NCBI GenBank assembly: GCA_021234155.1
Contig: JAJEKV010000019.1
Location: forward strand, 2,463,999-2,527,998
Reading direction: 5' to 3'
From: Isoetes taiwanensis
Taxonomy: Eukaryota; Streptophyta; Lycopodiopsida; Isoetales; Isoetaceae
DNA length: 64,000 nt
Shown here: piece after piece, positions 1 through 64,000 of the stretch
Position numbering within the stretch: position 1 is the first letter of the stretch
How the letters are laid out: the number at the start of each line of letters is the position of its first letter
Notes under the pieces: generated by a model
What the model was told of the DNA's origin: nothing
Seen by the model: the letters and a program-made list of their open reading frames with translations, nothing else
Databases searched by the model: none
Made by a program: the position numbers and the translations under genes

Positions 1-441
1 AATTTGAAGGGGTCCACAACAAAATTCCATACCATGTAATAGATCCACGTTTGAAATTAAATGCCTATGCTGGTTATCTTTCTTGTGTGGCCATTTCTCT
101 CATGGTCCAGGCTATATGATAATACATATCGATGATACAAAAATATTGCCTGATCAAGGTGACTCAGATATCCTATTCAGAGCCAAACGAACCTTCAACT
201 TCTTGGCAGTTAGATGGCAAAAGAAGAGCTATGCTATTAGCACTATGCCATTCAGTGGACTTGCAGCACTTGTACGCCATTAGCAATGCCAAAATAAGGC
301 AAAATTTTGCAAATTTTGCCATTTGGCCATTCCTGATAGTTGCCATTTGGCCTTGAAGTCTAATCAATACCATATTTGTCACACGGCAAAAGAAAGCTAA
401 ACAGTATCCTTTGAATATATATTTATATTTATAGATATATA

Positions 442-3400
442 TCTAAACATATATAAAGCATTCTTATTTTTTTTCCGTCCGCCTCAAAAAAAATGTATTT
501 TCTCCCGTCGTCAATAAAAGCGTTTAATGTTTTTTAAATCCACCGCCATGTGTTCTTCGATTGTATCGAGAAAAAATCTAAGGGCTTTCTTTGGTCTTTC
601 TTTTGCTTCAATCGCTTTTGCCTCAAATATCATTCTCGCATCGATGCGTGCATGCATAGAATTGGCATTTCATATAACTGAATTTTTGAAGTATCCTTTA
701 TGTTAGGGTTTTGCCATTTTCTCCGTTTTCTTACGCAAGATCTTGATTGGTTCGTTTTTTGTGTGTGTTATGATTTCTGATCAAGCAACTTTGAATTTGC
801 GGAGCGCCCCAGGTTTGATGGATTTCTTGCTGTGGTAACAAAAAGCTTGATGCCAGTAATCGTTTTGTGCCTTTTTTACAGATTTAAGAATGCTTATGTC
901 ATTAGATCTCTCTTATTTTCGATTTGATTACTACATTCTAGAGAGTTAACCTTATTGTAGCCGACAGGGTCTAGGTAGCTTGATGGAAGCACAAGTAAAT
1001 CAAGAAGTTACCTTCTTATTTTCTCATCTTCTTGATTAGCGGAGGGTTTGTGCTAGCATTTGGAGTCTGTTGTGCCATCATTATGTTGTTTCCAGGACGT
1101 CTATAGTCAGGAAGATTCATCCCTACTAGGCAATTAAAAATATGAGGCCCATTTCTTGATGATTTGTGATACTCTCGTTGCTTGCTCTATTCCATTTATT
1201 TTTTTCTAGTTTTATAGAAATTTATTAGTAATGTTTGTTTATGATATGCAGGCATGGTGGTTGAAATGATTTATCAATAATATGGGAAGAATGGCAGAAG
1301 CATTGTAGGGAGAATAATGTATAGTTTCTTTATATATCGCTGAAGTAAAAAGAAAAGGAAGTGTTTATTCCATATGTGAATCTGGCTGACTCCCATTAGG
1401 TTGTTTCTATGAACCGCTTAAAAATATATATTTGGAAAACATGCTACGATCGGGAGTTTCTGCGCGATACTGAACGAATCGAAGCTCTTCATGGACAAGA
1501 TAAGTATTTCCGCAGTTTGTCTAGGAAGAAAAATGTAATGCTTTATCTTTACCAAAAGACAGAGGTCCAATACGCTAGCCTCTCTAAAAAGCAGTTCATT
1601 GATAGAAACTGTTTTAGCTGCTTATACATGTTATGCACTCTAAGCTGTACCATTGATATGCTATGCGAAAGCTTTTGTCTTTGATACAAGCAATCAACAA
1701 CTACCAAAATTAGGTCAACCACAAACAAATGCATCCTACATAGAAGCTGGGTTTAAGAGGCAATTATAAATTTCATGAAGAAAGTATTCACACATGTGTG
1801 AACAATTTTCACTTCATAAATTCTGAAAGATTTCTGGGAGTTATGTAACAATTTTGTGCAACTGCTGAAGGTCATGTGTGACCTGGTTTGCTTGCTTATA
1901 ATTCTGCATTTCTGGTATGCCTAGCATGCATACCAGGCATGAAAAGTGTTAGCTGCAAGAATCAAATCGTTATTCCAGGACTTTGGGCGATGTGCCCAAG
2001 GAGCCTAACCAATGCATTCTCAATCAAAGGGAAGGGGAACCCATCTTTTCACAGTTCCATTTTGCCGGGGTAAAATGCTGGAAAAACATAAATTGGAAAA
2101 TAAAGAAGAGGATGATTGAGTACTTAATCAAGGGCTCTTGTCTAAACATATATAAAGCATTCTTATTTTTTCCGTCCGCCTCAAAAAAAAATGTATTTTC
2201 TCCCCGTCGTCAATAAACTGCGTTTAATGTTTTTTTTAAATCCACCGCCATGTGTTCTTCGATTGTATCAGAGAAAAATCTAAGGGCTTTCTTTGGTCTT
2301 TCTTTGCTTCAATCGTCTGCCTGCCTCAGCGATCATTCTCGCATCGATGCAGGCATGCATAGAATTGGCATTTCATATAACTTAATTTTTGAAGTATCGC
2401 CTATGTTAGGGTTTTGCCATTTTCTCCGTTTTCTTCTGGCAAGATGCGGATTGGTTCGTTTTTTTTTGTGTGTGTTATGATTTCTGATCAAGCAACTTTG
2501 AATTTGCGGAGCGCCCCAGGTTTGATGGATTTCTTGCTGTGGTAACAAAAAGATCTCTCTTATTTTCGATTTGATTACTACATTCTAGAGAGTTAACCTT
2601 ATTGTAGCCGACAGGGTCTAGGTAGCTTGATGGAAGCACAAGTAAATCAAGAAGTTACCTTCTTATTTTCTCATCTTCAGTGGCAGAGGGTTTGTGCTAG
2701 CATTTGGAGTCTGTTGTGCCATCATTATGTTGTTTCCAGGACGTCTATAGTCAGGAAGATTCATCCCTACTAGGCAATTAAAAATATGAGGCCCATTTCT
2801 TGATGATTTGTGATACTCTCGTTGCTTGCTCTATTCCATTTATTTTTTTCTAGTTTTATAGAAATTTATTAGTAATGTTTGTTTATGATATGCAGGCATG
2901 GTGGTTGAAATGATTTATCAATAATATGGGAAGAATGGCAGAAGCATTGTAGGGAGAATAACAGGTATAGTTTCTTTATATCGCTGAAGTAAAAGAAAAG
3001 GAAGTGTTTATTCCATATGTGAATCTGGGCTGACTCCCATTAGGTTGTTTCTATGAACTGTTTAAAAATATATATTTGGAAAACATGCTACGATAATCAC
3101 GAGTTTCACCAAGATACCTAACGAATCGAGCTCTTCATGGACAAGATAAGTATTTCACAGTTTTGTCTAGGAAGAAAAATGTAATGCTTTATCTTTACCA
3201 AAAGACAGGAGGTCCAATACGCTAGCCTCTCACGAAAAAGCAAATTCATTGATAGAAACTGCTTTTTTGCCGCTATACATGTTATGCAACTCTAAGTTGT
3301 ACCATTGATATGCTATGCGAAAGCTTTTGTCTTTGATACAAGCAATCAACAACTACCAAAATTAGGTCAACCACAAACAAATGCATCCTACATAGAAGCT

Positions 3401-3792
3401 GGGTTTAAGAGGCAATTATAAATTTCATGAAGAAAGTATTCACACATGTGTGAACAATTTTCACTTCATAAATTCTGAAAGATTTCTGGGAGTTATGTAA
3501 CAATTTTGTGCAACTGCTGAAGGTCATGTGTGACCTGGTTTGCTTGCTTATAATTCTGCATTTTTGGTATGCCTAGCATGCATACCAGGCATGAAAAGTG
3601 TTAGCTGCAAGAATCAAATCGTTATTCCAGGACTTTGGGCGATGTGCCCAAGGAGCCTAACCAATGCATTCTCAATCAAAGGGAAGGGGAACCCATCTTT
3701 TCACAGTTCCATTTTGCCGGGGTAAAATGCTGGAAAAACATAAATTGGGAAATAAAGAAGAGGATGATTGAGTACTTAATCAAGGGCTCTTG
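442..3792. repeat. Tandem pair of ~1.7-kb units (copy 1)
   Basis: Two head-to-tail units, 442-2,140 and 2,141-3,792. Each starts tctaaacatatataaagcat and ends caagggctcttg. No long ORF is conserved among the units. A conserved 70-bp stretch begins right after gatatgcag and ends in front of gtatag in three of the four units (for example 2,897-2,965), so it looks like an internal exon with intact splice sites. A tagggtttt run typical of plant 5' leaders lies near the start of each unit. The unit may be a duplicated piece of a gene's 5' region or of a non-coding RNA gene. Function unknown. Confidence 0.8.
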
Positions 3793-4869
3793 AGGTTAAT
3801 GCACAAGGCATTGCAAAACACAGCAGAACCCCAAGGTAGGGGCAATGACAATGACACTGACCCAAGAACAGCAAGGTAAAAAAATAAGGATTAAAAATAA
3901 ATTGACAAAAATAGCAGCCCAGTGGCTTTGGGATGTCTGGTTCCAGATTGGAAATATTCAGGCAGATCAAAATGAAGAAGAGTTGTTTCAGAGAGGAGCA
4001 CTAGGCTGAAGTGAGAAGCCTAAGTTATTTGGACACTTTTGACACTACAAGAGTCGCAGGTTTTCAAAAGAATCAGGGGCTTCCAGAGAGATAAGTGATT
4101 CAAGAAATTGGCCAGTGGGTTGGCTTCAGCTGGAAACAGCAGAATCGGCTTTTCACAATTTGAAAATAGAGATGCATTAGTTCTCGAAGTAAGAGCCTTC
4201 AGCACTCACATGTCATAATGATCCAACTTCCAATAGAAGGCCATGGGGTAAGGAGATATAAAAAATCAAAACATAGATATAAAATGGGAAAAAGAAAGTA
4301 GAATACACTCTGCACTACAGATAGCTGATAAAGCTCAGTGATTCTGCACAATAATAAAACGTAAAAATAAAGTATTAAAAATGACATAACAAGTTCTATT
4401 ATGCTTTGCATGGTCAAATTTGCTAAATTGTCTTTAAGATAAATTTCCAAACATCATCAAAACGCTCTTATAAATGGGAGCATGTTATGTTAGGATAGGA
4501 GGCCATATGGCATTATTGTGCAAACCAAGGATCTTATTCAAGAATTGGTTTTTCAATTATACACATGGAACATCCAGGAACTACTGCACTTCTGATTCAT
4601 CTTCAAGAATACACCCATGACTTTTGCTGTAGGGTTGGATTATCTACTCAACTATGATTTTGTTGAAAAAAAAAGAGAAATGTTCGCGGCAGCCAACTAT
4701 GATCTTGTTGGAAAAAAAGAGAAATGTTCGCGGCGGCCGCCGCGATAAATTTCTTGTAGTAATAATAGAGTTTTAGGATAGTCTCTGCACAATCTTGCGC
4801 GTTGAATTTTTTTAGGTTTTTTTTGTTCGTTGATTATCTCCGCGTTAGAAGAGAAACCATTTTTTTTCC

Positions 4870-4981
4870 ATGAAACGATGCGAAGCTGATTATGGCGATG
4901 TCTCCTCGGGCAATGATGATCTTCTTCCTCTTGCCCGATGCATTTCTTCCTCACAAAGCTCCAATTTCACAAAAGGTTGTG
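4870..4981 (+). CDS. Putative first coding exon, copy 1
   Basis: An ATG opens a frame of 37 codons plus one base, rich in Asp, Ser and Leu, and it runs exactly into a good splice donor (GGTTGTG|GTAAGAAT). The duplicated locus at 12,483 keeps the same frame and the same donor despite a 12-base in-frame deletion near the start, which argues that it was coding. No downstream exon can be tied to it: the sequence after the donor carries stops in this frame. Family not recognised. It may be the start of a real gene whose body was left behind by the duplication. Confidence 0.35.
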
Positions 4982-5452
4982 GTAAGAATCGTTTAGGTCT
5001 GATTGCTAGGAGCCAATAATCACCTGTAGAATTGCCAACCCACAGAAGATTTATGGCAAAATAATCTCAGAGTGTCGCTATTTAGGATTCGACGATTTGA
5101 TTTCTGTTTGTAATTCGGCGTTAAGCCATTAGTCTTGTTGTTCTAATTGTGTTTCGTTTTTCTTCTGTAGTCTAGGTCTCTGAAACCACATTACCTAGGC
5201 AGAAAGTAGTTGTGCATAACCATGCAGAATAATGGACGGTATCTTGTTCGATGAAGAAGTGACTCTACTATATATTCTTTAGGTACATCTGCTGTTGATT
5301 ATTTTAATTATGTAAATTTTATAGAACGTGGTTTGGAGGTAGGAATTGGTAGCTTCATTAACAGATGCACTTGGATGGAATTGGTTCTCTTTGCTTGTAG
5401 TCATTCTGGCTTTGTTTAAATAAATTTTTGGATTGCCTTTTAACCACAAGCG

Positions 5453-7629
5453 GATAGAATGGAAATACAGTATGCTCATAGGTTCATTATGCAAACAAAC
5501 CAGCACAACAGCGTGCATTTCATGTTGAATATTTTGACCGCCTTAACAATCATATTTCTACCATATTTTAGTGGCATTCTATGCATGCTTCATGCATGAA
5601 CTCCTCTCACAACAAATTACAAAGCTGTGCATGCTGGTAAACATGTACCCATTAACGAAAAAATATACTGAAATATGCAATATCAGATACAGAGCCTTGA
5701 TGTTTGGCTGTGAGGCAAACGAACGGTGGTTTATGCACACTATATTTACTGAAATATGCTGCAGCAGATTAAGGCTCTTGTCACATCGCCAGAAATAGAT
5801 ACAATGATCGTTTAAACTAAAGCATATGCAAAGTCAAATGGTGCTTTCCTTATACAAAGCATTTTAAGACAGTATTTCTGAAATCCAAGATATAAGATGT
5901 AGCGGATGTAGTTTTAAGCATATACGTAGTATTACCAAAGAGGTCATTTCACGCTTTTCTTCAAATAACTTGCATTCCCAAAAACAAAAGCGAGGGGTAT
6001 ACCGCTTATGCAAAGACGCGTTTAAACAAACACTTGTACAAACATTTAAGTCCAGTCCTTGAATCAGCACGCTCCAAAGACATCCATAAACTGAAATAAT
6101 GGAGTAAGGGAAATGGAACTCCGGTTACCTGCACCCAATCAATACCCTAGTTAGCTTGAAAAAGGTAAAAGAGCAAGGGGCGTCAGGTAAGCTTAGAGAA
6201 CCATGGCTTATCGCCCTTTACCCTTTGCTACTTAAATCAGTTAAGCAAAGAACAAGTATGAAGCATGTAGATATTTTGAACTCATTTTATAAAGCAAAAG
6301 AAGTCAAGTTCAGATGTCCACTAGGAACCACAAATAATGTAAATTCTGCTGTAAAAACCTGATTTCGAAGGAGGTTCTCATTTTCAGAATTGTTCTCTTC
6401 TGCATCCTCCTCCATAGGAGTATTGTCAACCAAGTTGATGACAACAATATTCACAAAGATTTTTTTAAAAAAAAACTTCGGTAATTGTTGTCGCTGATCA
6501 TTAGCAGCTTGCACCACGTTTTTGCACTCAGAAATTCGCTCGCATTTGCAACCACTTTTCCATGAAAGTGTTCAAGCAAAAAAAGTGGAATCCAATCGAC
6601 AAAAGAATTGCTTGCTCATATTCAATCCGAAGCCAGCCCCGCGAGTTCGCAATCAGAATCGCGCTTTGACCAAGTATGTCGATTTAGAATACGCTAAAAG
6701 AGATGGCTCCACTTATTTGAAGTCCGAGATACATGCTCACGCACCCGCACCATGCAAATGAGTGAGCCGGATAGATTATTCAAGGATTTCGTAAGATCCT
6801 CATGTGAATCGGCTATGGTATAGCCGTAGTACGCAGTCTAAAACCGGCGCCCATTTATTATGAAATGAGCCGATCCTAGTTTCGCACCAAGTGTTCGCAG
6901 ATCAAGTGTTTGCAGTGTCGGCATGTTGGCGCCATTCTCTTCGCCAAGAACCCTAGATTTAGAACTTTAGGGTTAGGTCGAGTATATTCAACCTTAAATT
7001 TAGAACTTTAGGGTTATGTCGAAAGCATATTCGTGAGGAAAAATACATGGATAGGTCTCCAAATGAAAGGCAACATGTTTTTGACAAATGTCAAATGAAA
7101 AATAATGAATCTTACCTTTCCACATAATGTTTCTTAGAGCCAATAAATATCAATGTTAAAGCCATTTTCCTCCCAAAGGTACCGGACATTTTCCTCCCAA
7201 AGGGTACCTTTGCGCTATAAGTTATAACCATGGTCATGGTCCATGGCATTTTCTCGATGACCTTCCAACAATTTATCAGAGTAAAACATGCCCCCTTAAT
7301 GTTAGGCCATGGTTAAATGAAAAATAAAGGATGCCCCTGGATATATAACCGTAGATATGTAGATGATTAAATCACATGTAATACCACTTGGGCATCACCT
7401 TCACTTTGGATGATGTTGGCCCAATACACTATATCTTTTAAGGTTAAGGTTAAGCCCATGCATGGGCACCATGCTACAGGCATATGTAAGCATCACTTGT
7501 ATGTGATTAGTAATGCCTAAATATAATATGGCAGAAGTTTGACAATTTTGCCACTCGGCCATATCTGATATTTGCATTTTTGTGCTTTAGATCCAAGCAA
7601 TGCCTTACTTGTCATTTGGCTCTCCTTAA
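5453..7629. other. Spacer between the duplicated blocks, no gene seen
   Basis: Nothing here reads as a gene: ORFs are short and overlap on both strands. Around 6,124-6,190 there is a weak match to part of the terminal repeats of the retroelement at 19,557 and 26,782 (shared ggttacctgca, caatcaata and ggtaagct blocks). Around 6,950-7,020 a short tract with tttagaactttagggtta is repeated twice. The last ~400 bp hold several short direct repeats of the cattttcctcccaaagg type. Confidence 0.5.
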
Positions 7630-8070
7630 AATTTGAAGGGGTCCACAACAAAATTCCATACCATGTAATAGATCCACGTTTGAAATTAAATGCCTATGCT
7701 GGTTATCTTTCTTGTGTGGCCATTTCTCTCATGGTCCAGGCTATATGATAATACATATCGATGATACAAAAATATTGCCTGATCAAGGTGACTCAGATAT
7801 CCTATTCAGAGCCAAACGAACCTTCAACTTCTTGGCAGTTAGATGGCAAAAGAAGAGCTATGCTATTAGCACTATGCCATTCAGTGGACTTGCAGCACTT
7901 GTACGCCATTAGCAATGCCAAAATAAGGCAAAATTTTGCAAATTTTGCCATTTGGCCATTTCTGATAGTTGCCATTTGGCCTTGAAGTCTAATCAATACC
8001 ATATTTGTCACACGGCAAAAGAAAGCTAAACAGTATCCTTTGAATATATATTTATATTTATAGATATATA

Positions 8071-11000
8071 TCTAAACATATATAAAGCATTCTTATTTTT
8101 TCCGTCCGCCTCAAAAAAAAATGTATTTTCTCCCCGTCGTCAATAAACTGCGTTTAATGTTTTTTTTAAATCCACCGCCATGTGTTCTTCGATTGTATCA
8201 GAGAAAAATCTAAGGGCTTTCTTTGGTCTTTCTTTGCTTCAATCGCCTGCCTGCCTCAGCGATCATTCTCGCATCGATGCAGGCATGCATAGAATTGGCA
8301 TTTCATATAACTGAATTTTTGAAGTATCGCCTATGTTAGGGTTTTGCCATTTTCTCCGTTTTCTTCTGGCAAGATGCGGATTGGTTCGTTTTTTTTTGTG
8401 TGTGTTATGATTTCTGATCAAGCAACTTTGAATTTGCGGAGCGCCCCAGGTTTGATGGATTTCTTGCTGTGGTAACAAAAAGCTTGATGCCAGTAATCGT
8501 TTTGTGCCTTTTTTACAGATTTAAGAATGCTTATGTCATTAGATCTCTCTTATTTTCGATTTGATTACTACATTCTAGAGAGTTAACCTTATTGTAGCCG
8601 ATTGGTGGTCTAGGTAGCTTGATGGAAGCACAAGTAAATCAAGAAGTTACCTTCTTATTTTCTCATCTTCGAAGGCGAGGGTTTGTGCTAGCATTTGGAG
8701 TCCGTTGTGTGCCATCATTATGTTGTTTTTCCAGACGCTATAGTCGTGAAGATTCATCCCTACTAGGCAATTAAAAATATGAGGCCCATTTCTTGATGAT
8801 TTGTGATACTCTCGTTGCTTGCTCTATTCCATTTATTTTTTTCTAGTTTTATAGAAATTTATTAGTAATGTTTGTTTATGATATGCAGGCATGGTGGTTG
8901 AAATGATTTATCAATAATATGGGAAGAATGGCAGAAGCATTGTAGGGAGAATAACAGGTATAGTTTCTTTATATCGCTGAAGTAAAAGAAAAGGAAGTGT
9001 TTATTCCATATGTGAATCTGGGCTGACTCCCATTAGGTTGTTTCTATGAACTGTTTAAAAATATATATTTGGAAAACATGCTACGATGCGGAGTTTCGCC
9101 CGCATACGAACGAATCGAGCTCTTCATGGACAAGATAAGTATTTCACAGTTTTGTCTAGGAAGAAAAATGTAATGCTTTATCTTTACCAAAAGACAGGAG
9201 GTCCAATACAGCAGTCTCTGAAAAAAGCAGTTCATTGATAGAAACTGTTTTAGCTGCTTATACATGTTATGCACTCTAAGCTGTACCATTGATATGCTAT
9301 GCGAAAGCTTTTGTCTTTGATACAAGCAATCAACAACTACCAAAATTAGGTCAACCACAAACAAATGCATCCTACATAGAAGCTGGGTTTAAGAGGCAAT
9401 TATAAATTTCATGAAGAAAGTATTCACACATGTGTGAACAATTTTCACTTCATAAATTCTGAAAGATTTCTGGGAGTTATGTAACAATTTTGTGTAACTG
9501 CCAAGGTCATGTGTGACCGGTTTGTTTGCTTATATAATTCAAGATTTCTTGTATGCCTAGCATGCATACCGTGCATGAAAAGTGTTAGTCGCAAGAATCA
9601 AATCGTTATTCCAGTGACTTTGGGCGATGTGCCCAAGGAGCCTAACCAATGCATTCTCAATCAAAGGGAAGGGGAACCCATCTTTTCACGCCCATTTTGC
9701 CGGGTAAAATGTTTGGAAAACATAAATTGGAAAAATAAAGAAGAGGATGATTGAGTACTTAATCAAGGGCTCTTGTCTAAACATATATAAAGCATTCTTA
9801 TTTTTTCCGTCCGCCTCAAAAAAAAATGTATTTTCTCCCCGTCGTCAATAAACTGCGTTTAATGTTTTTTTTAAATCCACCGCCATGTGTTCTTCGATTG
9901 TATCAGAGAAAAATCTAAGGGCTTTCTTTGGTCTTTCTTTGCTTCAATCGATCACCGTCCTCGGCCGATCATCATTCTCGTGATCGATCATGTGCATGCA
10001 TAGAATTGGCATTTCATATAACTTAATTTTTGAAGTATCGCCTATGTTAGGGTTTTGCCATTTTCTCCGTTTTCTTCCGCAAGATGGATTGGTTCTGTTT
10101 TTTTGTGTGTGTTATGATTTCCCCATCAAGCAACTTTGAATTTTAAGAGCCTGTGTTTGATGGATTTCTTGCTTTGTGGTAACAAAAAGATCTCTCTTAT
10201 TTTCGATTTGATTACTACATTCTAGAGAGTTAACCTTATTGTAGCCGACAGGGTCTAGGTAGCTTGATGGAAGCACAAGTAAATCAAGAAGTTACCTTCT
10301 TATTTTCTCATCTTCGATGGCGAGGGTTTGTGCTAGCATTTGGAGTCCGTTGCCATCATTATGTTGTTTCCGGACGCCTATAGTCGTGAAGATTCATCCC
10401 TACTAGGCAAGTAAAAATATGAGGCCCATTTCTTGATGATTTGTGATACTCTCGTTGCTTGCTCTATTCCATTTATTTTTTTCTAGTTTTATAGAAATTT
10501 ATTAGTAATGTTTGTTTATGATATGCAGGCATGGTGGTTGAAATGATTTATCAATAATATGGGAAGAATGGCAGAAGCATTGTAGGGAGAATAACAGGTA
10601 TAGTTTCTTTATATCATTGAAGTAAAAGAAAAGGAAGTGTTTATTCCATATGTGAATCTGGGTGACTCCCATTAGGTTGTTTCTATGAACCGCTTAAAAA
10701 TATATATTTGGAAAACATGCTACGATATGAAGTTTCACCAGATACCTAACGAATCGAGCTCTTCATGGACAAGATAAGTATTTCACGCTTTGTCTAGGAA
10801 GAAAATGTAATGCTTTATCTTTACCAAAAGACAGAGGTCCAATACGCCAGCCTCAAAAAAGCAGCTCATTGATAGAAACTGCTTTTTTTGCTTATACATG
10901 TTATGCAACTCTAAGTTGTACCATTGATATGCTATGCTAAAAGCTTTTGTCTTTGATACAAGCAATCAACAACTACCAAAATTAGGTCAACCACAAACAA

Positions 11001-11412
11001 ATGCATCCTACATAGAAGCCGGGTTTAAGAGGCAATTATAAATTTCATGAAGAAAGTATTCACACATGTGTGAACAATTTTCACTTCATAAATTCTCGAA
11101 GATTTCGGGAGTTATGTAACAATTTTGTGCAACCAAGGTCAAGGTCATGTGTGACCTGGTTTGTTTGCTTATAATTCTGCATTTTTGGTATGCCTAGCAT
11201 GCATACCGTGCATGAAAAGTGTTAGTGCAAGAATCAAATCGTTATTCCAGACTTTGGGCGATGTGCCCAAGGAGCCTAACCAATGCATTCTCAATCAAAG
11301 GGAAGGGGAACCCATCTTTTTCACAGCTCCATTTTGCCGGGTAAAATGCTTGGAAAAACATAAATTGGGAAATAAAGAAGAGGATGATTGAGTACTTAAT
11401 CAAGGGCTCTTG
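8071..11412. repeat. Tandem pair of ~1.7-kb units (copy 2)
   Basis: Units 8,071-9,775 and 9,776-11,412, head to tail, with the same start and end words as the pair at 442-3,792. The array ends with the identical junction caagggctcttg followed by aggttaatgc in both large blocks, so the unit tandem probably formed before the 5.4-kb block was duplicated. Confidence 0.8.
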
Positions 11413-12482
11413 AGGTTAATGCACAAGGCATTGCAAAACACAGCAGAACCCCAAGGTAGGGGCAATGACAATGACACTGACCCAAGAACAGCAAGGTAAA
11501 AAAATAAGGATTAAAAATAAATTGACAAAAATAGCAGCCCAGGGCTTTGGGATGTCCGGGTTCCATTGGAAATATTCAGCGCATCAAAATGAAGAAGAGT
11601 TGTTTCAGAGGAGGAGCACTAGGCTGAAGTGAGAAGCCTAAGTTATTTGGACACTTTTGACACTACAAGAGTCGCAGGTTTTCAAAAGAATCAGGGGCTT
11701 CCAGAGAGATAAGTGATTCAAGAAATTGGCCAGTGGGTTGGCTTCAGCTGGAAACAGCAGAATCGGCTTTTCACAATTTGAAAATAGAGATGCATTAGTT
11801 CTCGAAGTAAGAGCCTTCAGCACTCACATGTCATAATGATCCAACTTCCAATAGAAGGCCATGGGGTAAGGAGATATAAAAAATCAAAACATAGATATAA
11901 AATGGGAAAAAGAAAGTAGAATACACTCTGCACTACAGATAGCTGATAAAGCTCAGTGATTCTGCACAATAATAAAACGTAAAAATAAAGTATTAAAAAT
12001 GACATAACAAGTTCTATTATGCTTTGCATGGTCAAATTTGCTAAATTGTCTTTAAGATAAATTTCCAAACATCATCAAAACGCTCTTATAAATGGGAGCA
12101 TGTTATGTTAGGATAGGAGGCCATATGGCATTATTGTGCAAACCAAGGATCTTATTCAAGAATTGGTTTTCAATTACACATGGAACATCCAGAACTATCG
12201 CGACTTCCGATTCATCTTCAAGAATACACCCATGACTTTTGGTCAGGGGTTGGATTATCTACTCAACTATGATTTTGTTGAAAAAAAGAGAAATGTTCAT
12301 GCAGCCAACTATGATCTTGTTGGAAAAAAAGAGAAATGTTCGCGGCGGCCGCCGCGATAAATTTCTTGTAGTAATAATAGAGTTTTAGGATAGTCTGTGC
12401 GCAACCTTGCGCGTTGAATTGTTTTAGGGTTTTTTTGTCGTTGATTATCTCCACGTTAGAAAAGAAACCGTTTATTTTTTCC

Positions 12483-12582
12483 ATGAAACATTATGGCGAT
12501 GTCTCCTCGGGCAATGATGATCTTCTTCCTCTTGCCCGATGCATTTCTTCCTCACAAAGCTCCAATTTCGCAAAAGGTTGTG
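12483..12582 (+). CDS. Putative first coding exon, copy 2
   Basis: Equivalent of the ORF at 4,870-4,981. Relative to it, 12 bases are missing after the second codon, so the frame is preserved (Met-Lys-His-Tyr-Gly then the same downstream residues) and ends at the same GT donor. Frame conservation across an indel is the main support. No homology recognised. Confidence 0.35.
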
Positions 12583-13073
12583 GTAAGAATCGCTTAGGTC
12601 TGATTGCTAGGAGCCGATAATCACCTGCACAATTGCCAACCCACAGAAGATTTATGGCAAAATAATCTCAGAGTGTCGCTATTTAGGGTTCGGAGATTTG
12701 ATTTTTGTTTGTAATTCGGTGTTAAGCCATTAGTCTTGTTGTTCTAACTGTGTTTCGTTTTTCTTCTGTAGTCTAGGTCTCTGAAACCACATTACCTAGG
12801 CAGAAAGTAGTTGTGCATAACCATGCAGAATAATGGACGGTGTCTTGTTCGATGAAGAAGTGACTCTACTATATATTCTCTAGGTACATCTGCTGTTGAT
12901 TATTTTAATTATGTAAATTTTATAGAACGTGGTTTGGAGGTAGGAATTGGTAGCTCCATTAACAGATGCACTTGGATGGAATTGGTTCTCTTTGCTTGTA
13001 GTCATTCTGGCTTTGTTTAAATAGATTTTCGGATTGCCTTTTAACCACAAGCTGTGGCAATAAAAAATGTTGA

Positions 13074-13304
13074 ACCACAAGCTTTGGCGACCAGAATTTC
13101 CTAACACAATGTTATAAACCAGAAGAGTTAGCAAGGCTGCAAAGGCTAGAACACCTGATCTTAGAGATCCTAGCTGGCCAGAAGGATGATGCGAGAGCTT
13201 TTGCTAACAAGCTAATTGGACCTGTACCTTCCCCTCTTTCCAATCGTACCATTCTTAGTAGAAACACATTGAATGCACCATTCCTGGTATTGGGGCAACC
13301 TTAA
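13074..13304 (+). CDS. Unrecognised ORF remnant, Leu/Ala-rich helix
   Basis: A 76-codon open stretch without its own clear ATG. Its middle reads as a confident amphipathic helix (ELARLQRLEHLILEILAGQ) followed by an Ala/Arg segment and a Pro-rich tail, which is unlike random AT-rich translation. It lies just beyond the end of duplication copy 2 and could be a downstream exon of the gene that starts at 12,483, but the phase does not join simply. Around 13,560-13,690 another Ser/Asp/Gln-rich stretch on the same strand looks coding. Family not recognised. Confidence 0.3.
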   Translation, partial: TTSFGDQNFLTQCYKPEELARLQRLEHLILEILAGQKDDARAFANKLIGPVPSPLSNRTILSRNTLNAPFLVLGQP

Positions 13305-16300
13305 ATACCTTTGCTTTCTTTGGCCATTTATTCTCAACTTCTTTACCTGGATTTGGTAGCTTAACAGTATGACGGTACCTTAGCCAATCTAACCTCTCTG
13401 CACCTGGCAACAACAAGTTGACAGGTTCTATTCTTGCTAGGCTAGCAAATTGCAGTAAACTGAGTATAAGGTCTGGTCTATACACCATGGCTATGTTTTT
13501 CTGAAATCCAAGACCATGGCAGTGTCCTGGAGATTGAAAGATAATATTTGAGGAGCTTGTATCCCCTTCTATTTCTGCTGGCATCTCCATGGTTCAAATG
13601 GACTGGCACAAAAGGCTGATGCAGATGGAGATTCACAAGTGGACAGTTCTCAAGATGATGGGTACATATCCTGCTCATATTTGGTTATGCGGTTTGCCTC
13701 ATTTTAGCTATCAGCAAGCTAGAAAGAGTTTATCATGGCTGATAGTTTTACTTTTCGGAACCACCTGCTGCTGCTTTATTCCTTAAGTTTGAGACTTCAT
13801 TTATTCAAGTGCTGAATAGCATCATTTTTCCAGTCATGGCTTTCTCTTAACTGAGACTTATCTCTACTTGCCTTGGACCTTTAGGGCTTCTTATTTACAC
13901 GCTCTTCAGACTCAACCATATCCAAATCACACAGCATGCATTATTTCTTTTGATATTAATTCTTAGTCTCAATCTCCAAAGACGTCCTAAATTGTCCGAT
14001 TGGAACTTAAAGTGTCCGATTGGAACTTGATAGTTGTTGTTTTTTAAGCTTTCTAAAAGGGATCTAACCTGATGTCTAGCCACTTTTGTATTAATATCAT
14101 ATGTGGAGATTGGTTGTCGAAAACCGATTGTATTAGTTCTATGTTTTAGTGGCAGAATAGTAGTGTTTTGAAGTTAGTAGGTAGCAATTCCTTTCTCGGT
14201 CAAATGGCGTTTTCAGATTTCCAGTTCTACATTTTCTACTACACATGCTCTTTAGAAGTTGTTGCCATTCGTCTGTTTTGCAGTTCCCATTTGCTTGCTC
14301 ATCTACAGCTTATTTCTACAGCTCTATTTGGGTCAAATAGACATGCACAAGTATTTTAAATCTGGACATGCATTAGCCAATAGCAGGTTTATCCAGCTTA
14401 TCCTAAGCATGATGTATCTAAACTGTTTTTGTTCCTCCAGTCCCCCGTTATTTATGGGATTATTTTTAATTTCGTTCTATCATTTGCATTTGCAGCGGTA
14501 AAGGGGCTTGCTATGATAACACTATAACCTTATCGCTAAGTGTAACTTTTGCATTTTTTTAAACTTGTACCCATTGTTAAACCATTAAATTGTCACATAT
14601 AAATAATGAATACACACAAAAATGTGCAAATACATGCACAAGTCAGTGGTTCGATGAAGCCAGAGCCTGAACCTGATAAGCTCCGGCGAACGAACCATAA
14701 GCACATCCAATGGCCACAACCAAAAAAGCGGGATTCAGAGAACAGAAATGGAAGAGGAATGAAAGCTGGGTGACTGATTCTTCCTGCTCTGGATGCAGAC
14801 AGTAAGCTTTTGAATCACAAACAAGGGCACGAAGTAAGCTTTGCATTTCTTCTGGCTATGGCAGATACGCAGAAACAGAAACCCGGCAGACAGCAAAATC
14901 TAAGAAAAACTTTGAGAAGCGATTTGCCATTTGAACCTTTCCTGCGGCCCAGCTGTTTGCCGGTTTTGCGGAACTGGAGCTGAAAGGGCTTTGCGGAACC
15001 TACAAAGACAAAATTTGAACTAGGTATCTAAAGGGTTTTCCGCCTCCGGAACCCAGCTCAATTTTTAAATGACGTAGCTGCGTCAGAACACCTTGTGCCA
15101 GAGACGGCCAGAGGTAGGTGGATTAGATAGAGAATCCTTGGGCAATTTGGCTCTGAAGGATGCCGGAGCTAGCCAGATTAGAAAATCCTTGGGCCCGAAA
15201 AGGATGCAAAGAAGCCCATGTGACTCTGTGACTCTCTCAAAATAGACCATCGAACTTACACCTGAAAAAACAAACAAAAATAAAAAACACCAAGAAACCT
15301 CCCCAACCTTAAAAAAAAAAAAAAACACCCAACTACAGCAAACCTTCTTGGCTTCTCATTCCTCCAGCGTAATAAACTGACATTTTATAGCTACTGGTTC
15401 GTTGCTATATGACTAAACATGAACAAGCAATTCAAATTGCTATCTTTTTGAATAATAAAAGCACCTTTTAATTGGATATCAGATTCTACAATCTTATGGG
15501 AAGAGCGACACCTTCTTCGGCAGGGACATGTTCAGGGTTAGACATTGTAAATTCAGGTATGAATTTGAATTTTGTTATGCTGCAAAGATAAATTTGTCAA
15601 ACTGCATCCAAATTGTGTTTGTCCCTCTTGCTATATCCACATCTTTTTTCATCTTGGTGACCCAATTCATGAATGAATCAGGTAAACGAAAGAAGATAGA
15701 GACATATTCATCTCTAAGCAACAATTTCGGCAAAGAAGAAATGGAAAAGCAATAAATTGATGAGGTAATCTACTTGAAGCTCACTTTTTCTTTCACTATA
15801 TACTTTTCGATGGCATGCTTTAGAGATTCTATTATATACAAACAGAAGCAAGCTCAATGCTCCTTTGGCTATGGTTTTTCTAAGCATTTAAATGTGCAAA
15901 CCTAACCCGTGGATGCCAAGATCTTCATAATTTGGCTCTCGACAATGGCAAGCAATCGGTTTAAAAATGTGAGGAGCACAAACGATGGTATGGAAAAGTT
16001 TTGGAATATTTGAATATTTGGATCTATCATGGATGCAATAACAGAAAGCTTCTGATTCGTTTGTCCTTCTCATGCACAATCTAAAGGAATGTTTCTTATC
16101 TAGGCACCTTGGCAGGCCAATGGTTCAGGGCAACGCTTCTTCATGCAGGCCAAATCGATGGCGAAAGATAATGCATCCATGCAACCGCAGTAAGACGCTT
16201 ATTAAGAAAGTCCAAATTCAAGTGGGCGATGCATGTTGTGAAAAAGCAAAAATTCGAATGGCATGTTGAGGTCAAACGCCACCTTTCTTGGGGCGAAAAG

Positions 16301-16887
16301 TGCAATTTTTTGTCCTTGGGAAGAAGTATCCATGCACGAAGAGTGCATTAAGTTGCAGGCTCTGGTTGATGCCATTTTAAATAGAACACAGGCCTCTCTT
16401 GTAATCATGTCCCTGCAATCCTTTCCTAACAAGCAAGCCATGGCAAGCCATATCAAACATGTTGGACATGTCTAATCAGGGTAGCCTTAAGATGAGTGCC
16501 TGGTCAGGTTTCTCAATTGCCCATAAACGGCTAGCTTATATGGCACAATCACAGCCAGATGTACATGCTTTTCATATTCAAGATTTAGTCTCAGAGTACC
16601 TGCAATCATCTCTAAAGTTACTTTTGGCCACCGTCAAAATCTGGATTTGCATCAGCCTGGTCTACTCTATTGTGGATGGAATGAAGTGGAGTTATCGCAA
16701 TCTATTTTACATGGATGTCAAGTACCCCCATTTTCGTGTTATACAAATGAAGCAGGTGCAATTAGTCATCTATCTGTGACACAATGCATAGAATCTCAGA
16801 GCTTTATTTGACAGAATTTAGAGGATATAGCTGTGTGGCAGAATCTATGTTTTTTTCAGCAAATTCTCTGCACTGGAGAGACAAATA
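13305..16887. other. No gene recognised
   Basis: Only short, overlapping ORFs without recognisable motifs. A poly(A) run sits at 15,310-15,325. An imperfect palindrome, tgacgtagctgcgtca, lies at about 15,069. Codon-like but uninterpretable stretches occur upstream of the PPR remnant (16,070-16,780) and may be its decayed 5' part. Confidence 0.4.
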
Positions 16888-17683
16888 ATGGTAGTGCCAG
16901 GTTGGCTGCATTATGCCAAAGTTGGGAGCACGGAATCCATGAAACTATTTTGTCAAATGCAGCAGCATGGTTTCAAACCGAACAAGGTAACATATTTAGC
17001 TGTCGTAGATGCATGTTGTAATGCTGTTTCTCTAGCTTTTGGCAAAGTCATTCATGTTCACATCCTCAACCATAAATTCGACTGATATCTTTGTTGGAAC
17101 TTCTCTCATTGACATGTATTTTGAATGTGAAAGTATTGTAAGTGCCTATGAATTGTTTGATATGATGCCTGCACGGAACATAGTTTCATGGACTACGATG
17201 ATTTTAGGGCATGCTCGACATGGCCTATACAATGAGGCTATTATATGCTTCAGGCATATGTAACAAGATGGTTTAAAGCCAAAGAAAGTTACCTATCTCA
17301 CTGTTCTGACTGCCTTTGCAAATGTAGGAGCCCTAGCATGGGCAAAGCATGTCCATTTTCAGCTACTAAAAACTGAACTGGAGTCAGATATCTTTATGGG
17401 AAATAACTTGATTGTCATGTATGGCCATTGTGGCAGCATGGAATGTGCTCAACAAGTTTTTGATCACATGTTCACAAGAGATTCTATTTCCTGGAATGCC
17501 ATTATCTCAACATATGCTGACCATGGTCATCGAGAAGCTTTGAAGCTTTTGTCTGAAATGCAGCTGCAGGGCTCAACGCCAGACCAGATTACACATATTG
17601 CAATTTTAAATGCTTGTAGTCACATGGGTTTAGTAGATGAAGGCTCGTTTGTGTCCTTGCTACAGTCTAAGAATGGGGAATAG
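16888..17683 (+). pseudogene. PLS-type PPR protein pseudogene
   Basis: Pentatricopeptide-repeat proteins bind organellar RNA and, in plants, commonly guide C-to-U editing. Typical fragments are readable: KPNKVTYLAVVDAC, GTSLIDMYFECES followed by the ARNIVSWTTMI segment, then GNNLIVMYGHCGSM and RDSISWNAIISTYADHG, ending near NACSHMGLVDEG. The spacing is that of alternating L, S and P repeats. The frame shifts once at about 17,085, an in-frame TAA (17,261-17,263) interrupts the second part, and the reading frame stops at 17,683 with no E or DYW domain. At least four repeats remain. A decayed gene or gene fragment. Confidence 0.85.
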
Positions 17684-18730
17684 AGTTCCGGTTGAGAGCA
17701 GTTCTCCATTCTTTTAACATGGAAGAGTTAATCTCTTTTCAAAGCTCAGGGGTTTTGCAGTTGGATCGGTTGGGGCAAGAACAGAGAAAATGGAACGGGA
17801 CTTTCATCTCAAGTCTGCTACTGCACTAGTTACAGCTTGGGGTATTGCATTCTATCCTGCTAACAGGTTGGCATAGTGAGAAGAATACCTGAGTTTTATT
17901 TAGCCGGCAGCCTAGGTACTATTTTTGTTGTGCTTGCCCAATAGCTGTGAAAGCTTGGAATATGTAGCATACTGGTTCTTGAGCGGTTCTTGAGCAGTTT
18001 TTATGTATGAAATCTTCCGGAGGCAGCTTAAAGGTGTGTAAAGAAGACTTTTCAAGATTGGTATGCCGTAGCCTGAAACGTTCCTGTGCTGCTGTAGTAG
18101 ATTGTGGGTATGTGGGACTGCTTCCTTTGCTCAGGTTTGGCAATGACTAGTTGAACTGTGTAGCAGTTATTGTTTGGAAACAAGACTAAGTCTTGTATGT
18201 TGCCCTCTTCCATCCCAGCTGGAAGGAGGTGTGATTTTAAGAGGAGATTATCCTGATAGCAGTCTAGTTCAGGAAGTGATTTAGAAGGCATTGGTACAGG
18301 AGGACCACATGTTCTTATAGCTGATTGCTAGTTGAAGGACTTTAGTTCTATAGGGGCTTGAGGCCATCTCTAGCTAGTGAGCAATTGGAGATGGAACCCA
18401 GGCAAGTGATCAGGAGAGTCTCCTAGTAGTACTGAGATGGAGGCAGCTTTTGTGTCGAGTTAACGCTAGGGATGAAGCTTCCATCACTCTACCCTGGTTT
18501 GCTTGCATTTTTGTGGCGGAGCTTGAAGGGGCATCATCTTTAGGGCAGCATCAAATCACTTCTTGGGGCAGATTGTCGTAAGGGTTACCTTCCCTTATCT
18601 TCACACTTGGGTTAATCTTTGTGCTCCAACGATTAGGCTATTTGGCTACTATGGAGCCTGAATAAATGTACTTTTTACATACTATTAATAAAACTAAAAA
18701 TATCTTGCCTTCAAAAAAAAAAAAAAAAAT
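17684..18730 (+). other. Gene-free stretch ending in poly(A)
   Basis: No ORF of note. The stretch closes with an ataaaacta/aataaatg-rich segment and then an A-run of about 18 (18,713-18,729), which looks like the 3' end of a reverse-transcribed sequence, possibly a LINE tail or a retroposed transcript. The poly(A) directly abuts the left terminal repeat of the next element, so an A-rich site may have served as its insertion site. Confidence 0.4.
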
Positions 18731-21214
18731 CTTTAATCTTGTCAAAGACAAAATCTAATCTTAAAAATCTTGTTCAGGACAAATAAGATCCAATTAGCAG
18801 TCCTAGTAATACATCAGGTGATCATGTATTATTAGGCCCTGATATGGTCAGTCATAATTAGTTAGCATAATGAAACAGTGACTATTGTTATCAAAAAGTA
18901 TGTTCATGCCTTGCATTAAAAAATCTGAACAAGAACAATTATAGACCAAGTATGATAAGTCTATATATGTCTATTTAAGAGCACTGAGTCATAAAAGCAA
19001 CATAATGCTAAGCAGTATCAAATTATAACTTTAAGACAATTATAACTTTAAGACAATTACTGATCCATGTATAGAGCCTAGACTCATTAAATAAAATCAG
19101 AGTTAGAGAGCCAAGCATATTTTAAATCAGATCATGCGAGAAACGTATGTATAAGTGACAAACCTTTTGATCCAAATAGGAGCCCCCTTGATTAAAATAA
19201 TAACAGGGATATGGGTGGCCAGAGAGAGTATAACAACAATGTAAACTGTTATTGTTAATAATGACAGTCAAGAATAGCTATAAGACATTCTCACTTGGTA
19301 AAAGTATTTATAGACTAAGTGAATCTTACAAATATGCAAAATCCGTAATCATAGAGACAATTTATGCAGAATATCTTACTGCCAGTAAACAACAGAATGA
19401 CAGTAAAAAGGATATTGAATGTATCTCTTGTTTGAACTTAGAACAATTTTACAGTCAAGATACTTACATGAGTTTTTGAATTTAAGCCAATAAGACAAGA
19501 TAAATATACATTTCATGAAGAAAGCATATGAACTCCAAACAATGAGCAAGAAGTTTGGTTACCTGCATGCCAACCAATCAATAATTAGCCTAAGAAGGGT
19601 AAAATCAAAAGGACATGCAGGTAAGCTATAAACTTCTTGGGTTTACCACCCTTCACATCGAAGGAGTTCCCAAATTGGTACAGACATAATAAATGCAAGA
19701 CAAATAAGTTAGCAAGTTCTGTTTTGCATTTTTGTGAATCATCATGCAAGCTCCACCACAGTCGGCCAGTTCCCTATTGTGAAGCTGCACTGCATAATGA
19801 AAGTAGAAAACTGCAGATTTACATCCCCTTACATTCTCACAGGTTCATTGCTTAGGATGAAGACATAAGATCCCCAAATATGATCAGAGGCATGAAAATA
19901 GATCCACAGAAAAGATCCGAGGTAGATAACCAAGTATGTGTAGCCAAATAGCTTCTTATCCTTAGATCTTTAAGATGTAAGAAAGAGCAGCCAGCATAAG
20001 TAATCAGTTCAAATTTATTAACATCTTATACTACTAGATAAACATAAGTCATGCATAAACATGGTGCAGCATTCATTTAGGCCAGCATATTTAGTGTATA
20101 GCAAGACAGGCCAAGAGGTGGATCCATAGAAATGATCAGAGGTAGATAGCCAAGGAAATCTAGTCTATCATAAAATCTAAGCCTCAGATCTATTAAATTG
20201 TCTGTAGGAGAAGACAGCATAAGCAATCAGTTCATAGTTGTTAGTAGATTACACTACTAGATAAGCAAAATAATGGAGCAGCCATCATTTAGGCATGAAC
20301 ATTTTGTGTATTACAAGACAAATCATTATACAATCACTAGAAATATATGAGTAGCCCAACAAGTTAGATTCCAGCACTTATCCATTATGCTTGGGGCATA
20401 TAACAACATAATTATACCAGATCCTATCCTGCCTAGCAATAAATGAACTACTATTAGTGAGGATAAAACCTGATGAGCTTGATTTGAAGGTGTATTTTCA
20501 GCATCCTGCTCCATGATATCTTTGCCATTGTCAGTAACTTGACAATTTTCTCTGTCCTGCATGGGGATAAGATCAGCCTCATTGCCCTTCTCAAGAAGGC
20601 CCTCTTCATGAGTATTCTGCTCCCAATCAGATGTAGGTGCATTGCTGGCTTTTGTGGTGGATCCTTCTGCCAAATTGGTCATATTGGGAGGTTTATGGAA
20701 CTGGTAGAGCTTTCTCATCTTAGCAGACTTAGCTTTTTCTTCTTCCATTCTTTTCCTTGTGGCCATACCCAGATCGCCCTTCTTCCTTGTCATGCTGCCA
20801 AACACTCAGTGGGTGCTTAAGAAACATATAGAGCCGCATTTGGCACAGAAGCCCTATTTATCGGGAGAAATAATCTTCCTTTTTTCTAAGTTCTAGCACC
20901 TAATACCGGCTGTGTCAATTTACATTGGCGGCATAAACCGTGAAGCCTTTTCTTCCAGCCTGCTAACCGATTATCTACTGATGTGTCATGCATGCATTGA
21001 ATTTACCTGCATGGCTAAGCTGCTCGAAGATCGTCCAGGTTGGAGATACGGCCAGTGCAAACTTCCAGCCAATTATCCGGATTTCTGTTGTTGCCCTAAT
21101 ATTTTCGCAATATTCATTTTGTACGTGGAACCAAATAGACTCCAAATAATTAAACAATCTATTTATTATTTTAGCAATTGGAGGTTAATATGTAGCCTAA
21201 CTGTTTCAATGTAA
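18731..21214 (-). repeat. Left terminal direct repeat (3' copy)
   Basis: 2,484 bp. Starts ctttaatcttgtcaaag and ends ctgtttcaatgtaa on the plus strand, matching 25,970-28,448. It differs mainly by single substitutions and a small internal tandem duplication (taactttaagacaattat, near 19,022-19,060). The ends do not show TG...CA, so it is not a classical LTR. It carries a copy of the terminal-repeat ORF. Confidence 0.9.
20470..20805 (-). CDS. Terminal-repeat ORF, left copy
   Basis: An ATG starts a basic, Lys/Glu-rich segment (MATRKRMEEEKAKSAKMRKL) followed by an acidic, Asp/Asn/Gln-rich tail. The frame reaches a plausible donor (CATCAG|GTTTTATCC) at 20,470, or runs on to a stop at 20,326 if unspliced. 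The right-hand copy (28,040-27,687) keeps the frame with mostly conservative changes, suggesting the exon was under selection while the family was active. In this 3' repeat it has no downstream partner and is probably silent. Function unknown; a charged N-terminal region of the element protein is one option. Confidence 0.45.
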
Positions 21215-21225
21215 GAACAATCTCA

Positions 21226-21748
21226 AGTATTACATATCTGCATACTTCTCACCAATGATGAAGCTATGTATGCATATGTTTTATATGCCACGTTATGGGG
21301 ACATGTCAGCTCCATGTATTGAACTTATTACTCAAGGACGTTTTTGCATAGCTGGCTGCATAAGCCTATCAAGTCTTACCTTATCTATCAGCCCTTTGAT
21401 TATTAGTATGAACCGACAACTCTTTTTAAGTCCATATAATAAATGTTAAGTCCACATAGCACATATTTTAGCAAGAGGGGGTTTATAGAAGACCAAACTG
21501 GTTCAGTTAAACTATGAAGCCCAAGTATGCGACATCTGCCAGTAAGTAGCATAATTTACACCATGATGACGCTATGCATGTGTATTTCATGCAGAGCAAT
21601 GGGGCAATTTCCAGTTAACTATCAAACCTATTTCTCAGAGTGTTTCTTTCATAACCTGCTGCATGCATATGTGAAGCACTATCGTACTATTTGTCTTTAA
21701 AGTTATTAGTATGACATAACTGTACCTTATTATAAATAATAAAAAAAC
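21226..21748 (+). mobile_element. Short retroposon, copy 1
   Basis: About 520 bp starting agtattacatatctgca and ending in an A-rich tail (ataaataataaaaaaa). It is about 99 % identical to 47,041-47,571, which ends ataaataaataaaaaaaaaa. No protein is encoded. A discrete A-tailed sequence at two places with different flanks is best read as a non-autonomous, SINE-like or truncated LINE insertion on the plus strand. No internal pol III boxes were identified, and target duplications are not evident by eye. Confidence 0.6.
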
Positions 21749-21896
21749 CTACCTCCTTCCGTAGTTTGAGGGGCCTTTGTTCAGAAAGAATTTCTTGACA
21801 TTCAATCATTTTGGATACAGCAAGGGGAGTAGGGCCTTACTGTATCAAAGGCCCTACTCTCCCTATCTTTGCTATCACTCCATTGACAGATCCGTT

Positions 21897-23975
21897 TTAT
21901 AGTGAAGATTTAAGTACTTTAAGGATATCATTAATATTGTAAAGAATACCTGGGAACTGGCTGTCTTCTAGAGTTTGTATCACCAGTTTCTTAATGTCCG
22001 CCTTTGCAAATCCATTTTTGCAAAACTCTTGAGCAAGTTGAGCAATATCTGCAGCTGCATTGAATGGACATGAATTGGAGTAAACATAGGGTAGAATTTG
22101 AGATATTATAACCCTTGATGCCTGTCCATATGGTCTGCAACCATCGGCCATAATAAATTTTTGAGCTGTGAAGGGTAATTTGCAGCGTTTATCATACCTT
22201 GTGATGATGAAAATCCCCCTGGCTTGGTCAGTGACCTCAATGGAAGCATTTAAGAAATTACATTTATAACCAACCTGTTCACGTAAATCCATCGTCTCTT
22301 TGTATTCGGTCTCATCCTTAATTCCAAGGTGTTGCATATTATAGATTGAGATTTCAGCATCATCTGTGAGGAATTGTTTGACATAACCACCATTAAGAAT
22401 GTTGAGGTCATCAATGTATCTTGTGGCGTACTGAAATCTATAGATGTCATGAAACCTGTTTGCATGAGCTAATTTGAGAATAAATTTCAATTCGTACCAG
22501 GCAAGGTACATGTTACACCATGCTGGGCTAGAGGCAAAGCCCATTGGTATTCCTCTTTTTTGTCTCCATATTTTACTGCCCATTTGCAGATAGCAATTAT
22601 TTAGTAGCCACTGGTTCATTTGTTTGAAATGATCTTTTGTAATTTCAGACCAGCAAATGCTTTCCCTATCTTTTTTGAGGCTTTTCTCCCAACATACCAT
22701 ATATTTGATCCCATCGGATTTAATCAGCATATGGAATTTGTGCTGGCCATCCCTCATGTAATCCCATGTTAAGTCAGCAATATCGTTCATAATTTCAGAG
22801 ATGCCATCTTCCCCTTCTAAGGGGATGTTCTCGTAACATTTAGTTATGTCAGCCGAGAATACATCATGGATTTTGGCTGGGAGATTAAGCATTCTATCAT
22901 AGACAGAATTCACTATCCAGCATGCATTTATCCTATTTTTGTACCATAATTTATATTTGGCAGTATTTCTGTGGCAGATCAGAGGCCATATTTCCAAAAA
23001 ATTATTTAGAATGGTAGTGACAACCTCAGCAATTTCCGCGAATACAGTATGATGGGCATTTGTAAGCCATCTGTATTCATTTTTGTGCATTTTGAAAGTG
23101 GCCATTAAATATGGCAAGTTACTGCTTTGAAGTTCTTGTGTATTAAGCATACTACAAATTTCAGCTTTGCATTTTTCTTTTATTGTGTCCGGGCTTTCAT
23201 TGATGACCTTAAAATCATCACTATTGAGCCTGTCAAGTGCCTTATCAGCAATAAATTTCTGACATATGAACGCTGCATTGTTGTTTGCTTTATCCAATCC
23301 TGCAATGTAGAAGTTTTTCGTCAACCAGTCAATGTTCCTCAAAACATCTTTGCCATCCCATAGGAACCTTTTTCTTCTTATATTTCTTTTGAAATCTACA
23401 ATCTCAGCATGAGCATAGTCCATCAATAAATCCTTAATTTTCTGGATGTTATCCTCTGAGATGTCAAGCAGCTCAAACCTATGTACTGAGAAGAACTATA
23501 GACAGAGTGAATCAAATTCTTCCATAAATGTTTGTGTGCTCAACCCAGCATCAGGAATGTGATTGAGTCCTTTGGCCATAGCAAGCTTTAATTTTTGACA
23601 ATGAATTATATCTAGATTAGTCGTTTGAATGTGGCCAATCTTGGGATCAACAAACTTTGCAAGAGAAGGGTTGAGGCAGGGGCATTTATTGGCTGTCCCT
23701 TCTGCAAACACTTTGTATGGTCTGTATACTTTGTCCCTGATTTGATCAATGTACTTCCAAGCAAAAATAGTTGCATCAACTAGATCTGACCCTCTTTGGT
23801 CTAGGACTTCTGTCAGCACATTCTGAAATAAGCTTTTGATATTGAATTTATCCAATGCCTTAGATAAAAAGGTCATGTGAATGATCCATTCTTGCTTTTT
23901 TACTCTGTTATTCTGCAAATGTCTTTTTCCATTTAGGTCTTTAAAAATGGATCTTGGGTTCCCCTGCTTAACCAA
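21897..23975 (-). CDS. Penelope/telomerase-like reverse transcriptase (amber-interrupted)
   Basis: One frame runs from 23,975 to 21,897, broken only by a TAG at 23,496-23,498, giving about 690 residues if the stop is ignored. Numbering from the Met at 23,426: fingers motif FKMHKNEYRWL (111-121), motif A SADITKCYENIP with Asp193, motif B RGIPMGFASSP (291-301), motif C RYIDD with Asp339/Asp340, then a thumb-like region with RYDKR (410-414). All three catalytic Asp are present. The N-terminal ~180 residues (23,975-23,427) match nothing I recognise. A preceding intron probably lies between 24,240 and about 23,990. No C-terminal GIY-YIG domain follows. It would copy element RNA by target-primed synthesis. 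The RT call is secure; the Penelope-clade assignment is likely but not proven. Confidence 0.85.
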
Positions 23976-24240
23976 ATGAATACCCTTTGTTAACTATCAG
24001 AAGTATTATGAGAATACATGTAAATGAAATATTTCTCAAGCCATAAGAATTATAAATGACATCTATATGTATTATATGTATTATAACTGACAATCTGAGT
24101 CATGTTGCCATATGCATTCAGCCGGCCAAAATGGTTTCATATATAATGCCATATAGTTAAGTTTTTACTCAAGAAAAGGTGTCATAGTAGATGAAAACAT
24201 CATCATCAAAATCTGCCAGAGCACGAAATCCAGCATCTTT

Positions 24241-25904
24241 TTACTTGGGAATATTGACAAAGTTGAGTTCTAATCCAGAACTGTCATCCAGAGAAACAGT
24301 TTTATTACCACCTTTGGTAACAGAATATTCATCCATGTTGCTCGTAGATGTTCCCTTGGGGTCAATGCTTGGTGCAGCAGATGAAGCATTTTCAGAAAAT
24401 TCAATCTTTGGATCTTTTGTAATTCTTGGAGGGTACTTGGGAATGATCCTGTTGATATTTCTGTTGAAACCCAGAGTGCTGCCACTTTTATTGGAGCTTG
24501 ATTTCTGCAAAAATGTATTCTTGTTGTTCTTCCCCTGTTTTTCTAAGAATGAAACAGATTTGATGGTCTTTTCAGCTAGGTCAGCAACCTTACTGTTTCT
24601 AAACATAGCTTTCAGCTTTGCATTAGGAGTTTTCGCATATGCCATTGTCATATCAATGAGTACTTTTCTCACATCAAGATAGCCAGCATAGGCAATGATG
24701 GCAGGTCTTAGCACTTTGTTGAGTAATTTGGAAAAGATGACCATTTTCATCATTGGTGTCGTATCAGGGTAAATCACTTCCATATTGTTAAGGAGAAACC
24801 AAAATCCATGATCAATCCAGATAATACCACTTTTGCAAGAATTTTTGGCATTGTTCTTGGTGCATTTGCATGTAAAGTAAGGGCAAAAGGATCTCCAAAT
24901 CCTTTTCAGATAAAAATCATCACGTGTGATGGTAGTATAGGCCATATGCCCTTTCTGTTTGACACACAAACCTGAATTCTTAATGCAAGGCTGATCAAAG
25001 AAAGTTATGTCAAATGGTAATTCATCCAAGTCAATACTAGTGAACATCTTTTCAAAACTTAAGGCAGCTGCTTTTGCTTTTTTCAGTTCTGTGTCAGTAA
25101 TTCCAGCAATGCTTATCCATGTCTCAAGGCTCAACGGGGCTAAAGCACCAAAATTCATGCTTTTCCATATGGCATGGCCATAAGCAGCACTGTTGCACTC
25201 AACAATTTGTTCACTGGCCATAGGAAAACAGGCAGAATTTGCCAAATTAAGATTTGGGACTTTATCATCCGAAAAAAGAGAAATTCTCAGTATTTGAATC
25301 ATTATTTTTGGCCTTGTTGGCATCAAGACTTTGAAAGTCTTCATCATTCAAGTCTGTATCTGAAAACAGACAATCATGTATTTCTTCCTGTAAATAAACA
25401 GGGGTAGAGACAGCATTGTCTTCTTTTTCAAAAGTGGGAGGTTTAATCTCATTGGCGTCTTCAAGGGCTGTAATCCCTACGACAAATTTTCTGGCTGCTT
25501 CATCTTCATTACATGTCCTATTATAGAGCATGCTTGGAAATTCTTTGTACAATAAAGAAATTGCTTTCCTTACATTTGCTGAACTCAAAGTTGACTTTTT
25601 TCATGTTGTAGAACATTCTGGACCAGCAGCTATAACCCAGGTAACTAACAGGTGATCTGGATTTATCAATAATGTTTCTCTCCTTGAGTGTGATAAATGC
25701 GTGTATATCTTTGTTCTTGATACATGCTAGAAGTATTTGAACAGCGTAGCTTGGGCAGTCCACATCACATTCACTATACTTGAGGCTGGCTAGTTCTTTT
25801 ATCCATTGGATGTCGCTGTAATTCGCGTCATCATCTTGAAAGACAAAGACAGATTTCTCCTGAACACATAAGTTTATACATGGTAAGTAATCAAGTGAGT
25901 ACAC
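24241..25904 (-). pseudogene. Unrecognised upstream protein of the retroelement
   Basis: Three overlapping frames (25,904-25,521; 25,588-25,265; 25,347-24,241) join into one ~550-residue reading frame if two homopolymer shifts are allowed: an A-run near 25,600 and a T-run near 25,270 (both given on the coding strand). The joined protein has an acidic middle, a Cys cluster (FCPYFTCKCTKNN) followed by KNSCKSG that might bind metal, a WIDHGFWFLL hydrophobic segment, and a Lys/Ser/Asn-rich tail. After the TAA at its end the same frame stays open for about 23 more codons. It sits where an N-terminal endonuclease or nucleic-acid-binding part could be, but no GIY-YIG, zinc knuckle or esterase motif is convincing. 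Function unknown. Confidence 0.55.
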
Positions 25905-25969
25905 CTGTCATAAAACGACCACTATCAAGGACCCTAGTTAAACTAGAGTACTGAGTTAAGTAAAAAAAC

Positions 25970-28448
25970 CTTTAATCTTGTCAAAGACAAAATCTAATCT
26001 TAAAAATCCTGTTCAGGACAAATAAGATCCAATTAGCAGTCCTAGTAATACATCAGGTGATCATGTATTATTAGGCCCTGATATGGTCAGTCATAATTAG
26101 TTAGCATAATGAAACAGTGACTATTGTTATCAAAAAGTATGTTCATGCCTTGCATTAAAAAATCTGAACAAGAACAATTATAGACCAAGTATGATAAGTC
26201 TATATATGTCTATTTAAGAGCACTGAGTCATAAAAGCAACATAATGCTAAGCAGTATCAAATTATAACTTTAAGACAATTACTGATCCATGTATAGAGCC
26301 TAGACTCATTAAATAAAATCAGAGTTAGAGAGCCAAGCATATTTTAAATCAGATCATGCGAGAAACGTATGTATAAGTGACAAACCTTTTGATCCAAATA
26401 GGAGCCCCCTTGATTAAAATAATAACAGGGATATGGGTGGCCAGAGAGAGTATAACAACAATGTAAACTGTTATTGTTAATAATGACAGTCAAGCATAGC
26501 TATAAGACATTCTCACTTGGTAAAAGTATTTATAGACTAAGGGAATCTTACAAATATGCAAAATCCGTAATCATAGGGACAATTTATGCAGAATATCTTA
26601 CTGCCAGTAAACAACAGAATGACAGTAAAAAGGATATTGAATGTATCTCTTGTTTGAACTTAGAACAATTTTACAGTCAAGATACTTACATGAGTTTTTG
26701 AATTTAAGCCAATAAGACAAGATAAATATACATTTCATGAAGAAAGCATATGAACTCCAAACAATGAGCAAGAAGTTTGGTTACCTGCATGCCAACCAAT
26801 CAATAATTAGCCTAAGAAGGGTAAAATCAAAAGGACATGCAGGTAAGCTACAAACTTCTTGGGTTTACCACCCTTCACATCGAAGGAGTTCCCAAATTGG
26901 TACAGACATAACAAATGCAAGACAAATAAGTTAGCAAGTTCTGTTTTGCATTTTTGTGAATCACAAGCTCCACCTCAGTCGGCCAATTCCCTATTGTGAA
27001 GCTACATGGTACGCATACTGCATAATGAAAGTAGAAAACTGCAGATTTACATCCCCTTACATTCTCACAGGTTCATAGCTTAGGATGAAGAAATAAGATC
27101 CCCAAATATAATCAGAGGCATGAGAATAGATCCACAGAAAAGATCCGAGGTAGATAGCCAAGTATGTGTAGCCAAATAGCTTCTTACCCTTAGATCTTTA
27201 AGATGTAAGAAAGAGCAGACATCATAAGTAATCAGTTCAAATTTATTAACATCTTATACTACTAGATAGACATAAGCCAGGCATAAATATGGTGCAGCAT
27301 TCATTTAGGCCAGCATATTTAGTGTATAGCAAGACATGCCAAGAGGTGGATCCATAGAAATGATCAGAGGTAGATAGCCAAGGATATATAGTCTATCATA
27401 AAATCTAAACCTCAGATCTATTAAATTATCTGTAGGAGAAGACATCATAAGCAATCAGTTCAAAGTTGTCAGTAGTTTACACTACTAGATAAACTCAAGT
27501 CCAGCAAAATAATGGAGCAGCCATGATTTAGGCATGAACATTTTGTGTATTACAAGACAAATCATTATACAATCACTAGAAATATATGAGCAGCCCAACA
27601 AGTTAGATCCCAACACTTATCCCTTATGCTTGGGGCATATAACAACATAATTATACCAGATCCTATCCTGCCTAGCAATAAATGAACTACAGTGAGGATA
27701 AAACCTGATGAGCTTGATTTGAGGGTGTATTTTCAGCATCCTGCTCCATGATATCTTTGCCCTTGTCTGTAACTTGACAATTTCCTCTGTCTTGCATGGG
27801 GATAAGATCAGCCTCATTGCCTTTCTCAGGAAGGCCCTCTTCATGAGTATTCTGCTCCCAATCAGATGTAGGTGCATTGGTGGCTTTTGTGGTGGATCCT
27901 TCTGCCAAATTGGTCACATTGGCAGGTTTATGAAACTGGTAGAGCTTTCTCATCTTAGCAGACTTAGCTTTTTCTTCCTCCATTCTTTTCCTTGTGGCCA
28001 TACCGAGATCGCCCTTCTTCCTTATCATGCTGCCAAACACTCAGTGGGCGCTTAAGAAACATATAGAGCCGCATTTGGCACAGAAGCCCTATTTATCAGG
28101 AGAAATAATCTTTCTGTTTTCCAAGTTCTAGCACCTAATACCGGCTGTGTCAATTTACATTGGCAGCATAAACCGTGAAGCCTTTTATTCCAGCCTGCTA
28201 ACAGATTATCTACTTATGTGTCATGCATGCGTTGAATTTACCTGCATGGCTGAGCTGCTCGAAGATCGTCCAGGTTGGAGATACGGCCAGTGCAAACTTC
28301 CAGTCGTTATCCGGATTTCTGTTGTTGCCCTAATATTTTTGCAATATTCATTTTGCACGTGGAACCAAATAGACTCCAAATAGTTAAACAATCTATTTAT
28401 TATTTTAGCAATTGGAGGTTAATATGTAGCCTAACTGTTTCAATGTAA
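25970..28448 (-). repeat. Right terminal direct repeat (5' copy)
   Basis: 2,479 bp, direct copy of 18,731-21,214. On the coding strand this is the upstream repeat, so the element promoter and first exon should lie here. The outer edge is followed by aatgaaagttttag with no obvious short target duplication matching the left flank. Confidence 0.9.
27687..28040 (-). CDS. Terminal-repeat ORF, right copy (probable first exon)
   Basis: 117-codon frame homologous to the ORF at 20,805-20,470. The start context and basic GMATRKRMEEEKAK segment are identical, with a few substitutions downstream. The same donor-like CAG|GTTTTATCC is present at about 27,705. As the 5' copy it is correctly placed to be spliced to the internal frame starting near 25,904. 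Being duplicated in both terminal repeats is consistent with a Penelope-type pLTR that overlaps coding sequence. Confidence 0.45.
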   Translation of the reverse strand: MFGSMIRKKGDLGMATRKRMEEEKAKSAKMRKLYQFHKPANVTNLAEGSTTKATNAPTSDWEQNTHEEGLPEKGNEADLIPMQDRGNCQVTDKGKDIMEQDAENTPSNQAHQVLSSL

Positions 28449-28702
28449 AATGAAAGTTTTAGATGTATACACTGACCAACCCCCATTCAAAATGCAGTCA
28501 AATTCAGCTTTAGAAAGGAAGCAATGATGTATGAGAATGGGATGGGAGGGGTTGGCTTTCTCATCACTCCTATTGCTAACAACGACTGCTGCATCTGTTG
28601 TCGCCATATTCAAAATTCTGATCTGCAAAAGTGGTCGAAGAATAAGAAGGAAATAGTCATCAGCGCGCGAAAATAGGTGGTACTATTACAATAAATGTAA
28701 AT

Positions 28703-29306
28703 ATTGCCATCTCATCATGTAATTGCCACATCATTTTGTTTTACCAATTCATCTTGCAACTAACCTTGTTTTTGCCACATCACCTTGTACTTCTTGCCAC
28801 ATGATCTTCTTTTTGCCACCTCATCATGTAATTGCCACGTCATTTTGTTTTACCAATTCATCTTGCAACTTCATCATGTAAAGTTTGCCACATCACCTTA
28901 TTTTACCAATTCATCTTGCATTTAACCTCAAAAGTTTGCTTGTGAAATCTGTTAAGGGTTTATCCACCTCAGCTTTTACTTCTTGCCACATCATCTTGTA
29001 CTTCTTGCCACATGACCTAGTTTTTGCCACCTCATCATGTATTTGCCACAACATCTTATTGTTGTGATTTCATGTTGCCACTTCATCATGTAATTGCCAT
29101 ATCACCTTGTTTTACCAATTCATCTTGCAACTAACCTCAAAAGTTTGTTTGTGAAATCTGTTAAGGGTTTATCCACCTCAGCTTGTACTTCTTGCCATCT
29201 CAACATGTATTTACTACATTAAGTTTTTGCCATCTCAACATGTATTTACTACATTATCTTGTTGTTGCCATTTCATGTTGCCACTTGATCATGTAATTGC
29301 CACTTA
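28703..29306. repeat. Degenerate TTGCCAC(A)TCAT minisatellite
   Basis: About 600 bp of imperfect repeats built from ttgccacatcatcttgt and ttaccaattcatcttgcaac, organised in longer units of roughly 75-130 bp. For example, aagtttgcttgtgaaatctgttaagggtttatccacctcagc is repeated near 28,930 and 29,140 with few changes. No protein is encoded in a consistent frame. Confidence 0.75.
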
Positions 29307-30616
29307 AAATCTAAGGGAATCTCCATTAAATCTTAAGAATCTAGGGGAATCTTTGTAGAATCTTACAGAATCTAAGTGGAAATCTAAAGGTATCTTGGTG
29401 CAATATTGGAAATGTAGGGGAGTCTTTATAAGAACTTAGAGAATCTAGAGGAATCTCAAGAGAATCTCAGGGATTCTAGGGGAATCTTTTTAGAATCTTG
29501 AAAAATCTAAGAGAATCTAAAGGGTTCACAAGAGAATCATTAAGAACATAAAAGAATCTAAGGGAATCTTGAAAAAATCGTTAAGAACAGAGGCAGTCTA
29601 GGGAAATCTCAAGAGAATCTATAAGAATCTCAAGCGTTTCTTTGGAAATCTAGGGGAATCTTCTTAAAATCTTTGAGAATTCGAGTAATCTTGATGGAGT
29701 CTTGGAGAATGTAGAAGAATCTAGGAGAATCTTCATAGAATCTTGGAGAATCTAGAGGAGACTTGGGGTATTCTTTTGGAATCTAGGAATCTCAAAAGAA
29801 TCTTTGAAAATCTAGGAGAATCTATAAAACCTTTGAGAATCTATGCGAATCTAGAAGGAATCTTAGGGAATCTAGGGGAATCTTAATAAAATCTAGGAGA
29901 ATCCTTGGGAATCTAAGATAATCTAATGAATCTCAAGAGAATCTTTTGGAATCTAGAAGAAACTTGATGGAATGTTAGAGAATCTAAGAGAATCTTCATA
30001 GAATCTTGGGGAATCTAGGAAAATCTCTTGAGGAACCTAGAGGAATCATGGGATAATCTCTGAGAATCTAAAGGAATCTTAGAAAATCTCAAGAGAATCT
30101 TTGGAAATCTAGGAGAATCTAAGGGAATCATCATAAAATCTCTAAGAATCTATGGGAATTTGGATGGAATCTTGGAGAATCTAAGGGAATCTTAATAAAA
30201 TCTAGGGGAATCTCCATAGAATCTTAAGAATCTAGGGAATCTTTGTAGAATTTTAAGGTATTTAAGGGGAAATCCAAGGGTATCTACGGGAATCTTGGTG
30301 CAATTCTTGGAGAATCTAGGGAAATCTTCATAGGATATTAGAGAATCTAGAGGAATCTCAATCTTAGCGATTCTAGGGGAATCTTTATAGAATCTTGAGA
30401 AATCTAGAGGAATCTTGGGATCATCTTTGAAAATCTAGGGGAATCTCAGGAGAATATTAGAAAATCTTCATAAAATCTACGAGAATCTAGGAGAATCTAC
30501 ATAGAATATTGCAAAACCTAAAGGAACCTTGGGATAATCTTCAAAAATTTAGGGGAATCTTTGTAGAATCTTAATAGTCTAGGGGAATCTTTCACGCTGG
30601 GTGTGTTTTGGAGGGT
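29306..30616. repeat. AATCT-rich minisatellite array
   Basis: About 1.3 kb of degenerate 14-18-bp repeats around the theme (g)aatctaggggaatctt, with variants such as gaatcttggagaatct. The period is irregular, so it is a diverged array, not a clean satellite. The last ~300 bp form the left arm of a fold-back (30,316-30,972). A related array occurs at 60,000-60,590. Confidence 0.85.
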
Positions 30617-30972
30617 TAGCTTCATGCAGTCCTTCATATTAATATATCGACCCTCGAAAACACATCCAGCGTGAAAGGTTTCCCTAGATTCTTAACATTC
30701 TACAAAGATTCCCCTATATTTCTGAAGCTTATCCCAAGGTTTCTTTAGATTCTGCAATATTCTATACAGATTCTCTTAGATTCCCATAGATTCTATAAAG
30801 ATTTCCTAAGATTCTCTTGAGATTCCCTTAGATTTTCAAAGATTATCCCAATATTCCTCTAGATTCCATGTAGATTCTCTTAGATTTTTCAAGTTCTATA
30901 AAGATTCCCCTAGAATCCCTAAGATTCTCTTCAGATTCATCTAGATTCTCTCCTATGAAGATTTCCAAATAG
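30316..30972. repeat. Long inverted repeat (fold-back) with 33-nt loop
   Basis: The left arm 30,316-30,616 is complementary to the right arm 30,650-30,972 along the whole length, roughly 85 % by eye. The core is tight: tttcacgctgggtgtgtttt on the left and aaaacacatccagcgtgaaa on the right. The spacer is 30,617-30,649. The arms consist of AATCT-type repeats in opposite orientation, so the array switches strand exactly at the centre. If transcribed, the RNA would form a long hairpin. Confidence 0.85.
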
Positions 30973-30985
30973 TAGAGAGCACCTT

Positions 30986-31144
30986 CTATATTGTCTGAGC
31001 TGCAAAGGAGGCAAAAACATCTCTAGCTTCGACAATGTCATCTAATGGAACGTCTTCTTCAGATGTAAACAAGACATCTTCAGTCTGATCTTCTTCTTCA
31101 TTAGATGCAGTATTATCTGTTGGCACCAAAACTTTGATATCCCC
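30986..31144 (-). CDS. Possible acidic C-terminal exon
   Basis: Open 52-codon stretch on the minus strand preceded by a plausible acceptor (aatccctag|GGGG) and ended by TAG at 30,986-30,988. The translation is strongly acidic (NEEEDQTEDVLF, then EEDVPLDDIVEARD), which is unlike random translation of this AT-rich DNA. No upstream exon is identifiable and no family is recognised. It ends just beside the fold-back, so it may be a gene end truncated or bordered by that repeat. Confidence 0.3.
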   Translation of the reverse strand, partial: GDIKVLVPTDNTASNEEEDQTEDVLFTSEEDVPLDDIVEARDVFASFAAQTI

Positions 31145-31720
31145 CTAGGGATTACACCATGTTGAAGGCATATGTTGCAACACCGTGACTGATTAAGGGT
31201 TAATTTTGAATTAAGGCATCCGTATACGGTCGAAGAAGAAATACGTCTCGACCACCATTTTGTCGTAGGTGGTCGAGAAGGGGAAGATCGGCGGGAAGGA
31301 GCAAAGCTGTATCATACGTTAGGAGGGTTAGGCACTCCTCCTGAAGATTTGAGACGCCATAGTTAGGGGCAGATCTTGAAGTTTCAAATGAACAATTAAT
31401 TGATCTCTCTGGAATTCGGGCCACCCAAGAAAACGTATTTGAAAAACTCTCAGAACCCATCAGAAAACCTTGAAAGACAATTTCAAAAGGTTAGAATCCA
31501 AATTTATTTTCTATTTGCTTGCCATTGTTAGGATATCTCGTTTTGGTGAAGAAATTGCAAACTGGTTATCTCTATTTTTCGCAATCTTGGCAGAAGCCCC
31601 GGGCTTGAATGTGATTCGGTTTAGAAGGCGCAGGAGGAGCTTAAATTTTATTCAATTAGTCAATAGATGTTTGAAGTACTCCTTCCTAATTAACTCTCTT
31701 TTTTGGGTTTTCTGTAGGAA

Positions 31721-32858
31721 ATGGCATTCGAAACAAATATCATTGTGTCTGCAGTTGATGGGACCGAGAAATGCTCTAAGGTTGGGTTCGTCAAAGTGAA
31801 GCAAAACGCAACGTACGTTGATGTGAGAAAAGCTATAGAATTGGATGAGCTCGATGGCTTGGATGGACATGAGTTTGTGTCTTGGGTGAAAGGAAGCTTC
31901 CTTTATCAAAAAAGCAGGAGGAAAGGTACAAAGTTACAGATGAGGAGGTTGTTCGTGTAACAGAAACTCAAGTACATTTGCAGCCCTTCAAGAGAAGACG
32001 CCTCGTGATTAATGAGCTGGAAGAAGAAGGATCTGTGGTTGTAGATCAGACCCCAGCCAAGCAAGAAAAAGCAAGTTTAAGTGTCGAGTTTGAAGGCAAG
32101 TTGCAGTCCAAATTTGCATCAAGGGCTGATACATGTAGGTGGATTCACACTTTTAGAAAATACAAGATGAAAATACAACGTCAGGGTAAGAAAGATCAAA
32201 TTGAGTTCATGTCTTTGGATGTCAATGGAGTTGGAGTGTTCAGCATTTGGTGCCTTGAATGCCAAATCACATATGGAAAAGAAGGAGATGACATGATGTA
32301 CAACTTTACTGCACGCCACATAGAATCAAAGGAACACAAGCTAAACTTGCAAAGAAACTCACAAAGCGTTGCTCACAGCGAGGAAAGTATGTCAAAGGAG
32401 ATATTGCTAAGTCATCTCATGAATGAAAATAGGGCAGCAGTTGAAGAGTGTATGGCTTTGAAAGTTGGTCCTTTTGTTGCAATCCGGTGTCGTGTTCGAG
32501 TTGTATAAAGACACACTTGGAGGCTATGCAAAGAAAGAAGACATTTGCATTTTGTGTATCATTTGTCAAAGGTCTCTACTCCTCTTCCCGCCGAGAGGAG
32601 ATGTGGTTGAAAACATGAAAGAGCATATAAAGAGTAGTAGACATGTTCAAAAATCAAGTGCCAAAGAAAAGAACCAGGAGGACAAAGGGCATGAGCAAAA
32701 CAAGCATGGAAGGCCTCGAAAGGATAGTGTGGACCCTTCACAAAAGAGCATGCTGTCATTCTTCAATCGAGGTATTACTTAATTTGTTACCTATTAAGTG
32801 CCTCATTTGAATTTCTGGGGTGTTTGCTGCAGACCACTCTAAGGAGGCTGAAGACTAG
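31721..32858 (+). pseudogene. Zinc-finger protein with PCNA-box-like C-terminus, frameshifted
   Basis: Begins with ATG at 31,721 four bases after a good acceptor (ttttctgtag). Three frames chain together: 31,721 to about 31,910, about 31,900 to 32,480, and 32,470 to 32,771. Two single-base shifts are needed, one near an A-run at 31,908 and one near 32,480. Two C2H2-like units are visible: WCLECQ...H-x5-H (about 32,250-32,335) and CILCIICQ...HIKSSRH (about 32,547-32,645). The frame then carries QKSMLSFF, which fits the PCNA-interacting consensus QxxMxxFF. A 61-bp GT-AG intron (32,772-32,832) joins in phase to DHSKEAED and TAG. The product is about 350 residues. Probably a nuclear DNA-binding or transposase-derived protein; family not recognised. 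Confidence 0.5.
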
Positions 32859-33393
32859 CCATTCAAGCAAGAATTCGAGTAGGTAAAGGGTACATATACC
32901 TAGTTGTTTGTTTGTTGTTAAACTGTTTATTTGTTTGTTTATAGTTCATTGTATTTGGTTTTTGTTCTCGTTGAAATTTTCGGGAAAATATGTATTCCCA
33001 ACAATCCAACCATTTCCAAATATTCTTTGCAAGCAATATCCATGAAAAACATAATGAAATTTCTCTAAACATCATTTTTCCTTTAAATAAGCCTTGGGCA
33101 TGCAAACGCCAGTACAAGATCGGGTAGGGGTATGTAAAAACGAAGATATTCCATAAGTACATTTAAGGAAGGGGGCTTCAAAACTGGCTTTTCCCATTTA
33201 CGTATGTAGGAGTTTTCCACCTCCAAAAAGTCGTATACAGGGGTTTTCTAGTGACCCCTTGCACACAGATGAGGTAATACCACATGCCTAGGTGAAATCC
33301 CTGGGGATATCCCAAGTACCAACATGGAGTAGATTTTCACAACTTTCCCATTGCTTATCCTGCAAGTAGGACAGAAACAAGAAAGTGATCTAG
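32859..33393. other. No gene recognised
   Basis: AT-rich sequence with tttgtttgttt tracts at 32,906-32,940. No ORF with recognisable motif on either strand. This is the 3' side of the zinc-finger gene. Confidence 0.4.
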
Positions 33394-33738
33394 TCATTTG
33401 TCAAGAGCCATTACAGAATGTAAGGCTAATGTCTCTGGCAATGTTTTGCAGCCGTATGGCACACTTCTGCCCATTTCCTCTACTTTGGCCTCCCAAAAGA
33501 GCCTATATGGACCATTTTTTGATGGTGAAAATTTCTTCTTCAAAGAGGCACAAATTATGGTAGCACTGTTTATTGGCAGACCATTTTCTTTAAGTTGCTC
33601 ATCGTAAAGAGCATTCTTTGCCTTGGCAGACTTTGCACCATGCTCCACCTTACCATGGCCTGATGCAAAATAATTCCAGCACATTCTGATTCTATGAATC
33701 GAGAAATATCTGCCCAGAATGGCCATTAGAGCTTTCAT
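33394..33738 (-). pseudogene. GHGK-motif protein fragment
   Basis: A 114-codon frame containing WNYFASGHGKVEH, a Lys/Ala-rich helix, and later YRLFWEAKVEEMG. From memory, FASGHGK followed by an acidic or His residue and a basic helix is typical of an uncharacterised, probably transposase-derived plant/animal family in which the motif normally reads GHGKGxxDG. The second conserved Gly and Asp are missing here. It directly abuts the copia RT remnant and partly overlaps the expected position of its C-terminal domain, so it looks joined to it by rearrangement. Low confidence on family. Confidence 0.3.
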
Positions 33739-33739
33739 A

Positions 33740-34343
33740 TCGGATGGTCATGCCAAGGATGTAAGAAACAGGGCCAAGATCCTTTATCTGAAAATGTGTT
33801 TGAGCTGAGCTTAACTTGACCAAGAAGGTGATCATCTGCAGCTATAATTAGTAAATCATCAACATAGACGAGGATTATGACAAGAAAAGGATCCAAGATG
33901 AATTACGATCAGATTGGCATCGAGAAAACTTGAGACGGATTAAGGTTTGATCAAGCTTAGCATACCAAGATTGAGAAGCCTGTTTGAGTCCATATAAGGC
34001 TTTGTGCAAGAGGCAAACCAAGTCAGCACTAGTGGGATTGATGAAACCTTCGTGTTGTTCAATATGGACCTCCTCGGTAAGATCACCATAAAGAAATGCA
34101 TTATGGATATGGAGGTGCTTAAGAGCAGCTACTACAAGAATCAGTCTGAGAAGACATCTTGGCCACAGGAGCAACCGTTCCTGCATAATCTAGCCCTTCG
34201 ATCTGGTGGAAACCTCGTGCAACAAGCTGAGCTTTGAACCTGTCCACAAGACCAACACTATTATACTTAACTTTATAAACCCATTTGCTGCCAATAATGG
34301 CTCGGTTGGCTGGTGGAGGAAGTCCTGCATGGCTTGAATCCAT
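33740..34343 (-). pseudogene. Copia reverse transcriptase remnant
   Basis: Recognisable motifs in order: GSKWVYKVKYN, then DRFKAQLVARGFHQ and EGLDYAGTVAPVAK (34,290-34,140), HIHNAFLYGDLTEEVH and LHKALYGLKQASQSWY (34,110-33,960), and VYVDDLLII (about 33,868-33,842). The frame changes several times. The catalytic YVDD is present, but translation cannot proceed through the domain. After the ILGM-like segment the similarity stops at about 33,740. Confidence 0.9.
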
Positions 34344-34615
34344 TTGGAGCTTTCAGAACAAGCTATAGCTTGAGAATGAGATTGTGGTTCAATAGGATGA
34401 TCCATAACAACGAGACTGTAATCTTTAGTCCATGTTGGAGGTCTACGTTCACGGATTGGATGGGAGGACGTGATAGTAGGTACTGGTGCAGTACCAGAGG
34501 GAATGGTATCCTGAAGAAGAAGGTCTGAACAATCGGATTGAAGAGGATTAGCAGGAGGCTCAGGTGGTGTAGTATGGATGTGTGGAGGAGCATCAATTTC
34601 AAGAATGGGTACTTT

Positions 34616-35807
34616 CTACATGAGTACTTCTTGCAAAGAGGCGTGAAAATATGGAGAGGTAGGATTTTCAAGGAAACAAGGCTCAAATGCATTAAAAGAT
34701 GCATGACAAGTAATGATCAATCGACGGGAGTCAAGGGCAAACAATCGATAGGCTTTATGTGTCAAAGAATAGCCAATGAACATGCAGGGAATGGCCTTGG
34801 ACTGCAATTTGGATTCTTCTTCTTTAGGAATGTGCGCAAAGCTTTGCATCCAAAAACTTTGAGGTGATCAAAAGAAACAGAGCTGCCATTTCAGATTCCT
34901 GCTGGGATCTTGTGGCTAAGGCTTGAGTGAGGCATGCGATTGAGCAAATATGCTGCAGTACAAATGGCTTCTTCCCAAAATATATCAGGAACATAAATGG
35001 CTAGCAGAAGACTTCGTGCCTTTTCCATCAAGGTGCTATTTGCACGGTCGGCTCTTCCATTTTATTCCAGAGAGTATGGAGATGAAACTTCATGACAAAT
35101 GCCATGACTGGAGAAGAAATGCTGGAATCTGTGGAAATTGAACTCACCATCTCGCCTGTGTAACGTTCTTCCTGAGTAATGAACTGAACAACATAATCAA
35201 AAGTTTGACTTTTTGTAGTGAGGAGTAAAATGGAAAGATATCTGCTGTAATCATCCAAAGGCACCAAAATATATTTGGAATCATTGAAGGAAGAAGGCTT
35301 TATGGGGCCACATAAATCTGCATGCACAAGTTGGAGCAAATGAGTGGCTTGACTGGTAGATAGTGAAAAGGAGGCTCTGGAACTTTTACTGATGAGACAA
35401 ATATCGCAAGGGTTGGCATTATCGGCATTATTGGATAAAAAACCTTGCGTGATGCGCTGTTGAATCCGGGTTGAGCCAATGTGATCCACTCGGTAGTGCC
35501 ACAAAGAATCACTTATGGGACCATTAGAGGCAAAATGAGTAAATTCAGGTGCTTGGATATTGATCTGATATAGATTTCCATGCTTATGACCAGAGAGAAG
35601 CAAGGAATTATCAAAACTTCTTATGTGACAAGCACCATGAGTAAAGTTCACATGAAAACCATCATCAGTCAACTTACTGACTGAAAGTAGGCTTTTGTGT
35701 AAACCAGGGACGTGGAGCACATCTTTAATGTGTTTCTTGCTTCTAGAAGAAAGGTGAATAGTCACAACCCCTTTGTCAATGGCCAATTGTTGTGCATGAT
35801 CACCCAT
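34616..35807 (-). pseudogene. Copia integrase remnant
   Basis: The first frame (35,807-35,028) has the end of the protease-type region, the HHCC zinc-binding part (LWHYRVDHIGS ... PCDICLISKSSR) and the catalytic-core start LVHADLCGPIKPSS with LDDYSRY. The next frame (34,849-34,616) carries the integrase C-terminal part with SKLQSKAIPCMFIGYS and KAYRLFALD. In between, AICTAAYLLNRMPHSS is readable at about 34,960-34,910. Integrase joins element cDNA to host DNA; this copy cannot. Confidence 0.9.
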
Positions 35808-35895
35808 CTTGATGATACGGCTGTTGTGAGAGGTTCATATTGGAGAAACAAGGATCGATGAGGTGTCATATGCATGGTTGCTTCGAGTCTAGAAA

Positions 35896-37127
35896 CTATG
35901 AGGGGCAATGAGAAGAAAAAAGAATCAAGTGCTGCAAAAAAATACTTAAAGGCTCTTCAGTAGCAAGAGTGTCATCAACAAAGCAATTGTGATTCTTTTC
36001 TTCTGTTTCAGCAACATTACCATGTTCTTCAATGGATGTCTTTGGAGAAGCAACAATGGATGTCCTTGGAGAAGCAAGGGGTGCAGGTGCTGGACATTCT
36101 TTGGCATAATGCCCAAGCTTCTTACAGCGGTGGCATTTGATAGTGCTTTTGTCTATGCAATTCCTACGAGAATTTGACTTCCTTGGCTCCCTTTTGGGAT
36201 CTGCAAGCATGGCAGACTCAACGTGCTTGGTGATTTCAGCAATCATCAAAGCATCTTTAGACGGTGTCTTTGACTGCTGTTGATGAAATGCTTCTTGCAG
36301 AATTCGGCCAAGGGCAGCCTCAAAAGTATAGTCTTCAATGTGTCCTTGCAGGTTGATTATCAGGCCATCAAAAGTGTTAGGCAGACTATTGAGGAGGAGG
36401 GCAAACCTTCTCATCTTCTGATGCGTCACTTCCAATGGCATTCAAATTATCCACTAGCTCTTTTAGGCGACATATATGATCAGTCACATCTCCATCTTCA
36501 GTCAAGTTTGAGTTATAAATCTTCACTCAACTTTAAGTTATAAACTTGATTTCTGAGGACACGCTGAGATGCATCGGTTGCTACAGCTCCCCAAATTGAC
36601 TAGATCAACCAGGAGGATTCGCTTGGGCGAAATATCCCTGCAGCATGCCTATAAACTGCAAGCAGACCTATGAACTGACAGAGGGATTCGCTTAAGGGAA
36701 TCCCCCAAGCCAAGGAGGATTCGCCTGTGTGAATCCAGAGGATTCGCTTGAGTGAATCCTCCTTGGCTGCTCTAGTCAATTTAGGGAGCCAATAAAGTGG
36801 GCGTTCCTTAAAGCATAATGATGCTCAAGAAGACGTATAATATCCCTGCTTGTATTGGATCCCTTGACCAGCCTTGCAGGATTATCATCCAATCCTTGGC
36901 AGATCCACGGTTTTATTTTTCTATCATTTTCAACATCAAAGGATAGATCCACCAATCCACCAGAGAAGCTACTGTCTGCATTGTTGGATGCTTGAGGATC
37001 CACAACTTCCCATAAGCTATGAACCTCCAAGAGCATGCGCATTCTCCACTTCCACATCTGGAAGTTCTTGCCATTGAATCTAGGAATGGTAAATGGGATT
37101 TGCAGTGTTCAAACCAAGGGCTTCCAT
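35896..37127 (-). pseudogene. Copia gag remnant with internal insertion
   Basis: The N-terminal part starts at ATG 37,127, then shifts frame to FNGKNFQMWKWRMRMLL and runs to 36,776. The C-terminal part (36,441-35,896) ends with a CCHC zinc knuckle, CHRCKKLGHYAKEC, which packages element RNA. Between them about 330 bp include hairpin-forming GGATTC repeats (36,590-36,775) that are not gag. Confidence 0.85.
36590..36775. repeat. GGATTC hairpin repeats inserted in gag
   Basis: Several copies of aggattcgctt(g/a)agg/tgaat. The last part is an inverted repeat: agccaaggaggattc at 36,708-36,722 and gaatcctccttggct at 36,754-36,768, 15 of 15 bases complementary with a 31-base spacer, itself partly palindromic. 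Confidence 0.75.
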
Positions 37128-37392
37128 TATTAAGAATTAGGTAACTTTTGCAGAAAGGAAGGAATGGAGGAGGCAAAGAAAGAATGAAGGCAGCTTAGGC
37201 GATTCAAAGACGTCATGGGCCCATAACCGGTTGAAAAGAGACTCAAATACTCATGACAGAACAGCAAGTAGTAGAAGTCTAGATTGATAATGGAAGAACA
37301 GGCTACAACATGCAAGACAAGATGAATCTCTTGCTTGCGTTCTGATCCTTTATCCTTGATCAAGGGAACACACAAATGGACTGACGATCGTG

Positions 37393-37486
37393 CCCTCAAG
37401 ATCGTTTAATATAAATAGTGGGAACTTTAAAAGCTAAATGCCCTCAAGATCGTTCAATATAAATAGTGGGAACTTTAAAAGCTAAA
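37393..37486 (+). repeat. 46-bp tandem duplication carrying a TATA box
   Basis: Two copies, 37,393-37,438 and 37,441-37,486, differ by one base (gttt versus gttc). Each contains TATAAATAG (first at 37,410-37,418), a strong plant TATA-box match on the plus strand. No plus-strand gene follows closely, so this may be a former LTR or promoter fragment. The surrounding 37,128-37,846 has no other recognisable gene. Confidence 0.6.
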
Positions 37487-37846
37487 ACAACAAATCATCT
37501 GCCTGTACCATGTGTCTGCCTTGAATCTCAAGCTCTTCAATTTACCTACCATGTGTGTGCCTTCGATTAAATATGTATTGTCTTGCTCTTCGTGAGCATG
37601 CCGGCCAAATCATCCATATGGTAGGAAACGATTACATATTACTAACTTGTCCAGGTTATCCAGGTTGTCACCACCAGACATGCATTATAATTCTTTGTAT
37701 AAATCCGCACATAAACACACAAGATAGGCAGTTCTCCAAAGCTCCCATTCCCAACAAACATCTTTCAAGGATTAACAGAAATAAAACATATTGAAACCCT
37801 TCATCAAACAAGAAGGATTGCCTCTATTTTACACATGCTATCACTT

Positions 37847-39500
<1,654 letters not shown>

Positions 39501-40154
39501 TGTTGGGTATATCCTTCCAGACATTCTCCAAGTATATGCCCTTTACAGAAAATATAAATTCTTTGGACAAACAAGATGCTAACGCATCAAGGGGTTGCTT
39601 CGGGGCCTAATTTATTAATAATAAACAATCTTTCTATTCTTCAACTTCAACTTGCCTTAATCATATCGATAGATGAGGTCCATATCGGTGTGAATTCTTG
39701 TCAAAATAACATTTTTTTGTTTTCCTATGTGCATAGTATCTGCACATAGGTCAAACTAGTAGTTTGGATATTGGAAATGAATATGGCTTTTTGTTTCAAA
39801 TGGAAAAAGTCCCTTGCCATGTAATAGCAGAGGTTATACATGATTTTACATGCAGATTTGTGTCGAGTTATATTCCACAATGCATAGATCAAATAATAGT
39901 CCCAGAATTAAGATACTTTCATATTTCTTTGTGCTGAAATTGTTCTTGAATGCCCTTGCACATCAACTCAAGGGGTTGGAATTCACGATTGGTTGGTGGT
40001 ACTGTGATATGGAAACAAGAATTGAATTCATTTTTGGGGTCAATCTTGTAATTGTTTATTTGAACTTTCCACCACCTGAAAACCAGATGGGTGATGCCAC
40101 CCACATTGTAAGAAGCAAGCATACAATATATGCTACCAAGTTTTGTCCCTATGT
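39501..40154. other. Intergenic, no gene recognised
   Basis: Contains a small perfect inverted repeat, cctatgtgca / tgcacatagg, around 39,724-39,750. Other ORFs lack motifs. Confidence 0.4.
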
Positions 40155-41171
40155 TTACATATTCGGGCTACAAACCGGAAGCAAATAGATAGAAGCTTTA
40201 AGACCAAAGCCATAAACTGGGTCATGCATCAACGAGTCTTCCCATGAACCGGTTTCATTACCTTCATCAAGGAAAGCATCCACCACCTGAAAACTTGCTT
40301 CAGAATAAAACACAGACGCAAGATTACCTTGCTTGCTCTGTAGTTAGCCCCACAAACTCCTATCGGTGATATATAGAAATGCTCAAGGAATCACTTGCCA
40401 TCGTTTTTCCTTACAGAAAAGATTGGGAGTAATGTCATTGCACATAACAACTGCGTCAAAATTTCCTCGATTGTTAATAGATCTAACAATCCACCGCATC
40501 CCTTTCTCCAGCATATCATTGATCATCGATCCTCAGGTGTTCCTCAAATCCCAAAACTCGCCACAAATAACGAATATCCTATGTGGCTCTGATGTGGAAC
40601 TGCTAGGAACTGTAGCCAAAACTGCTTCTTTGCTTCTTTGCAATTTGTGACATGATATTGATCCACTGAAAAAAAGGGCCGTTGCATTGTGGAATCCAGA
40701 TATGTACTCATCAGCTCATTGATATAAGCATAGGCACATCTACTTGTTAAAAGGCAAGCATTGAGTATAAATGTTTTTCCCACAGTACCTTTTAACATCT
40801 GGAAAACTGTCCCTTCACAAGAATTTCATTTCAAAGATAGATAGAAACATTCCACTTCCTGACTCCGCATAAGAAATTGAACCAATGCCAGTTTCAAATA
40901 TGGAAGGAGCATAAAAGAGAGTGAAGATTAAACATCGAATAGAGGTCACTTAACAATAGCATCATACAATATACTTCCGATTAAACTAAATACCACCTTT
41001 GGCACTCGCCAGTTCCATACCAGGGTAGTTGAAGCAAACGCCAGTACTACCTTCTCCTTCCAGAATCCAATCCATAAATTAACAGCACAACAACTCCAGT
41101 AAAGGATCCTATGGCTATAAGAAAATTGCCTCGACTCCTCCAAAGACCTTCGAGTATCCACGATACTTGGA
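40155..41171 (-). CDS. Coding-like exons of an unrecognised gene
   Basis: Three minus-strand segments read like protein but cannot be assigned. At 41,171-41,051 there is a WRSRGNFLIAIGSFTG segment followed by VVVLLIYGL, a likely membrane helix, ending at a good donor (GGAGAAG|GTAGTAC). At 40,526-40,383 a 47-codon ORF contains RWIVRSINNRGNFDAVV and stops in TGA. At 40,286-40,155, after a ttttcag acceptor, a 43-codon segment contains GNETGSWEDSLMHDPVYGFG and ends in TAA. Two separate stops mean this is not one simple gene. It may be alternative 3' exons or decayed fragments. Not recognised. Confidence 0.3.
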
Positions 41172-42574
41172 TTTCGATATGTTCAGATTGGCATGAAATA
41201 ACTGATTATCTCTGGCAACATTACAAAGTTTCAGACTCAAAGAAAGAATACCTTCGCGCGTCGCCCTGTTTCCACAGCAGGAAAGCCTCCTATATACGTA
41301 AACACCCTCTCATATAACAACGCACGCCCTATCGCCATAAATTGTGCATCAAGTAAATTGTGGGCACCTCACAACACCTGCTGTTATAGTTTGTCCTAAA
41401 ATTCAGGCAGTTTGATAGCTTACCTTTCTAACCATCTAACGATTTCATGCATGACCCTCTTCCATATTTTGAAAGGGGAATATGAATGTTTCAATATGCA
41501 AAATGATACCATTCTTTCCTATATATAAGCATAACTAAAACAGGCCATATGATGCAGAAATGTCTCGTTACGCTAGAAATTTCCTAACACGTTTCTTTGA
41601 GCTACATTGCTTCCCAGGACTTTTATAAGTACATTTAACCATCAGCAAATAGGCCTAAGTTTTGATTGATGCAATTTCTCATACCTATCAGCCTAAGAAG
41701 TTCATAATAACTAAATGAAGAACTAGATTACAGAGAAGAAAATCCGCAAAAGCACGTTCTGTGGGCAGGTCCTGAAAACATTAAACATGTAAATTAGTAT
41801 AGAAAATGTTTGCACTTTTCAATATCTTGCATAAACCAGACAACCACTTTAAATTCTCTATTGTCCTTGTTTACTTGCATGCGAAGGCACACTGATAGAG
41901 AGAAACAGAAACTTAGTTAGTCTCATATTCTACAGGAACTACAGTCCGATGTCCTATGCATGAGCAATGTGTTACCTGCAAGGACTGCAGTGCCTATGCA
42001 CGACAACACTCCGGACAAAAATGCGTTAAAGGGAAATGACCCTACCAGTGACATGGACACAGTCGGAAACAAAAGAATTCATGAGAAACTTAGAATGGCA
42101 AATATTTAAAACAGTTCTCATCAAGTGAATAATGCTCGGCGTATTTATATGTATTTATCATAAACATTCCACTGGAAGCAGATAAATGAATCTAGTGTTG
42201 ACGATAGATTTTCCTGGCAGAAAGATCTCAGGAAGTGCTGAAGCATTAACACCAAAACTCCATTTCTGCCATAATTAAGCAATACGCCCTTAAGATGGAG
42301 TAACATGAGGAGGATAACACGCCCAGCAAGCAAGTTTAGCGAGATCATTTGGCAAAGACAACTTTTGGCGTGATATGCAAGTGAAGGCATGTTATATTCC
42401 TTAGCCAGCAGGCTTTCCTCCTTTACCTGAATATCTACTTTTTGCAATCTTTACCTGGTCATAACAATTTCTTGCCATCAGCTACCTGGTTACTAATATC
42501 AGTAGCACGGGTATAAATTCTAACGTTATAAACATTCTGAACTTAATGTCTCAGAATTTTATATTTTTTATGGA
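41172..42574. other. No gene recognised
   Basis: Short ORFs only, in both orientations, without motifs. The minus-strand frame 42,447-42,145 is open but has no recognisable features. Confidence 0.4.
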
Positions 42575-42659
42575 AACCCTTCCGTGCTTCAATATGTGGA
42601 ATTCCTTCCTAATTTCATACAAATTTGGAAGGGTTTCTATATTGAAGCCCGGAAGGGTT
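42575..42659. repeat. Short inverted repeat
   Basis: Arms aacccttccgtgcttcaatat (42,575-42,595) and atattgaagcccggaagggtt (42,639-42,659) pair with about two mismatches. Inside, ccttcc/ggaagg repeats extend the structure. A further aaacccttcc lies at 42,807-42,816. MITE-like, but too short to classify. Confidence 0.6.
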
Positions 42660-42939
42660 AAAAACCCAAATCGGGCGGAGATAGTGTGAGTGTTTCCATA
42701 ACATTATTTTATTTTTAGAATATTTACACGCTTATCAACACGGACGCCTTCCATTAAGGCCGCACGTCCATTAAGTATGCACATCACCCTAAAATTCAAA
42801 TTTTGAATAGAAACCCTTCCTATTTTTTACGCATGAAGGAAAATAGGAGGGTAATTTCATGAGGCCTATGCTATGCTCTACACATCTTTGAATCATTTTC
42901 CCTCTCTTGCACTTTTGCTCCACGCTTGCATACACCCTA

Positions 42940-43167
42940 ATGGATCTGGATCTTGACGCGTTTGAGCAATGTGAGGAGGATGCTTCTATAGATTCATCTC
43001 TATATGATTCAAACAAAACTATAAGTGATTTTGCTTTTGAAAATATTGAGAATGCTGCAAGTTTTTAGGATCAACATGAGGAGGATGGTGCAAATCTGAA
43101 TTATCATGTGTTTGTTAGAGGATCATTACATTCAACTATTTCCTCCTATTCCTATAATCGCCTCAGC
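42940..43167 (+). pseudogene. Acidic ORF remnant with in-frame amber stop
   Basis: ATG at 42,940 opens an acidic frame (DLDLDAFEQCEEDASID) that meets TAG at 43,066-43,068. The same frame continues open with similar composition to a TGA at about 43,165. The acidic N-terminus looks like the start of a regulatory or transposon protein, but nothing specific is recognised. Confidence 0.3.
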
Positions 43168-44255
43168 TGAGGGTTACGTTTTTAATGAAGTTTCATACTA
43201 TCTGATGGTGCATTGTGTCTTAAGTTCCATCCATCTCTCTATTTAAGATGTCCTTCAAGCAGATCCTAATTCTCCCGGAGGGTATGTTCGCCAGTCACAA
43301 AAGCCACGAGATACACAACTCATAGGGAGGTGGTTGAGCCGTCACTAATGAAGTTTCGCTAGAATTGTTCTTGTTATTTTTGCATAAAGCCCAAATTTCA
43401 TTATCATATACTTTCGCTTTCAATCAAAGAGGCATCATTCTAATTTTAAGGTGGTGCATCAAAAGCTATTAATACTACAACTACCTAGCTCAAACCACTA
43501 TTACAGTTAATAAAATGTTAGTTATATGTTTTCCCTTTAATCTCCATAGAATGGTATAGTCACTCATGCCATAAACTGTCCCATAGTTTCGTTTTGAATC
43601 TTTCAATGCTCCCTTAAATTTAAAAACTCTTTAACATGTGGCAAGTTATTGACCAATAAAACTAGTACTTCACTAAAGCTTTTGTTACTGCTGCGATAAA
43701 TAACAAACATGCTGAGATTGCAAGCTAATTCAGCAAACTAAATTATATCTTAGATTCCACTACCCCAAAATAGTTGTTGCTAGTCCACTGCATGTACAAT
43801 AGAGTCAAATGCAGAGTTTAACTGCAGAGGAGCTTGCTCCAAGACCAAAGCAACAAAAAGATGCTCCCTATTGCAAGTTCATCCTCAAGCAAGAATTGAG
43901 TAGAACCAGAGGCTTCTCCAAGTTAAAGTTTCCAGCTTTTGAACGGAATCTTTGACAACCAGATAACCCAAAACCATAACAGTAGATATAATTTGCTAGC
44001 AGTGTCAAGCAAATAAATCAAAATGGCATATTACGTGCTCCTCTTTACATAAAGAATGAAGACGAGATGCAGCTCAGGACCCAATAAGCAGCAGCCAGTT
44101 ACTGTCTAGCTGTAATGTCACATGCACATAGCCCATAGCGTTCTAGCAATAATCACTTAGAATGACTTAAACAATGTCGACAACACATGAAGTACATGCA
44201 TTGTGCCAAGTTTGATACACGCCTATAGAAGAATACTATATTTATCTTCAAGCCA
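43168..44255. other. No gene recognised
   Basis: AT-rich, with no convincing ORFs, motifs or repeats on either strand. Confidence 0.4.
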
Positions 44256-44585
44256 TCAACCCATTGCATATTTTTGAATCCAATTCCTTGTTGTCACTTC
44301 ATATTTTGTGTGTCATATTTTACTCTATCAATCTTGCAATTTTCGGAAGTGGATCATCAAGATCTAGATCTGTGAGCAAGGAACAAATCGACAGGAGAAC
44401 CTGCATTTAGATTACCATACACTTAATCAACATTATATTCATCACTTCAATTATTTTATAGCAGAGAGCCACACATTTACCTTCGATTTAGTCAAGGAAG
44501 GACTCCATTGTTCCTTAAATATATCCAAACAGATGTTACCATTGATGTTTACATTAGGATGAAACACTTTTGTCATGAAAGTAGC
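44256..44585 (-). pseudogene. Ubiquitin-conjugating enzyme E2 (UBC8-like), C-terminal exons
   Basis: E2 enzymes carry ubiquitin on a catalytic Cys. Exon 44,585-44,481 is exactly 35 codons ([20 protein letters not shown] ... LTKSK) with an intact acceptor (tgccag) and donor (gtaaatg). It corresponds to a whole internal exon of plant UBC8-type genes and includes the HPN motif and the catalytic Cys of GNICLDI. After an 80-bp intron, exon 44,400-44,256 starts VLLSICSLLTD and ends QKYAMG and TGA, as in the family. It is 145 bases where 144 are expected, and carries frame breaks and a stop in the middle, so it is not functional. The first half of the E2 is absent: the exon follows PPR sequence directly. 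Confidence 0.85.
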
Positions 44586-45604
44586 CTGGCATTTCCTTGC
44601 TATATCCATGTAATGTAATGAATATGCTCCAATTAAAGGATACCAGATCCCAGTCAGACATTTCATTAAAAACTTCAAGTGCATCAACCAAATTTCTACG
44701 CTTCCCATACATATCGATGAGAGCAGTTGCCACAACGACATCCGACTCTAATCGACTTTTAAATTTGTTATGTATCTTTTTGCCTTCAGTTAAGGCTGAG
44801 TAATTGGCACATGCATCGAGGATGCTCACAAAGGTCACCTTATCTGTTTCATGCCTGCCAATTCCATTTGATGAAGAAAATAAGTGGCTTCGCTAAACTG
44901 CCCTTGTTGTGCATAACCTGCAATAAGAGCATTCCAAGAGGCAAAATCTCTGACAGGCATTTTTCTGAAAAGTTCTAAAGCTTTGTCCAACCATGCCGTG
45001 CATGTGCTGAAATCATTGCTCCAGGAAACAATATCTCTACATGGCATTTGCTCAAGCAGTGCAGGCGCAGTGTTTAGTTGTCCCTCCCTTGCATAACCAC
45101 AAATCATTGCAGTCCATGAAATGACATTAGATCGTGCATTTGTGTAAACATTTCCAAAGCATTGTCCATCTGCCTTTGCCGGACATACGCAGAATTCATG
45201 GCATTCCATGACACTGCATGGCGTTGCAGCATAGCCTCGAATGTCGTTACCACCTCCTTCTATTGTCCTCTCTGAGCATATGCTGAAAGCATGGTTGTCC
45301 ATGCAAAGGTATCGTGATGTGGCATTTGTTGAAACAACTGCAATGCTTTGTCCATTTGGCCATGATGAGCACAAGAAAAAATTATAAGGTTCCAAGTAAA
45401 AGAATTTTTGTTATTCGTCTTATCAAACACTGCATGTGCTTCCTGCAAGGCTCCACATTTTCTATACATCTGAACTAAGAGGTTACACAAAAATCTATCT
45501 CCGTCTAACTCCATTAATCTCCATCTCTCCATTGATAGCTTTATACAGATATTTGAAATGCATATTGGGCCTGCTTTTATTGCAAAATTGCTGATTGCAT
45601 GCAT
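44586..45604 (-). pseudogene. PLS-type PPR protein pseudogene joined to E2 exons
   Basis: Repeats readable in order: FLCNLLVQMYRKCGALQEAH, NSFTWNLIIFSCAHHG, HHDTFAWTTMLSAYAQRG (frame 1); ISWTAMICGYAREGQ, RDIVSWS, RDFASWNALIAGYAQQGQ (frame 2); [32 protein letters not shown] and [11 protein letters not shown] (frame 3). At least three frameshifts separate them. Similarity to PPR proteins stops at about 44,590 in GYSKE, precisely where the E2 exon's acceptor begins, and the E2 frame differs from the last PPR frame. PPR proteins act in organellar RNA processing. Here it is a pseudogene. Confidence 0.88.
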
Positions 45605-47040
45605 CCAACATTCAATAAAAAGAGGTTCAATATTTTTTGTTGATTGAATAGATTATGATTGCAATAGACAAGGCACATACGATTAGTCGAACTATCCCAA
45701 TAGCAAGAGCTTGTAGTGACCATTCCAGCACCATTCTTCTGCATTATGATGCATATCACTGCAAAAGTAGCAGTTTCAGTCATCCATGTACATATAACAA
45801 AACGAAAAAATGGAAAATCTTTTGCTAGCCCTTAAGTGCAAAATATTGTGAAGTTGACCACCTGCCACCATAAAATATAACATTCATAAGTTGCATAAAT
45901 AAACATATCAAGACTACCACAGGGACCTACAAATTTGCCACCTGTATCTATGAAGATGTGCATGTATACGAACATGCAAATATGCACTCCAGCAGTGCTT
46001 CATATTTTGGGCTCTGAAATTTATTGTATGTTCTCCATCCCCATTCAAAGCTTAAGGCAGGGAATATTACGGCGGGGACTAGAAGATGTAACCTGCACAA
46101 GTTCCAGTACCATTTCTATAAAATTCTTTGAAATGCGAATGCGTCTGATATCATTCTAATTGCAGACAAGGGAGCATACAGAATCAACAGCCCCTCAGCA
46201 AACCTAGAACGAAGGAAAATATATTATGCTGCTTAGTGAAAGCTAGTCAAGTGTTTGTTTTGTGGAGGAAGCAGAATCTAACAGAACTGCTATCATTTTA
46301 TTTTTCCTCGTCACAGTTAATTACATTACAAGAGTAAGTAAGGAAACAAGTTTCCCTCTTTATCAGGAAGTATAAAGTGCGCACAAATTTTCAAATAGAA
46401 GAGGAGCGAAGGGTATAAAACAATATTACGTACCTGTACCACTGCAGTGAGAATCGCAAACACAATGTATGCATCAATGATCTGCCACCAAAAGTGAATT
46501 AACAATACAGATCAGGAAAGATCAAGCTAGATACACAATGAATCGAGCCCAATTAATGGTCCCTCTGAAGTTGGAACCCGACGAAGTTGGAACCCTCCGC
46601 CAGGCTCGTATGGAATCCACGTCGTCTAATCGTAATCAGGGATCCCTCAAATCCCAAAAGTCCACAGGCGTGGACAAGGAATATGCTACAAGGTTCTCAA
46701 ATCGTGGCCCTCTATGCGTCTTGCCCCATACTCCCCAAGGGTTGCCCTACGGGCAACCCAAAATGGGCAAGATTGTACACCAGGAAAAATTGTCATAAAA
46801 TTGGGACGTTCCCATGGTTGTCATGACTTAACCAAACTGAAATTTGTTGCAAAGATTTCATTGGATTTTCTAGGATTTTGTTTGGAGAATCCTTACCCTC
46901 ACGTTCAAGATTCTTTTATCAAACCTCATGCTAGAGCTACGTAAAGCTGCAAAGGAACAATCAAGCTTGAACCTAGCGCTAAGATGAGGTTACTAGCATA
47001 CCCTCCTTGGGAATGTGCGACAAGAGGGATAACACCCTGG
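45605..47040. other. No gene recognised; palindrome at 46,739
   Basis: ORFs are short. At 46,739-46,759, gggttgccctacgggcaaccc is a perfect 9-bp-arm palindrome that recurs in related form at 56,697 and 59,177 and may mark the end of a repeat family. Confidence 0.45.
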
Positions 47041-47571
47041 AGTATTTCATATCTGCACACTTCTCACCAATGATGAAGCTATGTATGCATATATTTTATA
47101 TGCCACGTTATGGGGACATGTCAGCTCCATGTATTGAACTTATTACTCAAGGACGTTTTTGCATAGCTGGCTGCATAAGCCTATCAAGTCTTACCTTATC
47201 TATCAGCCCTTTGATTATTAGTATGAACCGACAACTCTTTTTAAGTCCATATAATAAATGTTAAGTCCACATAGCACATATTTTAGCAAGAGGGGGTTTA
47301 TAGAAGACCAAACTGGTTCAGTTAAACTATGAAGCCCAAGTATGCGACATCTGCCAATAAGTAGCATAATTTACACCATGATGACGCTATGCATGTGTAT
47401 TTCATGCAGAGCAATGGGGCAATTTCCAGTTAACTATCAAACCTATTTCTCAGAGTGTTTCTTTCATAATCTGCTGCATGCATATGTGAAGCACTATCGT
47501 ACTATTTGTCTTTAAAGTTATTAGTATGACATAACTGTACCTTATTATAAATAAATAAATAAAAAAAAAAA
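47041..47571 (+). mobile_element. Short retroposon, copy 2
   Basis: About 99 % identical to 21,226-21,748 (few substitutions in about 510 bp), ending in (ataa)n and an A-run. The flanks differ completely from copy 1, which sets its limits. No coding capacity. Recent dispersal is likely given the near identity. Confidence 0.65.
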
Positions 47572-48516
47572 CATCCAGAACAAAAATGGAGTTAAACATA
47601 TACATGCGCTTTCAAAATTTTACAGGATTGGATTTCAAAACAAGATTTCTTACAAGCATGTAGTTCCAGAAAAAAAGTCATCTCAATTAGGTGCATTCTG
47701 TTCTTCAGTACATTCTTCATCTGCATTTTTTTCAGTTGCTTTCTTCTTTGTTGCATTTATAGAGGGTTTATTACATTTAAAGCACTTCCATTCTTAGATA
47801 ATGTCGTGTCCAGTTTAAAATAAAAAAGCCAAAAACCCATAGCCATTGAATAATTTCAGATACAATACATAGATCCAGGCCGTCCATTTAACAATTTTAA
47901 CAATTTACATTAGAGCTCATTATATCAAAAAACAATGTGCAAGCCTCACATATCTTTTCTCCCACAATATCAAATTCTCCAGCTTGCTTGCAAAGTGTAG
48001 TAGTGGCAACCCAGCCTTCTCAATAAGATCCAAGAGTTGTGCTCTATTGAGACTCTTGCCAAATGATTACTTTTTTTAAACATAGCAGACATAGTATGCC
48101 CTGTGTTTTTAATCAAGCTCAAAGCTAGACGGAGCACCAGGCACAATGCCATCATGCAACATATTTAAAAGAGAATACTGATTTATCCAAATATACCATA
48201 TAGTTTTCTAGTAGTCTGAACCATGTGCCATTTCCATTGGAGATCCAAATCGATCTAGTCACACCCTCCATGCCAAGCTGGCATAAGCAAAGTAGGAATA
48301 AAGATAGATAGAGTATTTTTAAAGAACATAGTGTCAAATTGACCATTTCGTCTTGTAGAATGTTTTATCCTTTGATCTGCTAAAACGCAGCATGTCGCGC
48401 ATCTGCTGTTGAAAAGCCATATTTATTTTTGAAATAATTTTCCAAATTAGTATGCCATAAGTATGCGCTAATGCAAACATGTCTATTCATTGCCAAATCC
48501 GGCAAAGCTTAGTCCC
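47572..48516. other. No gene recognised
   Basis: Two minus-strand frames (48,346-48,152 and 48,155-47,970) are coding-like in places (IEKAGLPLLHFASKLENLIL in an adjacent frame), suggesting an old transposon fragment, but no family is recognised. Confidence 0.35.
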
Positions 48517-48574
48517 GTAGCATATTACGGCTATGGTAATCATGTAGCATATTACCATAGCCGTAATATGCTAC
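48517..48574. repeat. Perfect 24-bp-arm hairpin, 10-nt loop
   Basis: Left arm 48,517-48,540 (gtagcatattacggctatgg then taat) is exactly complementary to 48,551-48,574. The loop is catgtagcat. A run of more than 20 A lies about 55 bp downstream (48,627-48,648). Confidence 0.95.
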
Positions 48575-49336
48575 ATGATTTCGCCTTACATTTACTACAA
48601 AAAAAACCATTTTTGAACATTCTGGCAAAAAAAAAAAAAAAAAAAAAATGGCCTAGAAAAATAACTGGTAATTGGGGCTTCTTATTCCCTACTAATTGAT
48701 GAAGCTTTGTGTCCTTTGATTTATTGACGAAAAAGGACTTCATCTTACATGTCAAAGCATAGTACCTTCCTATTGGAAGGACGAAGTTTACATGCAGCCA
48801 TGGTGATGCTCCATTTTGAGGGTGCTTTTATGCTTCTTCATTTCTTTGCTTTTGTATCTTGTTATTAATCAAATCTTCTTCCTCCCAATTTCCTTCTCTC
48901 TAGGATTACTAGTGATTGCTCAATCCTTGGAGTCAAAGCCCTATTGGTTGTGAACTCCACTCTTTTTCTATCCTTATATTGAAACGGCCTATAACAAGAT
49001 CAGATATTCTTCTCCATCTTCTTATATACATTTAAGGATGCCCAGCATTGCTGACAAAGCTATTATTAGCTGTCAGATTGTCCTTTTTTATACACCCACT
49101 GTAAAGATATTTTCCCCTTCCTTCTCAGGAATAAACTTAATTCCTCGAGAAGGTCTGCAAAACCCACAAGTTGAACATCAACTTAATTTGTCTCAAAGTG
49201 TAGGGTAGTTTAAAACAAAATGTTTACTAACCTCCACCAGAAGCACCAACTTCTGATCAGTTTCTATTCCAGTTTGCAATCTCCAGCACCAACTAGAAGA
49301 CCTGCGAACATCAGGAATGGCAAACATTCTATTCAC
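48575..49336. other. No gene recognised
   Basis: Holds the poly(A) tract at about 48,627-48,648 and a short atgcccagcattgctg word at 49,038. The rest is unremarkable. Confidence 0.4.
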
Positions 49337-49465
49337 CTGGATATGGCATCAATTCATTCTAACCTCTTGGACATGGCGTCAACTCATTCCAATCTCTTGG
49401 ACATGGCATCCGTTCATTCCAATCATGGTCCTGGCATCCGCTCATTCCAATCACTTGGACAAGAG
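49337..49465. repeat. ~30-bp minisatellite
   Basis: About four imperfect copies of cttggacatggcatcaactcattccaat. It gives a repetitive plus-strand ORF, which I regard as a by-product. Confidence 0.75.
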
Positions 49466-49534
49466 CACCAACTCTTTTCAACCTTGAGGCACCAACCTCA
49501 ACCATAAGGATGCAATAAGAAATATCTAAAGATT

Positions 49535-50230
49535 CTAATCACAATCCTTAAACATCAATTTCATACCAGACAAGAGGTAACTTATTTGCAATTGCTCCTC
49601 TTGAACCGCTTGTGCTACTTTCTTTTCAGCTTCACTCTTTTTGGCTTCAGAACTTCTCGCTTCTTGCGTTGCCATAAGATATCTTGTGTGCTGCTAAACC
49701 ACTCAAATTTCCAACGCTTCCATCACCCACAGCTCCACTGGTAAAGACCGGAACTGAGCTCTGATACCAATTTGTTACGAATGCTCTGTTCTTCCTGCAA
49801 ATTCATCAACATATTAGAAAGTAAAACACCACATGGTACTCGATTTAGGACCAATTAGAAGAGATGTCACCAAGTCAAGCTACTCTACAAGACTGTATAA
49901 GAACAAGCTCTTTCAAGCCACCAACCACTGGTGTTACAGGAACTCCTTCTAATGATATAATCAAGAAAGAAGCAAGAGAAAATACTAGAAGGTAAGGCTA
50001 GGCTCATCATCAACATAGGAAGAAGCAGGTCTAGTTGTGCAGTGAGCTTAGACCCCCTATGCACCTTTCTAGGCATAACTTTCAAACCGTAAGGAATCTA
50101 TGGAAAACCAAGCCCCAATCTGGAAACTAGACTTCAAGCTTTCCAACAAGGTAAGGGCCGCCGATTTCTGAATTGTGGTCGCGGAGATATGACGTCTCAA
50201 AGTTCTCCTTCTATTTATAGGTAACAACAC
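49535..50230 (-). mobile_element. LTR retrotransposon fragment: LTR end, PBS and gag start
   Basis: On the minus strand an LTR end (...cgtaaca, inner edge at 49,773) is followed after two bases by ttggtatcagagctcag (49,770-49,754), a classic initiator-Met tRNA primer-binding site. 79 bases further, ATG at 49,675 opens a 46-codon Lys/Glu/Ala-rich gag-like start (MATQEARSSEAKKSEAEKKV) that stops at 49,535. Inside the LTR, ctataaatag (50,220-50,211) is a TATA box in the correct orientation. The outer LTR edge is not defined (somewhere beyond 50,222), and no second LTR or pol gene was seen. A 5' fragment or non-autonomous element. Confidence 0.7.
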
Positions 50231-50931
50231 CTTTTTTTGCCTTTTTGTTTCTAAATAAAGGTCAAGGTTTATTTCTAGCTCTCTCTTTGATAATATCAAG
50301 GTTTAGACATACTGGATGGCTTTCTTACTTGATCATATCAATAAATAATGTTCCATGCAAGACCACTCCCCCGCACCATATCAGTAAATATACTATTGAT
50401 TTTTTGCCCACATAAACATTGGGGTATTTTGCCATTAGATGTGCGTATTTTCCGGTAAGAATTCTCTGACTGATTGCCAGCCAAATGCTTGTTCATTGTT
50501 GTTTTGATCCAACACAAAGTTGTTTTCTATTTTGAGTCTACTTCGAGTGTGGAGCAGGGTTCATTCCGGCTATAGAGGTAGAGGTCTTTTTTGCTTTGAT
50601 GATTTGCAAGAAACTTGTAATAGACCTAAACAAGATTATTTAAAACTTTGAATATGAATTAATTGTGTTTGTGATATTTGCAAGTTCATCTCTTTCACCT
50701 TTAAGCTTCGGAGATATTACCATGTTGTTTTCTGGTGATTTTGAGAGCTCTAGATACATATGGTTTGGTTTGGCTTGGTTTAGTTCTTGCTGTAAAGATA
50801 GGTCCCTAAAGATCATAAGGGAGGGTGCCCGATTATGTCACACTTACAGAAAAGTTGCAAGATCCATGGCCAAATCTCACCAGAAAGTGAACATTATAGG
50901 ATCAAAAGATGCACTACAAACCGATGCAATT
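50231..50931. other. No gene recognised
   Basis: Probably includes the outer part of the LTR above. No recognisable ORF. Confidence 0.4.
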
Positions 50932-51006
50932 AATAGAATAGAATAGAATAGAATAGAATAGAATAGAATAGAATAGAATAGAATAGAATAGAATAGAATA
51001 GAATAG
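50932..51006. repeat. (GAATA)n microsatellite
   Basis: About 14 uninterrupted copies of gaata/atagaa, starting atagaata at 50,933 and ending at gaatagag. Confidence 0.95.
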
Positions 51007-51346
51007 AGTTTTTATCGTCCACGGAGACCAATTGGCCTATGGGACCCAAAAAGGAGGCGCAACAAGCGTATTACTATCCGGGTTAAAAAACCCTTGCCTC
51101 AAAGGGTTTTTGGGGGAAAAACCATGACAGGAATAAGATTGATGTCAAACTGTACAAACATCTATCATGGAGGGGAAAGAAATATGTACACATATCAGGC
51201 AAGTGCATTCAAAGGTCATTGGCATCGCCACTAGGTTCATTGGCGCACTTGGAGCTGTGCCGACACGTGCACGGTCTTATCTGGCAAAGCCACCACAAAT
51301 TCCTAGTATGTGTAATGCCATTATGAAGGCCACATAGCATAATGCC

Positions 51347-51469
51347 TAATATGGTCTGTGGGGTATGGGATAAAGCCTTGGAAAGGTTGGGGCCCATTGG
51401 ATAACGATTTCCTTGAAGGATCTACCCGTTTGGTGCGTTGGTTATCATTAGAGGTGCTAGTGTGTAACA
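51347..51469 (+). repeat. TRIM left LTR
   Basis: 123 bp, starts taatatggtctgtgggg and ends gtgtgtaaca. The terminal TG is mutated to TA. The flanking atgcc at 51,342-51,346 is the left target duplication. Confidence 0.9.
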
Positions 51470-51558
51470 TTTGGTATTAGAGCCAAGGTTCAATTCCTCG
51501 TGGCAACATTAGTGTGTTCCACATGCTTGAGGGCAAGCATCTCAAAGAGGGAAGGAAT

Positions 51559-51681
51559 TGATATGTTCTGTGGGGTATGGGATAAAACCTTAGAAAGGTT
51601 GGGGCCCATTGGATAACGATTTCCTTGAAGGATCCGCCATTTTGGTGTGTTGGTTATCACTAGAGGTGCTAGTGCGTAACA
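51559..51681 (+). repeat. TRIM right LTR
   Basis: 123 bp, starts tgatatgttctgtgggg and ends gtgcgtaaca. The right target duplication atgcc follows at 51,682-51,686. Same length as the left LTR, with only a handful of substitutions. Confidence 0.9.
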
Positions 51682-51776
51682 ATGCCAAGGTGCTAAGGCT
51701 GAATTCACATGTCGGAGTAGCGCACTAGAGGTGCTAGTGCGTAACAATGCCAAGGTGCTACACATGTCGGAGTAGC
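51662..51776. repeat. Tandem duplication of the TRIM end plus flank
   Basis: agaggtgctagtgcgtaaca followed by atgccaaggtgcta occurs at 51,663-51,696 and again at about 51,726-51,759. Both copies are followed by acatgtcggagtagcg, with 11 extra bases in the first. It duplicates the LTR end with its target site, so it happened after insertion. Confidence 0.8.
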
Positions 51777-53154
51777 GAGAGCTGTGACTATGACAATATG
51801 GTTCATATGTGGCTGATTGTTAAAGAAGTGGGTAAACTATTGGTTCCAACAAAGCGTTCAAGACTACGATGGCCATGGCGCCATCACGAAAAGCATCGTA
51901 CAATTTCTAGCTACATCACCCTTTTGTCGCGCCACATCCACAAAATGTGGTGCCGACCATCAACTTCTAGATTGCACATAAACAAGACAGAGTTGCGATG
52001 GTGCTGCATGTGAACCCAGTTTGTGCTAGAGTCACAGTGGCATCATCACGACTCCGGCCCGTTTACATGCAGAAAGAGGCATGATATAGCAATGCAACAT
52101 CATGCTCAAATATGACATGGTACGACGCGAGTTTGACGTGGCAAAAAATAGTGTGCCATTTTACGTAACTGCATCGACACCATTTTAGTTCAAAGATTGG
52201 TTGAATCCTCTTTTTTTTTTTTTTTTTTCGCGGAAAAAAACATGTGGACACAAGAGTCACCATCATGTTGCATGCGATGATGCTATATGCACCTACAATG
52301 GTGCACATGAATTCAATCTATAACACGCGCACATCCCCATTACGAGATTGTTGAGGCTTCCTTTCCTTGCCATGTCATCAAAGTCTCGGATGTATTTGTT
52401 CAAGCCATTCCCGTTGCCTCAATTATGATAGCACAGATCAAGATTAGCACAAAAAGACAAAGAAACATAAGAAAAGACAAAGCGAGACGAAGCTAGACGA
52501 AACCAAATGCTATAACTAAGGGCGGATCCCCATTACACCGTTCTTCTGAATTTCTGAGTTTGCCGTGTCAACCAAACCCAACCTCAATTTGAGCAACGAT
52601 TCCTATTACAGGCCCAACTTCTGAAACTGGAAAACGAGGATGAAGACTTAGAAGAAAAAACAACAACTGCTAGACGATAAAGCAAACTAGAAGACAAGAC
52701 AGAGTTCAGATTTTCGGATGCCGCCTCCACCCATCTGAGTTTTTTGCAGTTGCTGGTGCCATATAGGATCAACTCCGAAGGAACCTAATGTAATGGGAAT
52801 GATACTGCTATTTCTTTCCTTGCCACGAGGCACAGAACCCAAAAATCGAGCTAATGGAGATGGGCCCTAAGCATCCAAAAACTCTCACGTCTCGTTGTGC
52901 CAAGTAGACAAAGCCCAGTTTGTCGAGGGGCAATAGGAATGATCATTGTTAGGTTTGGGTTTTCCAAGCAGCACACAAGAATACCCCAAATGGGGCTCAC
53001 GAGATCCCTTTGTCACTTTATACTTTATTACAGTCTTCATTTTAGCCCTTTTTACACGATGGCGTGGCCAGTAACATGCCGCAGGAGTTTGCTGACGTGG
53101 AATTATTTCGAGACTATTCCGGCAACTCTAGAAGAAAAGGAAACATGCATTGCA
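51777..53154. other. No gene recognised; MITE-like words
   Basis: Between about 52,009 and 52,070 the words gctgcatgtgaacccag and cccgtttacatgcag occur, also seen at the two ends of the MITE candidate at 54,528-54,660. A T-run of 18 sits at 52,210-52,228. The region just upstream of 53,155 should hold the promoter of the Nudix gene; no TATA box could be chosen with confidence. Confidence 0.4.
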
Positions 53155-55708
53155 ATGATAGGACGCATTCAATCTTTGTTTCCACACCATTTTCCTTCTT
53201 CTTCTTCAGCTTCCCTCTGTAATTTGGCGGCCAGCCTTTCTATCAGGCCTTGGCCGCTGCATAGCAATTTTTGTGGAAGACCACCTACGGGATTTTGCCT
53301 CAGAAGGATTTCCAAAAAGTGTGAAGATTTGATTTGGGGATCTGTCCGTTCTCAAGCTATGGCCAATGCCGATGGTGTTCCTCCTGGGTATCGTCCAAAT
53401 GTCGGCATTTGCCTGGTTAATGACAAAAACCAGGCAAGTATTTTGGGTTTTCTTAGCTCTAGGGAAGTTTTAGACTAAAGTATCCTGTTTTATTATTTAT
53501 ACGGCGGTTATGAATTGCAGTAACAATTGCTTGCTATTTGATCAGCGCAGGTATTTGTTGCATCCAGATTGGACATTCCTGGAGCATGGCAAATGCCACA
53601 GGTAGAAGACTGTGTTAGATTACTCGGCTGAATTTAGATACACCTTGAGTCTTGTCAACTTGTAGATACCTATAATGGCGAAATTTGACGGGTAATGAGT
53701 TTTTACATTTTTAGGGAGGTGTTGACGATGGAGAAAAGCCATCTGAAGCAGCGATTCGTGAGCTACGCGAAGAAACTGGTGTTAAATCTATACAGGTTAT
53801 AGGTGAGGTAATAAAAAATATCCTTTAAATTAGGATGGGAGATCAAGAACAATTAGTTGAATTACTTACACTTTGTATTATAACTACAGTCACTTATCTA
53901 CTTATTTGAAATGTTTTGTGGCCGGCGCTAATGCTTTTTCCGGCGGTCAGATTATTATAATCTGACCTTTCAAGTCGATATAAACTTGTCAGAAAGACCA
54001 TATTCCAGATTTCTGTGGTCAATAAATATAATGTGATTGACTATATTACAACTGACCATAATGCTGATCATCACATTAGGTCGATATACTGAGGTTGACT
54101 GTAATCAAGTGATCAGTTTAGTGCTGATACAGCAGCATATCAGGTATGTTTTTGGATGCATTTCATCATATGCATGCCATCTCATGAACGCTTTGAACTC
54201 CTTAGCTCAAGAGGAATGTAAGATATATGGTTGCATGTTAAGCAGCTCAAAAATATGATATACATATTGACATGAAGGGGGAGCCTTGAGAGTCTTGTGG
54301 CAAGAAGAATTTTAAACAATTGGAGTGTAATGACCTGATATTCTTTGCATCTGTTAACTTTCCAATTCCATTGGGCAAAGTTCAGTGCGAACTCTGTTCC
54401 TTTTAGTGTAGATGATCTTGGATACTATCTCTTTGGCCCAACTGACAGGTCAGCATCAACCATACCAGGTTCCTCCAGTGGTTTCAACTTCCTAATATAT
54501 GCACTGCCACTGCCAGTGATAAGAGCCGGTTTACATGCACGATGGCAACCCTCACCATCACGTAAAAAGGCAAGCCCTTTTACACGCACCATAATCTGCC
54601 ATCGCCGAAAAGCACAGGGCAAAACAGGGCCCCTCTCCGGCGATGGTTGCATGTGAACCCAGCCTCAATCATCAGTTCTGTCATTTCTATTCCATTCTTG
54701 TAAAATCTAATTTCACATGGTTTCATTGTCATCTATAACTGCCATGTAGCGCTTGACCTATTAGAATCTGAAAAAATGGGCATAATATGCATGCAAGTCT
54801 TTTGTAAAAGAGCAGTTCAAGACCTCAAATGGTGTTATATGACTGCAAGCAAGAAATCGAAATGCATTACAATGATATTTATTCAAGAACCAGATTAAAG
54901 GCAAGTAGGCTGATGGCAGCATTGCGTTCGACAGAGAAAAGAAGCAAAATGAATAGTGATGAGAAGGCTTCAAGTATATTTTGTGGGATTTTCAGTTAGT
55001 TCTAAGGAAAGGAAATGTGGAAGCATTGAAATTTACATATCCAAATGGTCTGGCCTAGCATACTGATAGAACACATTTTAACTTCGAAAGTGGGAAACCA
55101 TGGGGCTTGTTTCTGCAATTAGTGCTTGAGGTCATCTCATGCACAACACGTTGTGAGGCAAGTCTGCAACATGCAATCGGCTTTGTTATGGTCAAATATG
55201 GGTAACTGTTTAGGTCGAACATATTCCATTTTGATATTGTAGGGAAAGAATTACCTTCCTTGTTCATCAAGCCACTTCTGGTGCAGGCTCCAGGATGGTT
55301 GACGTACGACTTTCCTCCTGATGTCAGTGCGAAGATACTGAAATTATGGGGTAAAGCATGGACTGGGCAAGCTCAGAAATGGTAAGGTCAACGTTCAGCT
55401 AGCAGGCATGGATTGTTACTTAATTTCGTGGTCAATGTAGGTTTCTTTTCAGATTTGTGGGTGAAGAGAGTGAGATTGACCTTGCTGGGAATGGAAAAGA
55501 AGCACCTGAATTTTCAGAGTGGAAATGGTTGCCAGTGGATGAAGTTATTAAAGGGGTGAGATTTTGTTCTTTTGGGATACTAAACTATTGGTTTATTATT
55601 CTTATTGTTTTCAATTCCTTGCTGCAGGCTGTTGACTTTAAGAAACCAGTATACGAAGAAGTATTCAAGTTTTTCTTGCCTATTTTGAACTCAGCACAAC
55701 AGAGCTGA
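53155..55708 (+). CDS. NUDT26/27: Nudix hydrolase, NUDT26/27-like (probable organellar diadenosine polyphosphate hydrolase)
   Basis: Six exons: 53,155-53,433, 53,551-53,601, 53,715-53,807, 55,287-55,381, 55,441-55,555 and 55,628-55,708. All join in phase to 237 residues, close to Arabidopsis NUDT26/27. Residues 1-60 are rich in Ser/Arg/His with almost no acidic residue, a plausible plastid or mitochondrial transit peptide. The alternative ATG at 53,059 would add 32 residues, including several Glu. The Nudix box spans Gly111 to Val133 (Glu117, REL at 125-127, EE at 129-130, TGV at 131-133) and binds the catalytic metal. SRLDIPGAWQMPQ, WLTYDFPPDV, GQAQKWFLF and KKPVYEEVF are family signatures. 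Such enzymes cleave Ap4A/Ap5A-type dinucleotides. Intron 1 uses a GC donor (CAG|GCAAGT), and intron 3 is 1.48 kb. Confidence 0.92.
53945..53967. repeat. Perfect 11-bp-arm palindrome in Nudix intron 3
   Basis: ggtcagattat, one base, ataatctgacc. A single short cruciform; may be the end of a small repeat. Confidence 0.9.
54528..54660. mobile_element. MITE candidate in Nudix intron 3
   Basis: About 133 bp bounded by ggtttacatgcacgatgg on the left and ccggcgatggttgcatgtgaaccc on the right, complementary over roughly 13 terminal bases (GGKTTMACATGCA) and again in a subterminal gatgg block. Related end words occur at about 52,009-52,070. No target duplication is confirmed by eye. Confidence 0.5.
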
Positions 55709-56821
55709 AATGGTATTGTTGAAGCCATCTTTAGTCCAGGAACAATAAATGTTGCTTGCACATGAAGATAAGTCTCAGGCCATTAACACCAATTTTGCGA
55801 TTAGGTGTGTATGGAGAAAAGAAAAAAGTTTGATGAAGCTGCATGTGCCATCTATGATAGGACCAATTTTGAGTCAGTGCATTCCTTGTATTTATATCAG
55901 CTTTATTTAGTAATACGTGATTACATTTATACCTTGTTTCTAGTCTTCTCCATCTTGTATATGTTCATGGTTTTTTTATCAAAGCTGTTGTAGCTTTTAC
56001 ATGGTATCAATTGATTAGAGAGGAGAGCTGACAGATCCTCCAGGCCGTGACTGTTGCAAAGATGAAGCTGATTGTAAGGCAAGTTATTTGTGGTACAAAG
56101 AAGAGCAGTTTTGCTGTGGAGCCTTTGATTGCAGCAAAGAGAGCTGCCTGATTGGGAGTGGCAATCATATTGTGGTACATGGATCTGGTTGAATTGGAGC
56201 GGCTTGAACTGTGTACTATTTTCCTCAGCAGGCAATAGAAGGTAGAATGCGTACCTTGGTCAACTGCACTTTGTTGTTAATGAGCAAATCCTGTACTTAA
56301 GCCAAGAATAATGAATTTCAGTACTAGAGGTAGCAGGAGGCATGGAGATGGAGATTTTAGGGCTAGTATAATAGAAGTTATATCAGAAGCATGTTAATGA
56401 GCCTGGTAGGGCAGCAAGTTGTAGAAGACTTGAAACTGGGATGTGCGAGCTTCAAGGATGACTTTTTTTTAGTCAGAATGGATTGTTATGATGTTCTAAA
56501 GGACATCGAAGGGTTAGATTGTGATGTTCTAAATGACATCTATAAGGATCAGGGTTAGTATTTTGATTAAGTTAGGTTTGTCTTTATCTAAAGTGCATCT
56601 TGGAAGTGGAAATGGCCTTCATTTCGTAAATTGGATCTATTGGTTTGAAGCATTTTCTTATAGAGGATCATCAGCATCAACAACCGTTTCATTTTTGGGT
56701 TGCCCGTAGGGGGCAACCCTCTTGTTGGAGGGTGGAGTGACGTATAGAAGGCCTTGATTTATTTTAAGTATAATATGCCATAGAAAATTCTGTATACGCG
56801 GTTGGGATTGCTTGGGCTTTT
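55709..56821. other. 3' flank of the Nudix gene, no other gene
   Basis: Contains no convincing ORF. At 56,697-56,720, gggttgcccgtagggggcaaccct is a hairpin related to 46,739. Confidence 0.45.
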
Positions 56822-57238
56822 TTAGGGTTTTGTGAGACTCAGTCGGCCAAGATTTGTTTGGGATGTCTCAAGGTAGAGATTGTTTGGGTCTTCTATGGAA
56901 GATGGTGGAGCTATGGCCATGCAATCCCCTCCGACGATGACAGTGGCATGGGCGAGGGCGGCGGCGGCGGCGGCGGCAGGGGCGTCTGTAATATCTTCTA
57001 CAATCATACCCCAGGCGTTTACTTCTTTCGTTAGAGTTTGAGTTATGGAGAGCTCTCGCTTCCATGGCTGCAAAAGAGCATGGGCTGATCCTCCCTTCTG
57101 TCTCGCCTCGGCAATGCCTTCTCCAGCCCCAGCAGATTGGCTAACCTTGATGCCTTGGAGCTCGTGATTTCTGAGCGCTTCGAATCCTTGGCTATGACCA
57201 ACGATTGCTGCAATGCTTGGAGCGGGCCTTGTTGCCAA
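56822..57238 (-). CDS. Hypothetical ORF with poly-Ala tract
   Basis: 138-codon frame from ATG 57,238 to a stop at 56,822. It includes an eight-residue Ala tract encoded by (ggc)n at about 56,957-56,982, preceded by TKEVNAWGMIVEDITDAP. The local GC content is higher than in the surroundings. No family is recognised. The simple repeat can by itself open a frame, so this may be chance; against that, the whole frame has balanced protein-like composition. It lies between the Nudix gene and the GDSL pseudogene. Confidence 0.3.
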   Translation of the reverse strand: MATRPAPSIAAIVGHSQGFEALRNHELQGIKVSQSAGAGEGIAEARQKGGSAHALLQPWKRELSITQTLTKEVNAWGMIVEDITDAPAAAAAAALAHATVIVGGDCMAIAPPSSIEDPNNLYLETSQTNLGRLSLTKP

Positions 57239-57419
57239 AAGGGTTAGAATGAGTTAGTGGTTCTAGGTGCTGATATTCTTTTGCCCTATCTGGTATGGCA
57301 AGACGTATTTCCATACACCCACAAGTCGTTTTTGTGAATAGCTGACTTCTTAGGTGAACCCTTTTCCTTTCCTTAAAAGTTACAAGCATTTTTCCTTAAA
57401 AGTTCCTTATATTTTGCAG

Positions 57420-58508
57420 CTCAGGCAGTGGCTCTTCCATTGGTGAAGCCATATCTTGGTCCTCAAACTGATCACATGCAGGGTGCAAATTTTGCTTCTG
57501 CAGCAAGTGGTCTCCTAGACTCTACTTTATCCCATGTTGTACGTTTTACCTACCTCTTTTTTCATGTTTTTGTTTCTATTTGGCTTCTTCAGATCTGATA
57601 TAATGTCAACTGCTGCTTACAGGGCGTGGTGCCTTTTAAAAAACAAATCAGACAATTTCAACAACTTGGTAACAGTTATATGGATAAGCTTGGACATTCT
57701 GTAGCCCAAAGACTGATCTCCAAATCCCTGTTCGTAACAAGTACTGGGGGCAATGATATCAGCTACAATTACCTTCGAAATGCAACATTCCAACAGACTG
57801 TTACAAAGATAGAGTTTATATCATCTCTATTGCAGATTTATCGAGAATCTATAGAGGTTTATTTTATATATATCAGAAGAGATTGTAGAACTGTAATCTA
57901 ATTCGTTAGTTATCTGTAGGTCCTTTATCATGCTGGAGCCAGGAAGTTCGTGGTACTTGAATTAGGGAATATTGGTTGCTACCCTTTTAGTAGATTGAGA
58001 GTAAGTTTGCAAAATCAAACTGGATGCTTGACTGCATCAAATAAATTAGCCCTGAAGTTCAATGCAGCCCTAAGTGATTTGCTGGTAAACCTTACTTTCG
58101 AACTGCCAAATGCAAGCATCATTTATGGCAAGAGTTTCAACATTTTGGCTCAACTGATCAGCCATGGGGAGTAACATGGTAAGTAACCCCCTAGATAGTT
58201 TAACATGGGATATTTGAATGCTTTAAAGCACAGGTGGAATAGACTATGCTTAAAGAAAGTGAATAAATAATATGCTGAGAGAGTTGTGGTGAGACGGTTT
58301 AGAACAAAGGTAGCTTGATGTTAGATGTTTAATCCTTTCGATATGAGCTTCTAATATGTTGATGGGGATAACATGCAGGATTTGTAAGCACTATAAATGC
58401 TGCTTGTGGCGGAGGTCCATTTAATGCACTGATTATGTGTGGGAGAAATGGAAGCTCAGCTTTCCCTTAGCCATCAAATTACTTGTTTTGGGATAGTAAG
58501 CATTTGCA
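57420..58508 (+). pseudogene. GDSL esterase/lipase pseudogene, 5'-truncated
   Basis: Secreted GDSL enzymes hydrolyse lipid and cell-wall esters with a Ser-Asn-Asp/His site. Exons with good splice sites: 57,420-57,538 (QGANFASAASGLLDST, block II Gly), 57,623-57,856 (GVVPFKKQIRQF, block III GGND), 57,920-58,178 and 58,379-58,508 (WDSKH, block V Asp/His). The first exon, with the GDS nucleophile and signal peptide, is absent. In-frame stops occur at 58,171-58,173 (TAA) and 58,468-58,470 (TAG, just before PSNYLFWDSKH), and the C-terminus after His is lost. Clearly a broken gene. Confidence 0.85.
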
Positions 58509-59293
58509 AATCACATTATCTTTCAAAGGTTTTGGCTTGGAAAGATCTCGTGTATTGAGGCTTTCAAAGAGAAGTTTATGATTCCCTTTAAAAACTTCTG
58601 TCATTGCAATAACAAAGTTGAAGTTAATGGCTATTGAAAGAAACAACTATAAGACAAACCGTAGTAATGGAAATAAAAACAATTAGGAACCTAATGTTCT
58701 ATAAATAACAAACATTCATGCCAAAGCAATCCATAAAGAAACCCTGCACTAAACAACACTGAACGATTGAATAAGAAGTATAACATCGACTCTTATTATT
58801 ATAAGATGATAATAGTCAATAAATACAAAATATCGATTAAGAGTCAATAAACACGACGATCCTTATCACCTACATGGTAATCACAATAGTCTGTAATTGT
58901 GCATGCCTCATTGGCTCCTCTAAAGGGCAATCCATTGATGCGTTAGCATCTTGTTTTTTAAAACAAGTTGAAGAATGGAAATAATCACGACTTGGTGCAA
59001 CCGGAGTACTTGCAAAAATGTGCACTTACATTTAGCAAACCTTGGCTTAACAAAATTTGTGACGTTGAAACTAGAGTTTCTAGGTTGTTGATCTTATGCT
59101 GAAGTTGAATTCATCTTAAAATTTAGAACAAAACGGGAAGGCGATATTGGTTTTTAGTAATTGAAAATTTGTTTTTGGGTTGCTCGAAGTGCATACCCTT
59201 TTAATAGACGGTGGAGATCTTGAGAACCTGAAGTTTTTATTATATTATCATAACATATATATGTTCTTATGTTTGTCCTCCTGAATCCGGCCG
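58509..59293. other. No gene recognised
   Basis: At 59,172-59,220, tttttgggttgctcgaagtg and then cggtggag resemble the hairpin-bearing sequence at 56,692-56,740, suggesting another copy of the same repeat family. No ORFs of note. Confidence 0.4.
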
Positions 59294-59640
59294 TTGATCC
59301 GAGATCCTACGGCTCACGTGGCTTTGGGACATATCCTACGGCCCAGATGGCTTGGGAGTTTGTGTCCGATTATATGTAAGCGATCCTACGGTCCAGGTTG
59401 ATCTGATCCTGATCGTTGGTCCGAGATCCTACGGCTCACGTTGCTTTGGGACACATCCTACGGTGCACATGGCTTTGGGAATTATATGTAATCGATCCTA
59501 CGGTCTAGGTTGATCCGATCCTGATCGTCTATCCGAGATCTTACGGCTCACGTGGCTTGGCACATATCTTACGGTGCACATGACTTTGGGAATTATATGT
59601 AATAGATCCTTGGCTCATGTCGCTTTAATTATTGTCACGT
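59294..59640. repeat. ~112-122-bp minisatellite (GATCCTACGG)
   Basis: Three head-to-tail units starting at about 59,294, 59,416 and 59,528, each with ccgagatcctacggctcacg followed by gctttgggacatatcctacgg. A shorter partial unit follows at about 59,670. GC-richer than the surroundings. Confidence 0.85.
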
Positions 59641-59732
59641 GGTGAGATCTCGACCCTTGATCGGGTCCAAGATCCTACGGCCCAAGTTGAATGCTCATTC
59701 CTTAGGAAAAGGCTTTTAAAATTTCTATGTTG

Positions 59733-59797
59733 TGTGGGGGATTCGAACCCTGGCCATTGACCCCCCCAAAACCCCCATTCTAACCAATAGACCAAGC
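59733..59797 (-). mobile_element. tRNA-derived SINE head
   Basis: On the minus strand the segment reads gcttggtctattggttagaa ... ggccagggttcgaatccccca. An A-box-like TGGTCTATTGG (59,794-59,784) and a B-box GGTTCGAAT (59,749-59,741) are spaced as in tRNA genes. The acceptor stem halves (gcttggt and the C-run) cannot pair, and the middle is a G-run, so it is not a functional tRNA. No clear tail was defined. Confidence 0.5.
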
Positions 59798-59929
59798 ATT
59801 AATTCTATGAACAATTTATGTTTCAATATACTTAAGGGTAATGTTCCGATTAAGATACTTAAAGGTAATGTTCCGATTAAGATAAAATAGACTATAACAT
59901 TCTAGCTAGTTCAAGAAAGTTCTAGAATG

Positions 59930-60590
59930 TTCTGGAAGGCTCTAGAAAGTTCTAGAATCTTCTAGAAAGTTCTAGAACATAAGAGAATCCAGGGAGGATC
60001 TAAGAAAATTCTTCCAGAAAGTTCCAAATTGTTCTAATAAGTTTTAGAATGTTCTAGAATGTAGGGGAATCTACGGGAATGCAAGGAAATCTAGGGAAAT
60101 ACTTCCAGAAAGTTCTAGAATATATTGAAAGTCTTAGAATGTTCTAAAAAGTTCTAGAATGTAAAGAAATCCAGAAGAATCTAAGAAAATCTTATAAAAT
60201 GTAAGAGAATCTAGGAAAATATTTACAAGCCTAAGGGAATCTCTTAAAATCTGGAGGATCTAAGGGAATCTTCATAAAATCTAAGGGAATATAAAAAAAT
60301 GTTGATGAAATCTTAGAGTATCTAGGGGAATCTTTATAGAATCTCTTTGAATCTCATATAATGTAAGGGAACCTAGGGCAATCTCATAGAGTCTAAAGGG
60401 ATCTAAGAGAATCTAAGGGGATCTAGGGGGATCTTCATAGAATCTTGGAGAATCTACGGAAATCTAATGGAATCTAGAGGGAATCTTATAAAATTTAGAG
60501 GAATCTCCACGAAACCTCCAAGAGAACCTTGGTAGAATCTTAGAGATTCTATGAATTTAGAGAATATTAAAAGATTCTTTTAGAATGTAG
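59930..60590. repeat. TTCTAGAA / AATCT minisatellite array
   Basis: First ~250 bp: repeats of ttctagaa(a/t)gttctag. Then a degenerate gaatctaggggaatctt array like that at 29,306-30,616. The same composite theme at two loci 30 kb apart suggests a dispersed family. Confidence 0.85.
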
Positions 60591-61448
60591 GGCACGACAA
60601 GAACTTGCAGCGTAGGAACATGCTAAAACTCGGACATGCACCGTAGGACGCATTAAATTTCTTGTATATATATATTATAAAGTTATAGCATAACTAGTAA
60701 TGGTGCCCAGCGTTGCTGGGCATAAGTTGGGAGCCTGTAAAGGTTTTGCTTGCAATTAGAAGCATGCAATCATAATCCAACTTTATCTTGGAAAATTGAA
60801 AAATGACTTGAGAAGTAGTTTATCTATCTTGAGAAATTGAAAAATGACTTGAGAAATAGTTTATCTTGGGAAATTGTAAAAGAACTTGAGAAGTAAGTCG
60901 TACACAAAATAAAACACAAAAGTAGGTTGCATGTAGAATATTCTATAAATGTATGAGGTGGCATGCGATAGTGTCCATATATGGCATCTTGAATGGGAAT
61001 TCTTGCAAATATATGTTAAGCAAAATCAAAGCTAAAGTTAAGAATGGGATGAAAGGCCTCATATCACGTCTAGAATGCCTAACATATAACAACATTGTTT
61101 AATTCCCAATATTTTGAGCATTGAATATTCCTTTGGCATTGCAATTATAAGCAACATTTGAAAATTAGAGTTCATTGTTATTCAGAAGCATTAAGAAAGA
61201 GTTTGCAACCTCCATCTCTCATAGTACGCCTCAAAAAAATAGCTTGATAATAAATGTGGCTATGCGCATATTCCAAAAAATATCATTGGAGCAAGTAGCA
61301 AGAATTTAGATAAAGGCTCCTTTCGGATGAACACCATCCCAATCAATTGCAGAGATGGGGTAGTGAATGTTGTGTTTATAAATAAATAAATTTATTAATC
61401 ATGCTTCTTGAGACCCTAATGGGCCATGAAGCAGCAAATACAATGAAT
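60591..61448. other. No gene; possible Helitron-like hairpin
   Basis: tgcccagcgttgctgggca (60,704-60,722) is a perfect 8-bp-stem, 3-nt-loop hairpin preceded by a tatatatatatt tract and taactagtaatgg, an arrangement seen at some plant Helitron ends. gaaaaatgacttgaga is repeated at about 60,790-60,860. No Rep/helicase coding was seen. Confidence 0.35.
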
Positions 61449-62681
61449 TCATTTTACTTCCAATAGAAGTTGTCTATGATTATCAACTTCCACTAAGAAA
61501 TCCCCCAATCTGTTAGGTTCAATTTGCATAAGCGAAAAAAAGTTTGTTTTATCAATATGGTGTTTCTCCCGAATTCCTTGATAGCAGCTACAGATAAGAA
61601 AAACATGAGATTCATCCTCAACCTCACCTGAGTTGCATAGTGTGCACAATCGATCTTCCCTGGGAATATTATGCCAACGTCCAGTTTCAATCTTCAAGTT
61701 GTGAGAGCTAGTTCTGTATTTTGCTATAACTCTTCTTGCCCTTTTGGAAATATGGGATCTAATGTAATCCTGATCAGAGTAGACTAACATGGGATTAACT
61801 TCGTTCTTGTAAAATGTAAACCTTGTCCCTTGTTTCTGCCACATCTGATCCACAACTTTTGTTTGGACTAATTTGCGAATGCCAACATCTGTATCTGGCC
61901 AATCTTGTTCTCTAATTTTCCATCTCTGATACCATTCCATCAGATCTCTATACCATCCCTTAAGCTTAGATTCTTCAGCCACAATACATGGTATTCTTGT
62001 ACTATCAAGACTTCTCAACCTGTTTACATAATTCAGCGCTAGACATAGTCCTTCGGCTTCTAATGGCAACATACCAAACTCAGCCAACATGATCTGATAT
62101 GGCACTTGATGTCTCATGCCTAATTCCTCTTGCAGAAAGATTTTCATGACGCTTTCCACTTTTGCCCACAAGCGAGCAGATATGGATGGTCCCCAAATTT
62201 GTACACCATAGAGCAACACTGTTTGCACCAAACACTTAAATAGCATTCTGCGCATGGACCAGCTGCTTAAATCCACCTTATTGCAGTCAGATAACATTCC
62301 ATACAAGGCCCTCTTACCTGCTGCCACCCTTTGTTTAATGCACTCTTTCCAACTGTAATTTGAGCTGAACACAAGTCCTAAGTATTTGTAACTTTCTACT
62401 GTTTCAAGTTGCAAACCCTTATACTGGAACACAGGCCTTTGAGTTGTACCAAAAACCATGACTTTAGATTTAGATAAATTTACAGCCATACCTCGTTCCT
62501 CACAAAATTCGGCCAAACTATCCATATGTCTGCTAATATGACCACGTCATCTGCATATAATAGTAATTGAAGAACAACGAGACCTACTTTAGTACTTGCA
62601 TGCCCTCGATCCCGTAACCATTGCTCCAATTCATCAATGAACAAGCCGAACAAAGTCGGAGAAGAGCGAACACCCTTGCTT
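61449..62681 (-). pseudogene. LINE ORF2 C-terminal half (RT palm to zinc domain)
   Basis: From motif B (QGC-like, then SPTLFGLFIDELEQWLRD) through YADDVVILAD (about 62,560) to a 358-codon frame (62,525-61,449) with NLSKSKVMVFG, YKYLGLVFSS and VLLYGVQIWG, and a C-terminal C-x2-C-x8-H-x4-C unit (CTLC...SHVFLIC). A small deletion and frameshift follow YADD near 62,525. Typical of non-LTR retrotransposon RT; the clade was not assigned. The upstream part ends at an A-run (62,694-62,683 on the minus strand), where another LINE's tail joins. Confidence 0.88.
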
Positions 62682-64000
62682 CTTTTTTTTTTTTGAGAGA
62701 GAGAAAGAAGCTTTTTAGTCATTAATTATAGAAAACAATTACATAATGTCATAGGCATCTCCAAAGAGATAAGCCATAAGATTTAAGCTAAAAGTATTTA
62801 CAAGTAGCTTAAAATAGTAGAAGATGAGAAAAATAATATAGTTCAATAACTTTGGATCCGATGAGATTTGTGTAAGAAGTAATCCTGAAATCCCAAGCAG
62901 TTGAGTCTCTGTGCAGAAAAAATGAGCCCTTGTACCTGGTAAAAGCAAAGAAAACTCAGAAATTATTTAAGTATGCAGGTAATGGAAGTGATCTTGGATC
63001 AGAGGCTGATAGATGGAAATTTGGTTGCTTCCCCAGTCCACCAGCTCAAGAAGCCTAACAGAGTTGCAAGTGGCCATTAAATGGATCAAGGTCCCAAAAC
63101 AATCTGCTCTTCCTCTATGGTAGTAGTAACTCTCCCTGTAGAGTTCAAATTGGGAATCAGTCATCTCCCTGCCATATCTGTGAATGAACCAGAATAGAGT
63201 TGTCATTAAATGAGTGCCTTTACAGAATTCATTTGCCCATAGAATTTCCCTTGCTGGAACTTCACTGTCTTTCCATTAAGTGCCCTTTTACTGTGCCAGT
63301 CCAGAAACTATAGTCATGGTTAAACTGAAATGTATCAACCCTGTTGTTTTCCAATTTTGTCATCATATATCCTCTTCTGCCCTATCATACTGGAGATCGA
63401 GCTTGAATTTACAGTTCCAGAGGTAATCTAGCAACAGAGCCATAAGAATTAGAACCAGGATCATGACAATGCAATTTAAAACTATTAAAAGGACCAGCAA
63501 AGTTTCCAAACAAATTCCACTTGTTGTCATATTTTTCATCATATTTGTTTTTGAGCAGTAGCCATCATTTCAATGTCATACATAATTTGAAATTTAATCC
63601 AAGCAATAGAAATTTGATGACCACCATGGAGGCACCTGTTTCTGTGTTTCCAAATATTCCATAAAATAATATAATAGACAGAATTTCTAAGAGGCTCATT
63701 ATAAATGAAATCAATTATACTCCTAGGCTTAGAGATGCCAAAAATTCCTAAAATCCAGACCCAAAGAATATCTAATTTTTGACATGTAAAGATGTGCTGG
63801 ACACTTTCAGTGGAATTACAACCAAGAGGACAAAGTTGAGAAATAGTATGATCTTGGCTAGAATAGATTCCGTGCATAAGTTCCAAGCAAGGAATACTTT
63901 TATTAGCTAAAAGCCAAGTGAAAAAAGTTATCTTTGGCTGGCAGTAATTCTTCCAGATATTTTTAAATAGCTTAGATTCAACATCAGAATTAATATTCCA
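62682..64000 (-). mobile_element. Second LINE, 3' part with poly(A), probably nested
   Basis: Open from the window edge (64,000) to 63,539: TFFTWLLANKSIPCLELM, then a zf-RVT zinc-binding unit (CPLGCNSTESVQHIFTC) typical of plant L1-like ORF2. Further minus-strand coding-like sequence (63,206-62,967, with MATCNSVRLLELVDWGSNQ) and a 3' UTR lead to an A-run at 62,694-62,683. The A-run lies within the other LINE's RT, next to motif B, same orientation, so this LINE seems inserted there. The 5' part lies outside the window. Confidence 0.75.

Follow-up and report, generated by a model that had tools for sequence, protein, structure and literature searches.

A probable Penelope-like retroelement family without a recognizable endonuclease in Isoetes taiwanensis, and its junctions with poly(A) tracts

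The window analyzed here, a stretch of 64,000 nucleotides of the Isoetes taiwanensis genome, contains, on the minus strand and between two 2.49-kb direct repeats, a unit whose reverse transcriptase (RT) is Penelope/TERT-like. In the explanation that we favor, and that we hold to be somewhat better than an even bet when the transposition cycle proposed below is included, this unit belongs to a large family of Penelope-like elements (PLEs) with no recognizable endonuclease, of which it is a decayed copy truncated at its 5' end. From 5' to 3', family members consist of a pseudo-LTR (pLTR) with a first exon, ORF1, an RT exon, a covarying RNA pseudoknot and a second pLTR. The features of the window copy and its 3' neighborhood are as follows.

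25962..28448, minus: 5' pLTR, 5'-truncated, without about 533 bp that the 3' copy has (alignment of the repeats)
27705..28028, minus: first coding exon within the 5' pLTR, MIRKKGDLGMATRKR...NQAHQ, then a putative donor CAG/GT predicted from the sequence
25930..25961, minus: short stem-loop directly after the 5' pLTR, CTAGTTTAACTAG in the window copy and ATTGGTTTTACCAAT-like in other copies (seen by eye)
24241..25859, minus: ORF1 exon, frameshifted in the window copy, about 530 aa in intact relatives, with a Cys-rich CPYFxCxC motif and of no known family
21897..23963, minus: RT exon, containing RT motifs and PLE-like motifs at the N-terminus, with a single in-frame stop in the window copy and no GIY-YIG
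21748..21865, minus: conserved RNA, an H-type pseudoknot and then a purine-rich tract adjoining the 3' pLTR
18723..21747, minus: 3' pLTR, full length, start T7ATTATT, end AAAGA-T7 (alignment and copy comparison)
20470..20793, minus: the pLTR exon again, in its second copy within the 3' pLTR
18713..18722, plus: A-tract between the 3' end of the element and the terminus of a host repeat family
18312..18712, plus: end of that dispersed repeat family with its A-tract

Architecture and coding capacity of the element

The direct repeats (18723-21214 and 25962-28448) fall into a single alignment of 2,514 columns with 95.5% identity and 7 gap openings, which is far beyond chance and confirms the long repeats around an RT unit given in the preliminary description; its outer bound at 28448 was exact, whereas its start at 18731 falls 8 bp within the repeat, which begins at 18723. 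The first 533 bp of the 3' pLTR are unpartnered because the 5' copy is truncated. Of 19 copies examined, 17 have direct repeats on both sides of the RT, so the repeats are not an unrelated segmental duplication that occurs without the RT. The two pLTRs of the same element were mutual best matches in 11/11 cases, closer to each other than to the pLTRs of other elements, and the pair is reset to near identity at each move. Besides pLTRs, the family shows the PLE traits of head-to-tail tandems (partial or full) and 5' truncation. In one copy, C1064, about 650 bp past the 3' end recur upstream of the element.

The RT motifs DITKCYENIP, GIPMGFASSP and YIDD, all three noted earlier, lie in the minus frame 21897-23495, and the RT exon also carries KGLNHIP and DKANNN, which we take to be PLE-like N-terminal motifs. 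Pfam returned only RVT_1 for the window RT, below threshold (E 2.3e-5), and NCBIfam gave a weak sub-cutoff match to a group II intron RT. With HHalign, the best match was the host TERT exon with motif B, a weak one (E 0.0015, probability 16%), followed by a host LINE (E 0.35) and the other host TERT exon (E 0.77, i.e. no resemblance to the latter). The motifs point to a probable Penelope/TERT type, as first proposed. A PDB sequence search gave nothing meaningful, and single-sequence AlphaFold models (mean pLDDT 35 and 33) were left unused, that of ORF1 being too poor for judging its fold.

Both RT and ORF1 are under purifying selection (dN/dS 0.08-0.18 in near pairs). An acceptor-like AG stands immediately 5' of the codon start in 5/5 ORF1 exons and 7/7 RT exons compared, and a donor-like CAG/GT follows the pLTR exon as a putative splice site; introns are probable at these sites, and intron retention had been listed as a PLE trait. 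A fusion of ORF1 to RT through splicing at the ORF1 stop was rejected, as the GT at the stop is not conserved.

The pseudoknot covaries across family copies. The sole Rfam match in the window was a miRNA family (E 0.38; other strand 0.72) that corresponds to the P1 hairpin of the pseudoknot, and it was rejected. A hammerhead ribozyme in the pLTR is a feature of many PLEs; neither this nor any other known ribozyme turned up when the window element and the end pieces of 10 copies were scanned against Rfam.

As to an endonuclease, Pfam found no GIY-YIG match in the window element, in agreement with the preliminary description. Nor would a neighbor appear to supply one: when all 121 GIY-YIG matches in the genome were compared with the 84 RTs, none was less than 100 kb from an RT and the nearest lay 105 kb away. 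Two GIY-YIG loci were inspected, where no RT-like frame of at least 90 aa was seen; one of them adjoins a PIF1-like helicase. Integrase, protease and RNase H had no Pfam match in the element, an APE-type endonuclease and a LINE RT were not found in it, and its sense 3' end carries a T-tract, not poly(A).

Copies and their junctions in the genome

We scored 84 RT matches, out of 4,211 rough candidates, in the 1.66-Gb genome, and the family is abundant in I. taiwanensis. One 53.1-Mb contig carries six copies, at 7.6-51.5 Mb, and tandem head-to-tail arrays of family members occur. No runs of TTTAGGG or TTTTAGGG (two or more) or of TTAGGG (three or more) were present in 79 sequences, and scans of prokaryotic and viral contigs gave no confirmed relative. 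Because copies were sampled through their RT, those truncated at the 3' end may be too few in this set.

The ends of the family copies are mostly precise. Among 14 resolvable copies, 13 have a 3' end in which AAAGG-T7 passes into a longer T-tract; the exception (C908) ends in T7 alone. In 5 of 12 tested 3' flanks, this end adjoins a repeat in the opposite orientation, at the poly(A) end of that repeat (a LINE in four, another repeat in one), while LINE frames appeared in 0/10 of the 5' flanks, which are shorter than the 3' flanks. Two further LINE labels given by eye were set aside because Pfam found nothing: the flank of C306, a doubtful sixth case excluded from the count, and window positions 61449-62546. 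The repeat family at 18312..18712 has 40 scored loci including itself, and 36 of the 40 matches start no more than 5 bases from the junction. Some repeat families were used as target more than once; among 19 outer ends, chosen by their order in the list, six have an end-anchored flank in common with another insertion, and C1072 and C1103 each lie in the T-tract at another family member's 3' end. The string A14-CCTTTAA occurs 139 times versus 11 for its reversed control. A narrow pattern of one LINE tail plus the element end recovered only C107, a copy already known.

Truncation at the sense 5' end without a long T-tract was found in 2 of 12 resolvable copies (the window copy and C1055, the latter T-rich), and no resolvable copy had a truncated 3' end, a polarity that fits a sense template. 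In C1078, the 3' pLTR match breaks off within the repeat, which may reflect 3' truncation or later damage. No flank duplication between 5' and 3' sides was found in 9/9 copies, nor any duplication enclosing the downstream LINE in 3/3 copies searched a further 7 kb.

A proposed cycle and its alternatives

The favored explanation reads these junctions as products of a sense RNA that would pair through its U-tail with DNA ends in poly(A), which LINEs may have left, and be copied there. The upstream pLTR would drive transcription, and the pLTR exon may be spliced either to ORF1 or to the RT exon, giving two proteins with a common N-terminus. The RT would bind unspliced sense RNA ending in ...AAAGG-U7, in which the pseudoknot would probably serve to bind protein or to halt the RT. 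The U-tail would then pair with a poly(A) 3' end that is exposed, in many cases that of a LINE tail, and this end would prime cDNA, which would stop at the pseudoknot/pLTR border or earlier and be joined to the target by T-rich or microhomology pairing. Finally, both pLTRs would be re-made from one template stretch, through template jumping or a tandem or circular RNA, and for this reason be reset to near identity. Against this explanation stand the absence of flank duplications in the copies searched, the ends of C908 and C1078, the sequence repeated upstream of C1064, the narrow-pattern search that yielded only C107, and the weakness of the HHalign match to TERT; ORF1 might also be a nuclease that escaped recognition. 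A more specific version, which we offer tentatively and regard as possible but doubtful, is that the element parasitizes LINE integration, with LINE DNA supplying the poly(A) 3' end, perhaps one still unfinished during insertion, from which its U-ended pseudoknot RNA is copied, so that an endonuclease would not be needed.

The same A/T tracts at both element ends might instead reflect a polyadenylated antisense RNA (5'-A7CC...AATAATAAAAAA-poly(A)), inserted by LINE-type priming on T-tracts with LINE proteins in trans or, at nicks that LINEs have made, with the RT of the element itself. The sense-5' border is slightly variable, a few bases giving way to T in C941, C1067 and C1051, as expected of alternative poly(A) sites, and retained introns would be explained, as argued for PLEs in portions of PMC3846280. 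However, truncation falls at the sense 5' end, where the truncated window copy and C1055 lack a long T-tract, truncated 3' ends are absent from the resolvable copies, with C1078 as a possible exception, and purifying selection on the RT indicates that the RT is used; we consider this reading unlikely. Still less probable, to our judgment, is that ORF1 is an unrecognized A/T-tract-specific nuclease and that LINE tails are targeted only as common long A-tracts. ORF1 is conserved, Cys-rich and selectively constrained, and no other cutter was found, but it resembles nothing in Pfam or PDB, a result that a nuclease could also give. An LTR-type element with a divergent RT, whose pLTRs are true LTRs and whose purine-rich tract primes second-strand DNA, would suit the precise pLTR borders, the position of that tract beside the 3' pLTR and the reset pairs, yet it is highly improbable given the absence of Pfam matches to integrase, protease and RNase H, the lack of TG..CA ends and of a detected target-site duplication, the head-to-tail arrays and the TERT/PLE-like RT motifs.

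Relation to known elements and significance

Endonuclease-deficient PLEs, or EN(-) PLEs, include the Coprina and Athena clades. The parts of the literature covered list EN(-) PLEs for Selaginella, Pinus and Picea (PMC9033089; PMC12477314), and those of Selaginella, pine, spruce and rotifers share with the Isoetes element a TERT-like RT without GIY-YIG, which is thus present in land plants (PMC9033089; PMC12477314; PMC3846280). The suggestion of an uncommon or undescribed plant lineage was therefore partly right: such elements had already been listed, and the family is not scarce in its host, while the poly(A) niche, the pseudoknot and ORF1 look new against the same partial sources. In these sources, the Selaginella and rotifer elements are described as telomere-associated, whereas the Isoetes element is chromosome-internal, at poly(A) tails, with no telomeric repeats in the sequences examined.

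Penelope/Poseidon (PAc of Anolis), the Adineta Pen families and conifer Dryad, as far as portions of PMC11167929 and PMC9033089 describe them, likewise have pLTRs, tandem or partial-tandem copies, AT-rich targets and 5' truncation, but they carry GIY-YIG, and PAc also a hammerhead ribozyme, neither of which was found here; unlike them, the Isoetes element has a separate ORF1 and a pseudoknot. For the lizard PLE, reported features include internal initiation and AT-rich targets (PMC11167929, in part), and a rotifer PLE copy lies inside a non-LTR element with microhomology at its 5' junction (PMC3846280, in part). LINEs and their poly(A)-tailed passengers also insert in association with A/T tracts and LINE tails; in contrast, the Isoetes element has its own TERT/PLE-type RT, a proposed sense RNA ending in U rather than A, and an orientation antisense to the LINE. 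The RNA of telomerase is pseudoknotted and TERT primes on a DNA 3' end; the Isoetes element likewise has a pseudoknot, a weakly similar RT and, as proposed, DNA 3'-end priming, but it is a dispersed repeat family versus a single gene.

The PLE literature covered gives no settled answer to how PLEs that lack an endonuclease move at sites other than telomeres. An element in the poly(A) tails of other mobile elements may show how one without a cutter still spreads, and the question of movement becomes testable in a large family whose ends are mostly precise, whose poly(A) target recurs, and in which two proteins and an RNA are conserved. If true, copying from LINE ends would mean that a telomerase-style reaction has been diverted from the ends of chromosomes to the tails of retrotransposons, and it would tie the spread, in plants, of a telomerase-like RT to the activity of LINEs.

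The window copy, its coding frames and its family

The preliminary description proposed long terminal direct repeats around a minus-strand unit with distinctive reverse transcriptase (RT) motifs, and both were recovered in the window, together with the following features:

18723-28448, minus strand: the element (the window copy)
18723-21214 and 25962-28448: terminal direct repeats (pseudo-LTRs, pLTRs), 95.5% identical across 2,514 alignment columns
21897-23495, minus strand: RT frame with the quoted motifs
28700-29300: degenerate tandem repeats (TGCCACATCATCTTGTA-like) adjoining the element's 5' side
29400-30950: further degenerate tandem repeats (AATCTAGGGGAATCTT-like)
30401-30616/30650-30865: inverted repeat of 216 nt (88%) within the tandem-repeat zone
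16831-17683, 35028-36441, 38365-39486 and 44835-45410: other frames
61449-62546: other frame, retroelement-like by eye, without Pfam match

The other frames include an Epimerase protein (Pfam E 4.6e-17); judged only by eye, there are also copia-like gag/integrase pieces and PPR-like frames. The only Pfam match of the window RT is RVT_1, below the cut-off, and its motifs resemble those of Penelope-like elements (PLEs). The window copy is decayed, with a frameshift in ORF1 (the ~530-aa protein upstream of the RT) and one in-frame stop in the RT exon, and intact family copies are present elsewhere in the genome. Searching the 1.658-Gb source genome gave 84 scored RT places out of 4,211 rough candidates; apart from the window copy itself, six RTs are 83-93% identical to the window RT, two 72%, and 75 fall at 54-60%, most of the latter with open frames of ~690 aa and some with stops. 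In near pairs (three for each protein; the remaining pairs are at or near synonymous saturation), dN/dS was 0.085-0.164 for RT and 0.081-0.177 for ORF1, and therefore purifying selection has acted on both.

The anatomy was compared in 19 copies (the window copy and two fetched sets of eight and ten). Direct repeats lie on both sides of the RT in 17 of them, which ties the repeats to the RT; the exceptions are C1103 and the copy at 20.75 Mb of C941, whose RT frame is open, whose pseudoknot is mostly deleted and whose nearby repeats are inverted rather than direct. The usual order is pLTR, stem-loop, ORF1, RT, structured RNA and pLTR. C1051 is a head-to-tail array with a 6.40-kb period and a truncated first unit, and in the copy at C908:6970479-6973414, 1.44 kb of pLTR sequence is tandemly duplicated. 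A single motif search found the pLTR coding exon MTRKKGDLNMATRKR...NQ|V in 11/19 copies. An acceptor-like AG stands immediately 5' of a codon start in all ORF1 exons (5/5) and RT exons (7/7) compared, although in one RT exon (locus L019) the frame breaks soon after it. Because ORF1 has its own stop, the simplest reading of these sequences is that exon 1 may splice alternatively onto ORF1 or RT.

As the preliminary description had claimed, no GIY-YIG match was found in the window frames, nor in eight RTs. The source genome holds GIY-YIG genes (121 matches); with all 121 compared, the closest is 105 kb from any of the 84 RTs. ORF1 has no relative in Pfam or PDB and is a possible unrecognised nuclease. 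One GIY-YIG frame (C1042:1556500-1564000; Pfam E 1.3e-11) has a PIF1-like helicase frame (E 3.2e-16) about 2 kb away, and its length (129 or 144 aa) is shared by several further GIY-YIG matches; this type of locus is possibly another mobile or viral element. Two TERT RNA-binding-domain matches were also seen, on C1062 (4065477-4065686) and C1056; the former is rich in low-complexity Asn/Ser/Thr, unlike the C1056 gene, and its contig is perhaps foreign or contaminant.

This is a real family of PLE-like elements without recognisable endonuclease, a kind already known, so that "uncommon or undescribed" held only in part. PMC9033089 lists endonuclease-lacking PLEs from Selaginella, pine and spruce, and PMC12477314 describes those of Selaginella as telomere-associated. 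The poly(A) niche, the conserved RNA and ORF1 are described nowhere in the literature searched; for PLEs in poly(A) tails and a PLE pseudoknot, this covered titles and abstract openings of part of the matching papers.

A conserved pseudoknot and the element ends

A segment of ~100-132 nt separates the RT stop from the 3' pLTR. Our alignment used 18 of 22 sequences (21 from a motif search, L038 added by hand), leaving out L024 for its deletion and L005, L006 and L010 as close to others. Pairing is complete in helix P1 (100% of cells). In P2, where the P1 loop pairs with bases further downstream, it reaches 94.4%; a third, local hairpin is weak (77.8%). Seven pairs show two-sided changes, against a shuffled mean of 2.4 (0/500 shuffles reach seven). 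With the partner shifted by 1-3 columns, pairing was no higher than 57%, against 93.3% in register, a test biased toward the structure, which was derived from the same sequences. RNAalifold, which is unable to draw pseudoknots, backs P1. The purine-rich tract closing the segment beside the pLTR has 107 occurrences when up to 2 mismatches are allowed, and its reversed control has none.

Among 14 resolvable 3' ends, the AAAGG-T7-like end runs on into a longer T-run in 13 (4-28 additional T in 12 copies, ~6 in C1064); in C908, T7 is followed by G. In C1078, which is not among the 14, the pLTR match ends within the repeat, possibly through 3' truncation or later damage. Of 12 resolvable 5' ends, 10 start at or within ~10 bases of a T6ATT box adjoining the pseudoknot, eight with a clear extra T-run (≥7); the other two, those of the window copy and C1055, are truncated and have no long T-tract. 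Across the genome there are 139 occurrences of A14CCTTTAA, compared with 11 of its reversed control.

Template and copying

Within an element, the pLTR pair shows 89-99.6% identity, and in 11/11 elements compared its members were each other's best match, whereas pLTRs of different elements reach at most 89%, often over short pieces only; the thinnest margin was C628 against the window (89.2 vs 88.9%). Both pLTRs therefore usually stem from a single recent template, a pattern expected of tandem or jumping templates.

We propose that a sense RNA would be copied from its 3' U-tract, primed on a poly(A) DNA end. In the main rival explanation, an antisense poly(A) transcript is inserted LINE-fashion, which accounts for the slight differences between copies in their 5' borders; however, truncation occurs at the sense-5' end and none was shown at the 3' end, which argues for copying of sense RNA. 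In a lizard PLE, reverse transcription begins inside its RNA and AT-rich targets are preferred (PMC11167929).

Poly(A) tails as insertion niche

The 3' flank of C107 has 40 scored matching loci (itself included), mostly aligned from the first flank base. One, fully read, is a LINE: it has frames for RT (RVT_1, E 4.2e-32) and zf-RVT together with a 3' UTR and poly(A). Seven others inspected at the junction all end in an A-tract. C1067 has the same flank, while C1051 and C985 have flanking frames related to this LINE and oriented toward the element (C1051 also zf-RVT). The window 3' flank likewise has 40 scored matching loci, 36 of which start no more than 5 bases from the junction. Another repeat thus adjoins the 3' end in 5/12 flanks tested; C306, with a frame retroelement-like by eye and unrecognised by Pfam, was left out. 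No LINE frame was found in ten 5' flanks, on the whole shorter than the 3' ones.

As a less selected check, 19 A14CCTTTAA places were taken in list order, skipping C107; at least one (L067) resembles a chance match, and L078, chosen for adjoining a C107-flank match, is outside the count. Six have an end-anchored flank that recurs at a further insertion (L060/L061, L065/L070, L066/L074, window). Since the bases past the junction differ, these look like separate insertions. C1072 lies within the T-tract that terminates a different family member on its 3' side (39 bases, 95% to the C941 pLTR end), as does C1103 by eye, as if a single T-tract took repeated insertions. In C1064 (3424550-3434750), ~650 bp past the 3' T-tract recurs (98%) upstream of the 5' pLTR; this may be a long duplication, the trace of an earlier nested insertion, or a repeat in which the element lies by chance.

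Nine copies searched for a flank duplication had none, nor did three searched for one enclosing the LINE, so either the LINE or the element may have been inserted first. One rotifer PLE copy lies inside a non-LTR element (PMC3846280). In this Isoetes family, the T-tract at the element end frequently belongs to a different retroelement, as its tail.
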